Shown here piece after piece: positions 1 to 64,000 of a stretch of DNA of 64,000 nucleotides. The translations under genes were made by a program, and so were the position numbers. The stretch is from Microbacterium sp. (GTDB lineage: Bacteria > Actinomycetota > Actinomycetes > Actinomycetales > Microbacteriaceae): contig NZ_JAPSLI010000002.1 in the NCBI RefSeq assembly GCF_031180975.1, positions 186,001-250,000 of the forward strand, given 5' to 3'. Numbering within the stretch: position 1 is the first letter of the stretch; each line of letters begins with the position of its first letter. The notes under the pieces were generated by a model. The model worked only from the letters and a program-made list of their open reading frames with translations, was not told the origin of the DNA and did no database searches.

Positions 1-1115
1 ACAGCGCCGAGGCTCTCCGCCCGCGCGGCTGGGCGGCGCTGGACGAGGAGGCGCGCGCGATCCAGACGCGGCATGCGACGACGAAGCCGGCGTTGCGGGC
101 GGTCCGGGCGCTGCGGCGCCGGGAGTTGCTGCGCACGGCGATGGGCGCGGTGCTGGGCAGCATCGGCATCGAGGAGGTCGCGCAGGCGCTGACCGAGATC
201 ACCGAGGCGACCATCCAGGCGGCTCTGCGGGCGGTCCGTCGCGAGGTGGTCCCGGCCCAGGACGACGCGCTCGACTTCTCCATCATCGGCATGGGGCGGT
301 TCGGCGGTGCGGAGCTCGGCTTCGGCTCGGACGCGGACGTGCTGTTCGTGTACGACCCCAACGGCGTGGAGCCGCAGCGGGCGCAGCGGCTGGCGCAGGA
401 CATCGTCGCGGGGCTGCGGGAGCATCTCGCGGACCACCGCGTGCCCCTGGACCTCGACGCGGACCTGCGGCCGGAGGGGCGCAACGGTCCGATCGTGCGC
501 ACGATCGACGCCTACGCCGAGTACTACCGACGCTGGTCGCTGTCGTGGGAGGCGCAGGCGCTGCTGCGTGCGCGCGGCGTCGCCGGGAGTGCGAAACTGA
601 TCGCGCGCTTCATGGAACTGGCCGACAGCGTGCGCTACCCGCAGGACGTCTCGCCGCAGGATGTGCGGGAGATCAAGCGGATCAAGGCGCGGGTGGAGGG
701 CGAGCGGCTGCCACAGGGCGTGGACCCGCGCCGGCATCTGAAGCTGGGGCCGGGGACCCTCAGCGACGTGGAGTGGATGGTGCAGGTGCTGCAACTGCAA
801 CACGGGTTCCGCATCCCCGAGCTGCGCACCACCTCCACTCTGCGCGCGCTGACGGCCGCGGTGGACGCCGGGCTGATTCCCGCAGAGGCGGCGGAACTGC
901 TCCGGGAGGCGTGGGTGCTGTCCAGCCGGCTCCGATCCGCGATGACGCTGCTCACCGGGCAGACCAGGGATGCGCTGCCGACCGACATCCGCGAGCTGGA
1001 CGGCGTCGGGCGGCTGCTCGGCTATCCCGACCGATCGGCCATCGCGCTGGACGAGGATTATCTGCGGGTCACCCGGCGGGCACGCCGCGTGTTCGAGCAG
1101 CAGTTCTACGGATGA
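1..1115 (+). CDS. glnE: Bifunctional glutamine synthetase adenylyltransferase/deadenylase, 3' part (truncated by window start)
   Basis: Frame open from base 3; FGGAELGFGSDADVLFVYDP and DLRPEGRNGP..SWEAQALLRAR typical of GlnE. Confidence 0.95.
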   Translation, partial: SAEALRPRGWAALDEEARAIQTRHATTKPALRAVRALRRRELLRTAMGAVLGSIGIEEVAQALTEITEATIQAALRAVRREVVPAQDDALDFSIIGMGRFGGAELGFGSDADVLFVYDPNGVEPQRAQRLAQDIVAGLREHLADHRVPLDLDADLRPEGRNGPIVRTIDAYAEYYRRWSLSWEAQALLRARGVAGSAKLIARFMELADSVRYPQDVSPQDVREIKRIKARVEGERLPQGVDPRRHLKLGPGTLSDVEWMVQVLQLQHGFRIPELRTTSTLRALTAAVDAGLIPAEAAELLREAWVLSSRLRSAMTLLTGQTRDALPTDIRELDGVGRLLGYPDRSAIALDEDYLRVTRRARRVFEQQFYG

Positions 1116-1165
1116 GGGGCGCCGGCATGCGGTCGGCGATATCGACGCAGGAGGATGAGCGAGAG

Positions 1166-2107
1166 ATGACGAAGATCGGCATCGTGTGGAACCCGACGAA
1201 GGTCGCCGAGCAGGAGCTGCGTGCAGCGGTGGAGGCCTCGTTCGGCGACGACACCGAGGTGATGTGGTGGGAGACGCGGGCCGAGGATCCGGGCCGGGCG
1301 ATGGCGGCGGAGGCGGTGCTCGCGGGATGCGAGACGGTGATCGCCGTCGGCGGCGACGGCACGGTGCGCACCGTGGCGGAGGTGGTCTCGTCGGCAGCGG
1401 GACAGGGCAAGGGCACCCCGACGCTCGGCATCGTGCCGCAGGGGACCGGCAACCTGCTGGCGCGGAACCTCGGCATCCCGCTCGGCGACATGCAGAAGGC
1501 ACTGGCGGTGATCGCGGCGGGGGAGACGCGCCGCATCGACATGGGGTGGGTGCGCGCAGATCAGCAGGACGAGGAGACCGGCTTCCTGGTGATGATCGGA
1601 TTCGGTCTCGACGCGCACATGCTCGCCGAGACCGACGACGATCTGAAGGACAAGGCCGGTTGGCTGGCGTACGTCGAGGCGATGGGGCGCGCCGTGACCG
1701 CCGCGGAGACCGTCGAGTTCGATCTCACGGTCGACGGCGGAGACCTCGAACGTGCCACCGGTCACACCCTGCTGATCGGCAACTGCGGCATGATCCAAGG
1801 CGGTGTGACGCTGCTTCCGGATGCCGAACCGGACGACGGCCGCCTCGACCTGCTGCTGGTCAGCGCGGAGAACGCCTTGGAGTGGATGCAGACCGTCCGT
1901 TCCGTGGTGTGGGACAACGGCCTGAGGCGGATCCTGGGTGGCGCGGGCGACGCGGTGAGCACGGATTCGGCTCGCCACCTGACGGCGGAGACGGTCAGCG
2001 TGTCGCTGGACGTCCCCGTACCGTTCGAGATCGACGGCGAAGAGGCCGGTGAGGTCTCCACGCTCGAGGTGCGCATCCAGCCCGGTGCCGTGCCGGTGCA
2101 CTGCTGA
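1166..2107 (+). CDS. Diacylglycerol kinase family lipid kinase
   Basis: MTKIGIVWNPTK start after GAGAG RBS; GGDGTVRTVAEV and GIVPQGTGNLLARNLGIP motifs. Confidence 0.92.
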   Translation: MTKIGIVWNPTKVAEQELRAAVEASFGDDTEVMWWETRAEDPGRAMAAEAVLAGCETVIAVGGDGTVRTVAEVVSSAAGQGKGTPTLGIVPQGTGNLLARNLGIPLGDMQKALAVIAAGETRRIDMGWVRADQQDEETGFLVMIGFGLDAHMLAETDDDLKDKAGWLAYVEAMGRAVTAAETVEFDLTVDGGDLERATGHTLLIGNCGMIQGGVTLLPDAEPDDGRLDLLLVSAENALEWMQTVRSVVWDNGLRRILGGAGDAVSTDSARHLTAETVSVSLDVPVPFEIDGEEAGEVSTLEVRIQPGAVPVHC

Positions 2108-2147
2108 GGCCCCGGCCGGTTCGGCCGAGGCCTCGATGGCAGTGGGG

Positions 2148-2606
2148 TCAGGCGCCCTCGATCGCGATGCGCCGCGGCTTGGCCGCCTCGCTCTTGGGCA
2201 CGCGGACGCTCAGCACGCCCTCGTCCAGGGTGGCCTTCACGCCGTCTGCGTCGACGGCGTCGGGCAGGTGCACCCGGTAGTGGAAGCGGCCGGTGCGCCG
2301 TGTGCGATGCCGGAACAGGCCCTCGCGCTCCCTCTCCTTGAGCTCTCCGGATACGATCAGATCCGCGCCGGACAGTTCGATGTTGATGTCGTCGCGCTTC
2401 ACACCCGGCAACTCCACCTCGACCGTGTAGGCGTCCTCGGTCTCCGACACGTCGGCGAGGGGTGACCATCCGCTCATCGACGCGTCGGAGCGTCCGAAGG
2501 TCGAGTCCATCCAGCGGCCCATCTGGGTGTAGAGGTCCTCGATCTCACGGAACGGATCCCAGCGCTCGGGGGCGCTGCCTCCGGATCGTGGCACGGGCAG
2601 TGTCAT
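2148..2606 (-). CDS. Hsp20/alpha-crystallin small heat shock protein
   Basis: VEVELPGVKRDDINIELSGADLIVSGE...GVLSVRVPKSEAAKPRRI alpha-crystallin domain. Confidence 0.93.
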   Translation of the reverse strand: MTLPVPRSGGSAPERWDPFREIEDLYTQMGRWMDSTFGRSDASMSGWSPLADVSETEDAYTVEVELPGVKRDDINIELSGADLIVSGELKEREREGLFRHRTRRTGRFHYRVHLPDAVDADGVKATLDEGVLSVRVPKSEAAKPRRIAIEGA

Positions 2607-2681
2607 GGTTCTCACCTCCGTCCTCTTCGTCGTGGTTCGTCCACCGTGGTCAACAGCGCGCCGGCATCCCGCATTCCCAGG

Positions 2682-2702
2682 ATTGAGCCAATTCGGCTCA
2701 AG
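2682..2702. promoter_or_regulatory. HAIR-like (HspR) inverted repeat upstream of hsp20
   Basis: ATTGAGCCAATTCGGCTCAAG: TTGAG-N9-CTCAA dyad, 7-bp perfect arms. Confidence 0.7.
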
Positions 2703-2725
2703 TTTTGTCTCGGGCCGTCTCCCGG

Positions 2726-3069
2726 TCAGGAGGCGGTGTACTCCTCGTCCGTGACGTGCTCGAGCCAGGTGACGACCTGGCCCTCGTCGTCGGCCTCCTG
2801 GATCGCGACGTGCGCCATGAAGCGCTCGGACGTCGCGCCATGCCAGTGCTCCTCGCCGGGCTCGATGTACACGCTGTCTCCGGGACGGATCTCCTGCATC
2901 TCGCCTCCACGGCGCGCGACGAGTCCGACGCCGTCCGTGACGTAGAGCGTCTGCCCTCGGGGATGGGTGTGCCACGCGGTCCGCGCTCCCGGCGCGAACC
3001 GCACATGAGCGCAGCCGACCGCCGACTGGGCCCGATCCCCGTGGCCGTGCTGCTGCGTGTGTACCTCAT
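2726..3069 (-). pseudogene. Cupin (mandelonitrile-lyase-like family) with internal deletion/frameshift
   Basis: RBS-preceded ATG at 3069 encodes MRYTRSSTATGIGPS; the cupin body (VGCAHVRFAPGARTAWHTHPRGQTLYVTDG...DEEYTAS) is in another frame (65-nt offset). Confidence 0.65.
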
Positions 3070-3088
3070 CTTCTCTCCCTTCTGAGAG

Positions 3089-4363
3089 TCACTCGCTCGT
3101 GACGACGCGGATGGTGTCGGTCGACAGCCGCACCGCCGGATCGACCGGATGCCGTCGGGGTTCGCGACCGACGAACGCGGCCAGGGCGGCGGCTGCCAGC
3201 AGAAGCGACGTGACGGTCACGATACCGAGCGGAAGCACCGCCCCGGACCCGTCGAGGCCGACGAGCGGAGCAGCGATCCCGCCCAGGCCGAACCGTGCCA
3301 GGCCGAGCACGGACGACGCCGTTCCGGCCAGCTGGGGGTAGTCGGCGAGAGCGAGAGAGGTGGTCGGCGGCGACGCGAAGGCGACCCCGGACGCCAGTGC
3401 GAAGAGCGACGCCAGCACGACGACGAGCGGCAGTCCGAGCAGTCCGGTGGCCAGCAGTCCGAGCGCGCCGAGACCGCTGATCGTCACACCGACGATCAGC
3501 GTGCCGCGCTCAGACCAGTGCTCGGCGCTGCGGCCGCCGAGGAAACCGAAGAGCATGAACCCGGCGGAGTTGGCGGCGAACGCGACCGAGTACCCCTGCG
3601 GGCTGAGTCCGTACGTCTCCTGCAGTAGGTATGTCGCGCCGGACAGGTACGCGAACAGCGCCGCGTACGTGAAGCCACAGATGAGCACGGCCCCGACGAA
3701 CAGCCGGTCGGTGAGGAGTGTCCGGATGTCGAGCGCCGACTGCACCAGCCCGCCGGACGTGCGGGACTTCGACGGCAGGGTCTCCCGGAACAGCGCCGCC
3801 GAGGCGAGCAGCAGCGCGGTGCCGATGCCGGCGAGGAACAGGAACAGCCCGCGCCAGTCGCTGAGTCGCGCCAGTTGACCGCCGATCACCGGCCCGACGA
3901 TCGCCGCGAGTCCGCCCAGCACGGTGAGCCTCCCGTAGTACCGGATCAGCGCTGGCCCCTCGTAGACGTCTCGACCGGCCGCCTGCGCGATCACGATGCC
4001 GACCGCGCCGGCGAGTCCCTGCACGAGCCTGGCGATCACGAGCGTCTCGACCGTCGGGCTGATCGCGCACAGCGCGGAGGCCGCGGCGTACGTGGCGATC
4101 CCGATGAGCAGCGGTGTGCGGCGTCCGAAACGGTCGGACAGGGGTCCCGCGATGACCTGGCCCGCGGCGAGGCCGATCAGACATGCCGTGAGGGTGAGCT
4201 GCGCGGCGGGAGTCGACGCGCCGAGTTCTGCGGTCAGAGCGGGGAGCACCGGCAGGTAGAGGTCCATCGAGATCGGACCGAACACGGTCAGCAGCATGAG
4301 CAGCGTCGCCAGCGCGCGGCCGACGGGCGGGCTGGTCGTGGGGGAGGCCATGCGCGGCGTCAC
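3089..4363 (-). CDS. MFS transporter, Bcr/CflA multidrug family
   Basis: 12-TM protein with FGPISMDLYLPVLPAL and LSDRFGRRTPLL motifs. Confidence 0.88.
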   Translation of the reverse strand: MTPRMASPTTSPPVGRALATLLMLLTVFGPISMDLYLPVLPALTAELGASTPAAQLTLTACLIGLAAGQVIAGPLSDRFGRRTPLLIGIATYAAASALCAISPTVETLVIARLVQGLAGAVGIVIAQAAGRDVYEGPALIRYYGRLTVLGGLAAIVGPVIGGQLARLSDWRGLFLFLAGIGTALLLASAALFRETLPSKSRTSGGLVQSALDIRTLLTDRLFVGAVLICGFTYAALFAYLSGATYLLQETYGLSPQGYSVAFAANSAGFMLFGFLGGRSAEHWSERGTLIVGVTISGLGALGLLATGLLGLPLVVVLASLFALASGVAFASPPTTSLALADYPQLAGTASSVLGLARFGLGGIAAPLVGLDGSGAVLPLGIVTVTSLLLAAAALAAFVGREPRRHPVDPAVRLSTDTIRVVTSE

Positions 4364-5382
4364 ACCGTGAGAAGGACCTTGGTGGCCCGACGCTCGTCCA
4401 TCGCCCGGTACCCCTCCGCGGCGTCCTCGATGGGCAACTCGAGATCGAAGACCACACCCGGATCGATCTGGTCCGTCATGATCAGGTCGATCAGCTCGGG
4501 CAGGAATCGTCGAACCGGTGCTGGTCCGCCGTGCAGGTGCACGCTGGAGAAGAACAGGTCGAGACCGTCGAGCTGCACGCCGTGCGAGACGCCGACGAAT
4601 CCGACATGACCGCCGGGGCGGGTGACGTGGATCGCCTGCTCCATCGCCTCTTGGGTGCCGACAGCCTCGATCGTGCTGTGCGCGCCGTACCCGCCGGTGA
4701 GCTCCTTGATGCGCTGGACGCCCGCCTCGCCGCGCTCCTCCACGATGTCGGTGGCGCCGAACCTTCGGGCGAGCGCCTGACGGTCCGCGTGACGGGACAT
4801 GGCGATGATCCGCTCAGCACCGAGCCTGCGCGCGGCAAGAATGCCGAGCAGACCCACGGCGCCGTCGCCGACGACAGCGACCGTCCTGCCCGGTCCCGCC
4901 TCAGCGGCGACGGCCGCGAACCAGCCTGTGCCGAGAACATCGGATGCGGCCAGCAGGCTGCGGGCCTGGGCGGGCGTCGGCTCACCGGGCACCTTCACCA
5001 GCGTGCCGTCGGCGAGCGGGATGCGGGCGTAGTCGGCCTGCGTTCCGATGGACCCCATCATCACCTGGTGGACGCAGCGGGACTGGTAGCCGGCCTCGCA
5101 GATCTCGCAGGTGTTGTCGGATGCCACGAACGAGCCGACCACGAGATCGCCGACAGCGAGATCGCGGACGTCGGCGCCGATCTCGTCGACGACTCCGAGG
5201 TACTCGTGGCCCATCCGCGTCGGGCGACGCAGGCGCTCGATGCCGCGGTACGGCCACAGGTCGGACCCGCAGATGCAGGCGGCGGTGAGGCGGATGACGG
5301 CATCCGTCGGCTCGACGATCGCGGGCCGGTCGACGTTCTCGACCCGGACGTCGCCGGGGGCGTGCATGATGACAGCGCGCAT
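4360..5382 (-). CDS. Zinc-dependent alcohol dehydrogenase family protein
   Basis: ICGSDLWPYRG, GHEYLGVVDEIG, VVGDGAVGLLGILAA; 4-bp overlap with downstream MFS gene. Confidence 0.88.
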   Translation of the reverse strand: MRAVIMHAPGDVRVENVDRPAIVEPTDAVIRLTAACICGSDLWPYRGIERLRRPTRMGHEYLGVVDEIGADVRDLAVGDLVVGSFVASDNTCEICEAGYQSRCVHQVMMGSIGTQADYARIPLADGTLVKVPGEPTPAQARSLLAASDVLGTGWFAAVAAEAGPGRTVAVVGDGAVGLLGILAARRLGAERIIAMSRHADRQALARRFGATDIVEERGEAGVQRIKELTGGYGAHSTIEAVGTQEAMEQAIHVTRPGGHVGFVGVSHGVQLDGLDLFFSSVHLHGGPAPVRRFLPELIDLIMTDQIDPGVVFDLELPIEDAAEGYRAMDERRATKVLLTV

Positions 5383-5504
5383 GGGGATCCTCCACTCTCG
5401 GGGAGCATCCAACCAAGCACGCTGTGACGGCACGAGGGAGACCCGGAGGAAGGGGGTATTGCCGGGGCCTCCTTCCGTGCCGACGCGAGCCGTACGGTGG
5501 TGGG

Positions 5505-6401
5505 ATGGACAATCGAGCGGAAGTGCGGGCGTTCCTGACCTCGCGCCGGGCCCGGGTCACCCCCGACCAGGTGGGTCTGCCCATCGGGTCGAACCGGCGC
5601 GTGCAGGGCCTGCGTCGCAGCGAGGTGGCGGCCCTCGCCGGGGTCAGCGTCGAGTACTACACGAAACTCGAACGCGGCGCGATCAGCGGCGCGTCGCCCG
5701 AGATCCTCGACGCCCTGGCGAGGGCGCTGCGCCTGGACGACGCCGAGCGCGCCCACCTGTTCGATCTGGCCCATGCGGCGAGCCCGGTCGCCCGGCCGCC
5801 GCGGCGCCGCAGCAGCAGGTCGTGGACGCCGCACACCAGTCTGCAGTGGATCCTGGACGCCGTCACGGACGGGCCGGCGTTCGTGCGCAACGGACGGATG
5901 GACGTCCTCGCCGCGAACGCCCTGGCGCGCGCCTTCTACCGCGACGTGTACGACATGCCGGGGCAGCCGCCGAACATCGCGCGCTTCACGTTCCTCGATG
6001 CGCGGGCGCACGACTTCTACCCCGACTGGGACATGTTCGCCGAGGTCACCGTCGCCATCCTGCGCACCGAGGCGGGACGCGACCCGCACAACAAGGAATT
6101 GCACGACTTGATCGGCGAGCTCAGTACCCGCAGCACCGAGTTCCGGCGGCTGTGGGGCACGCACGACGTGCGCCACCACGGCACGGGCTTCAAGACGTTC
6201 CGGCATCCGGTCGTGGGGGAGATGACCCTCGCCTACGAGGGCATGGCCATGGAGTCCGAGCCGGGGCTGACTGTCACGATCTACACCGCCGAGCCCGGCT
6301 CGGCCTCGGCGGAGCGGATGAGGCTCCTGGCGTCGTGGGCGGCGGGAGAATCCGGCCGACGGATGCAGCCGGCCGACGGTGTGACGTCACCCGAGGCCTG
6401 A
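5505..6401 (+). CDS. XRE/HTH transcriptional regulator with MmyB-like ligand-binding domain
   Basis: GLRRSEVAALAGVSVEYYTKLERG and C-terminal MmyB-like domain. Confidence 0.9.
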   Translation: MDNRAEVRAFLTSRRARVTPDQVGLPIGSNRRVQGLRRSEVAALAGVSVEYYTKLERGAISGASPEILDALARALRLDDAERAHLFDLAHAASPVARPPRRRSSRSWTPHTSLQWILDAVTDGPAFVRNGRMDVLAANALARAFYRDVYDMPGQPPNIARFTFLDARAHDFYPDWDMFAEVTVAILRTEAGRDPHNKELHDLIGELSTRSTEFRRLWGTHDVRHHGTGFKTFRHPVVGEMTLAYEGMAMESEPGLTVTIYTAEPGSASAERMRLLASWAAGESGRRMQPADGVTSPEA

Positions 6402-6410
6402 CCGCCCGCA

Positions 6411-6458
6411 GAACGACGAGGATCCCCGGTCTCTGCAGACCGGGGATCCTCGTCGTTC
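6411..6458. terminator. Bidirectional terminator between convergent genes
   Basis: Perfect 22-bp inverted repeat GAACGACGAGGATCCCCGGTCT with CTGC loop. Confidence 0.9.
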
Positions 6459-6467
6459 AGGTGCGGC

Positions 6468-7892
6468 TCACACGCCGTAGTACAGCTCGTACTCGTACGG
6501 GTGCGGACGCTGCGCCATCGGCAGGATCTCGTTGTTGTACTTGTACTCGATCCAGGTGTCGATCAGCTCCTTGGTGAACACGCCGCCCTCGAGCAGGAAG
6601 TCGTGGTCGTTGCGGAGCGCCTCGAGCGAGTCCAGCAGGGAGTTCGGCACCTGCGGGATGTTCTTCGCCTCCTCCGGCGGCAGCTCGTACAGGTCCTTGT
6701 CGATCGGCTCCATCGGCTCGATGCGGTTCTTGATGCCGTCCAGACCCGCCATCAGCTGCACGGCGAACGCCAGGTAGGGGTTGCCGGAGGCGTCGGGCAC
6801 GCGGAACTCGATGCGCTTGGCCTTCGGGTTGGAGCCGGTCATCGGGATGCGCACGGCGGCCGAGCGGTTTCCGGCGGAGTAGGCCAGGTTCACCGGCGCC
6901 TCGAAGTGCTTCACCAGACGGTGGTAGCTGTTGAGGGTCGGGTTGGTGAACGCCAGCACGGCGTGCGCGTGCTTGAGCAGGCCGCCGATGTACCAGCGGG
7001 CGGTGTCGCTCAGCTGCGCGTAACCGGTCTCGTCGAAGAACAGTGGCTTGCCGTCCAGCCACAGGGACTGGTGGGTGTGCATGCCCGAGCCGTTGTCGCC
7101 GAACAGCGGCTTCGGCATGAACGTGGCGGTCTTGCCCCACTCCTCGGCGGTGTTCTTGACGATGTACTTGAACTTCAGCACGTCGTCGGCCGCGCGGACC
7201 ATGGTGTCGAAGCGGTAGTTGATCTCGGCCTGGCCGGCGGTGCCCACCTCGTGGTGCGAGCGCTCGACGATGAGGCCGGCGTCGGCCAGCTTCAGGCAGA
7301 TGTCGTCACGCAGGTCGGCCTGCTTGTCCACCGGCGACACCGGGAAGTAGCCGCCCTTGAACGGCGTCTTGTTTCCGAGGTTGCCGCCCTCCTCCTTGCG
7401 GCCGGAGTTCCACGCCGCCTCCTCGGAGTCCACCGCGTAGAAGCTCTTACCAGCGGTGACCTCGTAGCGCACGTCGTCGAAGATGTAGAACTCCGCCTCG
7501 GGGGCGAAGAACGCGGTGTCGGCGATGCCGGTCGATGCGAGGTACTTCTCTGCCTTCTTGGCGACCTGGCGCGGGTCCTTCGAGTAGATCTCGCCGGTGC
7601 GCGGGTTGTAGATGTCGAAGACCATGATCAGCGTCTTCTCGGCACGGAACGGGTCCAGGTACGCCGTGGTCACATCCGGGATGAGCTGCATGTCCGACTC
7701 GTGGATGCTCGCGAACCCGCGGATCGACGATCCGTCGAACAGCTGGCCGTCGCGGAAGAAGTCCTCGTCGACGGCGGATGCCGGGATGTTGAAGTGCTGC
7801 TGGACACCGGGCAGGTCGGTGAAGCGGATGTCGAGGAACTTGACGCCCTCGTCCTTGATGTAGCTCAGCACCTCTGCGGGATCTTTGAACAT
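6468..7892 (-). CDS. glnA: Type I glutamine synthetase
   Basis: [47 protein letters not shown] motifs. Confidence 0.97.
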
Positions 7893-7951
7893 GTAACGAC
7901 TCCTGATCGGGTATCGGTTCACTGCAACCTTACGCAGGCTACGGCCGCGCC

Positions 7952-7989
7952 GTTTCCCGGCGGTGTCCGTCGTGTTTCGGGCATGTTAC
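7952..7989 (-). promoter_or_regulatory. GlnR-type double operator upstream of glnA
   Basis: On minus strand GTAAC-n6-GAAAC-n6-GACAC-n6-GAAAC, matching the GlnR consensus gTnAC-n6-GaAAC. Confidence 0.8.
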
Positions 7990-8011
7990 GCGCCGTCGGT
8001 AGGCTGAACGG

Positions 8012-8407
8012 GTGACGGATCCCGCCAATGACTACCCCGGAGTGAGACTCGGACTTCCCTCGGAGGGGCCGCGCAGCATCGCCCGGGTGGGCCGACGTCT
8101 GGCCGCGCTCGTGATCGACTGGGGCGCCGCGGTGATCATCTCCATGGCGTTCTTCCGCTACGACGCGATGGCCACCCTGCTCATCTTCGCGGCCGTGCAG
8201 GTCGTGTTCATCCCCACGGCCGGTGGCAGCCCCGGCCACCGCATCCTCGGCCTGCGGGTGGTGCGGCAGGGCGGTGGTTGGGTGGGTCTGTGGCGTCCGC
8301 TCGTGCGCACGCTGCTGCTGATCCTCGTCATCCCCGCGGTGATCTGGGATGCCGATCAGCGCGGCCTGCACGACAAGGCGGCCGGCACGCTGCTGCTGCG
8401 CGGCTGA
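8012..8407 (+). CDS. RDD family membrane protein
   Basis: IARVGRRLAALVIDWGAAVIIS...GGSPGHRILGLRVVRQGG. Confidence 0.85.
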   Translation: MTDPANDYPGVRLGLPSEGPRSIARVGRRLAALVIDWGAAVIISMAFFRYDAMATLLIFAAVQVVFIPTAGGSPGHRILGLRVVRQGGGWVGLWRPLVRTLLLILVIPAVIWDADQRGLHDKAAGTLLLRG

Positions 8408-8887
8408 CTACTCCTTGCCGCGGTTGCGCCTGCGCATCTCTCTCGGAGCGCGCCCGCCGAGGAACGAGCGTGCGGGGTCGACGACGAATCCGCGACGCAG
8501 TGCTTCGCGCCCGATCAGCATCCGGAATCCCATCTCGTCGCGGTTGCTGAGGGTGACCTCGGCGAGCACTTCGCGGTCGACGAGCCGGATCATCAACTGC
8601 ACGACGATCCGCTCCTGCGCGTGACCCGACGAGCTGCGCACGGCGCGCCGGTCGTGCACCGGCAGCTCGGCGACGACGGCATCCGCCTGACTGTCCTGCC
8701 ACGGCCGCACCGTGAAGCGCACCCACTGCTCGCCCTCACGTTCGAACTCCTGCAGGTCGTAGGCGTGCAGCGAGGAGGTGCGGGCACCGGTGTCTATCTT
8801 CGCCTTGATCCAGTCGATGCGGAGGTCGGGCAGCGCGACCCACTCACGCCACCCTGTCAGCGTGTTTGAATGAGAGGACCGACCCAC
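8408..8887 (-). CDS. RimB-like ATP-dependent zinc (aspartic-type) protease family protein
   Basis: IDTGARTSSLHAYDLQEFE and NRDEMGFRMLIGREAL motifs; divergent to RimK. Confidence 0.82.
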   Translation of the reverse strand: MGRSSHSNTLTGWREWVALPDLRIDWIKAKIDTGARTSSLHAYDLQEFEREGEQWVRFTVRPWQDSQADAVVAELPVHDRRAVRSSSGHAQERIVVQLMIRLVDREVLAEVTLSNRDEMGFRMLIGREALRRGFVVDPARSFLGGRAPREMRRRNRGKE

Positions 8888-8912
8888 CCCTACATCCTGG
8901 CAGGAAACCTCT

Positions 8913-10100
8913 GTGAAGATCGCCGTCCTCTCACGCGCACCGCAGGCCTACTCGACGCAGCGCCTTCGCGCCGCAGCGCAGCAGCGGGGCCACAACGTGA
9001 AAGTGCTGAACACGCTGCGGTTCGCGATCGACCTGACGGCGGACGCGCCAGACCTGTTCTACCGGGGGCGGCAGCTGAGCGACTACGACGCGATCCTGCC
9101 GCGGATCGGCAACTCGATCACGTACTTCGGCACCGCCGTGGTACGCCAGTTCGAGCAGATGGACGTGTACACGCCGAACACCGCGAACGGCATCACGAGT
9201 GCGCGTGACAAGCTGCGGGCGAACCAGATCCTGTCCCGGCACAACATCGCGATGCCGGCGACCGCGTTCGTGCGCAACCGCGCCGACGTGCGACCCGCGA
9301 TCGAGCGGGTCGGCGGAGCGCCGGTCGTCATCAAGCTGCTGGAGGGCACCCAGGGCATCGGCGTGATCCTCGCGCCGCAGGTGAAGGTCGCCGAGGCGAT
9401 CATCGAGACCTTGCACTCCACCAAGCAGAACGTGCTGATCCAGAAATTCATCGCCGAGAGCCGCGGGCGGGACATCCGCGCGCTCGTGGTCGGCGACCGC
9501 GTCGTCGCCGCCATGCGTCGCGTCGCCGACGGCGACGAGTTCCGCTCCAACGTGCACCGCGGCGGGCGCGTCGAGCCGGTCACCCTCGACCCGGTGTACG
9601 AGCAGACGGCGGTGCGCTCGGCGCAGATCATGGGCTTGCGGGTCGCGGGTGTGGACATGCTGGAGGGCGATGAGGGCCCGCTCGTCATGGAGGTGAACTC
9701 GTCGCCGGGCTTGCAGGGCATCGAGACGGCCACCAAGCTCGACGTCGCCGGCGCGATCATCGACTACATCGCGGGGCAGGTCGCGTTCCCCGAGATCGAC
9801 ATCCGCCAGCGGCTGAGCGTCTCGACCGGGTACGGCGTGGCCGAGCTGCTCGTGCACGCCGGCGCCGAGCAGGTCGGCATGAAGCTGGGCGACCTCGGGC
9901 TCTGGGAGCGCGACGTGACGGTGCTGACGCTGCACCGGGGCGTGAGTGTGATCCCGAACCCGCGCAAGCACGTCGTCCTCGAGGCGGAGGACCGGCTGTT
10001 GTGCTTCGGGAAGCTGGAGGAGATGCGCTCCATGATCCCCGAGCGCCGTCGACGCCGCGCCAAGGTGCGCCGGCTCCCGAAAGAGCCGCTGGGCGAATGA
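8913..10100 (+). CDS. rimK: RimK-type alpha-L-glutamate ligase with C-terminal TrkA-C-like domain
   Basis: ATP-grasp RimK sequence to about residue 290, then AELLVHAGAEQVGMKLGDLGLWERDVTVLTLHRGVSVIPNPRKHVVLEAEDRLLCFGK resembling RCK_C. Confidence 0.9.
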   Translation: MKIAVLSRAPQAYSTQRLRAAAQQRGHNVKVLNTLRFAIDLTADAPDLFYRGRQLSDYDAILPRIGNSITYFGTAVVRQFEQMDVYTPNTANGITSARDKLRANQILSRHNIAMPATAFVRNRADVRPAIERVGGAPVVIKLLEGTQGIGVILAPQVKVAEAIIETLHSTKQNVLIQKFIAESRGRDIRALVVGDRVVAAMRRVADGDEFRSNVHRGGRVEPVTLDPVYEQTAVRSAQIMGLRVAGVDMLEGDEGPLVMEVNSSPGLQGIETATKLDVAGAIIDYIAGQVAFPEIDIRQRLSVSTGYGVAELLVHAGAEQVGMKLGDLGLWERDVTVLTLHRGVSVIPNPRKHVVLEAEDRLLCFGKLEEMRSMIPERRRRRAKVRRLPKEPLGE

Positions 10101-10103
10101 GAA

Positions 10104-10147
10104 ATGAGAGGAGCCGCTCCCGATCGGGGGAGCGGCTCCTCTCATTC
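10104..10147. terminator. Bidirectional terminator
   Basis: 19-bp inverted repeat AATGAGAGGAGCCGCTCCC / GGGAGCGGCTCCTCTCATT. Confidence 0.85.
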
Positions 10148-10160
10148 GTGCAGAGCGTGA

Positions 10161-10871
10161 TCAGCGCGGGCGCTGCGCCCGCACCTTGGTCGGGTCGATC
10201 CCCTTCGGGATCGGCAGCGACGACAGCGACTGCGACACCGACTCCAGGCGGCGGATGACGGCCGCCATCGTCGCCTTGTCGATCGCCTTGGGAAGCTTCT
10301 TGATGGTCTTGGCGAGATCGGCGATCGGCACCTCGTCCTCGCCGTGACCGACGTAGAGCACCGTGACCGGCACGCCGTGCGCGACGCGCTGCGCCTTCAC
10401 GCGCTCCTCGTTCACCAGGCGGGTGAGACGGCCGCGGCTGCCCTCGCCGACGACGACGATGCCGCCGCGACCCACGGCGCGGTACACCGCCTCCTGCGTC
10501 TTCGGGTTGATGCCCACCGGGGTGTCGGCGGCCTGCCAGCTGCGGCCGAGGCTCGTGCTCAGCACGTGGCCCGAGGCGCCGGGCATGCCGTCGATCTTGG
10601 CGTACATCGCCTTGGTGGACAGGCGCGTCATCAGGAACATCGCGCCGAGGATGCCGATCATGAGACCGGTGATGCCCCAGAGGATCAGCGGCAGCACGCC
10701 GGTCTGACCGAGCAGCAGACCGATGATGAGACCGATCAGCACGCCGCCGATGAGAATCGCGATCTGCGCCCAGGGCAGCCAGCTGTACACCTCACGCGTG
10801 AACCGGAACAGCGAACGGATCTGTGAGAAGAAACCCGGACGCTTCTCGGGTTCGGGAGCACGCTTTGCCAT
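10161..10871 (-). CDS. DUF4191 domain membrane protein
   Basis: RSLFRFTREVYSWLPW, two TM helices, PIPKGIDPTKVRAQRPR C-terminus. Confidence 0.85.
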   Translation of the reverse strand: MAKRAPEPEKRPGFFSQIRSLFRFTREVYSWLPWAQIAILIGGVLIGLIIGLLLGQTGVLPLILWGITGLMIGILGAMFLMTRLSTKAMYAKIDGMPGASGHVLSTSLGRSWQAADTPVGINPKTQEAVYRAVGRGGIVVVGEGSRGRLTRLVNEERVKAQRVAHGVPVTVLYVGHGEDEVPIADLAKTIKKLPKAIDKATMAAVIRRLESVSQSLSSLPIPKGIDPTKVRAQRPR

Positions 10872-10984
10872 ACCTCCAGCCTACCGAGTCGCGGGCCTCC
10901 GATCGCCCTGCACATCCGCACGCGGGCGCAGAGTTGTCCCCAACGCTGCCCTCGGCCCGCTCCCTCGTCGCGGGATGCGCTCAG

Positions 10985-12406
10985 ATGGACGACATGGATG
11001 CCAGCACGACACTCGTCCCAGGCGCGCACCGCGCCATCCGCCGGGTGGAGGCGCACGAATCCGCCTTCGCCGGCGCGCTGGTCGTGGCAGGTGAGGCGGT
11101 GCGGGTGCGCGTCGACGCATCGGAGGCGGATGCCGCGCTGTGGCGTTATGCCGGTGCCGAGCACATCGCCGGCGTCCGCGACCTCGTCCGCCGCGTGGAC
11201 GGGCACGACGTGCTGCTGCCGTGGTGCCCGGACCGGGTCGATGCGTTCCTCGGCCGCCGAATCGCAGCGGGGCGCCCGCTCGCGGCGGGCGAGATCGTCA
11301 CCCTGACCGGCAGCATGCTCCGCGCGGTCGAGGAAGCGGGCGACGACCCGCTGACCGGATCCTGGTGGCTGGCCGACGACGCTCGACCACTGTTCGTACC
11401 GGGCGAGGGCGCTGGATGCATCGCAGCGACCCGCGAGGTCGTCGCGCGACTGCGTGAGGAGTGCACGGATCGCGCCATGCAGCGGGTGCTGGGTGAGATC
11501 GAGCGGATGCCGGACGATCCGCGGGTTGTCGCGCGCAGCCTCGCCCGCTGGGAGAGCGAGTTGAGCGAGCTCGCCGCGCCCCGCGCCCTGGAGCGTGAGG
11601 TGTTCGCGCCGGAACGGGTGAGCGACATCCCCGTGCATCGCGCGGTGCTCCCGCAGGACGCCCTCCGGGTCACCGAGCAGCGCACGGGGGCCGCCCGCCG
11701 CGCCCGCCCCTCATCGGCGCCGCTGCCGGCCGCCGCGCGCGTGACGAGCGTCGTCGATCGGTTGCGGGAGCGATGCGACGCGTGGCTCGACGAGGTCCGC
11801 GCACGGATGCTGCGCCGGCTGACGGGCGGCGGACCGCATGCGGGTGGGCCCGGCGAGCCGGCACCGCCCGCGCGTCCACGGCGCGCACGAATGCTCGCCG
11901 TCGGTGGGGCCGCCGCGGGTGCCGTGCTGCTCGGCGGGCTGCTCTGGCCGGTCGGTGGCGAGGACTCAGGGGCGGTCGAGCCCGATGCGACGGAGCGGAT
12001 GCCGTCGGCGGGTGCCCCGGAGAACGCGACGAAGCCCGCGCCCACCACGCCGGGCGGCCCCGACCCGCAGGGCTCCGACGCCGCGGACAGCCCACCGGAG
12101 CCGCAAGACGTCGTCCGCGCCGCCGAACACCTGCTGGTGGAGATCGCCGCCTGCTTGGAAGACGGCGACCGCGCGTGCGCCGGGTCGATCGCGGCGGGCG
12201 CGGCCGATGCGGTCATGGCGCGCCTGACCGGTGCGGATGCCGTGCGCGGGGTCGAGCCGGTGGAGGACTACGGCGACCTCGCGGTGCTCAAGCTGGGTGC
12301 CGCCGGCACGCGCGGCGAGCAGATGCTGGTGCTCGAGCGCCAAGGCGACGGATGGCTGGTCCGCGACGTGTACGACGTCGCGGACCAGCCATCCGGTGAG
12401 GGGTGA
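10985..12406 (+). CDS. Hypothetical membrane-anchored protein with degenerate kinase-like N-terminal domain
   Basis: ATG at 10985; single TM (LAVGGAAAGAVLLGGLLWPVGG); N-terminal layout LLPWCPDRVDAFLGRRIAAGRPLAAGEIVTLTGSMLRAVEEA...GSWWLADDARPLFVPGEG. Confidence 0.7.
   Translation: MDDMDASTTLVPGAHRAIRRVEAHESAFAGALVVAGEAVRVRVDASEADAALWRYAGAEHIAGVRDLVRRVDGHDVLLPWCPDRVDAFLGRRIAAGRPLAAGEIVTLTGSMLRAVEEAGDDPLTGSWWLADDARPLFVPGEGAGCIAATREVVARLREECTDRAMQRVLGEIERMPDDPRVVARSLARWESELSELAAPRALEREVFAPERVSDIPVHRAVLPQDALRVTEQRTGAARRARPSSAPLPAAARVTSVVDRLRERCDAWLDEVRARMLRRLTGGGPHAGGPGEPAPPARPRRARMLAVGGAAAGAVLLGGLLWPVGGEDSGAVEPDATERMPSAGAPENATKPAPTTPGGPDPQGSDAADSPPEPQDVVRAAEHLLVEIAACLEDGDRACAGSIAAGAADAVMARLTGADAVRGVEPVEDYGDLAVLKLGAAGTRGEQMLVLERQGDGWLVRDVYDVADQPSGEG
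12350..12396. terminator. Terminator-like hairpin embedded in the 3' end of the CDS
   Basis: Perfect 21-bp inverted repeat CGGATGGCTGGTCCGCGACGT, 5-nt loop. Confidence 0.75.
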
Positions 12407-12410
12407 GCGG

Positions 12411-14195
12411 TCAGATCCCCAGCTGGGCGGCGAAGTCCGCCGCCTCGAGACGGGCCTTCATGGCGCCGAGGAAGCGCGCGGCGTCGGCGCCGTCGATCGT
12501 GCGGTGGTCGTACGACAGTGCCAGGTAGACGTACGAGCGGATCGCGATCGCGTCCACACCGTCCACCGTGACGACACCCGGACGCTTGAACACCGTGCCG
12601 GTGCCGAGGATCGCCGACTGCGGCAGGAACACCAGCGGGGTGTCGAACAGCGCGCCGCGCGAACCGGTGTTGGTGACGGTGAACGTGCCACCGGCCAGCT
12701 CATCCGGCTTCAGCTTGTTGTCGCGGGTGCGGGTCGCCAGATCGGCGATGTCGTGCGCGAGCTGAGCGAGGTTCTTCGACCCGGCATCGCGGACGACCGG
12801 GGTCAGCAGGCCGCGCTCGGTGTCCACCGCGATCGAGATGTTCTCGGTCTCCGGGTACACGATCTTGTCGCCGTCGACCGTCGAGTTGATGATCGGGAAG
12901 GCCTGCAGCGCCTCCGCGGCGGCGAGGGTGAAGAACGGCAGGAAGGACAGCTTGTTGCCGGTCTTCTGCTGGAACTCGCCCTTCACCTGCTCACGGTAGG
13001 CCGACAGCTTGGTGACGTCCACCTCGACGAACGTCGTCAGCTGAGCGGTCTGCTGCAGCGAGGCGACGGCACGCTCGGCGACGACCTTGCGCAGACGCGA
13101 CATCGACTGGGTGGTGCCGCGTAGCGGGGAGACCTCGAGCGGCTTCGCTGCCGGGGCGGCTGGGGCAGCCGCCGGTGCCTGGCCCTTGGCCTCCGCCGCC
13201 TTCAGCACGTCCTCCTTGCGGATGCGGCCTCCGACGCCGGTGCCCTTGACGGATGCCAGGTCGACGCCCTGCTGGCTGGCCAGGCGGCGCACCAGCGGGG
13301 TGACGTACAGGGTGTCGGAGTCGGAGGTCGGCTCGGCCGGGGCGGCCTGCTGCGGTGCCGCCGACTGGGCGGGGGCCGGTGCCGCGGGGGCAGGAGCTGC
13401 CTGCGGTGCCGGAGCTGCCTGCGGTGCCGGAGCCGGAGCAGCGGGCTGGGCCTCCTGCGGCGTGGGAACCGCGGGCTGGGCGGGGGCCTCCTGAGCCGGG
13501 GCGGCGGGGGCCTCCTGCGGTGCGGGAGCGGGGGCACCCGACCCGATACGCGCCAGGACGGCGCCCACGGCGACGGTCTCGTCCTCGGCCGCCAGGATCT
13601 CCTGCAGAGTGCCGGCGACCGGCGACGGGATCTCGGTGTCGACCTTGTCCGTCGAGATCTCAAGCAGTGCCTCGTCGACGGCGACCTCGTCGCCGACCTG
13701 CTTCAGCCAACGGGTGACCGTACCCTCGGTCACGCTCTCGCCGAGCTCGGGCAGCACGACATCGGTCGCGTCTCCGGACGCCGCGGGCGCCTGCTGAGCC
13801 GGTGCCGCTTCCGCCGGCGCGGCCGCGGGCGCTGCGGCTTGGGGCGCAGCCTCGGGCTGTGCCGCCTGTTCGGGCTGTGCCGCCTGTTCGGGCTGCGCGG
13901 TCTGCTCCGCGGCGGGTGCCGCTGCCGCGGGCGCGTCGCCGCTGCCTCCAGCACCGCTGCCGTCGCCGATGCGCGCGAGGAGCGCACCGACCTCGACGGT
14001 CTCGTCCTCACCGACGAGGATCTCCTCGATCACGCCGCTGACGGGGGAGGGGATCTCGGTGTCGACCTTGTCGGTCGAGATCTCGAGCAGGCCTTCATCC
14101 GCCTGAACGGTGTCGCCGACCTGCTTCAGCCAGCGGGTGACCGTACCCTCTGTGACGCTCTCACCGAGAGCGGGGAGGACCACGGGTGTGCTCAT
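12411..14195 (-). CDS. sucB: 2-oxoglutarate dehydrogenase E2, dihydrolipoyl succinyltransferase with two lipoyl domains
   Basis: Two [14 protein letters not shown] lipoyl motifs, Pro/Ala linkers, [15 protein letters not shown] catalytic domain. Confidence 0.95.
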
Positions 14196-14260
14196 GACGG
14201 AGTCTCCTTTGAAATCTGTGACGCCTTCAGCTTAGTGACCTGGGCGTCAGTTGTTACGGA

Positions 14261-15637
14261 TCAGAGTGCGTGGAGCGGTTTTCCGGCGAGGGCGAGAAAT
14301 GCCTCGCCGAGCGCCTCACTCTGTGTGGGGTGCGCATGGATGAGCGGGGCCAGGTCCTCGGGGTGCGCCTCCCACGAGACGGCCAGCTGGCCCTCCGTGA
14401 TGAGTTCGCCCACCCGATCACCGAGCAGGTGGACGCCGAGAACGGGTCCGTCCTTCAGCCGAACGACCTTGACGGTGCCGCCCGTGCCGATGATCTCGCT
14501 CTTGCCGTTGCCGGCCAAGTTGTAGTCGTACGCGACGACGGCATCCGCTCCGTGAGCGGCGACCGCCGCCTCCTCGGTGATACCGACCGACGCGACCTCC
14601 GGGCTGCAGTACGTCACCCGTGGGATCTGCGTCTCGGGGAGGGGTGCGACGGTCATGCCGGCGATGCGCTCAGCCACCGCGATTCCCTGCAGGAAGCCGC
14701 GGTGCGCGAGCTGCAGCCCGGGGACGATGTCGCCGACCGCCCACACGCCGGGCACCCCGGTTCGCAACTGCTCGTCGACCACCACGAAACCGCGATCGAG
14801 CCGGACGCCCGCCTCTGCGAAGCCGAGGTCGGCGGTGGCGGGGCCGCGACCGACCGCGACCAGCAGGTAGTCGCCGGTGACGGTGGTGCCGTCCTCGAGT
14901 GTGACGGTCACCTGGTCGGCATCCTGCTCGGCCGCCTGGAACCGGGTGCCGAGGGAGTAGGCGATGCCGCGGCGGCGGAAGGCGCGCTCCAACCCCTTGC
15001 TGAGGGCGATGTCCTCGTTGGGGACGAGGTGCGGCAGCGCCTCGACGATCGTTACCTCGGCGCCGAACGATCGCCACACGCTGGCGAACTCGACGCCGAT
15101 CACGCCTCCGCCCAGGACGATGACGCGCTGTGGCACCTCGTCGAGGGCGAGCGCCTGCTCGCTGGTGATGACGCGTCCGCCGATCTCGAGCCCGGGCAGG
15201 GAGCGGCTGTACGAGCCCGTCGCCAGCACGATGTCGGCCCCGACGTAGCGGTCGTCGCCGACCACGACCGAGCGGTCTGGGTCGAGTCGGCCGGTGCCCT
15301 GCACGACGGTGATGCCGCGTGCCTTGATGAGACCTTCGAGACCCTTGTGCTTCTTGGCGACGATGCCCTCGCGGTACCTGCGCACCCCGGCCGGGTCGAT
15401 CGCCTCGAACGTGGCGGTCACCCCGACGGACGCCGCGTCGCGGACGTGATCGGCGACCTCGGCGGCGTGCAGCAGCGCCTTGGTCGGGATGCAGCCGCGG
15501 TGCAGGCACGTGCCGCCGAGCTTGTCCTTCTCGATCAGCGCGACCTTGCGACCGAGCTCGCTGGCGCGCAGCGCCGCGGCGTAGCCGCCGCTGCCGCCGC
15601 CGAGGATGACGAGGTCGAATTCGTGCGTGGCCATCAT
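14261..15637 (-). CDS. lpdA: Dihydrolipoyl dehydrogenase
   Basis: GGTCLHRGCIPTKALLHAAE redox motif; VWAVGDIVPGLQLAHRG. Confidence 0.96.
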   Translation of the reverse strand: MMATHEFDLVILGGGSGGYAAALRASELGRKVALIEKDKLGGTCLHRGCIPTKALLHAAEVADHVRDAASVGVTATFEAIDPAGVRRYREGIVAKKHKGLEGLIKARGITVVQGTGRLDPDRSVVVGDDRYVGADIVLATGSYSRSLPGLEIGGRVITSEQALALDEVPQRVIVLGGGVIGVEFASVWRSFGAEVTIVEALPHLVPNEDIALSKGLERAFRRRGIAYSLGTRFQAAEQDADQVTVTLEDGTTVTGDYLLVAVGRGPATADLGFAEAGVRLDRGFVVVDEQLRTGVPGVWAVGDIVPGLQLAHRGFLQGIAVAERIAGMTVAPLPETQIPRVTYCSPEVASVGITEEAAVAAHGADAVVAYDYNLAGNGKSEIIGTGGTVKVVRLKDGPVLGVHLLGDRVGELITEGQLAVSWEAHPEDLAPLIHAHPTQSEALGEAFLALAGKPLHAL

Positions 15638-17106
15638 GCCTCCTTGACGGACGCCTGCGCGAAGGCGACCAGCGAGCGGACGGTCGCGCCGGTCGGTCCC
15701 TTCTCGGTGAAGCCGTACGGCGAACCGGTGTGTTCCGCCGAACCGGCGATGTCGAGATGCACCCAGGGGATGCGTGGGGCGTCGTCGGCGTCCCCGGCGC
15801 GTCCGACGAAACGCTGCAGGAACAGCCCGGCGAACAGGGAACCGCCGGAACGGTCGCCCATGTTGGCGTTCACCATGTCCGCGATCTGGGAGTCGAGCGA
15901 CTCCTCCATGTACTCGGGGAGCGGCAGCGGCCAGGCCGGTTCGTCCACGCTCGCGGCCGCATCGAGATATTCGCGCACCGCGGCCTCCTCGCCCATCACG
16001 CCGGTGTGCCGCTTGCCGAGCGCGACGAGGATCGCACCGGTCAGCGTGGCGACGTCGATGAGGACGTCGGGCTGTTCCCGGCTGGCGGCGACCAGCCCGT
16101 CCGCAAGCACCAGTCGGCCCTCGGCGTCGGTGTTGAGCACTTCGACGGTCTGGCCATCCAGCATCCGCAGCACGTCACCGGGGCGCGTGGCGCGCCCGGA
16201 TGGCATGTTGTCGGCGATGCACATCCAGGCCGTCACCCGCACCGGCAACTCCAGCGCCGCGATGGCGCGGGTCGCGGCGAGGATGGTCGCCGCGCCGGCC
16301 ATGTCGAACTTCATGCCCACCATGCTCGCGGCGGGCTTGAGCGACAGACCACCCGTGTCGAAGGTGATGCCCTTGCCGACAAAGGCGATGTGACGCCGCG
16401 CGTCGCCCGGGGAATACTCCAGGCGCACCAGACGCGGCGGGCGATCGGAACCGCGCCCGACGCCGAGGATCCCGCCGTAGCCCTGCTCCTCCAGCTGCTT
16501 CTCGTCCAGCACCGTCACGTCCACGGGCAGCTCGGCGACGGCATCCACCGCCGACTGCGCGAGCTCGGCCGGGCTCTGCCATTCCGCCGGGACCGACACC
16601 AGATCCTTCACCAGGGCGACGCCCTCCGCGATCACGCGGGCCCGTGCCAGGTCGTCCTCCGCGACGTCCGCGTGCAGCACGACCGCATCTGCGCGCGAGG
16701 GCTTCTTCTGCGCCTTGTAGTCCTCGAACCGGTACCCGCCGAGCAGCGCGCCCTCCGCCGCGGCGGCGGCGAACTGCTCCAGACCCGGGGCGAGGGAGAG
16801 GGAGACGGTCGGGAAGCCCGTCAGCGTGCGAAGGGCGGTGGCCGCGGCGTCACGCACGGCGGCGGCGTTCGGCTCCTTGCCGACGCTCACCACCGCGAAC
16901 GGCAGGGGCGTCACGGCGGGCACGTGTACGCGGGTGAACGAGGACGCCGCATCGCGGAAGCCCACACCGGACAGTGCCGCGGCGAGGCCCTCGAAACCTT
17001 CCAACGACTCAGGCGCGCTCTCCGGATCGGCGATGACCAGCACGGCCGCGTCTGCGTCGCTTCCGGGGAACGGATCGGTCGTCGTCGAGATCACGGGAAG
17101 GGTCAT
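15634..17106 (-). CDS. pepA: Leucyl aminopeptidase
   Basis: FVGKGITFDTGGLSLKPAASM and NTDAEGRLVLADGL motifs. Confidence 0.96.
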   Translation of the reverse strand: MTLPVISTTTDPFPGSDADAAVLVIADPESAPESLEGFEGLAAALSGVGFRDAASSFTRVHVPAVTPLPFAVVSVGKEPNAAAVRDAAATALRTLTGFPTVSLSLAPGLEQFAAAAAEGALLGGYRFEDYKAQKKPSRADAVVLHADVAEDDLARARVIAEGVALVKDLVSVPAEWQSPAELAQSAVDAVAELPVDVTVLDEKQLEEQGYGGILGVGRGSDRPPRLVRLEYSPGDARRHIAFVGKGITFDTGGLSLKPAASMVGMKFDMAGAATILAATRAIAALELPVRVTAWMCIADNMPSGRATRPGDVLRMLDGQTVEVLNTDAEGRLVLADGLVAASREQPDVLIDVATLTGAILVALGKRHTGVMGEEAAVREYLDAAASVDEPAWPLPLPEYMEESLDSQIADMVNANMGDRSGGSLFAGLFLQRFVGRAGDADDAPRIPWVHLDIAGSAEHTGSPYGFTEKGPTGATVRSLVAFAQASVKEA

Positions 17107-17222
17107 GGCTCCCATCCTATGGAGCACGCCCGCCCCAGCGCGGGCACGACGTGACTCCGCGTGTTCGCTGTCAGCATGCGGATGACCCGCCAGGCGCGTC
17201 CCGCGGCTCGTAGCATGGAGCC

Positions 17223-18152
17223 ATGCCGTTCTCCGCCGAGCTGTACGAGTCCGTCTCCGGGGGGCCGGACGTGCCCACCGGGCTGCCGATGGTCATCCTG
17301 CTCACCGGTTTCACGGACGCCGGCGGCGCGGTCTCCGGGCTCATCGAGCACCTGCACGCCACCACCGCGCCGGATCCGATCGCCGTGTTCGACAACGACG
17401 TGCTCCTCGACTACCGGGCCCGTCGGCCCGTGATCGTGTTCGACCAGGACCACCTGACGGAGTTCCGCCCCGCGCGTCTCGAGCTCGCTCTCGCGCGCGA
17501 TGCGCTCGGGCAGCCCTTCCTGCTGCTGTCCGGCTACGAGCCCGATTTCGCGTGGAACGCGTTCTCGGACGTGGTGTTGGACTTCATCGACGCATTCCAG
17601 GTGAAGACGGTGACCTGGGTGCACTCGATCGCGATGCCGGTGCCGCACACGCGTCCCCTCGGCACCACGGTCAGCGGGAACCGGCACGATCTCACCGCCG
17701 CGCACTCGGTGTGGCGACCGCGCACCCAGGTGCCCGCGACGGCGGGGCACCTGCTGGAGTACCGGATCGCCCAGCAGGACGTCCGGATCGCGGGCTTCGT
17801 CCTCCTCGTGCCGCACTACCTCGCCGACACCGAGTATCCCGACACAGTGCTCGCCGCCGCCGACAAGGTGATGGTCGCCACCGGTCTGGTGCTGAAGACG
17901 GATGCCGTCCAGCTCGCCCGCGAGGAGTATCTCGCCAGGGTGGAGGAGCAGGTGCAGGGCAGCGAGGAGCTGTTGCAGATGGTGCACACCCTCGAGGCCC
18001 GTTACGACGCCTACATGTCCGGCCGTGAGGCGGAGGAGGGGGAGGAGCGCGGGTTCGACGAGCGCGACCTGCCCAGCGCCGACGAGCTGGCCGCCGAACT
18101 CGAGCGCTACCTCGCGACGCGCCGACCCGGCGACGACGACAAGCAGCGCTGA
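17223..18152 (+). CDS. PAC2 family protein
   Basis: GLPMVILLTGFTDAGGAVSGLIEHL ... VPHYLADTEYPDT. Confidence 0.88.
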   Translation: MPFSAELYESVSGGPDVPTGLPMVILLTGFTDAGGAVSGLIEHLHATTAPDPIAVFDNDVLLDYRARRPVIVFDQDHLTEFRPARLELALARDALGQPFLLLSGYEPDFAWNAFSDVVLDFIDAFQVKTVTWVHSIAMPVPHTRPLGTTVSGNRHDLTAAHSVWRPRTQVPATAGHLLEYRIAQQDVRIAGFVLLVPHYLADTEYPDTVLAAADKVMVATGLVLKTDAVQLAREEYLARVEEQVQGSEELLQMVHTLEARYDAYMSGREAEEGEERGFDERDLPSADELAAELERYLATRRPGDDDKQR

Positions 18153-18225
18153 GCCCGTCGTTCCGCGGCGCGCGCTCACGACGACACGGAGGAGGGCCGG
18201 TGAGGGAGGCCCACGGCTCCGCGGT

Positions 18226-18284
18226 GTGTGATAATGGATGTCTGACCCGTTGTCAACCGGCGTTTCCGACGCCGGGCTTGACAA
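18226..18284 (+). promoter_or_regulatory. Putative sigA promoter (TGTGATAAT extended -10) and 5'-UTR hairpin
   Basis: TGTGTGATAATGG followed by TTGTCAA-CCGGCGT / ACGCCGG-GC-TTGACAA stem-loop (18250-18284). Confidence 0.45.
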
Positions 18285-18345
18285 GGGTCTTACTAGTGTC
18301 CGAAATGGCCGGGGGCGTGCGCACCGCCCCTGTGAAAGGCGAAAC

Positions 18346-19605
18346 GTGACTCCTGCCACGACCAAGAAGACCCGGACGACCACGACGAAGAAGGCCGCGG
18401 AGGCCGAGGCCCCCGAGCTCGACGCCGCCGCGGACGAGACCGCCGAGCCCAAGGCTCCGGCCCGCAAGACGGCCGCCAAGGCCGCTGCGAAGAAGGCGCC
18501 CGCCAAGCGCGCCGGCAAGAAGGACGACGAGACCGAGGTCGACGACGACGCCGTCGAGGCCGCCGGAGAGACCGACGACGAGGAGGGCGACAAGAAGCCC
18601 GCCTTCACCGAGCCGCTGCCCACCGGCGCCATCGTCATCTCGTCCAGTGACGAGGACGACGTCCCTGTGTACTCCACGCAGATCACCGGAGCCACCGCGG
18701 ACCCGGTCAAGGACTACCTCAAGCAGATCGGAAAGGTCGCGCTGCTGAACGCGGCCGAAGAGGTCGAGCTCGCCATGCGCATCGAGGCGGGTCTGTTCGC
18801 CGAGGAGAAGCTCTCGCACATGAGCGAGGCCGAGAAGTCCAGCCAGCTGGGGCTCGACCTGCAGTGGGTGGCCCGCGACGGCCAGCGCGCCAAGAGCCAC
18901 CTGCTCGGCGCGAACCTGCGTCTGGTCGTCTCGCTCGCCAAGCGCTACACCGGACGCGGGATGCAGTTCCTCGACCTGATCCAGGAGGGCAACCTCGGTC
19001 TGATCCGCGCGGTCGAGAAGTTCGACTACACCAAGGGCTTCAAGTTCTCCACCTACGCCACCTGGTGGATCCGTCAGGCGATCACCCGCGCCATGGCCGA
19101 CCAGGCCCGTACCATCCGCATCCCGGTGCACATGGTCGAGGTCATCAACAAGCTCGCCCGCGTGCAGCGGCAGATGCTGCAGGACCTCGGACGCGAACCC
19201 ACCCCCGAGGAGCTGTCGCGCGAACTCGACATGACCCCGGAGAAGGTCATCGAGGTTCAGAAGTACGGCCGAGAGCCGATCTCGCTGCACACGCCGCTCG
19301 GTGAGGACGGCGACAGCGAGTTCGGTGATCTCATCGAGGACACCGAGGCGGTCGTGCCCGCCGACGCCGTGGGCTTCACCATGCTGCAGCGTCAGCTCGA
19401 GCAGCTGCTCGACTCGCTCTCCGAGCGCGAGGCCGGCGTGATCCGGATGCGGTTCGGCCTCGGCGACGGACAGCCCAAGACCCTCGACCAGATCGGTGAC
19501 ACGTTCGGCGTGACGCGTGAGCGCATCCGCCAGATCGAGTCGAAGACGATGGCCAAGCTGCGCCATCCGAGCCGTTCGCAGTCGCTGCGGGACTACCTCG
19601 AATGA
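18346..19605 (+). CDS. sigA: Primary RNA polymerase sigma factor
   Basis: GTG start ([16 protein letters not shown]); [54 protein letters not shown]-terminus. Confidence 0.96.
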
Positions 19606-20921
19606 GCTCCGTCGCACCTCAGGCGCGCTCCGCCGGTCTGCGGTACGTCTTCCCGGTGCTGGCGGGCAAGCTCGCCCGTTTCGCGACCCGCCTTCGCGGC
19701 GGAGGGTCGGCGTTCCCGGGTTATCTGACGAACAAGCTCGCGCCGTCGCTGCTGCCCACCCTCGCCGATCAGTTCCCGTACGGCGTGGTGTTCGTGCTCG
19801 GCTCCAACGGCAAGACCACGACCACGCACATGGTCAGTGAGGCGCTGCGCGCGCACGGGTTGACCGTGTTCACCAACCCGACCGGTGCCAACCTTCCGCA
19901 GGGTGTCACCAGTGCACTGCTGGCGGACGCCACGCTCACCGGCCGGGTCCGCGCCGACGTCGCGGTCCTGGAGATCGACGAGGGGTACGCGGCCGACCTC
20001 GCCGACAGGCTCTCGCCGTCGGTGATCCTGTCGCTGAACGTGCAGGTGGACCAGCTGTACCGGTTCTATGAGACCGAGCGCGTGGCCGACATGATGCTCG
20101 ACGCGTCCCGCCGCGCCCACGCGCACGTGGTCGTCAACCGCGACGACCCGTACCTGAGCAAGATCGACGAGAGCGCCATGCGCGCCCCGGTGTCGTTCTT
20201 CGGCGTCGCCGAGGAGATCGTCGCGGCGTCCAAGCACGGTCTGGCCAACGCCGCTGACACGCGCAGCGGCAATGCCGGCACGCTGGCTCGTGAGGCGTAC
20301 TCCGAGGTGCGTCGGGTGCAGGCGCGCGACATCGTCGTGCGGGTGGCCGACGCCGACGTGCCGGTGCGCCTGCCCGCGCGGGGGCTGCACTACGCAGCCG
20401 ACGCGGCCGCCGCCCTGGCTGTCGCCTCCCGCGTCCTCGGCGACCGGTTCTCGACCGAGGCCGCGTCGACCGGCTTCTCGCGTATGGCGCCCGCGTACGG
20501 GCGCGGCGAGGTGATCCCGCTGCGGCGCGATCCCGCGGGCGAGAAGGTCGAGTTCGTGATGTTCAAGAACGCGCCGAGCCTGCAGATGAACCTCGATGCG
20601 CTGGACGAGACGCCGGAGCGTGTGCTGATGGCGATCGATGAGGGCACGCCGGACGTGTCCTGGCTGTACGACGTGGACTTCGACGCGCTGCACGCGGTCG
20701 ATGTGGTCACCGGCGAGAAGGCGTACCAGCTGGCGTTGGCGCTCGAGCACGCCGGCGTGCGCATCGGCGCCGTCGAACCCGACATGGAGAAGGCCGTCGC
20801 GTTGATGCGGGAGTTCCCGCAGACGGCGGCGGGGCGGCAGACCTGGTTCGTGAACTACGAACTCATGATGATCGGCCGCAGGCTTCTCGGCCATGGCGAC
20901 CAGGAGGTGGCGCGCCGATGA
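19602..20921 (+). CDS. MurT-like Mur ligase (lipid II isoglutaminyl synthase subunit homologue), divergent and Cys-free
   Basis: [19 protein letters not shown]-loop, [23 protein letters not shown] (DUF1727-like); no Cys residues; ATGA overlap with sigA. Confidence 0.88.
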
Positions 20922-21682
20922 CGGCATCCGTGCGCATCGCGCAGCTGTACCCCGTCGAGCTCGGCATCACCGGCGACCGCGGCAACGTCCGCGCCCTCCA
21001 GGTGCGGCTGGAGCGCGCCGGCGTCGCCGTCGACATCGTCCGAGTGGCGCCGGGGGACGCCTTCCCGGAGGCGCCGGACGTCGTCATCGTCGGCAACGGG
21101 CCGCTGTCCGCCATGCGGACGGTGCGCGACGACCTGGAACGCCACGCCGACGGCATCCGATCTTTCGTCGCGGACGGCGGTGCGCTGCTCGCCGTCGGCG
21201 GCGGTGCCGAGCTGCTCAGCCGGGGCGTGGCCGCCCTGGACGGCGAGTATCTCGACGGGCTGGGGGTCTTCCCGGCCGACGTCGTGCGCACCCGTGAGCG
21301 CAAGGTGGGGTACATCGTCGCCCAGTCGCCGCTGGGACGCGTGATCGGGTTCGAGGACCATGCGAGCGAGTGGACCGTCGACGACGCGGCTTCGGCGTTC
21401 GGGCGTGTGGTCTCCGGGCGCGGCAGTTTTGCGCTGCCGTCCGGCGCCGGCCGCGGTGAACTGGTCCGCGCGGGCAACGCTTTCGCATCGAACGTGCAGG
21501 GGCCGCTGCTGCCGCTCAACCCCGAGCTGACCGTCGGGATCCTGCAGACCGTCGCCGCGCGGCGTGGTGCATCCTGGCAGCTCGGGGCCGGTGTGGAGGC
21601 CCTGGACGGCTACGCCGCAGGCGCGCGCGCGAAGATCGAGCAGCTCGTGCACGACAAGGTCTTCAACACCATCCAGCTCTGA
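20918..21682 (+). CDS. GatD-like class I glutamine amidotransferase homologue lacking catalytic residues
   Basis: AQLYPVELGITGDRGNVRAL, VIGFEDHASEW, QGPLLPLNP; LLAVGGGAELL replaces the ICGGYQLLG nucleophile motif; 4-bp overlap with MurT-like gene. Confidence 0.88.
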   Translation: MTASVRIAQLYPVELGITGDRGNVRALQVRLERAGVAVDIVRVAPGDAFPEAPDVVIVGNGPLSAMRTVRDDLERHADGIRSFVADGGALLAVGGGAELLSRGVAALDGEYLDGLGVFPADVVRTRERKVGYIVAQSPLGRVIGFEDHASEWTVDDAASAFGRVVSGRGSFALPSGAGRGELVRAGNAFASNVQGPLLPLNPELTVGILQTVAARRGASWQLGAGVEALDGYAAGARAKIEQLVHDKVFNTIQL

Positions 21683-21697
21683 GCCCCGGGGGACCAG

Positions 21698-22414
21698 ATG
21701 GAGCACTGCAGTGCGCTGCCGACCGCGGTCCTGTCGCGGTCCGCGCTGACGGCCCGCGCGGCCCGGCTGGTGGAGGGTCGTGTGGTCGACCTGCGCCACG
21801 ACGCCTACGGTCACGGGCTGGACGGGGTGGCGCAGTTGGTGGCGGATGCCGGGGCCGCGGCGATCCTGGTGGACGACGACGCCGCCTCCGAGCGCGTCCG
21901 GGCGGCCGGCGTCCGCGCTCTCACCGATCCGGACCGCGCGCGCGTCACGGCAGAAGTCGACCCGGGCGCCCTGTTCGGCATCCCGGGCGCGGGGGACACG
22001 GTCCCCGCACGTGACGCGCCGCCGGTGATGCGCCTCGAGGGCCAGGTGCTGTCCACGAAGCCGCTCCACGCCGGCGAGGCGGTCTCGTACGGGTACACGC
22101 ACCGGGCGCCGCACGACACGCGTGTCGCGCTGGTCACCGGCGGCTATGCGCAGGGCATCGTGCGCGCCCTCGGCAACCGTGTGCGCGTCGAGGTGGCGGG
22201 AGCGATGCGCCCGGTGGTCGGACGGATCGCGATGGACGTGTGCGTGGTCGATCTCGAAGGTCACGACGTCGAGGCCGGCGCGCCGGTGGTCTATTTCGGC
22301 GGGGACGGCCCGGCGTGCGACGCTCTCGCGTCGTGGGAGGCGGCGACCGGGATGTCCGCGCTGGAGCTCGTCGTCGTGGTCGGCCGGCATGTGCGACGGG
22401 AGTGGGTGGCATGA
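21698..22414 (+). CDS. Truncated alanine-racemase-like protein (C-terminal domain with catalytic Tyr; PLP Lys replaced by Arg)
   Basis: VVDLRHDAYGHG (Lys to Arg) then VSYGYTHRAPHDTRVALVTGGYAQG and VVGRIAMDVCVVDL. Confidence 0.85.
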   Translation: MEHCSALPTAVLSRSALTARAARLVEGRVVDLRHDAYGHGLDGVAQLVADAGAAAILVDDDAASERVRAAGVRALTDPDRARVTAEVDPGALFGIPGAGDTVPARDAPPVMRLEGQVLSTKPLHAGEAVSYGYTHRAPHDTRVALVTGGYAQGIVRALGNRVRVEVAGAMRPVVGRIAMDVCVVDLEGHDVEAGAPVVYFGGDGPACDALASWEAATGMSALELVVVVGRHVRREWVA

Positions 22415-23445
22415 GCGCACCGGTGCTGGAGATCTCGCGGTCGGCGTTCCGTAGCAACGTACAGGCCGTGCGGGAGCGGATCGCCCCGTCCGACCTGATG
22501 CTGGTGATGAAGGACGACGCGTATGGTCACGGCGTCGACTGGGCGGTGCCCATCGCCGTCGAGTGCGGTGTGGAGTGGTTCGGTGCCTACGACGTCGACA
22601 CGGCGCTGCGCATCCGCGCGCTCAGCGACGGCCGGATCTTCGCCTGGGCGACCTCCACCCCGCAGGAGGCCGAGCGTGCGGTGTCCGCCGGCATCGACCT
22701 CGGCGTCGGCTCGGCCGGCTATCTGCGCGGTGTCATCGCCGCCGCCGAGCGGCTGGGCGTGCGCGCCGACGTGCACCTCAAGATCGACACCGGCCTGCAC
22801 CGCAACGGCTTTCGCCCGGAGGAGTGGGACCAGGCCGTGGCGATCGCCCGCGAGGCGGAGATCCGCGGCATCGTGCACGTCGCCGGCGTGTGGAGTCATC
22901 TCGCGGAAGCCAGTGACGAGGAGGACGACCAGTCGCGCGTCGCGTTCCTGTCGGCGGTGGCACGTCTGCAGGATGCCGGGGGATCACCCGATGTGCTGCA
23001 CCTGACCGCGTCGGCGGCGTCCTGGTGGCGCCCCGAACTGCGCGGCTCGCTGTGCCGCATCGGAGCGTTCTGCTACGGCATCCGCTCCGCCGACGGGCCG
23101 CACCTGGACGGCGTGCGGCCGATCGCCCGGCTGGTGGCGCGGGTGACCCGCATCACGGACCAGGGGGTCGAGGTCGGCGTGGGCGCCTACCACGGACTGC
23201 CTTCGACGTTGCGCGGAGTCGGCGTCGGGACGCCGCGGGGAGTTCGGCGAATCGTGCGGGTCGACGCCGACACGACAGTGGTGGAGTCGTGGCCGGGCGC
23301 CGCGGCGGGAGACGAGGTCGTCGTGTTCGGCGCGGGTGAGCAGGGGGAAGCGGATGCCACCCGCCTCGCCGAGCACATCGACACGGTCGGCGAGGAGATC
23401 CTCACCCGCCTCACGCCGGCAGTCCGCCGGGTGCTGCGCGACTGA
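22411..23445 (+). CDS. Alanine-racemase-like protein with intact PLP barrel and degenerate C-terminal domain
   Basis: LMLVMKDDAYGHGVDW, VHLKIDTGLHRNGF, LCRIGAFCYGI; no VSYG Tyr or MD motif; ATGA overlap with the preceding gene. Confidence 0.88.
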   Translation: MSAPVLEISRSAFRSNVQAVRERIAPSDLMLVMKDDAYGHGVDWAVPIAVECGVEWFGAYDVDTALRIRALSDGRIFAWATSTPQEAERAVSAGIDLGVGSAGYLRGVIAAAERLGVRADVHLKIDTGLHRNGFRPEEWDQAVAIAREAEIRGIVHVAGVWSHLAEASDEEDDQSRVAFLSAVARLQDAGGSPDVLHLTASAASWWRPELRGSLCRIGAFCYGIRSADGPHLDGVRPIARLVARVTRITDQGVEVGVGAYHGLPSTLRGVGVGTPRGVRRIVRVDADTTVVESWPGAAAGDEVVVFGAGEQGEADATRLAEHIDTVGEEILTRLTPAVRRVLRD

Positions 23446-23469
23446 CGCCGATGGGCGGAACCGGACGGG

Positions 23470-23682
23470 TCAGTCGGTCTCGATGAGACGCGCGGTCTCG
23501 TCGTGCCAGCTGGTGGCCACCGCGCGGAGCTTCTCCTCGTACTTGCGTCCGTGGTGGGCGCAGAACAGCAGCTCGGATCCGTTGACCTTCGCGGCGATGT
23601 AGGCCTGCGCTCCGCAGGAGTCGCAGCGGTCGACAGCGGTGAGGCGGTACTCGACGGTCTCTCGCTCAGTCGTAGCGTTCAT
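23470..23682 (-). CDS. DUF7455-like small zinc-ribbon protein
   Basis: YRLTAVDRCDSCGAQAYIAAKVNGSELLFCAHHGRKY. Confidence 0.8.
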   Translation of the reverse strand: MNATTERETVEYRLTAVDRCDSCGAQAYIAAKVNGSELLFCAHHGRKYEEKLRAVATSWHDETARLIETD

Positions 23683-23855
23683 CTCGGTGCCTCCTCGGGT
23701 ATCGGTCGAGCGTCCTCAATACAACCACGTGACACCTGGGTGCATGCCCGGATCACGGCGTGTTTCGCTGTGCGCGTACGCGGTGCGCTCGGGGTTGCCG
23801 ACCGTGGGGAGTGTCTGACCGCCGGAGCCCCCGGTGAGGAATAGAATCGTGAATC

Positions 23856-25985
<2,130 letters not shown>

Positions 25986-26037
25986 CGCCACGCGGTCGCG
26001 TGCGCCCGCCGCCGTGCCCTCCCCGTCACGTGTGCGC

Positions 26038-26146
26038 TGCACTTTCCGGCATCCGCGCCATCGATCGATGCAGCGGATGCCAGAAACTGCTGCGCACCTG
26101 GTGCGAACGCCGGACGGATGCCAGAAACTGGCGCTCACCCGGTGCG
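26038..26146. repeat. Short intergenic repeat cluster between convergent parE and parC
   Basis: Two 32-bp direct copies (26074-26105, 26115-26146; 28/32 identical, 41-bp period) of CGGATGCCAGAAACTG..., plus a diverged inverted copy near 26038-26056. Confidence 0.6.
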
Positions 26147-26159
26147 AGCAGCGGGCGGA

Positions 26160-28598
26160 TCAGCCGATCGCGGTGCCCACGGAACCGACGACCGCGTCCA
26201 GCGGCGTGCCGGACGCGTCGCGGCGCGCGCCTCCGGCGGGGAGGGTCCTGGCAGCGCCGTCGGGCCCGACAGCACGCGGCTCCACACCGACCCACGCCAG
26301 CGCGAGACGATCCTCGCCCTTCAGCAGCGCCTGCGCCCGGACGCCGCCGGTGGCGCGCCCCTTCGCCGGGAACTCCGCGAACTCGCTGACCTTGGCACGT
26401 CCGGCATCCGTTCCGGGGATCGCACCGCTGGCGCCGGAAACCGTCACGACGACCGCGGGGGAGTCCGGCGTCACGACGCCGAAGAAAATCGCCTCGGCAC
26501 CGGCGGCGAGCTTGATGCCGGCCATCCCGCCGGCAGGGGCGCCCTGCGGGCGCACGTTCGCAGCCGAGAAGTGCAGCAGCTGCGTGTCACTGGAGACGAA
26601 GACCAGCTCCGCGTCGTCGGGCGCGGGGGCGGCGCCGATCACGACGTCCTTCGGCTTCAGACCGATGATCTCCACCTCGGGGCGCGCCGGCAGCGTGGCG
26701 GGGACGACGCGCTTGACCACGCCGTCCCTGGTTCCCAGCGCGACGGGGGTCTCGTCCTCGAACCGGATCAGGCCCACGACACGCTCCGAGCGGTCGGTGA
26801 TGCCGAGGTAGTCGGCGATGCGCACGCCGGCACCGAGTTGGACGGATGCCGCCGGCACGGCGGGCACATCAACCGGAGTGAAGCGCAGCACACGCCCGCG
26901 GCTGGTCACCGCCCCGATCTCGCTGCGGGTCGTGGTGGTGACGGATGCCAGGATCGCGTCGTGCTTGCTGCGCCGCGCCGGCACCGTGATGGACGCGCCG
27001 GGCTCCGGGTCCACGCGCACCGCGCGGCCGGTCGTGGACAGCAGCAGGACGGTGGGAGCATCGGCGATCTGAAGCTCCGCGGCGGACTTCGCCGAGCGGG
27101 CCTTCGGCGGCGCCGCGTTCAGCAGGATGGTGCGCCGCGGGGTGCCGAACGTCTCGGCGACGGCATCCAGCTCGCGGGACACCTGCGCGCGCACCAGGGC
27201 CGGGTCGGCGAGCAGCTTCTCGAGCTCGGCGATCTCGGAGAGCAGCTTGTCGCGCTCGGCCTCCAGTTCGATGCGGGAGAACTTGGTCAAGCGACGCAGG
27301 CGCAGCTCGAGGATGTACTCGGCCTGCACCTCGTCGAGGTCGAACACCGTCTGCAGGCGGGCCCGCGCGGCGTCGGAGTCGTCGGAGGTGCGGATGACCT
27401 GGATGACCTCGTCGATGTCGAGGATCGCGATGAGCAGACCCCGCACCAGGTGCAGCCGTTCGTTCCGCCGGTCGAGGCGGTACCTGCTGCGGCGCGTGAC
27501 CACCTCGACACGGTGCTGCAGGTACACGCTGAGCAGCTCGCGCAGCCCGAGGGTGCGCGGCTGACCGTCGACGAGGGCGACGTTGTTGATCGAGAACGAG
27601 TCCTCGAGCGGGGTGAACCGGAACAGCTGCTCCAGCACGGCGGCCGGGTCGAAGCCGGTCTTCACCGTGATGACCAGGCGCAGCCCATTGTGCCGGTCGG
27701 TCAGGTCCTGCACATCGCTGATGCCCTGCAGCTTCTTCGCGGTGACGGCGTCCTTGAGCTTCTCGATCACGCGCTCCGGACCCACCTGATAGGGCAGCTC
27801 GGTGACGACGATGCCGGTCTTGCGCGGACCGAGCGACTCGATCGAGGTCTTCGCGCGCAGCTTGAACGCGCCGCGACCGGTGAGGTAGGCGTCCTTCACG
27901 CCGTCCAGACCCATCAGGATGCCGCCGGAGGGGAAGTCCGGCCCGGGCACGAACTCCATCAGGTCCTCGGTGGTGGCGTCCGGGTTCTCGAGCAGGTGGT
28001 TCGCGGCGGCGACCACCTCGATGAGGTTGTGCGGCGCCATGTTCGTCGCCATGCCGACCGCGATGCCGCTCGCACCGTTCACCAGCAGGTTCGGGAACGC
28101 CGACGGCAGCACCGCCGGCTGCTGGAACTGGCCGTCATAGTTCGGGACGAAGTCGACGACGTCCTCGTCGAGGCTCTCGGTCATCGCGAGAGCGGATGCC
28201 GCCAGGCGCGCCTCGGTGTACCGGGACGCGGCGGGGCCGTCGTCCAGTGAGCCGAAGTTGCCGTGCCCGTCGACCAGCGGCACGCGCAGCGCGAAGTCCT
28301 GGGCGAGGCGGACGAGCGCGTCGTAGATGGCGGAGTCGCCGTGCGGGTGCAGCTTTCCCATCACCTCGCCGACCACGCGCGCGCTCTTCACATGCCCGCG
28401 GTCGGGCCGAAGGCCCATCTCCGCCATCTGGTACAGGATGCGTCGCTGCACCGGCTTGAGCCCGTCGCGCGCGTCGGGCAGCGCCCGCGAGTAGATCACC
28501 GAGTACGCGTACTCGAGGAACGACCCCTGCATCTCCTGGGACAGATCGATGTCCTGGATGCGCTCCTGGACGGACTCGGGCGACTCGCTGCGCGGCAT
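26160..28598 (-). CDS. parC: Type IIA DNA topoisomerase subunit A (topoisomerase IV subunit A-like)
   Basis: [29 protein letters not shown], catalytic Tyr in ASRYTEARL. Confidence 0.94.
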
Positions 28599-28681
28599 GG
28601 ACTTCCTGCTGGACGATCGGTGCGGACTCGCGTCGCGGCTCAGGAGCGACGCGTCGGGACCCCTGTGACAGACTGGCCCGG

Positions 28682-29809
28682 ATGTCTCTCATGCTACCGT
28701 CCAGCCCCGACGCGACCCGGAGCATCGCCGGGGTGGCGCCGCAGCTGATGGCCGCGGTCCGCGACGGATCCGACTGGTTCGGCCGCGCGCGCTCGGCCGT
28801 GCTCGTCGTCGTCGACGGGCTCGGGGCGATCTCGCTGCGGGCGCACGCCGGCCACGCGCGCACGCTGGCCTCCGCCATGGCCAAGAAGGACGTCGTGGGG
28901 TCGGTGTTCCCGACCACGACGGCCGCCGCGCTCACCAGCATCCTCACCGCCGTGCAGCCGGGCACGCACGGCCTGGTCGGCTACCGAGTGCGCGACCCCG
29001 AGAGCGACGCGCTGGTCAACCAGCTGAGCGACTGGGAGCGCGCCGGCATCGACCCGCTCGCCTGGCAGCCGTCGCCGACCATCTTCGAGCAGGCCACTGC
29101 GGCCGGCCACCCGGCGTTCGCCGTGGGACTGCCCGCCTACGCCACCAGCGGGTTCACACGCGCGACGCTGCGCGGCGCGGATTACCGCTCGGCGAAGACG
29201 GCAGCCGACCGCGTGGAGCTGGCCTGGCAGCTCGCGGACGAGTACGACGGCGCGCTGGTGTACTGCTATATCCCCGAAGCGGACAAGGCGGGCCACAAGC
29301 GCGGCATCGACTCCGGCGAGTGGGTGCATGCGCTGGAGGACATCGACGCCGCGCTGTCGCGGCGCGCGCCCTCCGGTGTCGGCGTCGCGGTGACCGCCGA
29401 CCACGGCATGATCGACGTTCCCGCCCACCGGCAGCTGGTGCTGGAGGCCGCCGACGGCTGGCACGACGGGGTGCGGCACATCGGGGGGGAGCCCCGGATG
29501 CTGCACGTCTACCTGCACGAGGACGCCGCACTGCCCGCTGTGCTCGCCCGATGGCGGGACGGGCTGAGCGAGTTCGCCGATGTGGTCAGCCGCACCGAAG
29601 CGATCGACGGCGGTCTTTTCGGGCACGGGGTGACGGATGCCGCGCGGCAGCGCATCGGCGACCTGGTCGTTATCGCGCGGGGCAATACCGCGCTGTACGA
29701 CGCGGAAGCACCCGATCAGCGCGGCAGGGGCATGGTCGGGCAGCACGGCGGGCTGACACCGGAGGAGTGGCGGGTGCCGCTCATCGGCCTCGGCGCGTTC
29801 GCCCGCTGA
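28682..29809 (+). CDS. Alkaline phosphatase family / nucleotide pyrophosphatase-phosphodiesterase
   Basis: [52 protein letters not shown]. Confidence 0.88.
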
Positions 29810-29861
29810 CGACCGTTCACGATCTCACCGAACGCGGCTCAGCCCGTCACCGGGCCTGCGG

Positions 29862-30911
29862 CTACTCGTCGGTGCGGGCACCGAACACGATCTCGTCCCA
29901 GGACGGCATCGAGTTTCGGCGCCGACGACGGTTGCTCGCGCTGTCGTTCGACTCCGGGCGCGACTCGCGGCCAGGTTCCCGTTCGGGCGTGCTGTCCCGT
30001 GACGGCTCCGCCTCGTCGTCACCGAACAGGGCGATCGGCTTCGGCTCCGAGCGGTGCTCGTCATCCTCGAACAGGGGAGCGGACTCGCGCTGACCGCGCC
30101 GTCGCCGCAGCGCCTCGAGCAGATCGGCGGTCTCGGCGCTGGTGTGCGACTCCTCGGGCGCGCGCCGGGCTGCGGCATCCTGCACCGCGGCGCTGGCACG
30201 CTCGGGAGCGAGGGGCGGCCCGTCGTCGGAGGCGTCTGGTTGGGGCAGCACGCGCGGGCCGAACGCCCCCGAATCGAACCGGCTGTCGTCCTTGTACGGC
30301 GACACCTTCTCACCGTCGACCGCGCGCAGGCGCGGGATCAGGCCCTCGGGCAGCGAGCCCTGGCGCGACAGCTGCGTGGCGTCCGCGTTCAACGGGGCGA
30401 GGGTGCTCCGACGCGGGTCGAAGCTCCAGCGCGCGTCGTGTGCGACGTCGTTGGCGGTGAATTCGAGCTTCACCGTCCAGCCGGATTCGTCCTTCCAACT
30501 CGCCCAGCGCTCGTCGGACGCCTCCACCTCGGCGAGCTTTGCCCGGATGGCGGTGCCGAAGGTGGGCTGCGCGTCCGGTTCCACGTCGCTGCCGATCAGC
30601 ACGGGCACGGCGAGCGCCTGGTCGATGATGTGCTCGCGTTCGGCGAGCACCGGTCCTTCGAAGCGGGCCACGTCGGACTCGCTGACGCCCAGCAGCTCCG
30701 CGACCTCCTTGGCCGACAGACCGGCACGGATGTGCGCCTGGATGTCGCGGGGACTGGCGGCGAGCTTGGTGGCGGCCGGCTCCGCATCGCGGGTCGCCCG
30801 CCGGATCTCACGGTGCAGCACGTCGTCGATGGGCAGCGCGAAGCGCTGCCCGGACTCCGTGGCGAGGACGAGGACTCCCGATTCAGTGCCGACGATGGTG
30901 ACGTTTTCCAT
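29862..30911 (-). CDS. sepH: Septation protein SepH
   Basis: ENVTIVGTESGVLVLATESGQRFALPIDD ... SPRDIQAHIRAGLSAKEVAELLGVS...RFEGPVLAEREHI (DUF3071). Confidence 0.93.
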   Translation of the reverse strand: MENVTIVGTESGVLVLATESGQRFALPIDDVLHREIRRATRDAEPAATKLAASPRDIQAHIRAGLSAKEVAELLGVSESDVARFEGPVLAEREHIIDQALAVPVLIGSDVEPDAQPTFGTAIRAKLAEVEASDERWASWKDESGWTVKLEFTANDVAHDARWSFDPRRSTLAPLNADATQLSRQGSLPEGLIPRLRAVDGEKVSPYKDDSRFDSGAFGPRVLPQPDASDDGPPLAPERASAAVQDAAARRAPEESHTSAETADLLEALRRRRGQRESAPLFEDDEHRSEPKPIALFGDDEAEPSRDSTPEREPGRESRPESNDSASNRRRRRNSMPSWDEIVFGARTDE

Positions 30912-31116
30912 GCGAATGCCCCTCTGATGGGTGTGCGTTCATGGTGCCACGCCACATCGAGCAGGACCGGGAATACTGCGGGCGCGCCGCGAGTTTCCCC
31001 TGGGGCACCGGGACGCATTTGCTAAAAGCTTCGCACTCGTGCAAACTATGGCCGCCGCTCCCCCGAAACGGCGTTCCCCTGAAACCACTCGCACCACGGA
31101 AGTGGAGACCTAACGC

Positions 31117-31410
31117 ATGGCCACCGACTACGACGCCCCACGTAAGAGCGAAGACGACACCGAGTCGATCGATGCCCTGAAGGAGCGTGTGCCGGACACT
31201 CGATCCAGCTCCGGCGATGTCGAGGACGCCGACAACCCCACCGGCTTCGAGCTGCCCGGCGCGGACCTCTCCGACGTCGAACTCGACGTCGTGGTGCTGC
31301 CCGCCCAGCAGGACGAGTTCACCTGCATGAACTGCTTCCTGGTGAAGCACCGCTCGCAGCTCGATCACGAGGGCGCCGACGGCCCGATCTGCAAGGAGTG
31401 CGCCGCCTGA
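31117..31410 (+). CDS. DUF4193 family protein
   Basis: MATDYDAPR...FTCMNCFLVKHRSQL...ICKECA. Confidence 0.92.
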   Translation: MATDYDAPRKSEDDTESIDALKERVPDTRSSSGDVEDADNPTGFELPGADLSDVELDVVVLPAQQDEFTCMNCFLVKHRSQLDHEGADGPICKECAA

Positions 31411-31443
31411 CGAACGCTCCCGTCCGCGCCCCCGGTCTCACGG

Positions 31444-31483
31444 CCAGGGGCGCGTTCTGCTGTCCAGGGGCGCGTTCTGCTGT
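31444..31483 (+). repeat. 20-bp tandem duplication in convergent intergenic region
   Basis: CCAGGGGCGCGTTCTGCTGT x2, followed by partial third copy CAGGGGCG. Confidence 0.85.
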
Positions 31484-31493
31484 CAGGGGCGGT

Positions 31494-31970
31494 TCAGGAC
31501 CCGGCCGCGGCGCGCGCCGCGCGGATGGCGGCGCTGAGCCGATCCGGCGTGCGCGACGAGATCGTCCAGCTGCGCACCGGGTCCGCCGGATCCGTGATCG
31601 GCACGACGACCAGACCGTCGACACCCCCGCGGATCAGGTGCCAGCCGTCACGGGCGATGTCCCTGGTGCGCCGGTCGCGGGCCTCTTCGCCCGTGTACGG
31701 CTGCGGGTCGCCGAGCCACCGGGCGTCGATGTGCGCCCGGCCCGCGTGCAGCACGGTCCCGGTGACGCGCACGGCGGGGGAGAGCACGACCGCCGCGGCC
31801 ACCAGGACCGACGAGACACCCACGCCGACCAGCAGGGCGATCGTGGATCCCACCGGCACGAACACCAGCGCCGCCATCGGCCCGGCGACGGCGATCGCCA
31901 CCAGCATCCACAGGCTCGGCGTGAGCCGCTCCCGATAGGTATCGCGGGCGGTGCTCGCGTCGTTCTGCAT
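31494..31970 (-). CDS. DUF3093 domain membrane protein
   Basis: MQNDASTARDTYRERLTPSLWMLV...GTVLHAGRAHIDARWLGD. Confidence 0.85.
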   Translation of the reverse strand: MQNDASTARDTYRERLTPSLWMLVAIAVAGPMAALVFVPVGSTIALLVGVGVSSVLVAAAVVLSPAVRVTGTVLHAGRAHIDARWLGDPQPYTGEEARDRRTRDIARDGWHLIRGGVDGLVVVPITDPADPVRSWTISSRTPDRLSAAIRAARAAAGS

Positions 31971-31982
31971 TAGCCTCATGGG

Positions 31983-32432
31983 GTGACTCATTCCGTTGAC
32001 GTCCCCATTATCGCCGCCGCACCGCCGGCGTACGCCCACCCCGGAGACGCCGGGGCCGACCTCGTCGCCGCGGAGGCCGTCCGCCTCGAGCCCGGCGCCC
32101 GCGCACTCGTCGGCACGGGGGTACGGATCGCGCTCCCGGAGGGGTACGCCGCGTTCGTCGTGCCGCGCAGCGGGCTGGCGGCCAAGCACGGGATCACCGT
32201 GGTCAACGCGCCGGGCACCGTCGATGCCGGCTACCGCGGCGAGATCAAGGTCTGCCTGCTGAACACCGACAGCAGCAGCGCGTACGATGTGGCGGTCGGG
32301 GACCGCATCGCCCAGCTGATCCTGATGCCCGTCCACCAGGCGCGGTTCGTGCCGGTCGACGAGCTGCCGGACAGCGTGCGCGGCGACGGCGGCTTCGGAT
32401 CCACCGGCTACACGCAGGGAAAGAGCGAATGA
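31983..32432 (+). CDS. dut: dUTP diphosphatase
   Basis: HPGDAGADL, VPRSGLAAKHGITVVNAPGTVDAGYRGEIKVCL, GFGSTG. Confidence 0.96.
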   Translation: MTHSVDVPIIAAAPPAYAHPGDAGADLVAAEAVRLEPGARALVGTGVRIALPEGYAAFVVPRSGLAAKHGITVVNAPGTVDAGYRGEIKVCLLNTDSSSAYDVAVGDRIAQLILMPVHQARFVPVDELPDSVRGDGGFGSTGYTQGKSE

Positions 32433-33016
32433 CTGAAGAGATCGAACCGACGCTGAAGTCGGCGCCGGCAGACCGCGCCACGGCCGGTCCGTTCGACGAC
32501 AGCGAGGCGAACCCGGTCCGCCCGTACATCGACCTCGGGGGCATCAAGGTCCTGCCGAGGGAAGGCCTGAACCTCCGGCTGGAGGTCGAGGAGCAGACCA
32601 AGCGCATCGTCGCGGTGGGACTCGACTACGCAGGCTCCTCACTGCAGGTGCAGCCGTTCGCTGCCCCGCGCTCGCGGGGCCTCTGGGACGAGACGCGCGT
32701 GCAGCTGCGCGACCAGATCCGCGCGCAGGGCGGACGGGTCGAGGAGCGCGAAGGCCCACTCGGCAAGGAACTGCTCGCCGAGGTGCCCGCCACCGCTGCG
32801 GAGGGTTCCGGCATGCGTCTGGCGCGCTTCGTCGGAGTGGATGGACCCCGCTGGTTCCTCCGCGGCGTGATCGGCGGGGATGCGGCATCCGACCCCACCG
32901 CCGCCGAGCAGGTGGAGGACCTGTTCCGGTCGATCGTGGTCGTGCGCGGCGGGTCGCCGATGCCGCCCCGCGATCTGATCCCGCTGAAGATGCCGTCCAC
33001 GCCGGGCGCCGCGTGA
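32429..33016 (+). CDS. DUF3710 domain protein
   Basis: PYIDLGGIKVLPREGLNLRLEVEEQTKRIVAV...DGPRWFLRGVIGG. Confidence 0.88.
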   Translation: MTEEIEPTLKSAPADRATAGPFDDSEANPVRPYIDLGGIKVLPREGLNLRLEVEEQTKRIVAVGLDYAGSSLQVQPFAAPRSRGLWDETRVQLRDQIRAQGGRVEEREGPLGKELLAEVPATAAEGSGMRLARFVGVDGPRWFLRGVIGGDAASDPTAAEQVEDLFRSIVVVRGGSPMPPRDLIPLKMPSTPGAA

Positions 33017-33738
33017 CCCACCCCGACGACCCGACGCCCGACGATCCGGCCGAGCGGCCCGAGCCGCCTGCGGCGGAGCTGATCGGTGCGGCGCTGGGTG
33101 CCGCAGCGCGACGCGCCGGCCTCGACCCGCGCGGCGAGAGCACCCACAGGGTGGTCTGGGGCGCGATGGGGGGCTGGCGCGGCATCCTCGAGTCGGTGCT
33201 GCCCAGCCTCGCGTTCGTCGTCCTGTTCACGCTGCGCCCCGAACCGCTGATCCTGTCCCTGGGTGTGTCGGTCGGTCTGGCCGCTGTGTTCACCGTGGTG
33301 CGCCTGCTGCAGAAGTCGCCGCCGTCGGCTGCGCTCGGCGGCCTGGCGGCCGCCGGGGCTGCGGCCCTGCTGGCCCTGTGGACCGGCCGCGGCGCCGACA
33401 ACTTCGTCCCCGGCCTGATCACGAACGCCGTCTACGGCACCGCGATGATCGTGTCGGCGCTGATCGGCTGGTCGATCATCGGCCTCGCCGTCGGCTTCCT
33501 GATGGGGGAGGGCACGGCCTGGCGCGCCGACCGCCGCAAGCGCCGCGCGTTCTTCTGGCTCGCCATCGCGTGGGGGATGCTGTTCCTGCTGCGTCTCGGC
33601 GTGCAGCTGCCCCTCTACCTCACCGACCAGGTGACGCTGCTCGGCACTCTCAAACTGGTCATGGGCCTGCCCCTGTTCGCCCCGATGGTCGCCGTGACCT
33701 GGCTGGTCGTGCGGGCGCTGTACCGGCGCGTCGAATGA
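33013..33738 (+). CDS. DUF3159 domain membrane protein
   Basis: GGWRGILESVLPSLAFVVLFTL...WRADRRKRRAFFWLAIAWGMLFLLRLGVQLPLYL. Confidence 0.88.
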   Translation: MTHPDDPTPDDPAERPEPPAAELIGAALGAAARRAGLDPRGESTHRVVWGAMGGWRGILESVLPSLAFVVLFTLRPEPLILSLGVSVGLAAVFTVVRLLQKSPPSAALGGLAAAGAAALLALWTGRGADNFVPGLITNAVYGTAMIVSALIGWSIIGLAVGFLMGEGTAWRADRRKRRAFFWLAIAWGMLFLLRLGVQLPLYLTDQVTLLGTLKLVMGLPLFAPMVAVTWLVVRALYRRVE

Positions 33739-33764
33739 CCCGGATGCCGTTCCCGTTCTGCTAG

Positions 33765-33788
33765 ATTTATCTCGACATCAAGATAAAT
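33765..33788. promoter_or_regulatory. AT-rich 24-bp palindromic operator upstream of acnA
   Basis: ATTTATCTCGACATCAAGATAAAT, 10/12 dyad positions paired in an otherwise very GC-rich region. Confidence 0.65.
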
Positions 33789-33914
33789 TGGGTGCTTCCG
33801 CCGAACGGCGCGCGGACGCAGACTGGTAAGGCCCGCCTTGCTAGCCTCGGCGCCGACTCGGCGAGCAAGATGGAACCGCCTGTCGCTCCCATCCGATCAG
33901 AAGGAGACGGATTC

Positions 33915-36779
33915 GTGTCCACGGTGAACAGCTTCGGTGCCAAGAGCACCCTGACGGTCGGCAGCACCGACTACGAGATCTTCCGGATCGACACGGTCGC
34001 CGGTCACGAGAAGCTCCCCTTCAGCCTCAAGGTGCTCCTCGAGAACCTGCTGCGCACCGAGGACGGCGCGAACGTCACCAAGGCGCAGATCGAGGCGCTC
34101 GGCTCGTGGGACCCCAACGCCGAACCGGACACCGAGATCCAGTTCACGCCGGCGCGCGTGGTCATGCAGGACTTCACCGGTGTGCCCTGCATCGTCGACC
34201 TCGCCACCATGCGTGAGGCGGTCACCGCCCTCGGCGGCGACCCCAACAAGATCAACCCGCTGTCGCCTGCCGAGATGGTCATCGACCACTCGGTCATCGC
34301 CGACCTGTTCGGACGCCCCGACGCCATCGAGCGCAACGTCGAGATCGAGTACGAGCGCAACGGCGAGCGCTACCAGTTCCTGCGCTGGGGCCAGACCGCC
34401 TTCGACGACTTCAAGGTCGTTCCCCCCGGCACGGGCATCGTGCACCAGGTGAACATCGAGCACCTCGCCAAGGTCGTCTACGACCGCCAGGTCGACGGCG
34501 TGCTGCGCGCCTACCCTGACACCTGCGTCGGCACCGACTCGCACACCACCATGGTCAACGGCCTCGGTGTCCTCGGGTGGGGCGTCGGAGGCATCGAGGC
34601 CGAGGCCGCGATGCTCGGCCAGCCGGTCTCCATGCTCATCCCGCGAGTGGTCGGCTTCAAGCTCACCGGCGAGATCCCGGCCGGCGTCACCGCCACCGAC
34701 GTCGTGCTCACCATCACCGACATGCTCCGCCAGCACGGCGTGGTCGGCAAGTTCGTCGAGTTCTACGGCGAGGGCGTCGCGTCCGTCCCGCTTGCCAACC
34801 GCGCCACGATCGGCAACATGTCGCCGGAGTTCGGCTCCACCGCGGCCATCTTCCCGATCGACGACGTCACCCTGGACTACCTGCGCCTCACCGGCCGCGA
34901 GGAGCAGGCCGTGTCGCTGGTCGAGCAGTACGCCAAGGCGCAGAAGCTGTGGCACGACCCGTCGGTCGAGCCGCACTTCAGTGAATACCTCGAGCTGGAC
35001 CTCGGGACCGTGGTGCCGTCGATCGCCGGCCCGAAGCGCCCGCAGGACCGCATCCTGCTGTCGGAGGCGAAGACGCAGTTCGAGAAGGACATCCTGAACT
35101 ACGCCGCCACCCAGGAGGATTCGGTCGAGGTCGAGGGCACGTTCCCGGCATCCGACCCCGGCACCACCCCCGGCGTCGAGCACGAGCACGTGTCCGAGAA
35201 CGGCGTCTCCCACCAGCACGAGACGGAACACGCGGAATCGATGCTGCTCTTCGCGGGCGGCCCGCACCCGGCATCCAACCCGGTCGAGGTGGCGACCCCC
35301 GACGGGCAGAAGTACCTGCTCGACAACGGTGCCGTCACGCTCGCGGCGATCACGTCGTGCACGAACACCTCGAACCCGTCGGTGATGATCGCCGCCGGTC
35401 TGCTGGCGCGGAAGGCACGCGAGAAGGGCCTGAAGCAGAAGCCGTGGGTGAAGACCACGCTCGGCCCCGGGTCGAAGGTCGTCACCGACTACTACGAGAA
35501 GTCGGGCCTGGACAAGGACCTCGAGGGTCTCGGCTTCTACACCGTCGGTTACGGGTGCACGATCTGCATCGGTAACTCCGGCCCGCTGATCGAAGAGGTC
35601 TCCGCCGCGATCAACGAGCACGACCTGGCTGTCACGGCGGTGCTGTCCGGAAACCGCAACTTCGAGGGCCGCATCAGCCCTGACGTGAAGATGAACTACC
35701 TCGCCAGCCCTCCGCTGGTGGTCGCGTACGCGTTGGCCGGCACGATGCACTTCGACTTCGAGACCGACCCGCTCGGCAAGGACGCGGACGGCAACGACGT
35801 GTTCCTCAAGGACATCTGGCCGGCGCCGGAGGAGGTGCAGGAGATCATCGACTCGTCGATCTCCCGCGACCAGTTCATCAAGCAGTACGCCACCGTGTTC
35901 GACGGCGACGAGCGCTGGAAGAACCTGCCGACCCCGACCGGCCCGATCTTCGAGTGGGACGAGAACTCGACCTACGTGCGCAAGGCGCCCTACTTCGACG
36001 GCATGGAGCTCACGCCCGCTCCCGTCACTGACATCACGGGTGCGCGCGTGCTGGCGACGCTGGGCGACTCGGTCACCACCGACCACATCAGCCCGGCCGG
36101 GAACATCAAGGCAGGCACCCCGGCCGCGCAGTACCTCACCGAGCACGGCGTGGCGCAGAAGGACTTCAACTCGTACGGCTCCCGCCGTGGCAACCACGAG
36201 GTGATGATCCGTGGCACGTTCGCCAACATCCGCCTGAAGAACGCGCTGGTGAAGGCCGTCAACGACGGTCAGCAGATCGAGGGCGGCTTCACCCGCGACT
36301 TCACCCAGCCCGGCGGTCCGCAGTCGTACATCTACGACGCGGCGATGAACTACCAGGCGCAGGGCACCCCGCTGGTGATCTTCGGTGGCAAGGAGTACGG
36401 TTCCGGTTCGTCGCGCGACTGGGCGGCGAAGGGCACCAACCTGCTCGGCGTGAAGGCGGTCATCACCGAGAGCTTCGAGCGCATCCACCGTTCGAACCTG
36501 ATCGGCATGGGCGTCGTGCCGCTGCAGTTCCCGGCGGGCGAGTCGTGGGAGTCGCTCGGCCTGGACGGCACCGAGATCGTGTCGATCGAGGGCCTCGAGC
36601 AGCTCAACGAGGGCGTCACCCCGAAGACCGTGAAGGTCACCGCCGAGCCGAGCGAGTTCTCGCCCGAGGGCAAGCAGACGATCACCTTCCACGCGGTGGT
36701 GCGCATCGACACCCCCGGTGAGGCGGACTACTACCGCAACGGCGGCATCCTGCAGTACGTGCTGCGCTCGCTGGTCTGA
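33915..36779 (+). CDS. acnA: Aconitate hydratase
   Basis: GTG start [66 protein letters not shown]. Confidence 0.97.
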
Positions 36780-36788
36780 GTGCGGACC

Positions 36789-36825
36789 GCAGGGGCCCGG
36801 ATGCCGACGGCATCCGGGCCCCTGC
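36789..36825. terminator. Terminator after acnA
   Basis: 17-bp stem GCAGGGGCCCGGATGCC / GGCATCCGGGCCCCTGC with GAC loop. Confidence 0.85.
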
Positions 36826-36918
36826 CGTTCCCGGGTTCCTCGGAAGGTGCGCCGGTAGGATGGGACGGTGCTCGCCGGCATCCGCCGCGGGCCTTCGCGG
36901 AGTCGAAGAGGAGCGTCG

Positions 36919-38862
36919 ATGCCGATACTGCCGAGCATCACCGGACCGCGGGACCTCGACCGGCTCTCGACGGCGGAGCTGAACACGCTCGCCGAGGAGA
37001 TCCGTGCATTCCTGATCGAGAACGTGTCCAGGACAGGCGGGCATCTGGGGCCGAACCTCGGCGTCGTCGAGTTGACCATCGCACTGCACCGGGTCTTCTC
37101 GTCGCCGGACGACCCCATCATCTTCGACACCGGCCACCAGTCCTACGTGCACAAGCTGCTCACCGGCCGCCAGGACTTCGACGGGCTGCGCTCCCGCGGT
37201 GGGCTGGCCGGGTACCCGCAGCGCTCGGAGAGCCCGCACGACGTGGTCGAGTCCTCGCACGCCTCGAGCTCGTTGAGCTGGGCGGACGGCGTTTCCCGCG
37301 CCATGACGGCCACCGGCCGCGCCGACCGTCATGTCGTCGCCGTCGTCGGCGACGGGGCGCTCACAGGCGGCATGACCTGGGAGGCGCTGAACAACATCAC
37401 CGACGACAACGACCGCAACCTCGTGATCGTCGTCAACGACAATGGCCGCTCCTACGCACCCACCATCGGTGGCATGTCCCGCTACCTCAACCGCGTGCGG
37501 ACGGCTGCCGCCTACCGCGAGATGCACCGCAAGTCGGACCGGCTGTTCCGCACGTTCGGGCCGCTCGGGCGGGCGGTGTTCCGCGGCGTCCGAGGCGGCA
37601 CGCACGGGTTCCTGTCCCGCTTCACGAACAACGCCGCGCTGTATTCCAATCTCGACATCAAGTACCTGGGGCCGGTGGACGGGCACGACATCGAGGCCCT
37701 CACCGAGACCCTCCAGCTCGCGCGCGAGTACGGTGCTCCGGTGATCGTGCACGCCATCACCGAGAAGGGTCGTGGCTATCAGCCCGCCAGGGACGACGAG
37801 GCCGACCAGTTCCATGCCGTCGGGCGCATCGACCCCGCCACGGGCGGCTCGCTGTCGATGTCGTCATCGCGCGCCTGGACGGACGTGTTCGCGTCGGCCC
37901 TGGTGGGGGTCGGGGAGCGCCGGCAGGACGTCATCGCGATGACCGCCGCGATGCTCCGGCCCACCGGCCTCGCGCCGTTCGCCGAGCGGTTCCCCGACCG
38001 CGTCTACGACGTGGGGATCGCCGAGCAGCACGCGGTGGCGTCTGCCGCCGGTCTCGCGTTCGGCGGCCTGCACCCGGTCGTGGCCATCTACGCGACCTTC
38101 ATGAACCGCGCCTTCGATCAGGTGCTCATGGACGTCGCGCTGCACAAGGCCGGCGTCACGTTCGTGCTCGATCGTGCCGGGGTCACCGGACCCGACGGTC
38201 CCAGCCACCACGGCATCTGGGACCTGGCCATGCTGCAGCTCGTCCCCGGCATCCGCATCGCCGCCCCGCGCGACGCCACCCGCCTGCAGGAGGTGCTCGA
38301 CGAAGCGGTGGAGGTGCGCGATGCCCCGACGGTGATCCGCTATCCGAAGGGCGCCATCCCGGCCGACATCCCCGCCGTGCGGCGGCTGTCGGACGGCGTC
38401 GACGTTCTCGCGCAGGACGACACCGAGGACGTGCTGCTGGTCGGCATCGGTCCGTTCGCCTCGCTCGCCCTCGACGTCGCGGAGCGGCTGCGTGCCCAGG
38501 GCATCGGCGCGACTGTCGTCGACCCGCGCTGGGCGATCCCGGTGCAGGAGTCGATCGTCGAGCTTGCGGCGCGTCATCGGCTGGTGATCACGCTCGAGGA
38601 CGGCATCCGGGTCGGCGGCATCGGCACCCGCGTGCGGCAGGTGCTGCGCGAAGCGGGCATCGACACGGCGGTGGACGAGCTCGGAGTGCCGGACGAGTTC
38701 ATAGACCACGCGTCCCGTGAAGAGATCCTCGCCGATGCCGGTCTGACCGCCGCGAAGATCGCCCACGACGTGGTGGCACAGGTGTTGGGGCGGCGGGTGC
38801 CCATCGCCCGCCAAGGGGATCACACCGGCGCGATCGAACTGCCGGTGCACGAACAGCGCTAG
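36919..38862 (+). CDS. dxs: 1-deoxy-D-xylulose-5-phosphate synthase (upstream in-frame ATG at 36868 also possible)
   Basis: GDGALTGGMTWEALNN, YVDG-like VDGHDIEAL, YDVGIAEQHAVASAAGLA. Confidence 0.96.
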   Translation: MPILPSITGPRDLDRLSTAELNTLAEEIRAFLIENVSRTGGHLGPNLGVVELTIALHRVFSSPDDPIIFDTGHQSYVHKLLTGRQDFDGLRSRGGLAGYPQRSESPHDVVESSHASSSLSWADGVSRAMTATGRADRHVVAVVGDGALTGGMTWEALNNITDDNDRNLVIVVNDNGRSYAPTIGGMSRYLNRVRTAAAYREMHRKSDRLFRTFGPLGRAVFRGVRGGTHGFLSRFTNNAALYSNLDIKYLGPVDGHDIEALTETLQLAREYGAPVIVHAITEKGRGYQPARDDEADQFHAVGRIDPATGGSLSMSSSRAWTDVFASALVGVGERRQDVIAMTAAMLRPTGLAPFAERFPDRVYDVGIAEQHAVASAAGLAFGGLHPVVAIYATFMNRAFDQVLMDVALHKAGVTFVLDRAGVTGPDGPSHHGIWDLAMLQLVPGIRIAAPRDATRLQEVLDEAVEVRDAPTVIRYPKGAIPADIPAVRRLSDGVDVLAQDDTEDVLLVGIGPFASLALDVAERLRAQGIGATVVDPRWAIPVQESIVELAARHRLVITLEDGIRVGGIGTRVRQVLREAGIDTAVDELGVPDEFIDHASREEILADAGLTAAKIAHDVVAQVLGRRVPIARQGDHTGAIELPVHEQR

Positions 38863-39323
38863 ACCCGCCGACCGCGCTGCACGCGCCGCGCCGCCCAGGC
38901 CCAGCCGGCGGCCGCGGCGACAGCGGCCATGGCGATGATCCACAACGCGGTCGGGGTCATCAGTGCCGTGAACTGCGGCCGCGACGGCGTCATGACGAGC
39001 ACTGCGACGGTGCCCGCCAGCGCGCCCAGTGCCCCAAGCGCGACCACGTGCAGTGCCACGCGCGTGACGCGCGTCAGCAACCGGCCCAGCAGCCACGCGG
39101 CAGGGGCGGCGAAGAGCACCGTGAGGCCGGAGGCGATCGCAACGATCGGCAACCCGTACAGGACGAGCGCGGTGACCGCCTGGTCAGGGGGACTCGCGGA
39201 CGTCAGCCCCTGGGCGACGAGGAAGACCGACGTCTCGGTGAGGAACACCAACCAGGCGGCGATCATACCGCGGCGCAGGTCGCGTGGGCCGAATGCCATC
39301 ACCGCCCCCTGCTGGTACGTCAT
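38859..39323 (-). CDS. Four-TM hypothetical membrane protein (DUF6121-like)
   Basis: Hydrophobic helices; stop overlaps dxs stop tail-to-tail at CTAG. Confidence 0.7.
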   Translation of the reverse strand: MTYQQGAVMAFGPRDLRRGMIAAWLVFLTETSVFLVAQGLTSASPPDQAVTALVLYGLPIVAIASGLTVLFAAPAAWLLGRLLTRVTRVALHVVALGALGALAGTVAVLVMTPSRPQFTALMTPTALWIIAMAAVAAAAGWAWAARRVQRGRRV

Positions 39324-39345
39324 GCTGCGAGATCACCTGGAACGT

Positions 39346-40038
39346 TCAGTTCAGTGCGTGCAGCGCTCCGAGCGCCGCAGCCGGTCGATCCGCGTCGCGG
39401 AGGGCTCCTGCCAGGAGATAGCCGTCTGTGAGGGCGTCGCCGGTGACCATCACGCGCAACAGCTCCACCCCGCAGGTCTCGCGCACCTGTGCGGCGCATG
39501 CGGCGAGCACGCGCGCGCTGATCTCGTCGTTGTGCGGCAGCTCGGTGCCCTCCATCAGCCGGATGGTGTCGCGCAGCGCGGCACCGACGATGTTCGACGC
39601 GCGCTCCTTGACGTTGACGACGTCCAATTCGAACACCCGAAGATCGCGACCGGTCGCGATCGGGCGCCACTCGAACGAGGCATGCACCCGGTGCTGGTGT
39701 CCGCCGGCGCCGGTCATCTCCCGTGCCGGCAGATCCGTGGCGCGGCAACGGACGTCGACGAGCCGGTACCAGTAGAACAACGGGAACGCGCCGTGCGAGC
39801 CCGGGGCGAGGACCACCACCTCGCCGACGGTGCCGGTCGCGGTGCGCCTGCGCGGCGGACGGTTGCGGATGATCGGTTTACCGTTGCGCGTGCGGATCGC
39901 CGCCCAGCCCTCGTCGACTGTGACGACGAAGAGCTTCAGCAGCGCGGGCACCACGAGCAGGATGGTGAGCACCGCCGTCCCGGTCTTCAGCAGGCCCGAC
40001 ATCCCCCTGCCGCTGAGCATCGTCACGAGCATGTCCAT
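39346..40038 (-). CDS. SPFH/band-7-like membrane protein
   Basis: N-terminal TM, VVTVDEGWAAIRTRNGKPIIR, VVLAPGSHGAFPLFYWYRLVDVR. Confidence 0.7.
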   Translation of the reverse strand: MDMLVTMLSGRGMSGLLKTGTAVLTILLVVPALLKLFVVTVDEGWAAIRTRNGKPIIRNRPPRRRTATGTVGEVVVLAPGSHGAFPLFYWYRLVDVRCRATDLPAREMTGAGGHQHRVHASFEWRPIATGRDLRVFELDVVNVKERASNIVGAALRDTIRLMEGTELPHNDEISARVLAACAAQVRETCGVELLRVMVTGDALTDGYLLAGALRDADRPAAALGALHALN

Positions 40039-40189
40039 GAGTCCACTGTGCCGCCTGCGGCGGACCGTGAAGCCCGCAGACCGGCCTGCCGCCGAGGAGT
40101 TCATTCGCTGTTCGACGCACGTTCCACAGCGTTTCCGCGCACGGAAACGGGCGGGAGGCGCATCGCCCCCCGCCCGTCACACCCTCCGC

Positions 40190-42331
40190 TCAGCGGTGCG
40201 CGACACCCCGGATCGGCGGGTGGTGGAACGTGTCGCCGAACACGCGCTCGGACGCCCCTTCCCGGTCCAGGTACGGCGACGCACCGCCGTCGATGAACGG
40301 CCAACCCGCGCCGAGGATGAGGCACAGGTCGATGTCCTCCACCTCGGGCACCACGCCCTCGTCCAGCATGATGCGGATCTCCTGTGCGAGGCCGTCCTGC
40401 ACACGCCGGAGGATCTCCTCAGCGCTCACCCGGGTCGATCCGACGGCCGGCTTGATCGCCTTCTCGGCCGCCTTCGACCAGCCGGTGACGCGTCCGCCCT
40501 TGTCCTTCTCCACGACCTGCTCGAGCTCCGCCAGCGCGTGGAAATTCTCGTTCGCATAGAACCGGTCGGGGAAGGCGCGCACCATGGTGTCCTGCACGTG
40601 CGCGGCCACCTTCCAGCCCACCAGATCGATCAGCTGGAACGGTCCCATCGGCAGTCCGAGCGGCGCGAACGCCTTCTCGACGTCAGCGATGGGCGTGCCC
40701 TCGTACACGGCGCGCGCGGCCTCGCCCATCACCTTCGCCAGGAGCCTGTTCACCACGAAGCCGGGGGCATCCGCGGTGAGCACCGCGTTCTTGCCGAGTC
40801 CCTTCGCGGCCACGAACGCGGTTGCGAGCGCCTGCTCGTCGGTCGCCGGCGTCTTCACCACCTCGATCAGCGGCATCACCGCGACCGGGTTGAAGAAGTG
40901 GAAGCCGACGAGGCGCTCCGGGTGCGCCAGCTTCGCGCCGATCTCCTCGACGGACAGCGACGACGTGTTGGTGGCGAGGATGGCGTCCTCGGCGACGATC
41001 TTCTCGATCTCCCCGAAGACGGCCTGCTTGACCCCGACCTCCTCGAAGACGGCCTCGATGACGAAGTCGCAGTCCGCGTAGAGGCTCTTGTCGGTCGTCC
41101 CGGTGATCAGAGACCGCAGCTTGTTGGCAGTGTCCCCGTCCACCCGACCCTTCGCCTCGAGCTTGCCGATCTCGTCGTGGATGTGGGCCACGCCCTTGTC
41201 GACACGCGCATGGTCGAGGTCCGTGATCAGCACCGGCACCTGCAGCTTGCGCACGAACAGCAGCGCGAACTGGCTGGCCATGAGGCCCGCGCCGATGACG
41301 CCCACCTTGGTGACCTTCTTCGCCAACTGCTTGTCGGGGGCGCCCACGGGCCGCTTGGCACGCTTCTGCACCAGATCGAAGGCGTACATGGACGCCGCGA
41401 ACTGGTCGCCGGTGACGAGGTCGGCGAGGGCCTCGTCCTCCCGCGCGAAGCCCTCCGCCTTCGTGCCGCTGCGGGCCTTGTCGAGCAGCTCGAGGGCCGC
41501 GTACGGTGACTTCGGCACCGTGCCGATCTTCGACTCCAGCATCCCGCGCGCCATCTTGATGGCGATCGGCCACTTGGTGAGTCGCTCGATCCGCCCCGGT
41601 TCGTTGCGTCGTTCCACCTTCCGGCCGCCGAGCACGGCGTCGGCCCACGCGAGCGAGTTCTCGAGGAAGTTCGCGGGCGAGAAGATGGCGTCGAAGATGC
41701 CGAGCTCGAAGGCCTGCTGCGGCTTCAGCATCCGGTTCTGCTTGAGGGGGTTGGAGATGACCACCTCGAGCGCGTTCTCGATGCCGATCAGATTCGGCAG
41801 CAGGTAGGCGCCGCCCCAGCCGGGGATGATGCCCAGGAACACCTCCGGCAGCGCTACCGCCGCGGCCGACGCGTCCACGGTCCGGTAGGTGGAGTTCAGG
41901 GCGATCTCCAGACCGCCGCCGAGCGCCAGTCCGTTCACGAACGCGAACGAGGGCACGCCGAGCTCGGACAGCGAGCCGAGCACCTTGTGGCCGAGCTGCG
42001 CGATGAGCCTGGCGTCGTCGCGTGAGCGCACCTTGCTGATGTCCGACAGGTCGGCGCCGGCGGCGAGGATGTACTGCTTGCCGGTGATGCCGACGGCGTG
42101 GATCTCACCCGACGTCGCCCGCGACTTCAGCGAGTCGAGCGTCGCGCCCAGCTCCAGCAGCGTCGCGGGGCCGAGCGTGTTGGGCCGGGTGTGGTCACGA
42201 CCGTTGTCGAGGGTGATCAGCGCCAGCACTTTGCCGGATGCCAGACGGATGTCGCGCACCGGGGAGTGCGTGACGACTTCGCCCTCGGCCAGCGCCTTCA
42301 GGGGAGAGAAATCGACGTCTTCGTAGCTCAC
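40190..42331 (-). CDS. fadB: Fatty acid oxidation 3-hydroxyacyl-CoA dehydrogenase/enoyl-CoA hydratase
   Basis: VSYEDVDFSPLKAL; KVGVIGAGLMASQFALLFVRKL; FHFFNPVAVMPLIEVV; GTG overlaps the fadA stop. Confidence 0.95.
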   Translation of the reverse strand: MSYEDVDFSPLKALAEGEVVTHSPVRDIRLASGKVLALITLDNGRDHTRPNTLGPATLLELGATLDSLKSRATSGEIHAVGITGKQYILAAGADLSDISKVRSRDDARLIAQLGHKVLGSLSELGVPSFAFVNGLALGGGLEIALNSTYRTVDASAAAVALPEVFLGIIPGWGGAYLLPNLIGIENALEVVISNPLKQNRMLKPQQAFELGIFDAIFSPANFLENSLAWADAVLGGRKVERRNEPGRIERLTKWPIAIKMARGMLESKIGTVPKSPYAALELLDKARSGTKAEGFAREDEALADLVTGDQFAASMYAFDLVQKRAKRPVGAPDKQLAKKVTKVGVIGAGLMASQFALLFVRKLQVPVLITDLDHARVDKGVAHIHDEIGKLEAKGRVDGDTANKLRSLITGTTDKSLYADCDFVIEAVFEEVGVKQAVFGEIEKIVAEDAILATNTSSLSVEEIGAKLAHPERLVGFHFFNPVAVMPLIEVVKTPATDEQALATAFVAAKGLGKNAVLTADAPGFVVNRLLAKVMGEAARAVYEGTPIADVEKAFAPLGLPMGPFQLIDLVGWKVAAHVQDTMVRAFPDRFYANENFHALAELEQVVEKDKGGRVTGWSKAAEKAIKPAVGSTRVSAEEILRRVQDGLAQEIRIMLDEGVVPEVEDIDLCLILGAGWPFIDGGASPYLDREGASERVFGDTFHHPPIRGVAHR

Positions 42332-43533
42332 TTCTTCTTCTTTCCGTCGTAGAACGGGTTCTCCCAGATGACCGAGCCGCCCTGACCCAGGCCGACGCAC
42401 ATGGCGGTCAGGCCGTACCGGACGTCGGGGCGCTCGGCGAACTGTGCGGCGAGCTGGATCATGAGTCGCACCCCGGATGCCGCCAGCGGGTGACCGATCG
42501 CGATCGCACCGCCCCACTGGTTGACGCGCGGGTCGTCGTCCGCGATGCCGAAGTGATCCAGCAGCGAGATCACCTGGATGGCGAAGGCCTCGTTCAGTTC
42601 GAACAAGCCGATGTCGTCGATCGTGAGACCGGCCTTCTTGAGCGCCTTCTCGGTGGACGGGATCGGGCCGATGCCCATGATCTCCGGCTGGACCCCGGCG
42701 AACGCGAACGAGACCATCCGCATCTTGGGCTTCAGGCCGAGCTCCTTCACGGCCTGCTTCCCGGCGAGCAGCGACATGGTCGCGCCGTCGGTCAGCGGCG
42801 ACGAGGTGCCGGCCGTGACGCGCCCGTGCGGGCGGAACGGGGTCTTCAGCGCCGCCAGGTCCTCCATGGTGGTCTGCGGGCGGCGACCCTCGTCCTCGGT
42901 GGCGAGGCCCCACGCGCCGTCGGGCCCTTTCACCGCGACCGGCACGAGGTCGGGCTGGATCTTCCCGGCGTCGTACGCCGCCTGCACCTTGTGCTGGCTG
43001 AGCATGCCGAACCGATCGGAGCGCTCCTTGGTGAGGTGCGGGAACCGGTCGAAGATCCGCTCCGCGGTGACGCCCATGTTCAGCGCACCCGGGTCGACCA
43101 TCTTCTCCGCGACGAACCGCGGGTTGGGGTCGGCGTTGCCCCCGATGGGGTGGTGCCCCATGTGCTCGACCCCGCCGGCCAGTGCCAGGTCGTACATGCC
43201 GATGCCGATGGACGCGGCCATGGTGGTGACGGAGGTCATGGCGCCGGCGCACATGCGCTCGACCGCGAGCCCGGGCACGGTCTGGGGGAGACCCGCCAGG
43301 ATCGCCACCGAGCGGCCGAGCGTGAGGCCCTGGTCTCCGGTCTGGCTGGTCGCGGCGATGGCGACGTCATCGATGCGGTCCGCAGGGACCTCGGCGTTGC
43401 GCTCCATCAGCCCGATGGTCGCCTTCACGGCCAGGTCGTCCGCGCGGGTGTTCCAGTACATGCCTTTTTCGCCGGCGCGCCCGAACGGGGTGCGCACTCC
43501 ATCGACGAAGAAGACGTCCGAGATCTCGGCCAC
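42328..43533 (-). CDS. fadA: Acetyl-CoA acyltransferase (thiolase)
   Basis: VERMCAGAMTSVTTMAASI, NEAFAIQV, GGAIAIGHPLAASGVR, AMCVGLGQG. Confidence 0.95.
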   Translation of the reverse strand: MAEISDVFFVDGVRTPFGRAGEKGMYWNTRADDLAVKATIGLMERNAEVPADRIDDVAIAATSQTGDQGLTLGRSVAILAGLPQTVPGLAVERMCAGAMTSVTTMAASIGIGMYDLALAGGVEHMGHHPIGGNADPNPRFVAEKMVDPGALNMGVTAERIFDRFPHLTKERSDRFGMLSQHKVQAAYDAGKIQPDLVPVAVKGPDGAWGLATEDEGRRPQTTMEDLAALKTPFRPHGRVTAGTSSPLTDGATMSLLAGKQAVKELGLKPKMRMVSFAFAGVQPEIMGIGPIPSTEKALKKAGLTIDDIGLFELNEAFAIQVISLLDHFGIADDDPRVNQWGGAIAIGHPLAASGVRLMIQLAAQFAERPDVRYGLTAMCVGLGQGGSVIWENPFYDGKKKK

Positions 43534-43605
43534 TCTGCCTCCATAGGTTGGGATGATCTCAGCCTATGGACGGGCGGGAAGCGCCCGGAATCGGTTGGGT
43601 CGAAC

Positions 43606-44799
43606 CTACGAAGCGTCCTCGGCGGGCTCCGCGGGCGATTGCATCGCTTCTACAAAGGCTTCAGCGATCTTCTGTGCAGTGTGCGCAATCTGCCAGGGGC
43701 GGGCCCCGAGCTTCTCCAGCGCTGCGGCGATCGACTCGGTGTCGAGGCCGGGCGGCTGCCACGCCAGGCGTCGCAGGTGATCGGGGGTGAGAAGGTTCTC
43801 CGTCGGCATGTGCAGCTGCTCGGCGATGGCTTCGACCGCCGGGCGCGCCGCCTTCAGGCGTCGATCGGCTTCCGGGTTGCGTTCCGCCCACGAACGCGGG
43901 GGCGGGAGCGTGTCGCTCGGCACCCGTTCGCGAGGGAGATCCTCGGTCTCCCGGCCGCGCACGATGGCCTGCCACCAGCGGTCGAGCTGGCTGCGGCTGG
44001 CACGACCGTTGAAGTCGCTCAGGCCTGCCAACGCCTGTTTGCTCGGGGGAGCCGCGAGAACGGCCGCGAGCAGCGACCGGTCGGGCACGAGCCGCCCGGG
44101 GGAGACGTCCATCTGCTGCGCGTACTCCTCGCGCGCCGTCCAGAGCTCGCGCGCGACGGCGAGGTTGCGGGCCCCGCGCACCCGGTGCAGACCGCTGAGG
44201 CGGCGCCATGGCTCCTCGCGAGGCGGCTTCGGCAGTCGTGCGAGGGTGGCGGCGAACTCCTGCGCGGCGATCTCGGACTTGCCCGCCTCCGCCAGCTCGG
44301 CGGCAAGGGCGTCCCGAACGTCGACGAGGTGCACGACGTCCAAAGCCGCGTACTCGAGCCATGCCGCCGGCAGCGGGCGCGTCGACCAGTCGGCCGCCGA
44401 GTGCTCCTTGGCCAGTGCCACCCCGATGGTGTGCTCGACGACGGCGGCCAGACCGACACGCTCCAGGCCCAGCAGCCGTGCCGCGAGCTCGGTGTCGAAG
44501 ATGGACGGCGGCTCGAGCCCGAGCTCGCGCAGCGACGGAAGATCCTGGCTGGCGGCGTGCAGCACCCACTCCTCGCCGCCGATGGCGTCCTGGAGCGCAC
44601 TGACGTCGCCGATCGCGGGCGGGTCGAAGAGGAACACGCCGGCGTCGCGGCGGAACACCTGCACGAGGTAGGCGCGCTGCGAGTAGCGGAACCCGGAGGC
44701 CCTTTCGACGTCGACCGCGACAGGGCCGGCGCCTGCGGCCAGTGCCCGACAGGCGTCGGCGAACTCCGTGCGGTCCTCGATCACGGAGTATTCAGCCAC
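43606..44799 (-). CDS. rnd: HRDC-domain ribonuclease D family protein
   Basis: GTG start VAEYSVIEDRTEFADACRAL; VAVDVERASGFRYSQRAYLVQVFRRD; FDTELAARLLG; HRDC region. Confidence 0.93.
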   Translation of the reverse strand: MAEYSVIEDRTEFADACRALAAGAGPVAVDVERASGFRYSQRAYLVQVFRRDAGVFLFDPPAIGDVSALQDAIGGEEWVLHAASQDLPSLRELGLEPPSIFDTELAARLLGLERVGLAAVVEHTIGVALAKEHSAADWSTRPLPAAWLEYAALDVVHLVDVRDALAAELAEAGKSEIAAQEFAATLARLPKPPREEPWRRLSGLHRVRGARNLAVARELWTAREEYAQQMDVSPGRLVPDRSLLAAVLAAPPSKQALAGLSDFNGRASRSQLDRWWQAIVRGRETEDLPRERVPSDTLPPPRSWAERNPEADRRLKAARPAVEAIAEQLHMPTENLLTPDHLRRLAWQPPGLDTESIAAALEKLGARPWQIAHTAQKIAEAFVEAMQSPAEPAEDAS

Positions 44800-45373
44800 G
44801 GCCGCCCTTTCTCGCGCCGAACACGGCGACGTTCTCGGATCCGGGCGGCAGGCCCGCCAGCATCCCCACCAGCTCCGCCCATGCTTCCACATGCGGCCGG
44901 ATCGGTCCTTCAGGCGTCCATGACGCGCGCAGCTCGATCTGCGCGCCGTCGCCCTCGCCCGACAGCCCGCCGAACCCCTTCGACAGCATCTTCGTCGAGG
45001 TGCCCGACGCGGAGTGGTACACCGCGTTCCGCGACTCCAACGCGTCCACCAGCCAGGACCACGCGACATCTGCCAGCAGCGGATCCGTGCCGATCTCCGG
45101 CTCCAGGGGTGCCTGCGCGAACGCGACGATCCGCCACGGGCCGTCCCAGGCGCCCGGCTCATCGGGGTCATGCAGCAGCACGAAGCGTCCAGTGCCGTAC
45201 ACCGAATCACCGTGATCGTCCGGGCGCACATCGGCCGCGAGGGCGATCGAGAACGGTGCGAGACCTGCGGGAGAGGGGATCTCCCTGACGACGATGTCGG
45301 AGCGGAAGACCGTCTCGCGCAGCTGAACGGCGGCCTCTTCGAAGAGCGAGGCGGCATCCGGGTGTGCGGTCAC
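44792..45373 (-). CDS. DUF3000 domain protein
   Basis: ALAADVRPDDHGDSVYGTGRFVLLHDPDEPGAWDGPWRIVAFAQAPLEPEIGTDP. Confidence 0.9.
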   Translation of the reverse strand: MTAHPDAASLFEEAAVQLRETVFRSDIVVREIPSPAGLAPFSIALAADVRPDDHGDSVYGTGRFVLLHDPDEPGAWDGPWRIVAFAQAPLEPEIGTDPLLADVAWSWLVDALESRNAVYHSASGTSTKMLSKGFGGLSGEGDGAQIELRASWTPEGPIRPHVEAWAELVGMLAGLPPGSENVAVFGARKGGRG

Positions 45374-45398
45374 GTGGACAGGCTAGAGTCAGGAGGCG

Positions 45399-46553
45399 AT
45401 GAAGAGTCTCAGGCACGCCGTAGCCGTCGCCGTCCCCGCCCTCGCGGCCGTGGGCGCCGCCGCGGCGATCCTCTCCACCGCGCGGCATGTCGTGCGACCT
45501 ACGCCACGGGCCAACGACACCCGGATCATCGCCGTCGACACGGGGGCGCAGACGATCGAACTGAGCCGCACCCTCGACACCGAGCTGCCGGGTCGCTACG
45601 GCCTGTTCACCTCTGGTACCTACGGGTACGTCAAGCTCGGTGCGGTGCTCAGCGCCGACGCGCACAGCGTCCGTCGCAAGCTCTTGACGAAGATCGAGCC
45701 CGGCGCACGCGTGGACCGCGACGCGGCGTTCTCCGGGTGGTACTACGTCAGCCCCACCGAGCTGCACCTGCCGTGGGAAGCAGTGAGCATCGGCACTCCG
45801 GCCGGCCCGTGCCCGGCCTGGCTCTTCCCCGCGGACTCGAGTACGTGGGTCATCCAGGTGCACGGCCGCGGCACCACCAGGGCGGAGTGCCTGCGGGCGG
45901 TGCCGGTGTTCCACGCGCTGGGCCTGCCCACTCTGGTCGTCTCCTACCGGAACGACGGGGAGGCGCCACGCAGCCGCGCGGGCAGCTACACCCTCGGTGC
46001 GTCGGAGTGGCTGGATGTGGATGCCGCGATCGGCCACGCCCTGCGACACGGCGCCGACCGCGTGGTGCTGATGGGCTGGTCGATGGGCGGCGCGGTCGCG
46101 CTGCAGACCGCGGTGTCCTCCGAGCACAGGTCTGCCATCGCCGGGCTGATCCTGGAGTCGCCCGTCGTCGACTGGCGCGCGGTGCTGCGCTTCCAGGCGG
46201 CCCTGAAGGGATTGCGCGACCCGCTGCCCGGGCTGGCGATGACCGCGCTGTCGCGTTCCGTCACGGCGCGCCTGAGCGGGGCGGACCACGCCATCCCGTT
46301 CGATCGCCTGGACATGGTCGCACGGGCGGACGAGTTGGAGGCGCCGGTGCTGATCCTGCACAGCGACGACGACGGGTTCGTTCCCACCGACGCGTCGCAC
46401 GCACTGGCATCCGCTCGGCCCGACATCGTGACGATGCCGCCGTTCTCGGGCGCTCGGCACACGAAGCTGTGGAACCACGACCAGACGCGGTGGACGGCCG
46501 CCATCAACGACTGGATGCGCGAACAGGGACTCGCAGTCAGCGCTTCTGCCTGA
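45399..46553 (+). CDS. Alpha/beta hydrolase (secreted or membrane-anchored)
   Basis: N-terminal hydrophobic segment; VLMGWSMGGAVALQTA; LEAPVLILHSDDDGFVP. Confidence 0.87.
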   Translation: MKSLRHAVAVAVPALAAVGAAAAILSTARHVVRPTPRANDTRIIAVDTGAQTIELSRTLDTELPGRYGLFTSGTYGYVKLGAVLSADAHSVRRKLLTKIEPGARVDRDAAFSGWYYVSPTELHLPWEAVSIGTPAGPCPAWLFPADSSTWVIQVHGRGTTRAECLRAVPVFHALGLPTLVVSYRNDGEAPRSRAGSYTLGASEWLDVDAAIGHALRHGADRVVLMGWSMGGAVALQTAVSSEHRSAIAGLILESPVVDWRAVLRFQAALKGLRDPLPGLAMTALSRSVTARLSGADHAIPFDRLDMVARADELEAPVLILHSDDDGFVPTDASHALASARPDIVTMPPFSGARHTKLWNHDQTRWTAAINDWMREQGLAVSASA

Positions 46554-46968
46554 CCTGCTTCTTCACGCGCATCAGCATTCCCGTCATGCCGCCTATCCGC
46601 AGCGGCGAGACGGCACGCGTCAGACCGATGCTCTGCGGGAAGTCGTCGGGGATGGCGAGGACCTCGTCGGCGCTCAGACCGGTGACGCCCTGCACGAGGA
46701 TGCTCGCGAATCCGCGGGTGGTCGGGGCCTCCGGCGGCGCCGTGGCGTGCATCGTGACGATGTCGTCGTTCACCTCGACGTAGATGTAGACCGGCGACTG
46801 GCACTCCGCCACGCGCTCGCACATCTCGGGGTGGTTCGCGACCTCTTCGGACACCGGCGGGAGCTCGTTGGCGAACTCCAGCAGCAGCTGCAGCCGCTCG
46901 GGCTCGGGGAGCTCGAGGAACTGGTCGCGGAACTCCGCGAGGGTGTCGGGAACGCGCGTCTGGGTCAT
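46537..46968 (-). CDS. sufE: SufE family Fe-S cluster assembly protein
   Basis: ELPPVSEEVANHPEMCERVAECQSPVYIYVEV. Confidence 0.92.
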   Translation of the reverse strand: MTQTRVPDTLAEFRDQFLELPEPERLQLLLEFANELPPVSEEVANHPEMCERVAECQSPVYIYVEVNDDIVTMHATAPPEAPTTRGFASILVQGVTGLSADEVLAIPDDFPQSIGLTRAVSPLRIGGMTGMLMRVKKQVRQKR

Positions 46969-46987
46969 CCCTGCAATTGTCACACGC

Positions 46988-47884
46988 TCACAGCGAGCCG
47001 GGCTCGGTCCCGGCCACGATCGGCACCCGCACGGCGCTGCCCCACTCGGTCCACGAGCCGTCGTAGTTGCGGACGTTCTGGAAGCCGAGCAGGTGCTTGA
47101 GCACGAACCAGGTGTGGCTGGAGCGCTCACCGATCCGGCAGTAGGCGATGACCTGGTCTGCGTCCGTGACGCCCGCCTCGTCACGATAGATGGCGTCCAG
47201 CTCAGCGCGGGACTTGAAGCCGCCGTCCTCGGCGACCGCCCGCGCCCACGGCACGCTCTTCGCCGTCGGGATGTGACCGGCGCGCAGCGCGCCCTCCTCG
47301 GGGTAGGCGGGTGCGGTGGTGCGCTCACCGTTGTACTCCTCGGGGGAGCGGACGTCGATCAGCGGACCGGTGCCGATGAACTTCAGCACATCGTCCTTGT
47401 AAGCACGCAGCACCGAGTCGTCCCGCTCCACGACCGGATAGTCGGTGGGCTCGGGCGAGGGCACCTCGGTGGTGAGCTCGCGGCCCTCGGCGATCCAGCG
47501 GTCGCGGCCCCCGTCCAGCAGCCGGACGTCCTCGTGGCCGAACAGCGAGAACACCCACAGGGCGTACGCCGCCCACCAGTTGTTCTTGTCGCCGTAGATC
47601 ACGACGGTGTCGTCGCGCTTGATGCCCTTGCGGCTGAGCAGCTCGGCGAAGCCCTTGCCGTCGACGTAGTCGCGGACCACCGGGTCGTTGAGCTCGGTGT
47701 GCCAGTCGACCTTCACCGCGCCGGGGATGTGTCCGGTCTCGTACAGCAGCACGTCCTCGTCGGACTCCACGACCACGAGGCCGGGCTCGCCCAGATGTGC
47801 GGCCAACCAGTCGGTGCTCACGAGACGTCCGGGCTCGGCGTACTCGGCGAACTTGGCGGTGGTGGTGTCGAACTCGACGGTCAC
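46988..47884 (-). CDS. Thiosulfate sulfurtransferase (tandem rhodanese)
   Basis: Two rhodanese domains; [23 protein letters not shown] active-site Cys. Confidence 0.93.
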
Positions 47885-48009
47885 GGAGGCTCCTTGAGGG
47901 TGGAAGGGCGCGGAGGTGAGGGACGGCGTAGTGTTGATCCGTCCCTACGACGATAGATCCCCTCGGGCTGGCCCGCATCCGGATCGTAAGACTTCGACAC
48001 AGGAATCGG

Positions 48010-49050
48010 ATGACTCAGACGACCACCACCGGCATCGTGCACCTGACCGACCGCACCCCGTCGGTCACCGGCACGGAGATGCTGGCGAGCCTGGTTCCGC
48101 CGCCGCAGTTCGACGACGCCACCTTCGAGAGCTATCGCGCCGATCCGGCACACCCCTCTCAGGAGGAGGCCAAGCGGACTCTCCAGCGCTTCGCCGGGCG
48201 CGGTGAGCCGGTGAAGCGGACAGGACTGTTCCGGCGGGCCCCGAAGGAGACGCCGATGAAGCCCGGCGTGTACCTCGACGGCGGCTTCGGCGTGGGCAAG
48301 ACCCATCTGCTGGCGTCGATCTACCACGCGCTCCCCGCACGCCGGAAGTACTTCGGCTCGTTCATCGAGTACACCGCCCTGGTCGGTGCGCTCGGCTACA
48401 AGAACACCGTCGACCTGCTGCGCGGCGCCGACCTGCTCTGCATCGACGAGTTCGAACTCGACGATCCCGGCGACACCATGGTGATGACCAGGCTGCTCGG
48501 CGAACTGGTCCCGTCCGGGACGAAGCTCGCAGCGACTTCGAACACGCCGCCGAACGCGCTGGGGGAGGGCCGGTTCGCGGCGCAGGACTTCCTGCGCGAG
48601 ATCCACGCCATGGCCGACAGCTTCCAGACACTGCGGATCGACGGCGTCGATTACCGCCAGCGCGCCATCGACGGGCACGCGGTGGTGCTCGACGACGCCG
48701 AGTACGCCCGCACGGTCGCGGATGCCGGCGCCGCCGGCGTCGCATCGGACGACGACTTCTCGGCCGTCATCCGCCACCTGGCCCACGTGCACCCGTCGCG
48801 GTACATCCGGGTGATCGACGGCCTCACGCTGGTCGGGCTGCGCGACGTGCGTGTGCTCACCGATCAGTCGGAGGCGCTGCGTTTCGTCGCGTTCGTCGAC
48901 CGTGTCTATGACGCCCAGATCCCGGTGGCGGCGACCGGGGCGGCGCTGGACGGCGTGTTCAGCGACGAGATGCTGGCAGGCGGGTATCGCAAGAAGTACC
49001 TGCGGGCGATCTCGCGGCTGAACGCGCTGACCCACTCGGTCTCGGAGTGA
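48010..49050 (+). CDS. zapE: Cell division protein ZapE (AFG1-like ATPase)
   Basis: GVYLDGGFGVGKTHLLASIYHALP; LLCIDEFELDDPGDTMVMTRLL. Confidence 0.92.
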   Translation: MTQTTTTGIVHLTDRTPSVTGTEMLASLVPPPQFDDATFESYRADPAHPSQEEAKRTLQRFAGRGEPVKRTGLFRRAPKETPMKPGVYLDGGFGVGKTHLLASIYHALPARRKYFGSFIEYTALVGALGYKNTVDLLRGADLLCIDEFELDDPGDTMVMTRLLGELVPSGTKLAATSNTPPNALGEGRFAAQDFLREIHAMADSFQTLRIDGVDYRQRAIDGHAVVLDDAEYARTVADAGAAGVASDDDFSAVIRHLAHVHPSRYIRVIDGLTLVGLRDVRVLTDQSEALRFVAFVDRVYDAQIPVAATGAALDGVFSDEMLAGGYRKKYLRAISRLNALTHSVSE

Positions 49051-49087
49051 TCCGCGCCGCTCACCCGATTTGAGGCGGTCGGGAAGA

Positions 49088-49100
49088 TAAGGCAGCCTAA
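49088..49100. promoter_or_regulatory. Possible DtxR/IdeR-like iron box upstream of siderophore transporter
   Basis: TAAGGCAGCCTAA (AGGC-A-GCCT dyad), about 38 bp before the start codon. Confidence 0.45.
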
Positions 49101-49137
49101 GTCGTCACCTTCCCCACCCGAGATCGAGGTACCGCGC

Positions 49138-50199
49138 GTGAAGCGTACGATTCCGACGCGCCTGGCGTTCCTGACCGGAGCCGTCGCAGCGGCGCTGGCC
49201 CTGAGCGGATGCGGCGCATCCGAGGTCGTGGACTCCGCGGCGCCCGCCGCAGCCGGCTCCGGCGACACCCAGTATCCGCTCACGATCGAGAACTGCGGTC
49301 ACGAGGTGGTCTTCGAGGCCGCACCGCAGCGCGTCGCCTCGCTGGACCAGAACGCGACCGAGATCCTCCTGTCGCTGGGTCTCGCAGACCGCATCGTGGG
49401 CACCGCATCGTGGACGGACCCGATCCTGCCGAGCCTCGCGGCGGCGAACGAGGATGTGCCGCGCCTGGCCGACAACGCTCCCACGTACGAGGTGCTGCTG
49501 GGGTCGGATCCCGACTTCGTGACCGCGTCGTTCGGTCGGCACTATCGGGCCGAGGGCGGGGTCGTGTCCCGAGAGCGCCTCGCCGAGACCGGCATCCCGT
49601 CCTACCTGTCACCGACCGACTGCGAGGACGGTGTCAGCATCAACGGCGGCGGGACCCGCACGAGGCCGCTCACGCTCGACGCGCTGTACCAGGAGATCCG
49701 CGAACTCGCCGCCGTCTTCGATGTCAGTGACCGCGGGGAGGAACTGCTGGCCGACCTCGAGAAGCGCACCGAGGAGGCGCTGCAGGATGTCGACCTGAAC
49801 GGGGCGACCGTGGCGTTCTGGTTCGCCGACACAAAGACGCCGTACGTGGCCGGCGGCTTCGGTGCGCCCTCGCTGCTGGCCTCCCTGACCGGCATGGAGA
49901 ACGCGTTCGCGGACGTGCCCGACGATTGGCCAGCGACGGGGTGGGAGGCGTTCGTCGACGCCGAGCCGCAGATCCTCGTGCTGGGCGACCTGCAACGCGA
50001 CCGCTTCCCGGGCGACCGTCTCGACGACAAGATCGCGTTCCTGGAGAGCGACCCGCTGGCGCGCACGATGAAGGCCGTGCAGAACCGCTGCTTCCTCGCG
50101 CTGCACGGCGCCGAGATGAACCCGTCGATCCGCTACGTCGAGGGTCTGGAGAAGATCCAGGAGTGGGCCCGGGACGCCGGCGAGTGCGTCGCACGGTGA
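49138..50199 (+). CDS. Iron-siderophore ABC transporter substrate-binding lipoprotein
   Basis: Lipobox LALSGCG; VASLDQNATEILLSLGLADRIVGTA. Confidence 0.92.
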   Translation: MKRTIPTRLAFLTGAVAAALALSGCGASEVVDSAAPAAAGSGDTQYPLTIENCGHEVVFEAAPQRVASLDQNATEILLSLGLADRIVGTASWTDPILPSLAAANEDVPRLADNAPTYEVLLGSDPDFVTASFGRHYRAEGGVVSRERLAETGIPSYLSPTDCEDGVSINGGGTRTRPLTLDALYQEIRELAAVFDVSDRGEELLADLEKRTEEALQDVDLNGATVAFWFADTKTPYVAGGFGAPSLLASLTGMENAFADVPDDWPATGWEAFVDAEPQILVLGDLQRDRFPGDRLDDKIAFLESDPLARTMKAVQNRCFLALHGAEMNPSIRYVEGLEKIQEWARDAGECVAR

Positions 50200-51260
50200 C
50201 GACGCCCGCCTCCGGCATCCGCTCTGCATCGCGGCGCGGTGGACGCCGGACGGTCCCGTTCGTCCTGCTGACGCTCGGCGGGCTGGCCCTGTTCCTCGGC
50301 TCGGTCGCCGTCGCCGTGACCCTGGGGCCGGCAGACATCTCCCTCGTCAACGTCCGCGACATCGTCCTGAACCATCTCGGCATCACCGACATCCCGGTGC
50401 GGGTCTCCGAGGACGCCATCGTCTGGCAGGACCGGATGCCGCGGACGCTGGTCGCCGCCGCCTGCGGCGCGGGGCTCGGGGTGTGCGGCGCCATCCTGCA
50501 GTCCCTGCTGCGCAACCCGCTCGCCGACCCGTTCATCCTCGGGGTGTCGTCCGGCGCGTCGACGGGCGCCGTGGTTGTCGGGATGCTCGGCCTCGGCGGC
50601 ACCGCACTCGGGTTGTCGGGCGGCGCTTTCATCGGAGCGCTCGTCGCCTTCGCGTTCGTGCTGCTGGTCGGCCGTTACGCGAACGGAGGAGTGAGCGCGA
50701 TCGTGCTGGCCGGCGTGGCCGGCACCCAACTGTTCTCGGCGCTGACGTCGCTGGTGATCTTCGCGTTCGCTGACTCCGACGAGACGAGGGGCATCATGTT
50801 CTGGCTGCTCGGCTCGCTCGAGGGGATGCGCTGGGACGACGTGCTGCTCACCACGGCGGTCGCCCTCGTCGGCACCGTCATCGCGATGGGCTACATGCGC
50901 TCCCTCGACGCCTTCGCGTTCGGCGAGGACATCGCGGCGTCGCTCGGCATCCACGTCGCGCGCACGCGCATCATCCTCCTGACGCTCACGGCCCTGCTGA
51001 CCGCCGCGCTGGTGAGCGTCGCCGGCGCCATCGGCTTCGTCGGCCTCGTGCTGCCGCACGCGGCGCGCCTGCTGTTCGGTCAGCGACACTCCCGCATCCT
51101 TCCCGCGACCGCCGTCCTCGGAGCGATCTTCATGGTGTGGGTGGATGCCGGGTCGCGCGTCATCTTCACGCCCTCCCCGCTGCCCGTCGGTGTCGGCACC
51201 GCCATTGTGGGCGTGCCGGTGTTCGTGCTGCTCCTCATCCGTCGGAAGGCGACGCCATGA
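50196..51260 (+). CDS. FecCD-type iron ABC transporter permease
   Basis: RMPRTLVAAACGAGLGVCGAILQSLLRNPLADPFILGVSSGAS; GFVGLVLPHAARLLFG. Confidence 0.94.
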   Translation: MTTPASGIRSASRRGGRRTVPFVLLTLGGLALFLGSVAVAVTLGPADISLVNVRDIVLNHLGITDIPVRVSEDAIVWQDRMPRTLVAAACGAGLGVCGAILQSLLRNPLADPFILGVSSGASTGAVVVGMLGLGGTALGLSGGAFIGALVAFAFVLLVGRYANGGVSAIVLAGVAGTQLFSALTSLVIFAFADSDETRGIMFWLLGSLEGMRWDDVLLTTAVALVGTVIAMGYMRSLDAFAFGEDIAASLGIHVARTRIILLTLTALLTAALVSVAGAIGFVGLVLPHAARLLFGQRHSRILPATAVLGAIFMVWVDAGSRVIFTPSPLPVGVGTAIVGVPVFVLLLIRRKATP

Positions 51261-52018
51261 CGCTCTCGGCCACCGACGTCTCCTGGACCCGCGGCGGCGC
51301 GCTCGTCGTCGACGGTGTCACCCTGCACCCGCAGCCGGGGCAGACCGTCGGTCTGCTCGGCCCGAACGGGTCCGGCAAGTCCTCGCTGCTGCGGCTGCTG
51401 CAGGGACTCGCGCGGCCCGACCGCGGTCTCATCACCCTCGACGGTGACGACATCTCCGGCATCGGCCGGCGAGAGGTCGCGCAGAAGGTCGCCACCGTCA
51501 GCCAGCAGGCGGAGACGGATGCCGACATCACCGTCTACGACGTCGTGCGCCTGGGGCGCACGCCCTACCGCGGCCTGTTCGGCGGTGGATCGGCACGCGA
51601 CGACGCGGTCGTGCGCGACGCTCTCGCCCAGGTGGATCTGGTCGGCAAGGAGGACCGGCTCTGGCATGCGCTGTCGGGTGGTGAGCGGCAGCGGGCGCAC
51701 ATCGCGCGGGCGCTCGCCCAGGAACCCCGCGAACTGCTGCTGGACGAGCCCACCAACCACCTCGACATCCGGCACCAGCTGGATCTGCTACGGCTCGTGA
51801 CGGGCCTGCCGGTGACCACCGTGATCGCCATGCACGACCTGAACCTGGCGGCGATGTTCTGCGACACCGTCGTTGTGCTGAGCTTCGGGCGGGTGGTCGC
51901 GGCAGGACCGCCCGCCGAGGTCCTCAGCGAGGAGCTGATCCACGGCGTGTACGGGGTGCGGTCGCGCGTGACCGCGGACCCCGCGTCTGGCGTCGCGCAC
52001 ATCGCGTTCATCCCCTGA
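51257..52018 (+). CDS. Iron ABC transporter ATP-binding protein
   Basis: Walker A GPNGSGKSS, LSGGERQRAHIARALAQEPRELLLDEPTNHLDI. Confidence 0.95.
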   Translation: MTLSATDVSWTRGGALVVDGVTLHPQPGQTVGLLGPNGSGKSSLLRLLQGLARPDRGLITLDGDDISGIGRREVAQKVATVSQQAETDADITVYDVVRLGRTPYRGLFGGGSARDDAVVRDALAQVDLVGKEDRLWHALSGGERQRAHIARALAQEPRELLLDEPTNHLDIRHQLDLLRLVTGLPVTTVIAMHDLNLAAMFCDTVVVLSFGRVVAAGPPAEVLSEELIHGVYGVRSRVTADPASGVAHIAFIP

Positions 52019-52118
52019 GCACCCGCACCTTTATCGTCCGCCGCCCGGAAGTTCAACCCGCTGACGGCTCGTGCCACGGTCGGCTAGCGTCGGTCGCCCA
52101 GGACGACAGGAGGATGCC

Positions 52119-52325
52119 ATGCCGATGACTCCCGACGAGAAGCGCCACGATCAGCTCACCGCCGCGCCCGACGCGACGGAGGAGGACGCCGCACCCCGCG
52201 TGAACGTCACGAAGGTCGGCGGCAACACCCGGGTGGACGTCGCCGAGGACGCGGCGGTGCGTCCCGGCCCCGGACCGGGGATGCCGGAGGCCGAGGGGAA
52301 GGACGCCGACGCCCGCGGCGAGTAA
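52119..52325 (+). CDS. Small acidic hypothetical protein
   Basis: ATG with AGGAGG RBS at about 52108; 68 aa MPMTPDEKRHDQLTAAPDATEEDAAPRVNVTKVGGN. Confidence 0.55.
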   Translation: MPMTPDEKRHDQLTAAPDATEEDAAPRVNVTKVGGNTRVDVAEDAAVRPGPGPGMPEAEGKDADARGE

Positions 52326-52401
52326 CACGATCGTCACACTCGGGGGCGCGGTGTAACCGGGCCGCAACATACGGCGCGATCATCCGAAACGCACCGGGAA
52401 C
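52322..52401 (+). promoter_or_regulatory. Three tandem GlnR-like sites upstream of amt
   Basis: GTAAC-n6-GTCAC (52322), GTAAC-n6-GCAAC (52353), GAAAC-n6-GGAAC (52386); centres 31 and 33 bp apart. Confidence 0.65.
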
Positions 52402-52427
52402 ACACTGAGTCTCACTTCTTCCCGAAA

Positions 52428-53678
52428 GTGAGGTTCGACATGGATGCTCCAGGCAACATCTCCTGGGCCGTGACCGCAACGGCGCTCGTTCTGCTGATGA
52501 CGCCGGGCGTGGCGTTCTTCTACGGCGGGCTGGTGAAGGCCAAGAGCGTCATCAGCATGATGATGATGAGCTTCGGCTCGATCGGTCTGATCGCCGTGCT
52601 GTGGATCCTCTACGGCTTCTCCATGAGCTCGGTCGACGAACCAGGGCAGTTCGCCGGCAACCCGTTCGCGGACTTCGGTCTCGCGACCGCCGCGACGGGC
52701 GAGGGCGCGAACGTGGCACTGCTCGGTATCGCCTACGGCGCCACCTTCGCCATCATCACCGTGGCGCTCATCTCGGGCGCGATCGCGGACCGCGCCCGCT
52801 TCGGCCCCTGGCTGATCTACGTCGGCATCTTCGGCACCCTCGGCTACTTCCCGATCGCGGCATGGGTGTGGGGCGGCGGCTGGATCATGAACCTGGGCTC
52901 GATGCTGTTCGGCGAGGACAGCGGCATCGCCGTCATCGACTACGCCGGCGGCCTCGCCGTGCACACCACCGCCGGCGCCGCCGCCCTCGCCCTCGCCATC
53001 GTGCTCGGCAAGCGCATCGGGTTCCAGAAGGGCATCCAGAAGCCGCACAACGTGCCGCTCACCCTGCTCGGCGCGTCGCTGCTGTGGTTCGGTTGGTTCG
53101 GGTTCAACGCCGGCGCCGAGTGGCTGTCCGAGGACATGGGCAAGGTCGGTCTGATCGCCATCAACACGCTCGGCGCGACCGCGGCCGCCATCCTCGGCTG
53201 GATCCTCGTCGAGAAGCTCAAGGAGGGCAAGGCGACGTCGATCGGTGCCGCCTCCGGTGCTGTCGCGGGTCTCGTGGCGATCACCCCGGCGTGCGCCAAC
53301 CTGACCCCGGGCTGGGCACTGCTGCTCGGTGCGCTGTCCGGCATCGCCTGCGCCCTGGCGGTCGAGCTGAAGTTCCGGCTCGGTTTCGACGACTCGCTCG
53401 ATGTCGTCGGCATCCACCTGGTCGGCGGTCTGCTCGGCACCCTGTACCTGGGCTTCTTCGCCACCGGACAGGGTCTGTTCACCGGCGGCGACGTGCGTCT
53501 GCTGGCCCTGCAGGCGATCGCTGGTCTGGGTGTGCTGGTGTATGCCTTCGTCACCTCGCTGGTGATCGGCCTGGTGATCGAGAAGACGATCGGCTTCCGG
53601 GTCACCAGTGAGGACGAGATCGCAGGCGTCGATCTGGTGGTCCACGGCGAAGAGGGTTACGTCCTCACCGAGGCGTGA
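52428..53678 (+). CDS. amt: Ammonium transporter
   Basis: MTPGVAFFYGGLVKAKSVISMMMMSF; DYAGGLAVHTTAG; LGASLLWFGWFGFNAGAEW. Confidence 0.96.
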   Translation: MRFDMDAPGNISWAVTATALVLLMTPGVAFFYGGLVKAKSVISMMMMSFGSIGLIAVLWILYGFSMSSVDEPGQFAGNPFADFGLATAATGEGANVALLGIAYGATFAIITVALISGAIADRARFGPWLIYVGIFGTLGYFPIAAWVWGGGWIMNLGSMLFGEDSGIAVIDYAGGLAVHTTAGAAALALAIVLGKRIGFQKGIQKPHNVPLTLLGASLLWFGWFGFNAGAEWLSEDMGKVGLIAINTLGATAAAILGWILVEKLKEGKATSIGAASGAVAGLVAITPACANLTPGWALLLGALSGIACALAVELKFRLGFDDSLDVVGIHLVGGLLGTLYLGFFATGQGLFTGGDVRLLALQAIAGLGVLVYAFVTSLVIGLVIEKTIGFRVTSEDEIAGVDLVVHGEEGYVLTEA

Positions 53679-53699
53679 TCACCCCGCTAGGGTGGGCAG

Positions 53700-54275
53700 G
53701 TGACCTCCTCGAAGAGCATCCTGGCCACCCTGGCGGGCATCCTCGTCAAGGCGCTGTCGCGGGAGTCGCGAGCCGAGCCGGTCGAGCCGCGACGTCCCCA
53801 TGCGACGCTCCGGCCCGACGGCGTCGGCTCGCTTCCTCATGCGCGGGATGCCGGACGCGAGGGCGGAACCGCCACGGTGCGCATCGATCCGGAGAGCGTG
53901 CCGGATCTGGCCGTCGGGTATTCGCCGTCGCGCAATCGGCTGCCGGATTCCGGCGAGGTGATCTGGACGTGGGTGCCCTACGAGGAGAACGACGGCCGCG
54001 GCAAGGACCGTCCGGTGCTCGTGATCGGGCGCCAGACCGACGACCGGGTGTACGCGGTTCGCATGACCAGCCGGTCGCGGGACGGCGACCGGGACTACGT
54101 GCCCATAGGCTCTGGCGACTGGGACTCCCGCGGCAGGGAGTCGTGGGTGGACATCGAGCAGCTGTACAGCGTGCACGCCGACGGCATGCGTCGCGAGGCG
54201 GCGGTGCTGGACGCCGGACGGTACGGGCGCGTCGCGGAGGCGCTCATCGCTCGGTACGGGTGGGCGCGGGCCTAG
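53700..54275 (+). CDS. PemK/MazF-fold family protein
   Basis: GEVIWTWVPYEENDGRGKDRPVLVIGRQTDDRVYAVRMTSR; no adjacent antitoxin gene. Confidence 0.8.
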   Translation: MTSSKSILATLAGILVKALSRESRAEPVEPRRPHATLRPDGVGSLPHARDAGREGGTATVRIDPESVPDLAVGYSPSRNRLPDSGEVIWTWVPYEENDGRGKDRPVLVIGRQTDDRVYAVRMTSRSRDGDRDYVPIGSGDWDSRGRESWVDIEQLYSVHADGMRREAAVLDAGRYGRVAEALIARYGWARA

Positions 54276-55146
54276 ACTGCGCGGCGAAGAACCCCATCAA
54301 TGCGGCGGCGAGCTCCTGCGGCGCCTCCTCCGCGATGTGGTGGCCGCAGTCGATCCCGAATCCTGAGACATCCGCCGCCCAGCGGTTCCAGACGGCCAGC
54401 GGGTCGCCGTGCAGGCGCACGAGGTCGTCGCGCAGCGACCACAGGATCAGCACCGGCATGGTGAGCAGTCGCCCGCGTGCCACGTCGTCGTGCTCGTGCG
54501 CGCGGTCGACCGTGAGACCGGCGCGATAGTCCTCGAGCATGGCGCGCACGACTGAGGGCGTGCGCACAGCCCGCATGAGCTCGGCGTGGTTCTCCTCGCC
54601 CATGCTCACCGGATCCGCTTTCGGTGCGTACCAGGCCGAAGGATCCGCCATGATCACCCGCTCGGGGATCTCGGGCTGGGCGAAGAAGAACCAATGCCAC
54701 CACGCGGTGGCGAACTCCGCATCGGCGCGGCGGAGATGCTCGGAGATCGGCAGGCTGTCGATCAGGACGACCCGCTCGACGACATCCGGATGATCCAGCG
54801 CGAGTCGCAGCGCGACGTAGCTTCCGCGGTCGTGGCCGACGAGCCTGATCTTCTGGTAGCCGAGGCGATGCGCCACCTGCAGCATGTCGCCGGCCATGGC
54901 CCGCTTCGAGTGAGCGGAGTGGTCCTGCGACGGCGCGGGGCCCCGCGAGCGGCCGTACCCGCGCAGGTCGGGGCAGATGACGGCGTGACCGGCGTCCGCG
55001 AGCAGCGCGGCCACCCGGTGCCACGTCGCGGAGGTGCGCGGATGTCCGTGCAGCAGCATGACGGGTGTTCCAGCTCCTCGACGGTGCCGGACGAAGATGC
55101 GGGCATCGGTCGTGTCGATCTCGACGCAGGTGAAGCCGTCGAACAT
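54244..55146 (-). CDS. Alpha/beta hydrolase (haloacetate dehalogenase-like)
   Basis: LLHGHPRTSATWHRVA, RLVGHDRGSYVALRLALDHPD, catalytic His in IDCGHHIAEEAP. Confidence 0.9.
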   Translation of the reverse strand: MFDGFTCVEIDTTDARIFVRHRRGAGTPVMLLHGHPRTSATWHRVAALLADAGHAVICPDLRGYGRSRGPAPSQDHSAHSKRAMAGDMLQVAHRLGYQKIRLVGHDRGSYVALRLALDHPDVVERVVLIDSLPISEHLRRADAEFATAWWHWFFFAQPEIPERVIMADPSAWYAPKADPVSMGEENHAELMRAVRTPSVVRAMLEDYRAGLTVDRAHEHDDVARGRLLTMPVLILWSLRDDLVRLHGDPLAVWNRWAADVSGFGIDCGHHIAEEAPQELAAALMGFFAAQSRPAPTRTER

Positions 55147-55571
55147 CACCTGCGGAGCTCCTCGCTGAGCCATCGCGCGTACAGCCGCCACGGTTCGCCG
55201 GCCTCGCGCAGGACGCCGATGTGCGCCTCGAGCTCGGGGGTGAGGGTGAACCACTCGCCGCCCTCGCGGACATCGGCGAACTGCCGGTGCCGCCGCTGCT
55301 CGACACGACGGTCGCCGGGTTCGAAGGCGAGAAGCTCGTCGTGGCGGATGCCGGTCAGCCGCCGCCGCGGTCGCCAGCTGGTGCCGATCTTCACGCGTCG
55401 GTCGTAGCGGAGGTAGTAGACGACATGGACCCGGGGGAGCGGGAGGTCGTAGTCGGGCACGTCGCCGTAGCGCCAGCCGCAGTCGCCGCAGAGCCACGCA
55501 CCGCTTGCGCGCGTGCCCACGCTGCAGCCGCACAGGGTGCACGGGCCGGGCAGCGTGGCGGTGGTCGTCAT
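55146..55571 (-). CDS. Zinc-ribbon plus GIY-YIG-like nuclease domain protein
   Basis: CTLCGCSVG...CGDCGW ribbon followed by VVYYLRYDRRVKIGTSWRPRRRLTGI. Confidence 0.65.
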   Translation of the reverse strand: MTTTATLPGPCTLCGCSVGTRASGAWLCGDCGWRYGDVPDYDLPLPRVHVVYYLRYDRRVKIGTSWRPRRRLTGIRHDELLAFEPGDRRVEQRRHRQFADVREGGEWFTLTPELEAHIGVLREAGEPWRLYARWLSEELRR

Positions 55572-55604
55572 CCCCTGAACCCTACGCCGAGGGGCGGACA
55601 CGGA

Positions 55605-55636
55605 GAAGCCCCCGGAGGGCGGCCTCCGGAGGCTTC
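55605..55636 (-). terminator. Terminator for tRNA-Val(CAC)
   Basis: 14-bp stem GAAGCCCCCGGAGG / CCTCCGGAGGCTTC with one mismatch, GCGG loop. Confidence 0.75.
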
Positions 55637-55638
55637 GG

Positions 55639-55714
55639 TGGTGGGCGATACCGGACTCGAACCGATGACCTCTTCCGTGTGAAGGAAGCGCGCTACCAAC
55701 TGCGCCAATCGCCC
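55639..55714 (-). tRNA. tRNA-Val(CAC), CCA encoded
   Basis: Cloverleaf GGGCGAT...CTTCCTTCACACGGAAG...GGTTCGAGTCC...ATCGCCCACCA. Confidence 0.95.
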
Positions 55715-55897
55715 GTGTGGAGTTGTGTGCGTCCCCGCACAGATCAAGAGCATACCCGATCCGCAGGCGCCGTCAGGACTCGGGCGGCGGTCCGGGCGTG
55801 GCGTCCCGGCGGACACGCCCGGATGCGCGGCGCGGTTTGGCGATGCGCTGAACCTGAGCTAATGTATTTGAAGTGCCCGGGACACCGGGAACGAAAT

Positions 55898-55970
55898 GCG
55901 GATGTAGCGCAGTTGGTAGCGCATCACCTTGCCAAGGTGAGGGTCGCGAGTTCGAGTCTCGTCATCCGCT
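55898..55970 (+). tRNA. tRNA-Gly(GCC)
   Basis: Cloverleaf GCGGATG...CACCTTGCCAAGGTG...AGTTCGAGTCT...CATCCGCT. Confidence 0.95.
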
Positions 55971-56002
55971 CGAGTGCAGGAGCCCCTTCGGGGTTTCCGC
56001 AT

Positions 56003-56018
56003 GTGGGTTCGAATCCAC
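56003..56018 (+). other. Isolated tRNA T-arm-like remnant
   Basis: GTGGGTTCGAATCCAC between tRNA-Gly and tRNA-Cys, with no complete cloverleaf. Confidence 0.55.
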
Positions 56019-56023
56019 CTCGC

Positions 56024-56094
56024 GGTGGCGTGGCCGAGAGGCTAGGCACCGGCCTGCAAAGCCGTTTACACGGGTTCGAATCCCGTCGCCACCT
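56024..56094 (+). tRNA. tRNA-Cys(GCA)
   Basis: Cloverleaf GGTGGCG...GGCCTGCAAAGCC...GGGTTCGAATCCC...CGCCACCT. Confidence 0.95.
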
Positions 56095-56119
56095 CACGGC
56101 ACAACTGAATAGCCTTTAG

Positions 56120-56194
56120 GCGCGATTGGCGCAGCGGTAGCGCGCTTCCCTGACACGGAAGAGGTCACTGGTTCGATCCCAGTATCGCGCACCA
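56120..56194 (+). tRNA. tRNA-Val(GAC), CCA encoded
   Basis: Cloverleaf GCGCGAT...CTTCCCTGACACGGAAG...TGGTTCGATCCCA...ATCGCGCACCA. Confidence 0.95.
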
Positions 56195-56197
56195 CCC

Positions 56198-56224
56198 GAA
56201 ACCCCCGGCCACGCCGGGGGTTTC
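56198..56224 (+). terminator. Terminator after tRNA-Val(GAC)
   Basis: Perfect 12-bp stem GAAACCCCCGGC / GCCGGGGGTTTC followed by TTCG. Confidence 0.88.
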
Positions 56225-56250
56225 TTCGTCTGCGCCGGGTGCGAACGGCG

Positions 56251-56826
56251 TCACGACCGGCCGGCGCCTCGCCGTCGGCGACGCGCGCCGGCGACGAGCG
56301 CCGCGACCGGAAGCAGCCACGGGACCGCCACGATGAACGGATCCATCCACGTGTGCCGGAGATCGACGCGGCCTCGGCCGAGGCGCGAGCCGATCGGACG
56401 GTGCCGCGGCTCGCTCAGCGCACCGGTCTGCGTCACCGGATTGTCCGGGCGACCCGTCGCGAACGAGCGGAGGTGCGCGCCGACGGATTCCACACGGTCG
56501 GCGAGGATCAGCAGCAACCAGTGCCGCGCCTGCCCCTCACTGAACCGCCGATAGGCGATCCGCCGCACCGCGCCAGCGACACCGCGCAACGGCTGCGCGG
56601 AGCCGAACACCGGCGTCAGCCGCGAGTGCTCGATCGAACGCTCCCTGTCGGGATGCCCCCGTTGCTGCTCCGGCAGCTCCCAGTGCGCCCCGGTCGGTCC
56701 GTAATCCTCCCGCTCCTGCCAGGTGCGACGGTGCTTCTCCGGGAGGTCGGCACCCCACCCGGGAATCCGCTCCCGAAGCTCCTCCGCGGACGGTGTGAGA
56801 TCGGGCTTTCGTGCGTCGTACGGCAT
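56251..56826 (-). CDS. Hypothetical membrane-anchored protein
   Basis: MPYDARKPDLTPSAEELRERIPGWGADL...single C-terminal TM FIVAVPWLLPVAALVAGARRRRR. Confidence 0.7.
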   Translation of the reverse strand: MPYDARKPDLTPSAEELRERIPGWGADLPEKHRRTWQEREDYGPTGAHWELPEQQRGHPDRERSIEHSRLTPVFGSAQPLRGVAGAVRRIAYRRFSEGQARHWLLLILADRVESVGAHLRSFATGRPDNPVTQTGALSEPRHRPIGSRLGRGRVDLRHTWMDPFIVAVPWLLPVAALVAGARRRRRGAGRS

Positions 56827-56830
56827 CCGG

Positions 56831-57979
56831 TCATCCCTCTCCGACGATGACGACCGGTTTGATGCAGTCGTCGAGCTTGGATGAGAACACGTGATAAGCC
56901 TCGGCGATCTCGCCGAGGCGGAATCGGTGCGTGAGCAGGTCGCCCGGTCGCACATGCCCGGCTCGGATGTGCTCGAGCAGGCGGGGCCACTGCCGCTTGA
57001 CCGGCGCCTGGTTCGCGCGGATGCTGAGTCCCTTGTTCATGGCGTCGCCGAGCCGCACCGCGGACGGCATCGGACCGTACGCGCCGATCACGGCCACCCG
57101 CCCGCCCTTGCGCACCGCGTCGATCGCCCAGTTCACCGCGACGGGCGACCCGCCCTGCATCTTGAACTTGGCGGCCAGCACGTGCTGCACCAGCACGCCA
57201 TCCGCCTCGGCGCCGACGGCGTCGATCGCCACGTCGGCGCCGAGCCCGCCGGTCATCCGCTTCAGCGCGAGCACGATGTCGCGATGGCTGCGCATATCGA
57301 CGGTCTCCGCGTAGGCGAACGTCCTGGCCTTCTCGAGTCGGTAGTCGAGGTGGTCGACCACGATCACCCGCCCCGCGCCCAGGAACCAGGCTGAGCGCGC
57401 GGCGGCCAGCCCGACCGGTCCGGCGCCGAAGACCACTACCGTGTCGAGTTCGGCGATCTCGCCCAGCTGGGCCCCGAAGTAGCCGGTCGAGAACGCATCG
57501 GTGAGCAGCAGCGCGTCGTCGTCGCTCAGCCAGTCGGGGATGACCATCGGACCGACATCGGCGAACGGCACCCGCACCCGCTCCGCCTGGCCTCCGTCGA
57601 ACCCGCCGGTGGAGTGCGAGTAGCCGTAGATGCCGCCGATGGCCGTCGCATTCGGATTGACGTTGTGGCAGTTCGAGAACAGGCCGCGACTGCAGAAGAA
57701 GCACGAACCGCACGAGATGTTGAACGGCACCATGACGCGGTCGCCGGGGGAGAGGCCCTGCACCGACGGCCCGACGTCCTCCACGACCCCGACGATCTCG
57801 TGACCGAAGGTGTGACCGATCCGGGTGTCGGGCATCATTCCGTGGTACAGGTGCAGATCGGACCCGCAGATGCCGGCACGCACCACCCGCACGATCGCGT
57901 CGTTGGGATGCTCGATGCGCGGATCCGGCTTGTCCGCCACATCGATCTTGTAGGGGCCCCGATAGACCATGGCGCGCAT
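56831..57979 (-). CDS. Zinc-dependent alcohol/formaldehyde dehydrogenase (FdhA-like)
   Basis: GICGSDLHLYHGMMPDTRIGHTFGHEIVGVVEDVG; NISCGSCFFCSRGLFSNC. Confidence 0.92.
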   Translation of the reverse strand: MRAMVYRGPYKIDVADKPDPRIEHPNDAIVRVVRAGICGSDLHLYHGMMPDTRIGHTFGHEIVGVVEDVGPSVQGLSPGDRVMVPFNISCGSCFFCSRGLFSNCHNVNPNATAIGGIYGYSHSTGGFDGGQAERVRVPFADVGPMVIPDWLSDDDALLLTDAFSTGYFGAQLGEIAELDTVVVFGAGPVGLAAARSAWFLGAGRVIVVDHLDYRLEKARTFAYAETVDMRSHRDIVLALKRMTGGLGADVAIDAVGAEADGVLVQHVLAAKFKMQGGSPVAVNWAIDAVRKGGRVAVIGAYGPMPSAVRLGDAMNKGLSIRANQAPVKRQWPRLLEHIRAGHVRPGDLLTHRFRLGEIAEAYHVFSSKLDDCIKPVVIVGEG

Positions 57980-58222
57980 GCGTCGTCCCTCCGGTTCGCG
58001 GTATGCGGATGAGCCATCTCACCCCGCGGAAGGACTCCCGGACAGGGGCCTTCCCCTGGGCGACACGGCCTGGCACAATCCGGGCCCACCGGCCGACGGC
58101 ATCCGCCCGGCATCGCTGCCACCGCCGAAGCCCGCGCGTCAAGGCCCTCTGCCACAGCCCTCGCGGCTCGGTAGCGTCAGGGAACAGCCGGTGCACCGCA
58201 CCTGCGTAGGAAAGGAACGATC

Positions 58223-58390
58223 ATGAACATCCTCTTGATCATCGTCGCCGTCGTCGCGATCATCCTCGCGATCACCGGCGGAATGGTGGAGGCCCTGCAG
58301 TTCCTGCTGTGGATCGGTCTGGTGCTGCTCGCCCTGGCCGTCATCGCATGGCTGATCAGGGCGGTATCCGGCCGCAACACCAGCGTCTGA
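58223..58390 (+). CDS. Small two-TM hydrophobic protein (55 aa; not in ORF track)
   Basis: MNILLIIVAVVAIILAITGGMVEALQFLLWIGLVLLALAVIAWLIRAVSGRNTSV, preceded by AAAGGAACG RBS. Confidence 0.75.
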   Translation: MNILLIIVAVVAIILAITGGMVEALQFLLWIGLVLLALAVIAWLIRAVSGRNTSV

Positions 58391-58525
58391 CGCGAGACTT
58401 CGGCATCCCGGGGCCGAACGGATGCCGATGAGATGAGACCCCGCCGCGCTCCGTGCCTTGTCGAGCGCGCCGGGGTCTCGTCGTGTCGGCGGCAGGGCGG
58501 GGAACGGATGCCGACAGCGGCGGCG

Positions 58526-58630
58526 TAGACTCATGGGATGGAATCCGTGTCGAACCCTCTCGTGACGTCTGTCACCGGTCTGGGCACGCGAACGCCGGGC
58601 GCCTGAGCGGGCAGGGCGCCGCGCGCGCCC
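58526..58630 (+). promoter_or_regulatory. Putative thrS attenuator: promoter, Thr-containing leader ORF and mutually exclusive hairpins
   Basis: -10 TAGACT (58526-58531); leaderless ORF 58538-58606 MESVSNPLVTSVTGLGTRTPGA; GGCGCC/GGCGCC versus GGGCGC/GCGCCC alternatives. Confidence 0.5.
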
Positions 58631-58674
58631 GAAGCTGAGATGCCGCAATTCCATCGTCTATCTGGAGAATCCCC

Positions 58675-60681
58675 GTGTCAGACATCGCCCAGCCTGCCGC
58701 AGAAACCCGCGACGGCTTCGCCCTGTTCACCGATCGTTCCGTCGTCGCCATGCGGGTGAACGGCGTGCTGAAGGATCTCGCCGCGACGATCACCGATGGT
58801 GACGAGGTCGAGCCGGTCACCATCGACAGCAAGGACGGCCTGGACATCCTGCGCCACTCCACGGCGCACGTGCTCGCCCAGGCCGTGCAGCGCATCAAGC
58901 CGCAGGCGAATCTGGGGATCGGACCCCCGATCACCGACGGCTTCTACTACGACTTCGGCGTGGACACCCCGTTCACCCCCGAGGACCTCAAGGCCATCTC
59001 GAAGGAGATGCAGCGGATCATCCGCGAGGGTCAACGCTTCGTGCGTCGCGTCGTCACCGACGAGGAGGCGCGCGAGGAGCTCTCCGGTGAGCCGTTCAAG
59101 CTCGAGCTGATCGGCCTGAAGGGGCCGTCGGCCGGCAGTGCCGCCGAGGGCGCCTCGGTCGAGGTCGGCGAGGGCGAGCTGACCATCTACGACAACGTCG
59201 CCAAGGACGGCGAGGTGGCCTGGAAGGACCTCTGCCGCGGCCCGCACCTGCCGAACACCCGCATGATCGGCAACGGCTGGGATCTCACCCGTGTGGCGGC
59301 GGCGTACTGGCGCGGCAGCGAGAAGAACCCGCAGCTGCAGCGCATCTACGGCACCGCCTGGCCCTCCAAGGACGAGCTGCGCGCCTACCAGCAGCGCCTG
59401 GAGGAGGCCGCCAAGCGCGACCACCGGCGCCTGGGTGCCGAGATGGACCTGTTCTCGTTCCCCGACGAAGTCGGCCCCGGGCTTGCGGTGTTCCACCCCC
59501 GCGGCGGCATCGTGCGGTACGAGATCGAGCGCTACATGCGCGAGCAGCTGCTCGCGCACGATTACGAGATGGTGAACTCGCCGCACATCACCAAGGGCGA
59601 CCTGTTCATCACCAGCGGTCACATGCAGACCTACGCCGAGGGCATGTATCCGGCGATGCACCTCGACGAGATCGTGGACGACGAGGGCAACGTCACCAGG
59701 CAGGGCCAGGACTACTACCTGAAGCCGATGAACTGCCCGTTCCACAACCTGATCTTCCGCTCGCGAGGGCGCAGCTACCGTGAGCTTCCGCTGCGTCTGG
59801 CGGAGTTCGGCACCGTGTACCGCTACGAGAAGAGCGGCACCCTGTCTGGCCTCACCCGGGTGCGCGGACTGACCCAGGACGACGCGCACATCTACGTCGC
59901 CCAGGACCAGGTCGAGGAGGAGCTGACCCGCAACCTCGAGTTCGTGCTGCAGGTACTGCGCGACTACGGCCTGAACGACTTCTATCTCGAGCTGTCGACC
60001 AAGGACGACAGCAAGGACAAGTTCCTCGGCGAGGACGAGCAGTGGGAGGTCGCCACCGACACCCTACGCCGTGTCGCCGAGGCATCCGGTCTGGACCTGG
60101 TGGCAGATCCTGGCGGGGCGGCGTTCTACGGCCCGAAGATCTCGGTGCAGGCGCGTGACGCCATCGGCCGCACCTGGCAGATGTCCACCATCCAGCTCGA
60201 CTTCAATCAGCCGGAGCGCTTCGAGCTCGAGTACACCGGGCCGGACGGGCTGAAGCACCGGCCGGTGATGATCCACCGCGCCCTGTTCGGGTCGATCGAA
60301 CGGTTCTTCGCGATCCTGCTCGAGCACTACGCCGGGGACTTCCCGCTGTGGCTCGCCCCCGCCCAGGTCGTCGGCGTGCCGGTGGCGGAGGAGTACGCGC
60401 GCTACCTGGACGAGGTGGTCGGGCAGCTGCGCGCCGCCGGCATCCGGGCCGAGGTCGACCACTCCGACGACAGGATGCAGAAGAAGATCCGCAACCACAC
60501 CACCGCCAAGGTGCCACTCCTGCTCATCGCGGGGGAGCAGGACCGCGCGGCCGGCACGGTGTCGTTCCGGTTCCGTGACGGTTCGCAGGAGAACGGCGTG
60601 CCGATCGCGACCGCCATCGAACGGATCCGAGCGGCCGTCGCGTCGCACGCCCGGGTGCTCACCGCTGAGGATCTCGCGTGA
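58675..60681 (+). CDS. thrS: Threonyl-tRNA synthetase
   Basis: TGS domain, [56 protein letters not shown]. Confidence 0.97.
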
Positions 60682-61241
60682 CGGACGCGTCGACGGGCTC
60701 AGGGCTCCACACGGGGCTGGAGGACGGCGGACACCTCGCCGGTGTGCCGGACGAGTTCCAGCGGCTGTGGACGCCGCACCGGATGGCGTACATCCAGGCG
60801 GGGCGCGAACCGCTGCGTGAGGAGTGCCCGTTCTGCGAGGCTCCGAAGTACGACGACGAGGAGCGCCTCATCGTCGCGCGCGGCGAGACGGCCTTCGTGC
60901 TGCTGAACCTGTTCCCGTACAACTCCGGCCACCTGCTGGTGTGTCCGTACCGCCACATCGCCACCTACGATCAGGCGACACCGGAGGAGGTCGCCGAGAT
61001 CGGAGCCCTCACGCAGACGGGCATGCGGGTGCTGCGCGACGTGTCGCGCTGCGACGGGTTCAACCTGGGGATGAACCAGGGCGCCATCGCGGGCGCCGGC
61101 GTCGACGCACACCTGCATCAGCACATCGTGCCGCGGTGGTCGTCGGATGCGAACTTCTTCCCGATCATCGCGAAGACGAAGGCATTGCCGCAGCTGCTCG
61201 GCGAGGTCCGCGACGCGGTCGCGGAGGCGTGGCCGGCCTGA
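60678..61241 (+). CDS. HIT family protein
   Basis: [55 protein letters not shown]. Confidence 0.93.
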
Positions 61242-61257
61242 GTTCGACGCGCCTGGG

Positions 61258-61394
61258 GCTCAACGACCGGGTGGGGGCGCCATCACCGGTCGTTGAGCGA
61301 GCGCAGCGAGACGAACCGCGCCGACCGGATGGCCACCGGGGCTCTTGCGCGGGAGTGCGTTTCGTCTCGTCGCTCCGCTCCTCGCTCAACGACC
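61258..61394. repeat. Palindromic intergenic repeat (REP/MITE-like)
   Basis: GGTCGTTGAGCGAGCGCAGCGAGACGAA (61288-61315), imperfect inverted TTCGTCTCGTCGCTCCGCTCCTCGCTCAACGACC (61361-61394), and extra half-site GCTCAACGACCGG (61258-61270). Confidence 0.8.
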
Positions 61395-61425
61395 GCGGGC
61401 TTCGACGACCGCGATGGCGCGGGCG

Positions 61426-62277
61426 TCAGCGGACCTGGCGGGCGGTGAACTGCATGCGCGGGTCGGCGTAGAACTCCTGCGACTCGATCAGCTGCAGCTC
61501 GCGCTCACCGGAGTCGAGGGTGGTCTGCAGCAGGTCGAACACGCTCGACACGGTGCGCTCCAGCGCCGTCTTCGCGTCACCGGTGCCGACGTAGTGCGCG
61601 GTGAACAGCGCCGCGGTGACGTCGCCGGAGCCGTTCGCCTTCATCGGCAGGTGCGGGGTGGCGACGAGCCACGCACCGCGGTCGTCCACGGCGAGCATCT
61701 CGATCGTCCCGTCCTCGCGGTCGGGGCGCTCCACGCTGGTGACGAGCACGGTCGACGGGCCCATGGCCCGCGCGGCGTCCACCGACGCCAGTGTGGAGTC
61801 CAGGTCGGCCGGCGTCGTGCCGGTGAGGTAACCGAGTTCGAACTGGTTGGGCGTGATGATGTCGGCGACGGGCACGACCCTGTCGCGCAGCAGGTCGGGG
61901 ATGGCCGGAGCGACGAAGCACCCGGATTTGGCGTTGCCCATCACCGGGTCGCACGCGTACACGGCATCCGGGTTGGCGGCCTTCACGCGCGCGACGGCGT
62001 CGATGATGACGTCCGCGATCCCCTCGCCGCCCTGGTAGCCGCTGAGCACAGCGTCGATCTGCGGCATCACGCCACGCTCCTCGATGCCCGTGATGACCTC
62101 CCGCACGTCGGCCGGATCGATCATCGGACCACGCCACGCGCCGTACCCGGTGTGGTTGGAGAAGTTGACCGTGTACACCGGGAGCACCTCGACGCCGATG
62201 CGCTGCAGCGGGAAGACGGCCGCCGAGTTGCCGACGTGACCGTGGGCGACGGCGGACTGGATCGAGAGGATCTTCAT
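61426..62277 (-). CDS. pdxY: Pyridoxal kinase
   Basis: MKILSIQSAVAHGHVGNSAAVFPLQRIGVEVLPVYTVNFSNHTGYGAWRG. Confidence 0.95.
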   Translation of the reverse strand: MKILSIQSAVAHGHVGNSAAVFPLQRIGVEVLPVYTVNFSNHTGYGAWRGPMIDPADVREVITGIEERGVMPQIDAVLSGYQGGEGIADVIIDAVARVKAANPDAVYACDPVMGNAKSGCFVAPAIPDLLRDRVVPVADIITPNQFELGYLTGTTPADLDSTLASVDAARAMGPSTVLVTSVERPDREDGTIEMLAVDDRGAWLVATPHLPMKANGSGDVTAALFTAHYVGTGDAKTALERTVSSVFDLLQTTLDSGERELQLIESQEFYADPRMQFTARQVR

Positions 62278-62320
62278 CCCCCCATCCTCTCACCACGCCC
62301 GCGCTGACGAGGATGGCGCG

Positions 62321-63628
62321 TCAGCGCACGGCATCCGCGAGGTCGTCCGCGAGCTGAGCCGCCTCGGCGTCGGTCAGATCGTGCACCGTGAGTCGCAGAT
62401 GGCGGGAGGCCGCCGGTGCGTGCTCGAGCAGGAACTCGTCGCCAGTGCGGGCCAGCCACCCGCGCCGCATGAGCCGCTCCGCCGCCGTCCTGGCGTCGAT
62501 CGGCAGCTCCACCCACAGGCTCAGCCCGTCGGCGGACGGGGTGCGGATGCCGCGCGCGGCGAGTGTCCGCGCGAACGCGGCGTTCCGTTCGGCATAGTGC
62601 CGGCCGGCGGCGTCGATGCGCTCGCGCACCCGCCGGTCGGTGAGCTGCGCGTGCGCGAGCCGTTGCAGCAGGTGGCTCACCCAGGTGGTGCCGGGGCTGA
62701 GCCGCATCGCAAGCCGCTCGGCCGTGGTGGGGTCGGTGCCGGCGAGGGCGAGGCACATGTCAGGACCGAGGAACTTGGACACGGAGCGCACCAGTGCGTA
62801 GCGCCGGTGCTGCGGACCGATCAGGGTCGCGTACGGATGCGGGGAGAGCAGCGAGAAGTGGTCGTCCTCGATGATCAGCACGTACGGGTGATCGGCGAGC
62901 ACGTCCCGCAGCGCCGCGGCCCGGGCGGGGGACAGGCTGACCCCGGTCGGGTTCTGTGCGCGCGGCGTGCTGATGATCGCCCGCACACCGGCATCCAGCG
63001 CCGACCGCAGGCCGTCCACGGTCATGCCCTCGTCGTCCACCGGCACGGCGACCGCCCGGTACCCACCGAGCCGTACGGTGTGGATGCTGGACAGGAAGCA
63101 GGGGTCCTCGAGGGCCACCGCGTCGTCGCGCGTCAGCGCCTGCGCCAGCAGCCGTTCGACGGCGTCGACGGCGCCGCTGGTGACCGTGATGCGCAGGTCG
63201 TCGCGCGGCAGATCGGCCGTCATCCACTCCCGGGCCCACGCCTCGAGCCCCGCGTCGATCACGGGCTCGCCGTACAGCACCGGCCGTCCGGCGATGCGTG
63301 CCACGGCCGCGGTGGGGTCGGGGATGAGCGCCGGGTCGGGGTTTCCCGACCCGATGTCGCGCAACACCGTATCGGCGGCGACGCCCTCCTGCGCCACGCT
63401 CTCGGCGCCCGCCACCACCGTGCCCCCGCGACCGCGGGACACCACGAGACCCGCCTGGGCGAGCTGCCGATACGCCGCGACGGCCGTGTTGCGGTTGACG
63501 CCGAGGATGCCGGCCAGCTCACGCACGGGAGGAAGCGCGTCGCCCGGTCGCAGCAGTCCGCGCTCCCGCAGACCGCGCACGCTGTCGGCGATCTCGGCCG
63601 CCGTGGTCCCGCTGATCCGCATGTCCAT
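62321..63628 (-). CDS. pdxR: MocR/PdxR-type GntR-aminotransferase transcriptional regulator
   Basis: wHTH LRPGDALPPVRELAGILGVNRNTAVAAYRQLAQAG fused to fold-type I aminotransferase (SVSKFLGPDMCLALAG); divergent from pdxS. Confidence 0.88.
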   Translation of the reverse strand: MDMRISGTTAAEIADSVRGLRERGLLRPGDALPPVRELAGILGVNRNTAVAAYRQLAQAGLVVSRGRGGTVVAGAESVAQEGVAADTVLRDIGSGNPDPALIPDPTAAVARIAGRPVLYGEPVIDAGLEAWAREWMTADLPRDDLRITVTSGAVDAVERLLAQALTRDDAVALEDPCFLSSIHTVRLGGYRAVAVPVDDEGMTVDGLRSALDAGVRAIISTPRAQNPTGVSLSPARAAALRDVLADHPYVLIIEDDHFSLLSPHPYATLIGPQHRRYALVRSVSKFLGPDMCLALAGTDPTTAERLAMRLSPGTTWVSHLLQRLAHAQLTDRRVRERIDAAGRHYAERNAAFARTLAARGIRTPSADGLSLWVELPIDARTAAERLMRRGWLARTGDEFLLEHAPAASRHLRLTVHDLTDAEAAQLADDLADAVR

Positions 63629-63697
63629 CAGGTCGATTCTAGGGTGCTATCTTTTGACATAGGCCAAACCCGTTCTTTGTCACAAGAGGAGTGACCC

Positions 63698-64000
63698 ATG
63701 GCAGCCACTGAGCAGACCACCACCGGTTCGCAGCGCGTCAAGCGCGGACTCGCCGAGATGCTGAAGGGCGGGGTCATCATGGACGTGGTCACCGCCGAGC
63801 AGGCGAAGATCGCCGAGGACGCCGGTGCCGTCGCCGTCATGGCGCTGGAGCGGGTCCCGGCCGACATCCGTGCGCAGGGCGGCGTGTCGCGCATGAGCGA
63901 CCCCGACATGATCGACAGCATCATCGACGCGGTGTCCATCCCGGTGATGGCCAAGGCCCGCATCGGCCACTTCGTGGAGGCGCAGGTGCTGCAGGAGCTC
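63698..64000 (+). CDS. pdxS: Pyridoxal 5'-phosphate synthase subunit PdxS (truncated by window end)
   Basis: [56 protein letters not shown]. Confidence 0.97.

Follow-up and report, generated by a model that had tools for sequence, protein, structure and literature searches.

Adjacent alanine-racemase-like genes with complementary losses in Microbacteriaceae: a probable heterodimeric racemase

Alanine racemase (Alr) is a textbook example of a homodimer and a target of antibiotics, as with D-cycloserine. The family, which is recognised by the domains PF01168 and PF00842 and by the NCBIfam equivalog model TIGR00492, and for which structures such as those from M. tuberculosis (1xfc) and Streptomyces lavendulae (1vfh) are available, builds each active site from two chains, one of which contributes Lys39 and the residue at position 354, while the other contributes Tyr265', Met312' and Asp313' (PMC3485190). 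The roles of Lys39 and Tyr265' are described in PMC3485190 and PMC4517790, which also indicate that Tyr354, together with Tyr265', determines the specificity for alanine, and that enzymes accepting lysine are found without Tyr354. Charged residues at this position reduced the alanine activity of AlrTt (PMC4517790), and the racemases Lyr and Bar (4dza, 4dyj), which have the Alr fold, accept basic amino acids and prefer lysine, carry Thr391 or Ala393 there (PMC3485190). The literature searched contained no account of a heterodimeric Alr.

One other system that may be compared is the SPT1/SPT2 pair (LCB1/LCB2) of serine palmitoyltransferase, a heterodimer of paralogues in which one of the chains has no PLP lysine and a single site is presumed, the bacterial form of the enzyme being homodimeric (PMC6148460). 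The present locus, found in a window of 64,000 nucleotides (the whole stretch of DNA that was analysed) from a Microbacterium sp., contains two adjacent Alr-like genes, referred to here as P1 and P2, whose features are collected in Table 1. Both open reading frames, which had been located together with their ATGA overlap in a sequence-only reading of this DNA, were recovered at those positions on the forward strand. Homologues of both subunits of the lipid II isoglutaminyl synthase MurT-GatD (6fqb, 6gs2) lie directly upstream, where they constitute the only MurT-GatD of the genome. Given that the MurT and GatD genes are also joined by an ATGA overlap, and that only 15 bases separate GatD from P1, the four genes look like a single operon, with MurT in the first position. 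Elsewhere, the genome has a separate and complete Alr, in which all the active-site residues are present, including Tyr354.

Table 1. Genes and key residues of the P1-P2 locus, in positions of the window.
Feature	Positions	Strand	Description
MurT-like Mur ligase gene	19602..20921	+	Pfam MurT_C and Mur_ligase_M; PDB MurT 7q8e, 1.4e-28
GatD-like gene	20918..21682	+	Product without glutaminase Cys and His; PDB GatD 6fqb, 8e-18
P1 gene	21698..22414	+	Short subunit, 238 aa; half barrel and complete Ala_racemase_C domain
P1 R33 codon	21794..21796	+	PLP lysine position, Lys39 of B. stearothermophilus Alr
P1 Y131	22088..22090	+	Equivalent of catalytic Tyr265; 138/138; invariant alignment column
P1 M179-D180	22232..22237	+	Equivalents of Met312-Asp313; AMD 129, AMN 7, SMD 2 of 138
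P2 gene	22411..23445	+	Long subunit of 344 aa, with PLP-Lys in a complete barrel; Tyr265 loop and MD motif missing from C domain
P2 K34	22510..22512	+	PLP lysine, Lys39 equivalent; 139/139; invariant in P2 alignment
P2 Tyr265-loop deletion site (canonical ~255-285)	23152..23184, limits approximate	+	From alignment to the genome's own Alr
P2 E328	23392..23394	+	Tyr354 specificity position

The short subunit, P1, has a single Pfam match, to Ala_racemase_C (PF00842, 3.6e-29), and its score against TIGR00492 (94.7 bits) is under the 168-bit cut-off. Around the position of the PLP lysine it reads VVDLRHDAYGHG, in which R33 replaces the lysine, and yet it retains both the VSYGYTHRAP motif that includes Y131 and the GRIAMD motif, all of which had been noticed from the letters alone. 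The accompanying claim that P1 lacks most of the barrel was only partly right, as half of the barrel is gone but its initial 3-4 beta/alpha units remain (residues 1 to ~93). The AF2 single-chain model (pLDDT 94.5, pTM 0.90) is compact and combines these first barrel units with the whole of the C domain, and the best Foldseek matches of P1 were all Alr-type racemases, with TMq values of at most 0.82.

The long subunit, P2, matches Ala_racemase_N (PF01168) at 1.6e-46, and its match in the C domain is partial, covering profile positions 39-126, with the first 38 missing; its TIGR00492 score of 122 bits is also under the cut-off. The single-chain AF2 model has a pLDDT of 96.8 and a pTM of 0.93, and Foldseek matched it to Alr with a TMq of 0.92. 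K34 is accompanied in the locus protein by R131, H163 and R216, and the earlier observation that P2 keeps this lysine without the VSYG Tyr and the MD motif holds, the Tyr265 loop and the MD motif being indeed absent. To this can be added the Glu found at the position of Tyr354, which had not been remarked upon.

Relatives were gathered from 200 Microbacteriaceae genomes and from the GTDB species genomes, and the adjacent pairs were extracted, no weight being given to the apparently frameshifted copies L081, L102 and L137. Approximately 138 distinct sequence pairs were obtained, from many genera of the Microbacteriaceae, in which P1 and P2 are always adjacent, except in copies interrupted at the ends of contigs, and 101 of 137 pairs have the 4-base ATGA overlap in common. 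No natural P1-P2 fusion protein was seen, and one species, M. sufflavum, has two separate pairs in a single genome (L074, L133). Outside the family, no adjacent P1-P2 pair appeared in 274 genomes of the order among the matches listed, and the sampled genomes of the order's other families have mostly one Alr and no pair of this type.

Every one of the 138 distinct P1 sequences has the catalytic Tyr, and every one of the 139 distinct P2 sequences has the PLP Lys, the P2 sequences also retaining the equivalents of Tyr43, Arg136, His166 and Arg219. None of these 139 P2 keeps the Tyr265 loop; the VSYG Tyr that seemed to occur in two of them (L106, L113) was rejected as a misaligned GYxDG motif located after the deleted loop. 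Position 354 is acidic in every P2 that reaches it (Glu in 101 and Asp in 34 of the 139 sequences, with 4 truncated), and the equivalent position of P1 is free to vary, being occupied by Ala, Leu, Gly, Pro or others. Of 120 aligned pairs, 106 (~88%) have Arg at the Lys39 position of P1, and where the motif was found, the residue was R in 101, S in 4, T in 3, G in 3, A in 2, D in 2 and P in 1, with no Lys seen in any of the 138 distinct P1 wherever the motif was readable. Over 63 pairs of related sequences, the median dN/dS was 0.178 for P1 and 0.16 for P2, and both genes are, by this measure, under purifying selection.

Five features may be taken to define an Alr, namely, complete N and C domains in one chain, the PLP lysine and the catalytic Tyr in the same polypeptide (which would make a homodimer active), a score above the TIGR00492 cut-off, Tyr at position 354, and an alpha/beta barrel followed by a C-terminal beta domain. 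The first three are found in neither P1 nor P2, the fourth is replaced by Glu or Asp in P2, and the fifth is present, in complete form in P2 and with a half-barrel in P1. The pair shares with Alr the fold, the PLP site and the Lys/Tyr two-base arrangement across what would be a head-to-tail dimer, whereas it differs from this homodimer with two sites in consisting of two different chains, each of which is missing a half-site, and in having Glu/Asp in P2 rather than Tyr354. Taken strictly, P1-P2 falls outside the Alr family, as defining features are missing, and it is well supported that the pair operates as an Alr whose parts are spread over two chains, its activity being inferred. Lyr and Bar resemble P2 in having a residue other than Tyr at 354, but they are homodimers with no loss of a half-site. 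At the level of sequence, the pair also resembles SPT1/SPT2, given that P1 is without the PLP Lys, P2 possesses it and the two are jointly conserved, a physical heterodimer that needs both subunits being inferred, although the SPT proteins have an unrelated fold (type I PLP), are eukaryotic, catalyse a different reaction and present no erosion of a barrel, which reduces the comparison to one of analogy.

Given that the residues of the Alr site come from two chains, P1 and P2 are each left with exactly their own half of the composite site. We consider it highly probable, though it has not been shown biochemically, that the two proteins form an obligate heterodimeric PLP-dependent racemase of the Alr fold with one composite site. 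Alr is normally a head-to-tail dimer with two identical sites, each composed of Lys39, Tyr43, Arg136, His166, Arg219 and residue 354 from one chain and of Tyr265', Met312' and Asp313' from its partner. One such site would survive in the heterodimer, with P2 giving the PLP lysine and the pocket, and P1 giving the Met-Asp motif together with the catalytic Tyr. The second, mirror-image site, in which Arg33 of P1 would face the Tyr-less C domain of P2, would be dead, and P1 would thus be free to lose half of its barrel. The proposal that the complementary defects fit a heterodimer had already been made in the sequence-only reading, and it now finds support in the invariant residues, the purifying selection and the repeated origin described below, in the absence of data on interaction, PLP or activity; the physical pairing, the 1:1 stoichiometry, the binding of PLP and the activity are all inferred. 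A conserved D-x-R-x-DAYGHG loop is also observed in P1 (residues 31-40, positions 21788-21817), in spite of the supposedly dead half-site, and is not explained by the heterodimer model.

Tandem intact Alr genes are found in many Microbacteriaceae, in which position 354 is occupied by Tyr (or Trp) in copy A and by Glu or Asp in copy B, the latter as seen in the second copy of the loci L150-L169 and L187. A graded series leads from these tandem intact pairs to a full-length P1 that has no Lys beside a Tyr-less P2, and then to the short P1. In the tree of full-length proteins, the Lys-less full-length P1-like proteins group with copy A, and P2 joins copy B at two distinct points. Once the trait columns had been taken out, a single P2 clade was rejected (p-AU 0.0005), which implies that the Tyr was lost at least twice and rules out, under the model used, a single origin of the split in the case of P2. 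The C-domain tree, which has few columns, brings all the P1 sequences together with modest support (94), and P1 may have had one or two origins, as a single loss of the Lys followed by the gene conversion of B copies is not excluded. Gene conversion between the copies could also be disturbing these trees. As far as can be judged from the P2 sequences, which do not form a single clade, and from the housekeeping-type split pair of the genus g78, the complementary split has arisen more than once.

Some other variants were observed in this group of proteins. The first copy in some of the tandem-Alr lineages has AMN in place of AMD, at a position that corresponds, according to the title of PMC10288493, to the D-cycloserine-resistance change D322N of the M. 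tuberculosis Alr. Two genomes (G166, G108) encode an Alr-like protein (L222, L223) with Phe43, SMD and His354, in a KFRHRYSMDH pattern; a P1-P2 pair and a further Alr are present in the same genomes.

In the genus g78 (G140, G193 and G077; loci L212, L213 and L221), the housekeeping-type Alr is itself divided in complementary fashion into a second pair, of separate derivation, whose genes stand in the opposite order to P1-P2. The long chain keeps the Lys and Tyr354, reads ESD in place of AMD and is without the Tyr265 loop, and the short overlapping chain, which reads IDMTADAYGHG, with Thr for Lys, keeps VSYG and AMD and has the same part of the barrel deleted as P1. This short chain falls outside the P1 group in the C-domain tree. 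Its D-M-T-x-DAYGHG loop, which has been retained, may be compared with the D-x-R-x-DAYGHG loop of P1. The three g78 genomes, which are 99% complete, have exactly four Ala_racemase_C domains, all of them in two split pairs, with no intact Alr left and no D-amino-acid transaminase above the cut-off. Given that peptidoglycan requires D-Ala and that no intact Alr is present, the split pair must be active, unless D-Ala is obtained from some other source, and an unrecognised transaminase could be one. As an indirect genetic argument, the g78 genomes provide the strongest indirect evidence that split pairs work as heterodimers.

The invariant acidic residue at position 354 of P2 suggests, by inference, a basic substrate, although no enzyme with Glu/Asp at this position and known diamino activity was found in the literature searched, and the Thr or Ala that Lyr and Bar have there, with their preference for lysine, speaks against it. 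The wide list of substrates first put forward for the pair can be narrowed to a basic diamino acid, a choice that we favour with some reservation, and the reaction is inferred, without enzyme data, to be most likely the one that turns L-ornithine into the D-ornithine of the type B2 interpeptide bridge. This inference is based on the Glu/Asp354 of P2, the MurT-GatD neighbours, the separate intact Alr of most carriers and the D-ornithine known from the walls of carriers that have a species name. D-ornithine has been reported in both M. galbinum and M. sufflavum (PMC10757982), and both carry P1-P2 (L115 in the former, L074 and L133 in the latter). The pair is absent from three of the 13 sampled genomes of the genus, as expected if the species with L-lysine (B1) have no need of it, the correlation between pair and wall type being untested. 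In 48 loci P1-P2 adjoins MurT-GatD, the genes taking several different orientations, and this neighbourhood ties the pair to wall synthesis; MurT-GatD as a strict requirement was ruled out by some carriers without a recognisable GatD (G165, G278, G292).

The heterodimer may, on the other hand, be real and act not on a diamino acid but on a neutral one, for instance alanine or serine, which would make it a second or condition-specific Alr. This is the alternative that survives best, and it is in keeping with the nearest fold matches, which are alanine racemases, and with the g78 split pair, which is able to fill the alanine role, but we regard it as unlikely, as the genome already owns an intact Alr with Tyr354, and P2 has Glu/Asp at 354 throughout, in contrast with the Tyr354 of the pair that replaces Alr in g78. 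There is much less room for the possibility that P2 is catalytic alone, or performs some other PLP reaction, with P1 as a prozyme-like regulator or stabiliser whose Tyr lies outside the P2 site. While every PLP-side residue is present in P2, and pseudoenzyme activators are known, SPT1 itself having initially been considered regulatory (PMC6148460), it is the residues of the partner site that P1 keeps (Tyr and Met in 100%), its own PLP side having been lost, and a protein with a merely regulatory role would have no use for the catalytic Tyr that all 138 sequences have. The reading of P1 and P2 as decaying alr duplicates, that is, pseudogenes, or as a sequencing error, to which the missing half of the P1 barrel and the catalytic residues missing from each protein might lend itself, is ruled out by the dN/dS of ~0.17 in both genes, the invariant residues and the overlap conserved in many genera, and by the single Alr, without a pair of this type, in most of the genomes sampled from the order's other families.

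The neighbouring GatD has LAVGGG and VQGP where the solved GatD have LAICGG and FHGP, so that the class I glutaminase Cys is replaced by Gly and the His by Gln. The Cys is missing in 48 of the 48 GatD linked to P1-P2 and in most of the other Microbacteriaceae sampled, and is kept in six Microbacteriaceae and in 29 of the 29 readable GatD from the order's remaining families. A loss specific to the carriers of P1-P2 was considered and rejected, given that the Cys is absent from most Microbacteriaceae in the sample, those with only one Alr among them. In this, the GatD of the Microbacteriaceae mostly differ from the MurT-GatD synthase, and the release of ammonia from glutamine is unlikely in the absence of the glutaminase Cys. 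Nothing relevant on MurT/GatD in the Microbacteriaceae was found in the literature searched.

In type B peptidoglycan, the bridge sits on the alpha-carboxyl of D-Glu, which is the target of MurT-GatD. This may suggest, speculatively, that a MurT with a Cys-less GatD joins an amino acid rather than ammonia. A broader and doubtful hypothesis, which we put forward only as a possibility, is that the four genes are one type B cross-bridge operon, in which the heterodimeric racemase would produce D-ornithine (or D-Dab/D-Lys) and MurT-GatD, no longer a glutamine-dependent amidase, would attach an amino acid of the bridge at the D-Glu alpha-carboxyl, with the complementary splitting of the Alr fold having occurred at least three times in the Microbacteriaceae.

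Type B2 peptidoglycan contains a D-diamino acid that has long served as a taxonomic character in the Microbacteriaceae, and no D-ornithine racemase in Microbacterium, nor any enzyme responsible for this D-diamino acid, is named in the literature searched. If the substrate proves to be the one that leads to D-ornithine or another diamino acid, P1-P2 would be the enzyme that makes the type B2 D-diamino acid. Finally, a natural heterodimer with one site, accompanied by living intermediates and by independent repeats, would, if true, represent a clean case of the passage from a homodimer to an obligate heterodimer, in which gene duplication would have been followed by complementary loss.
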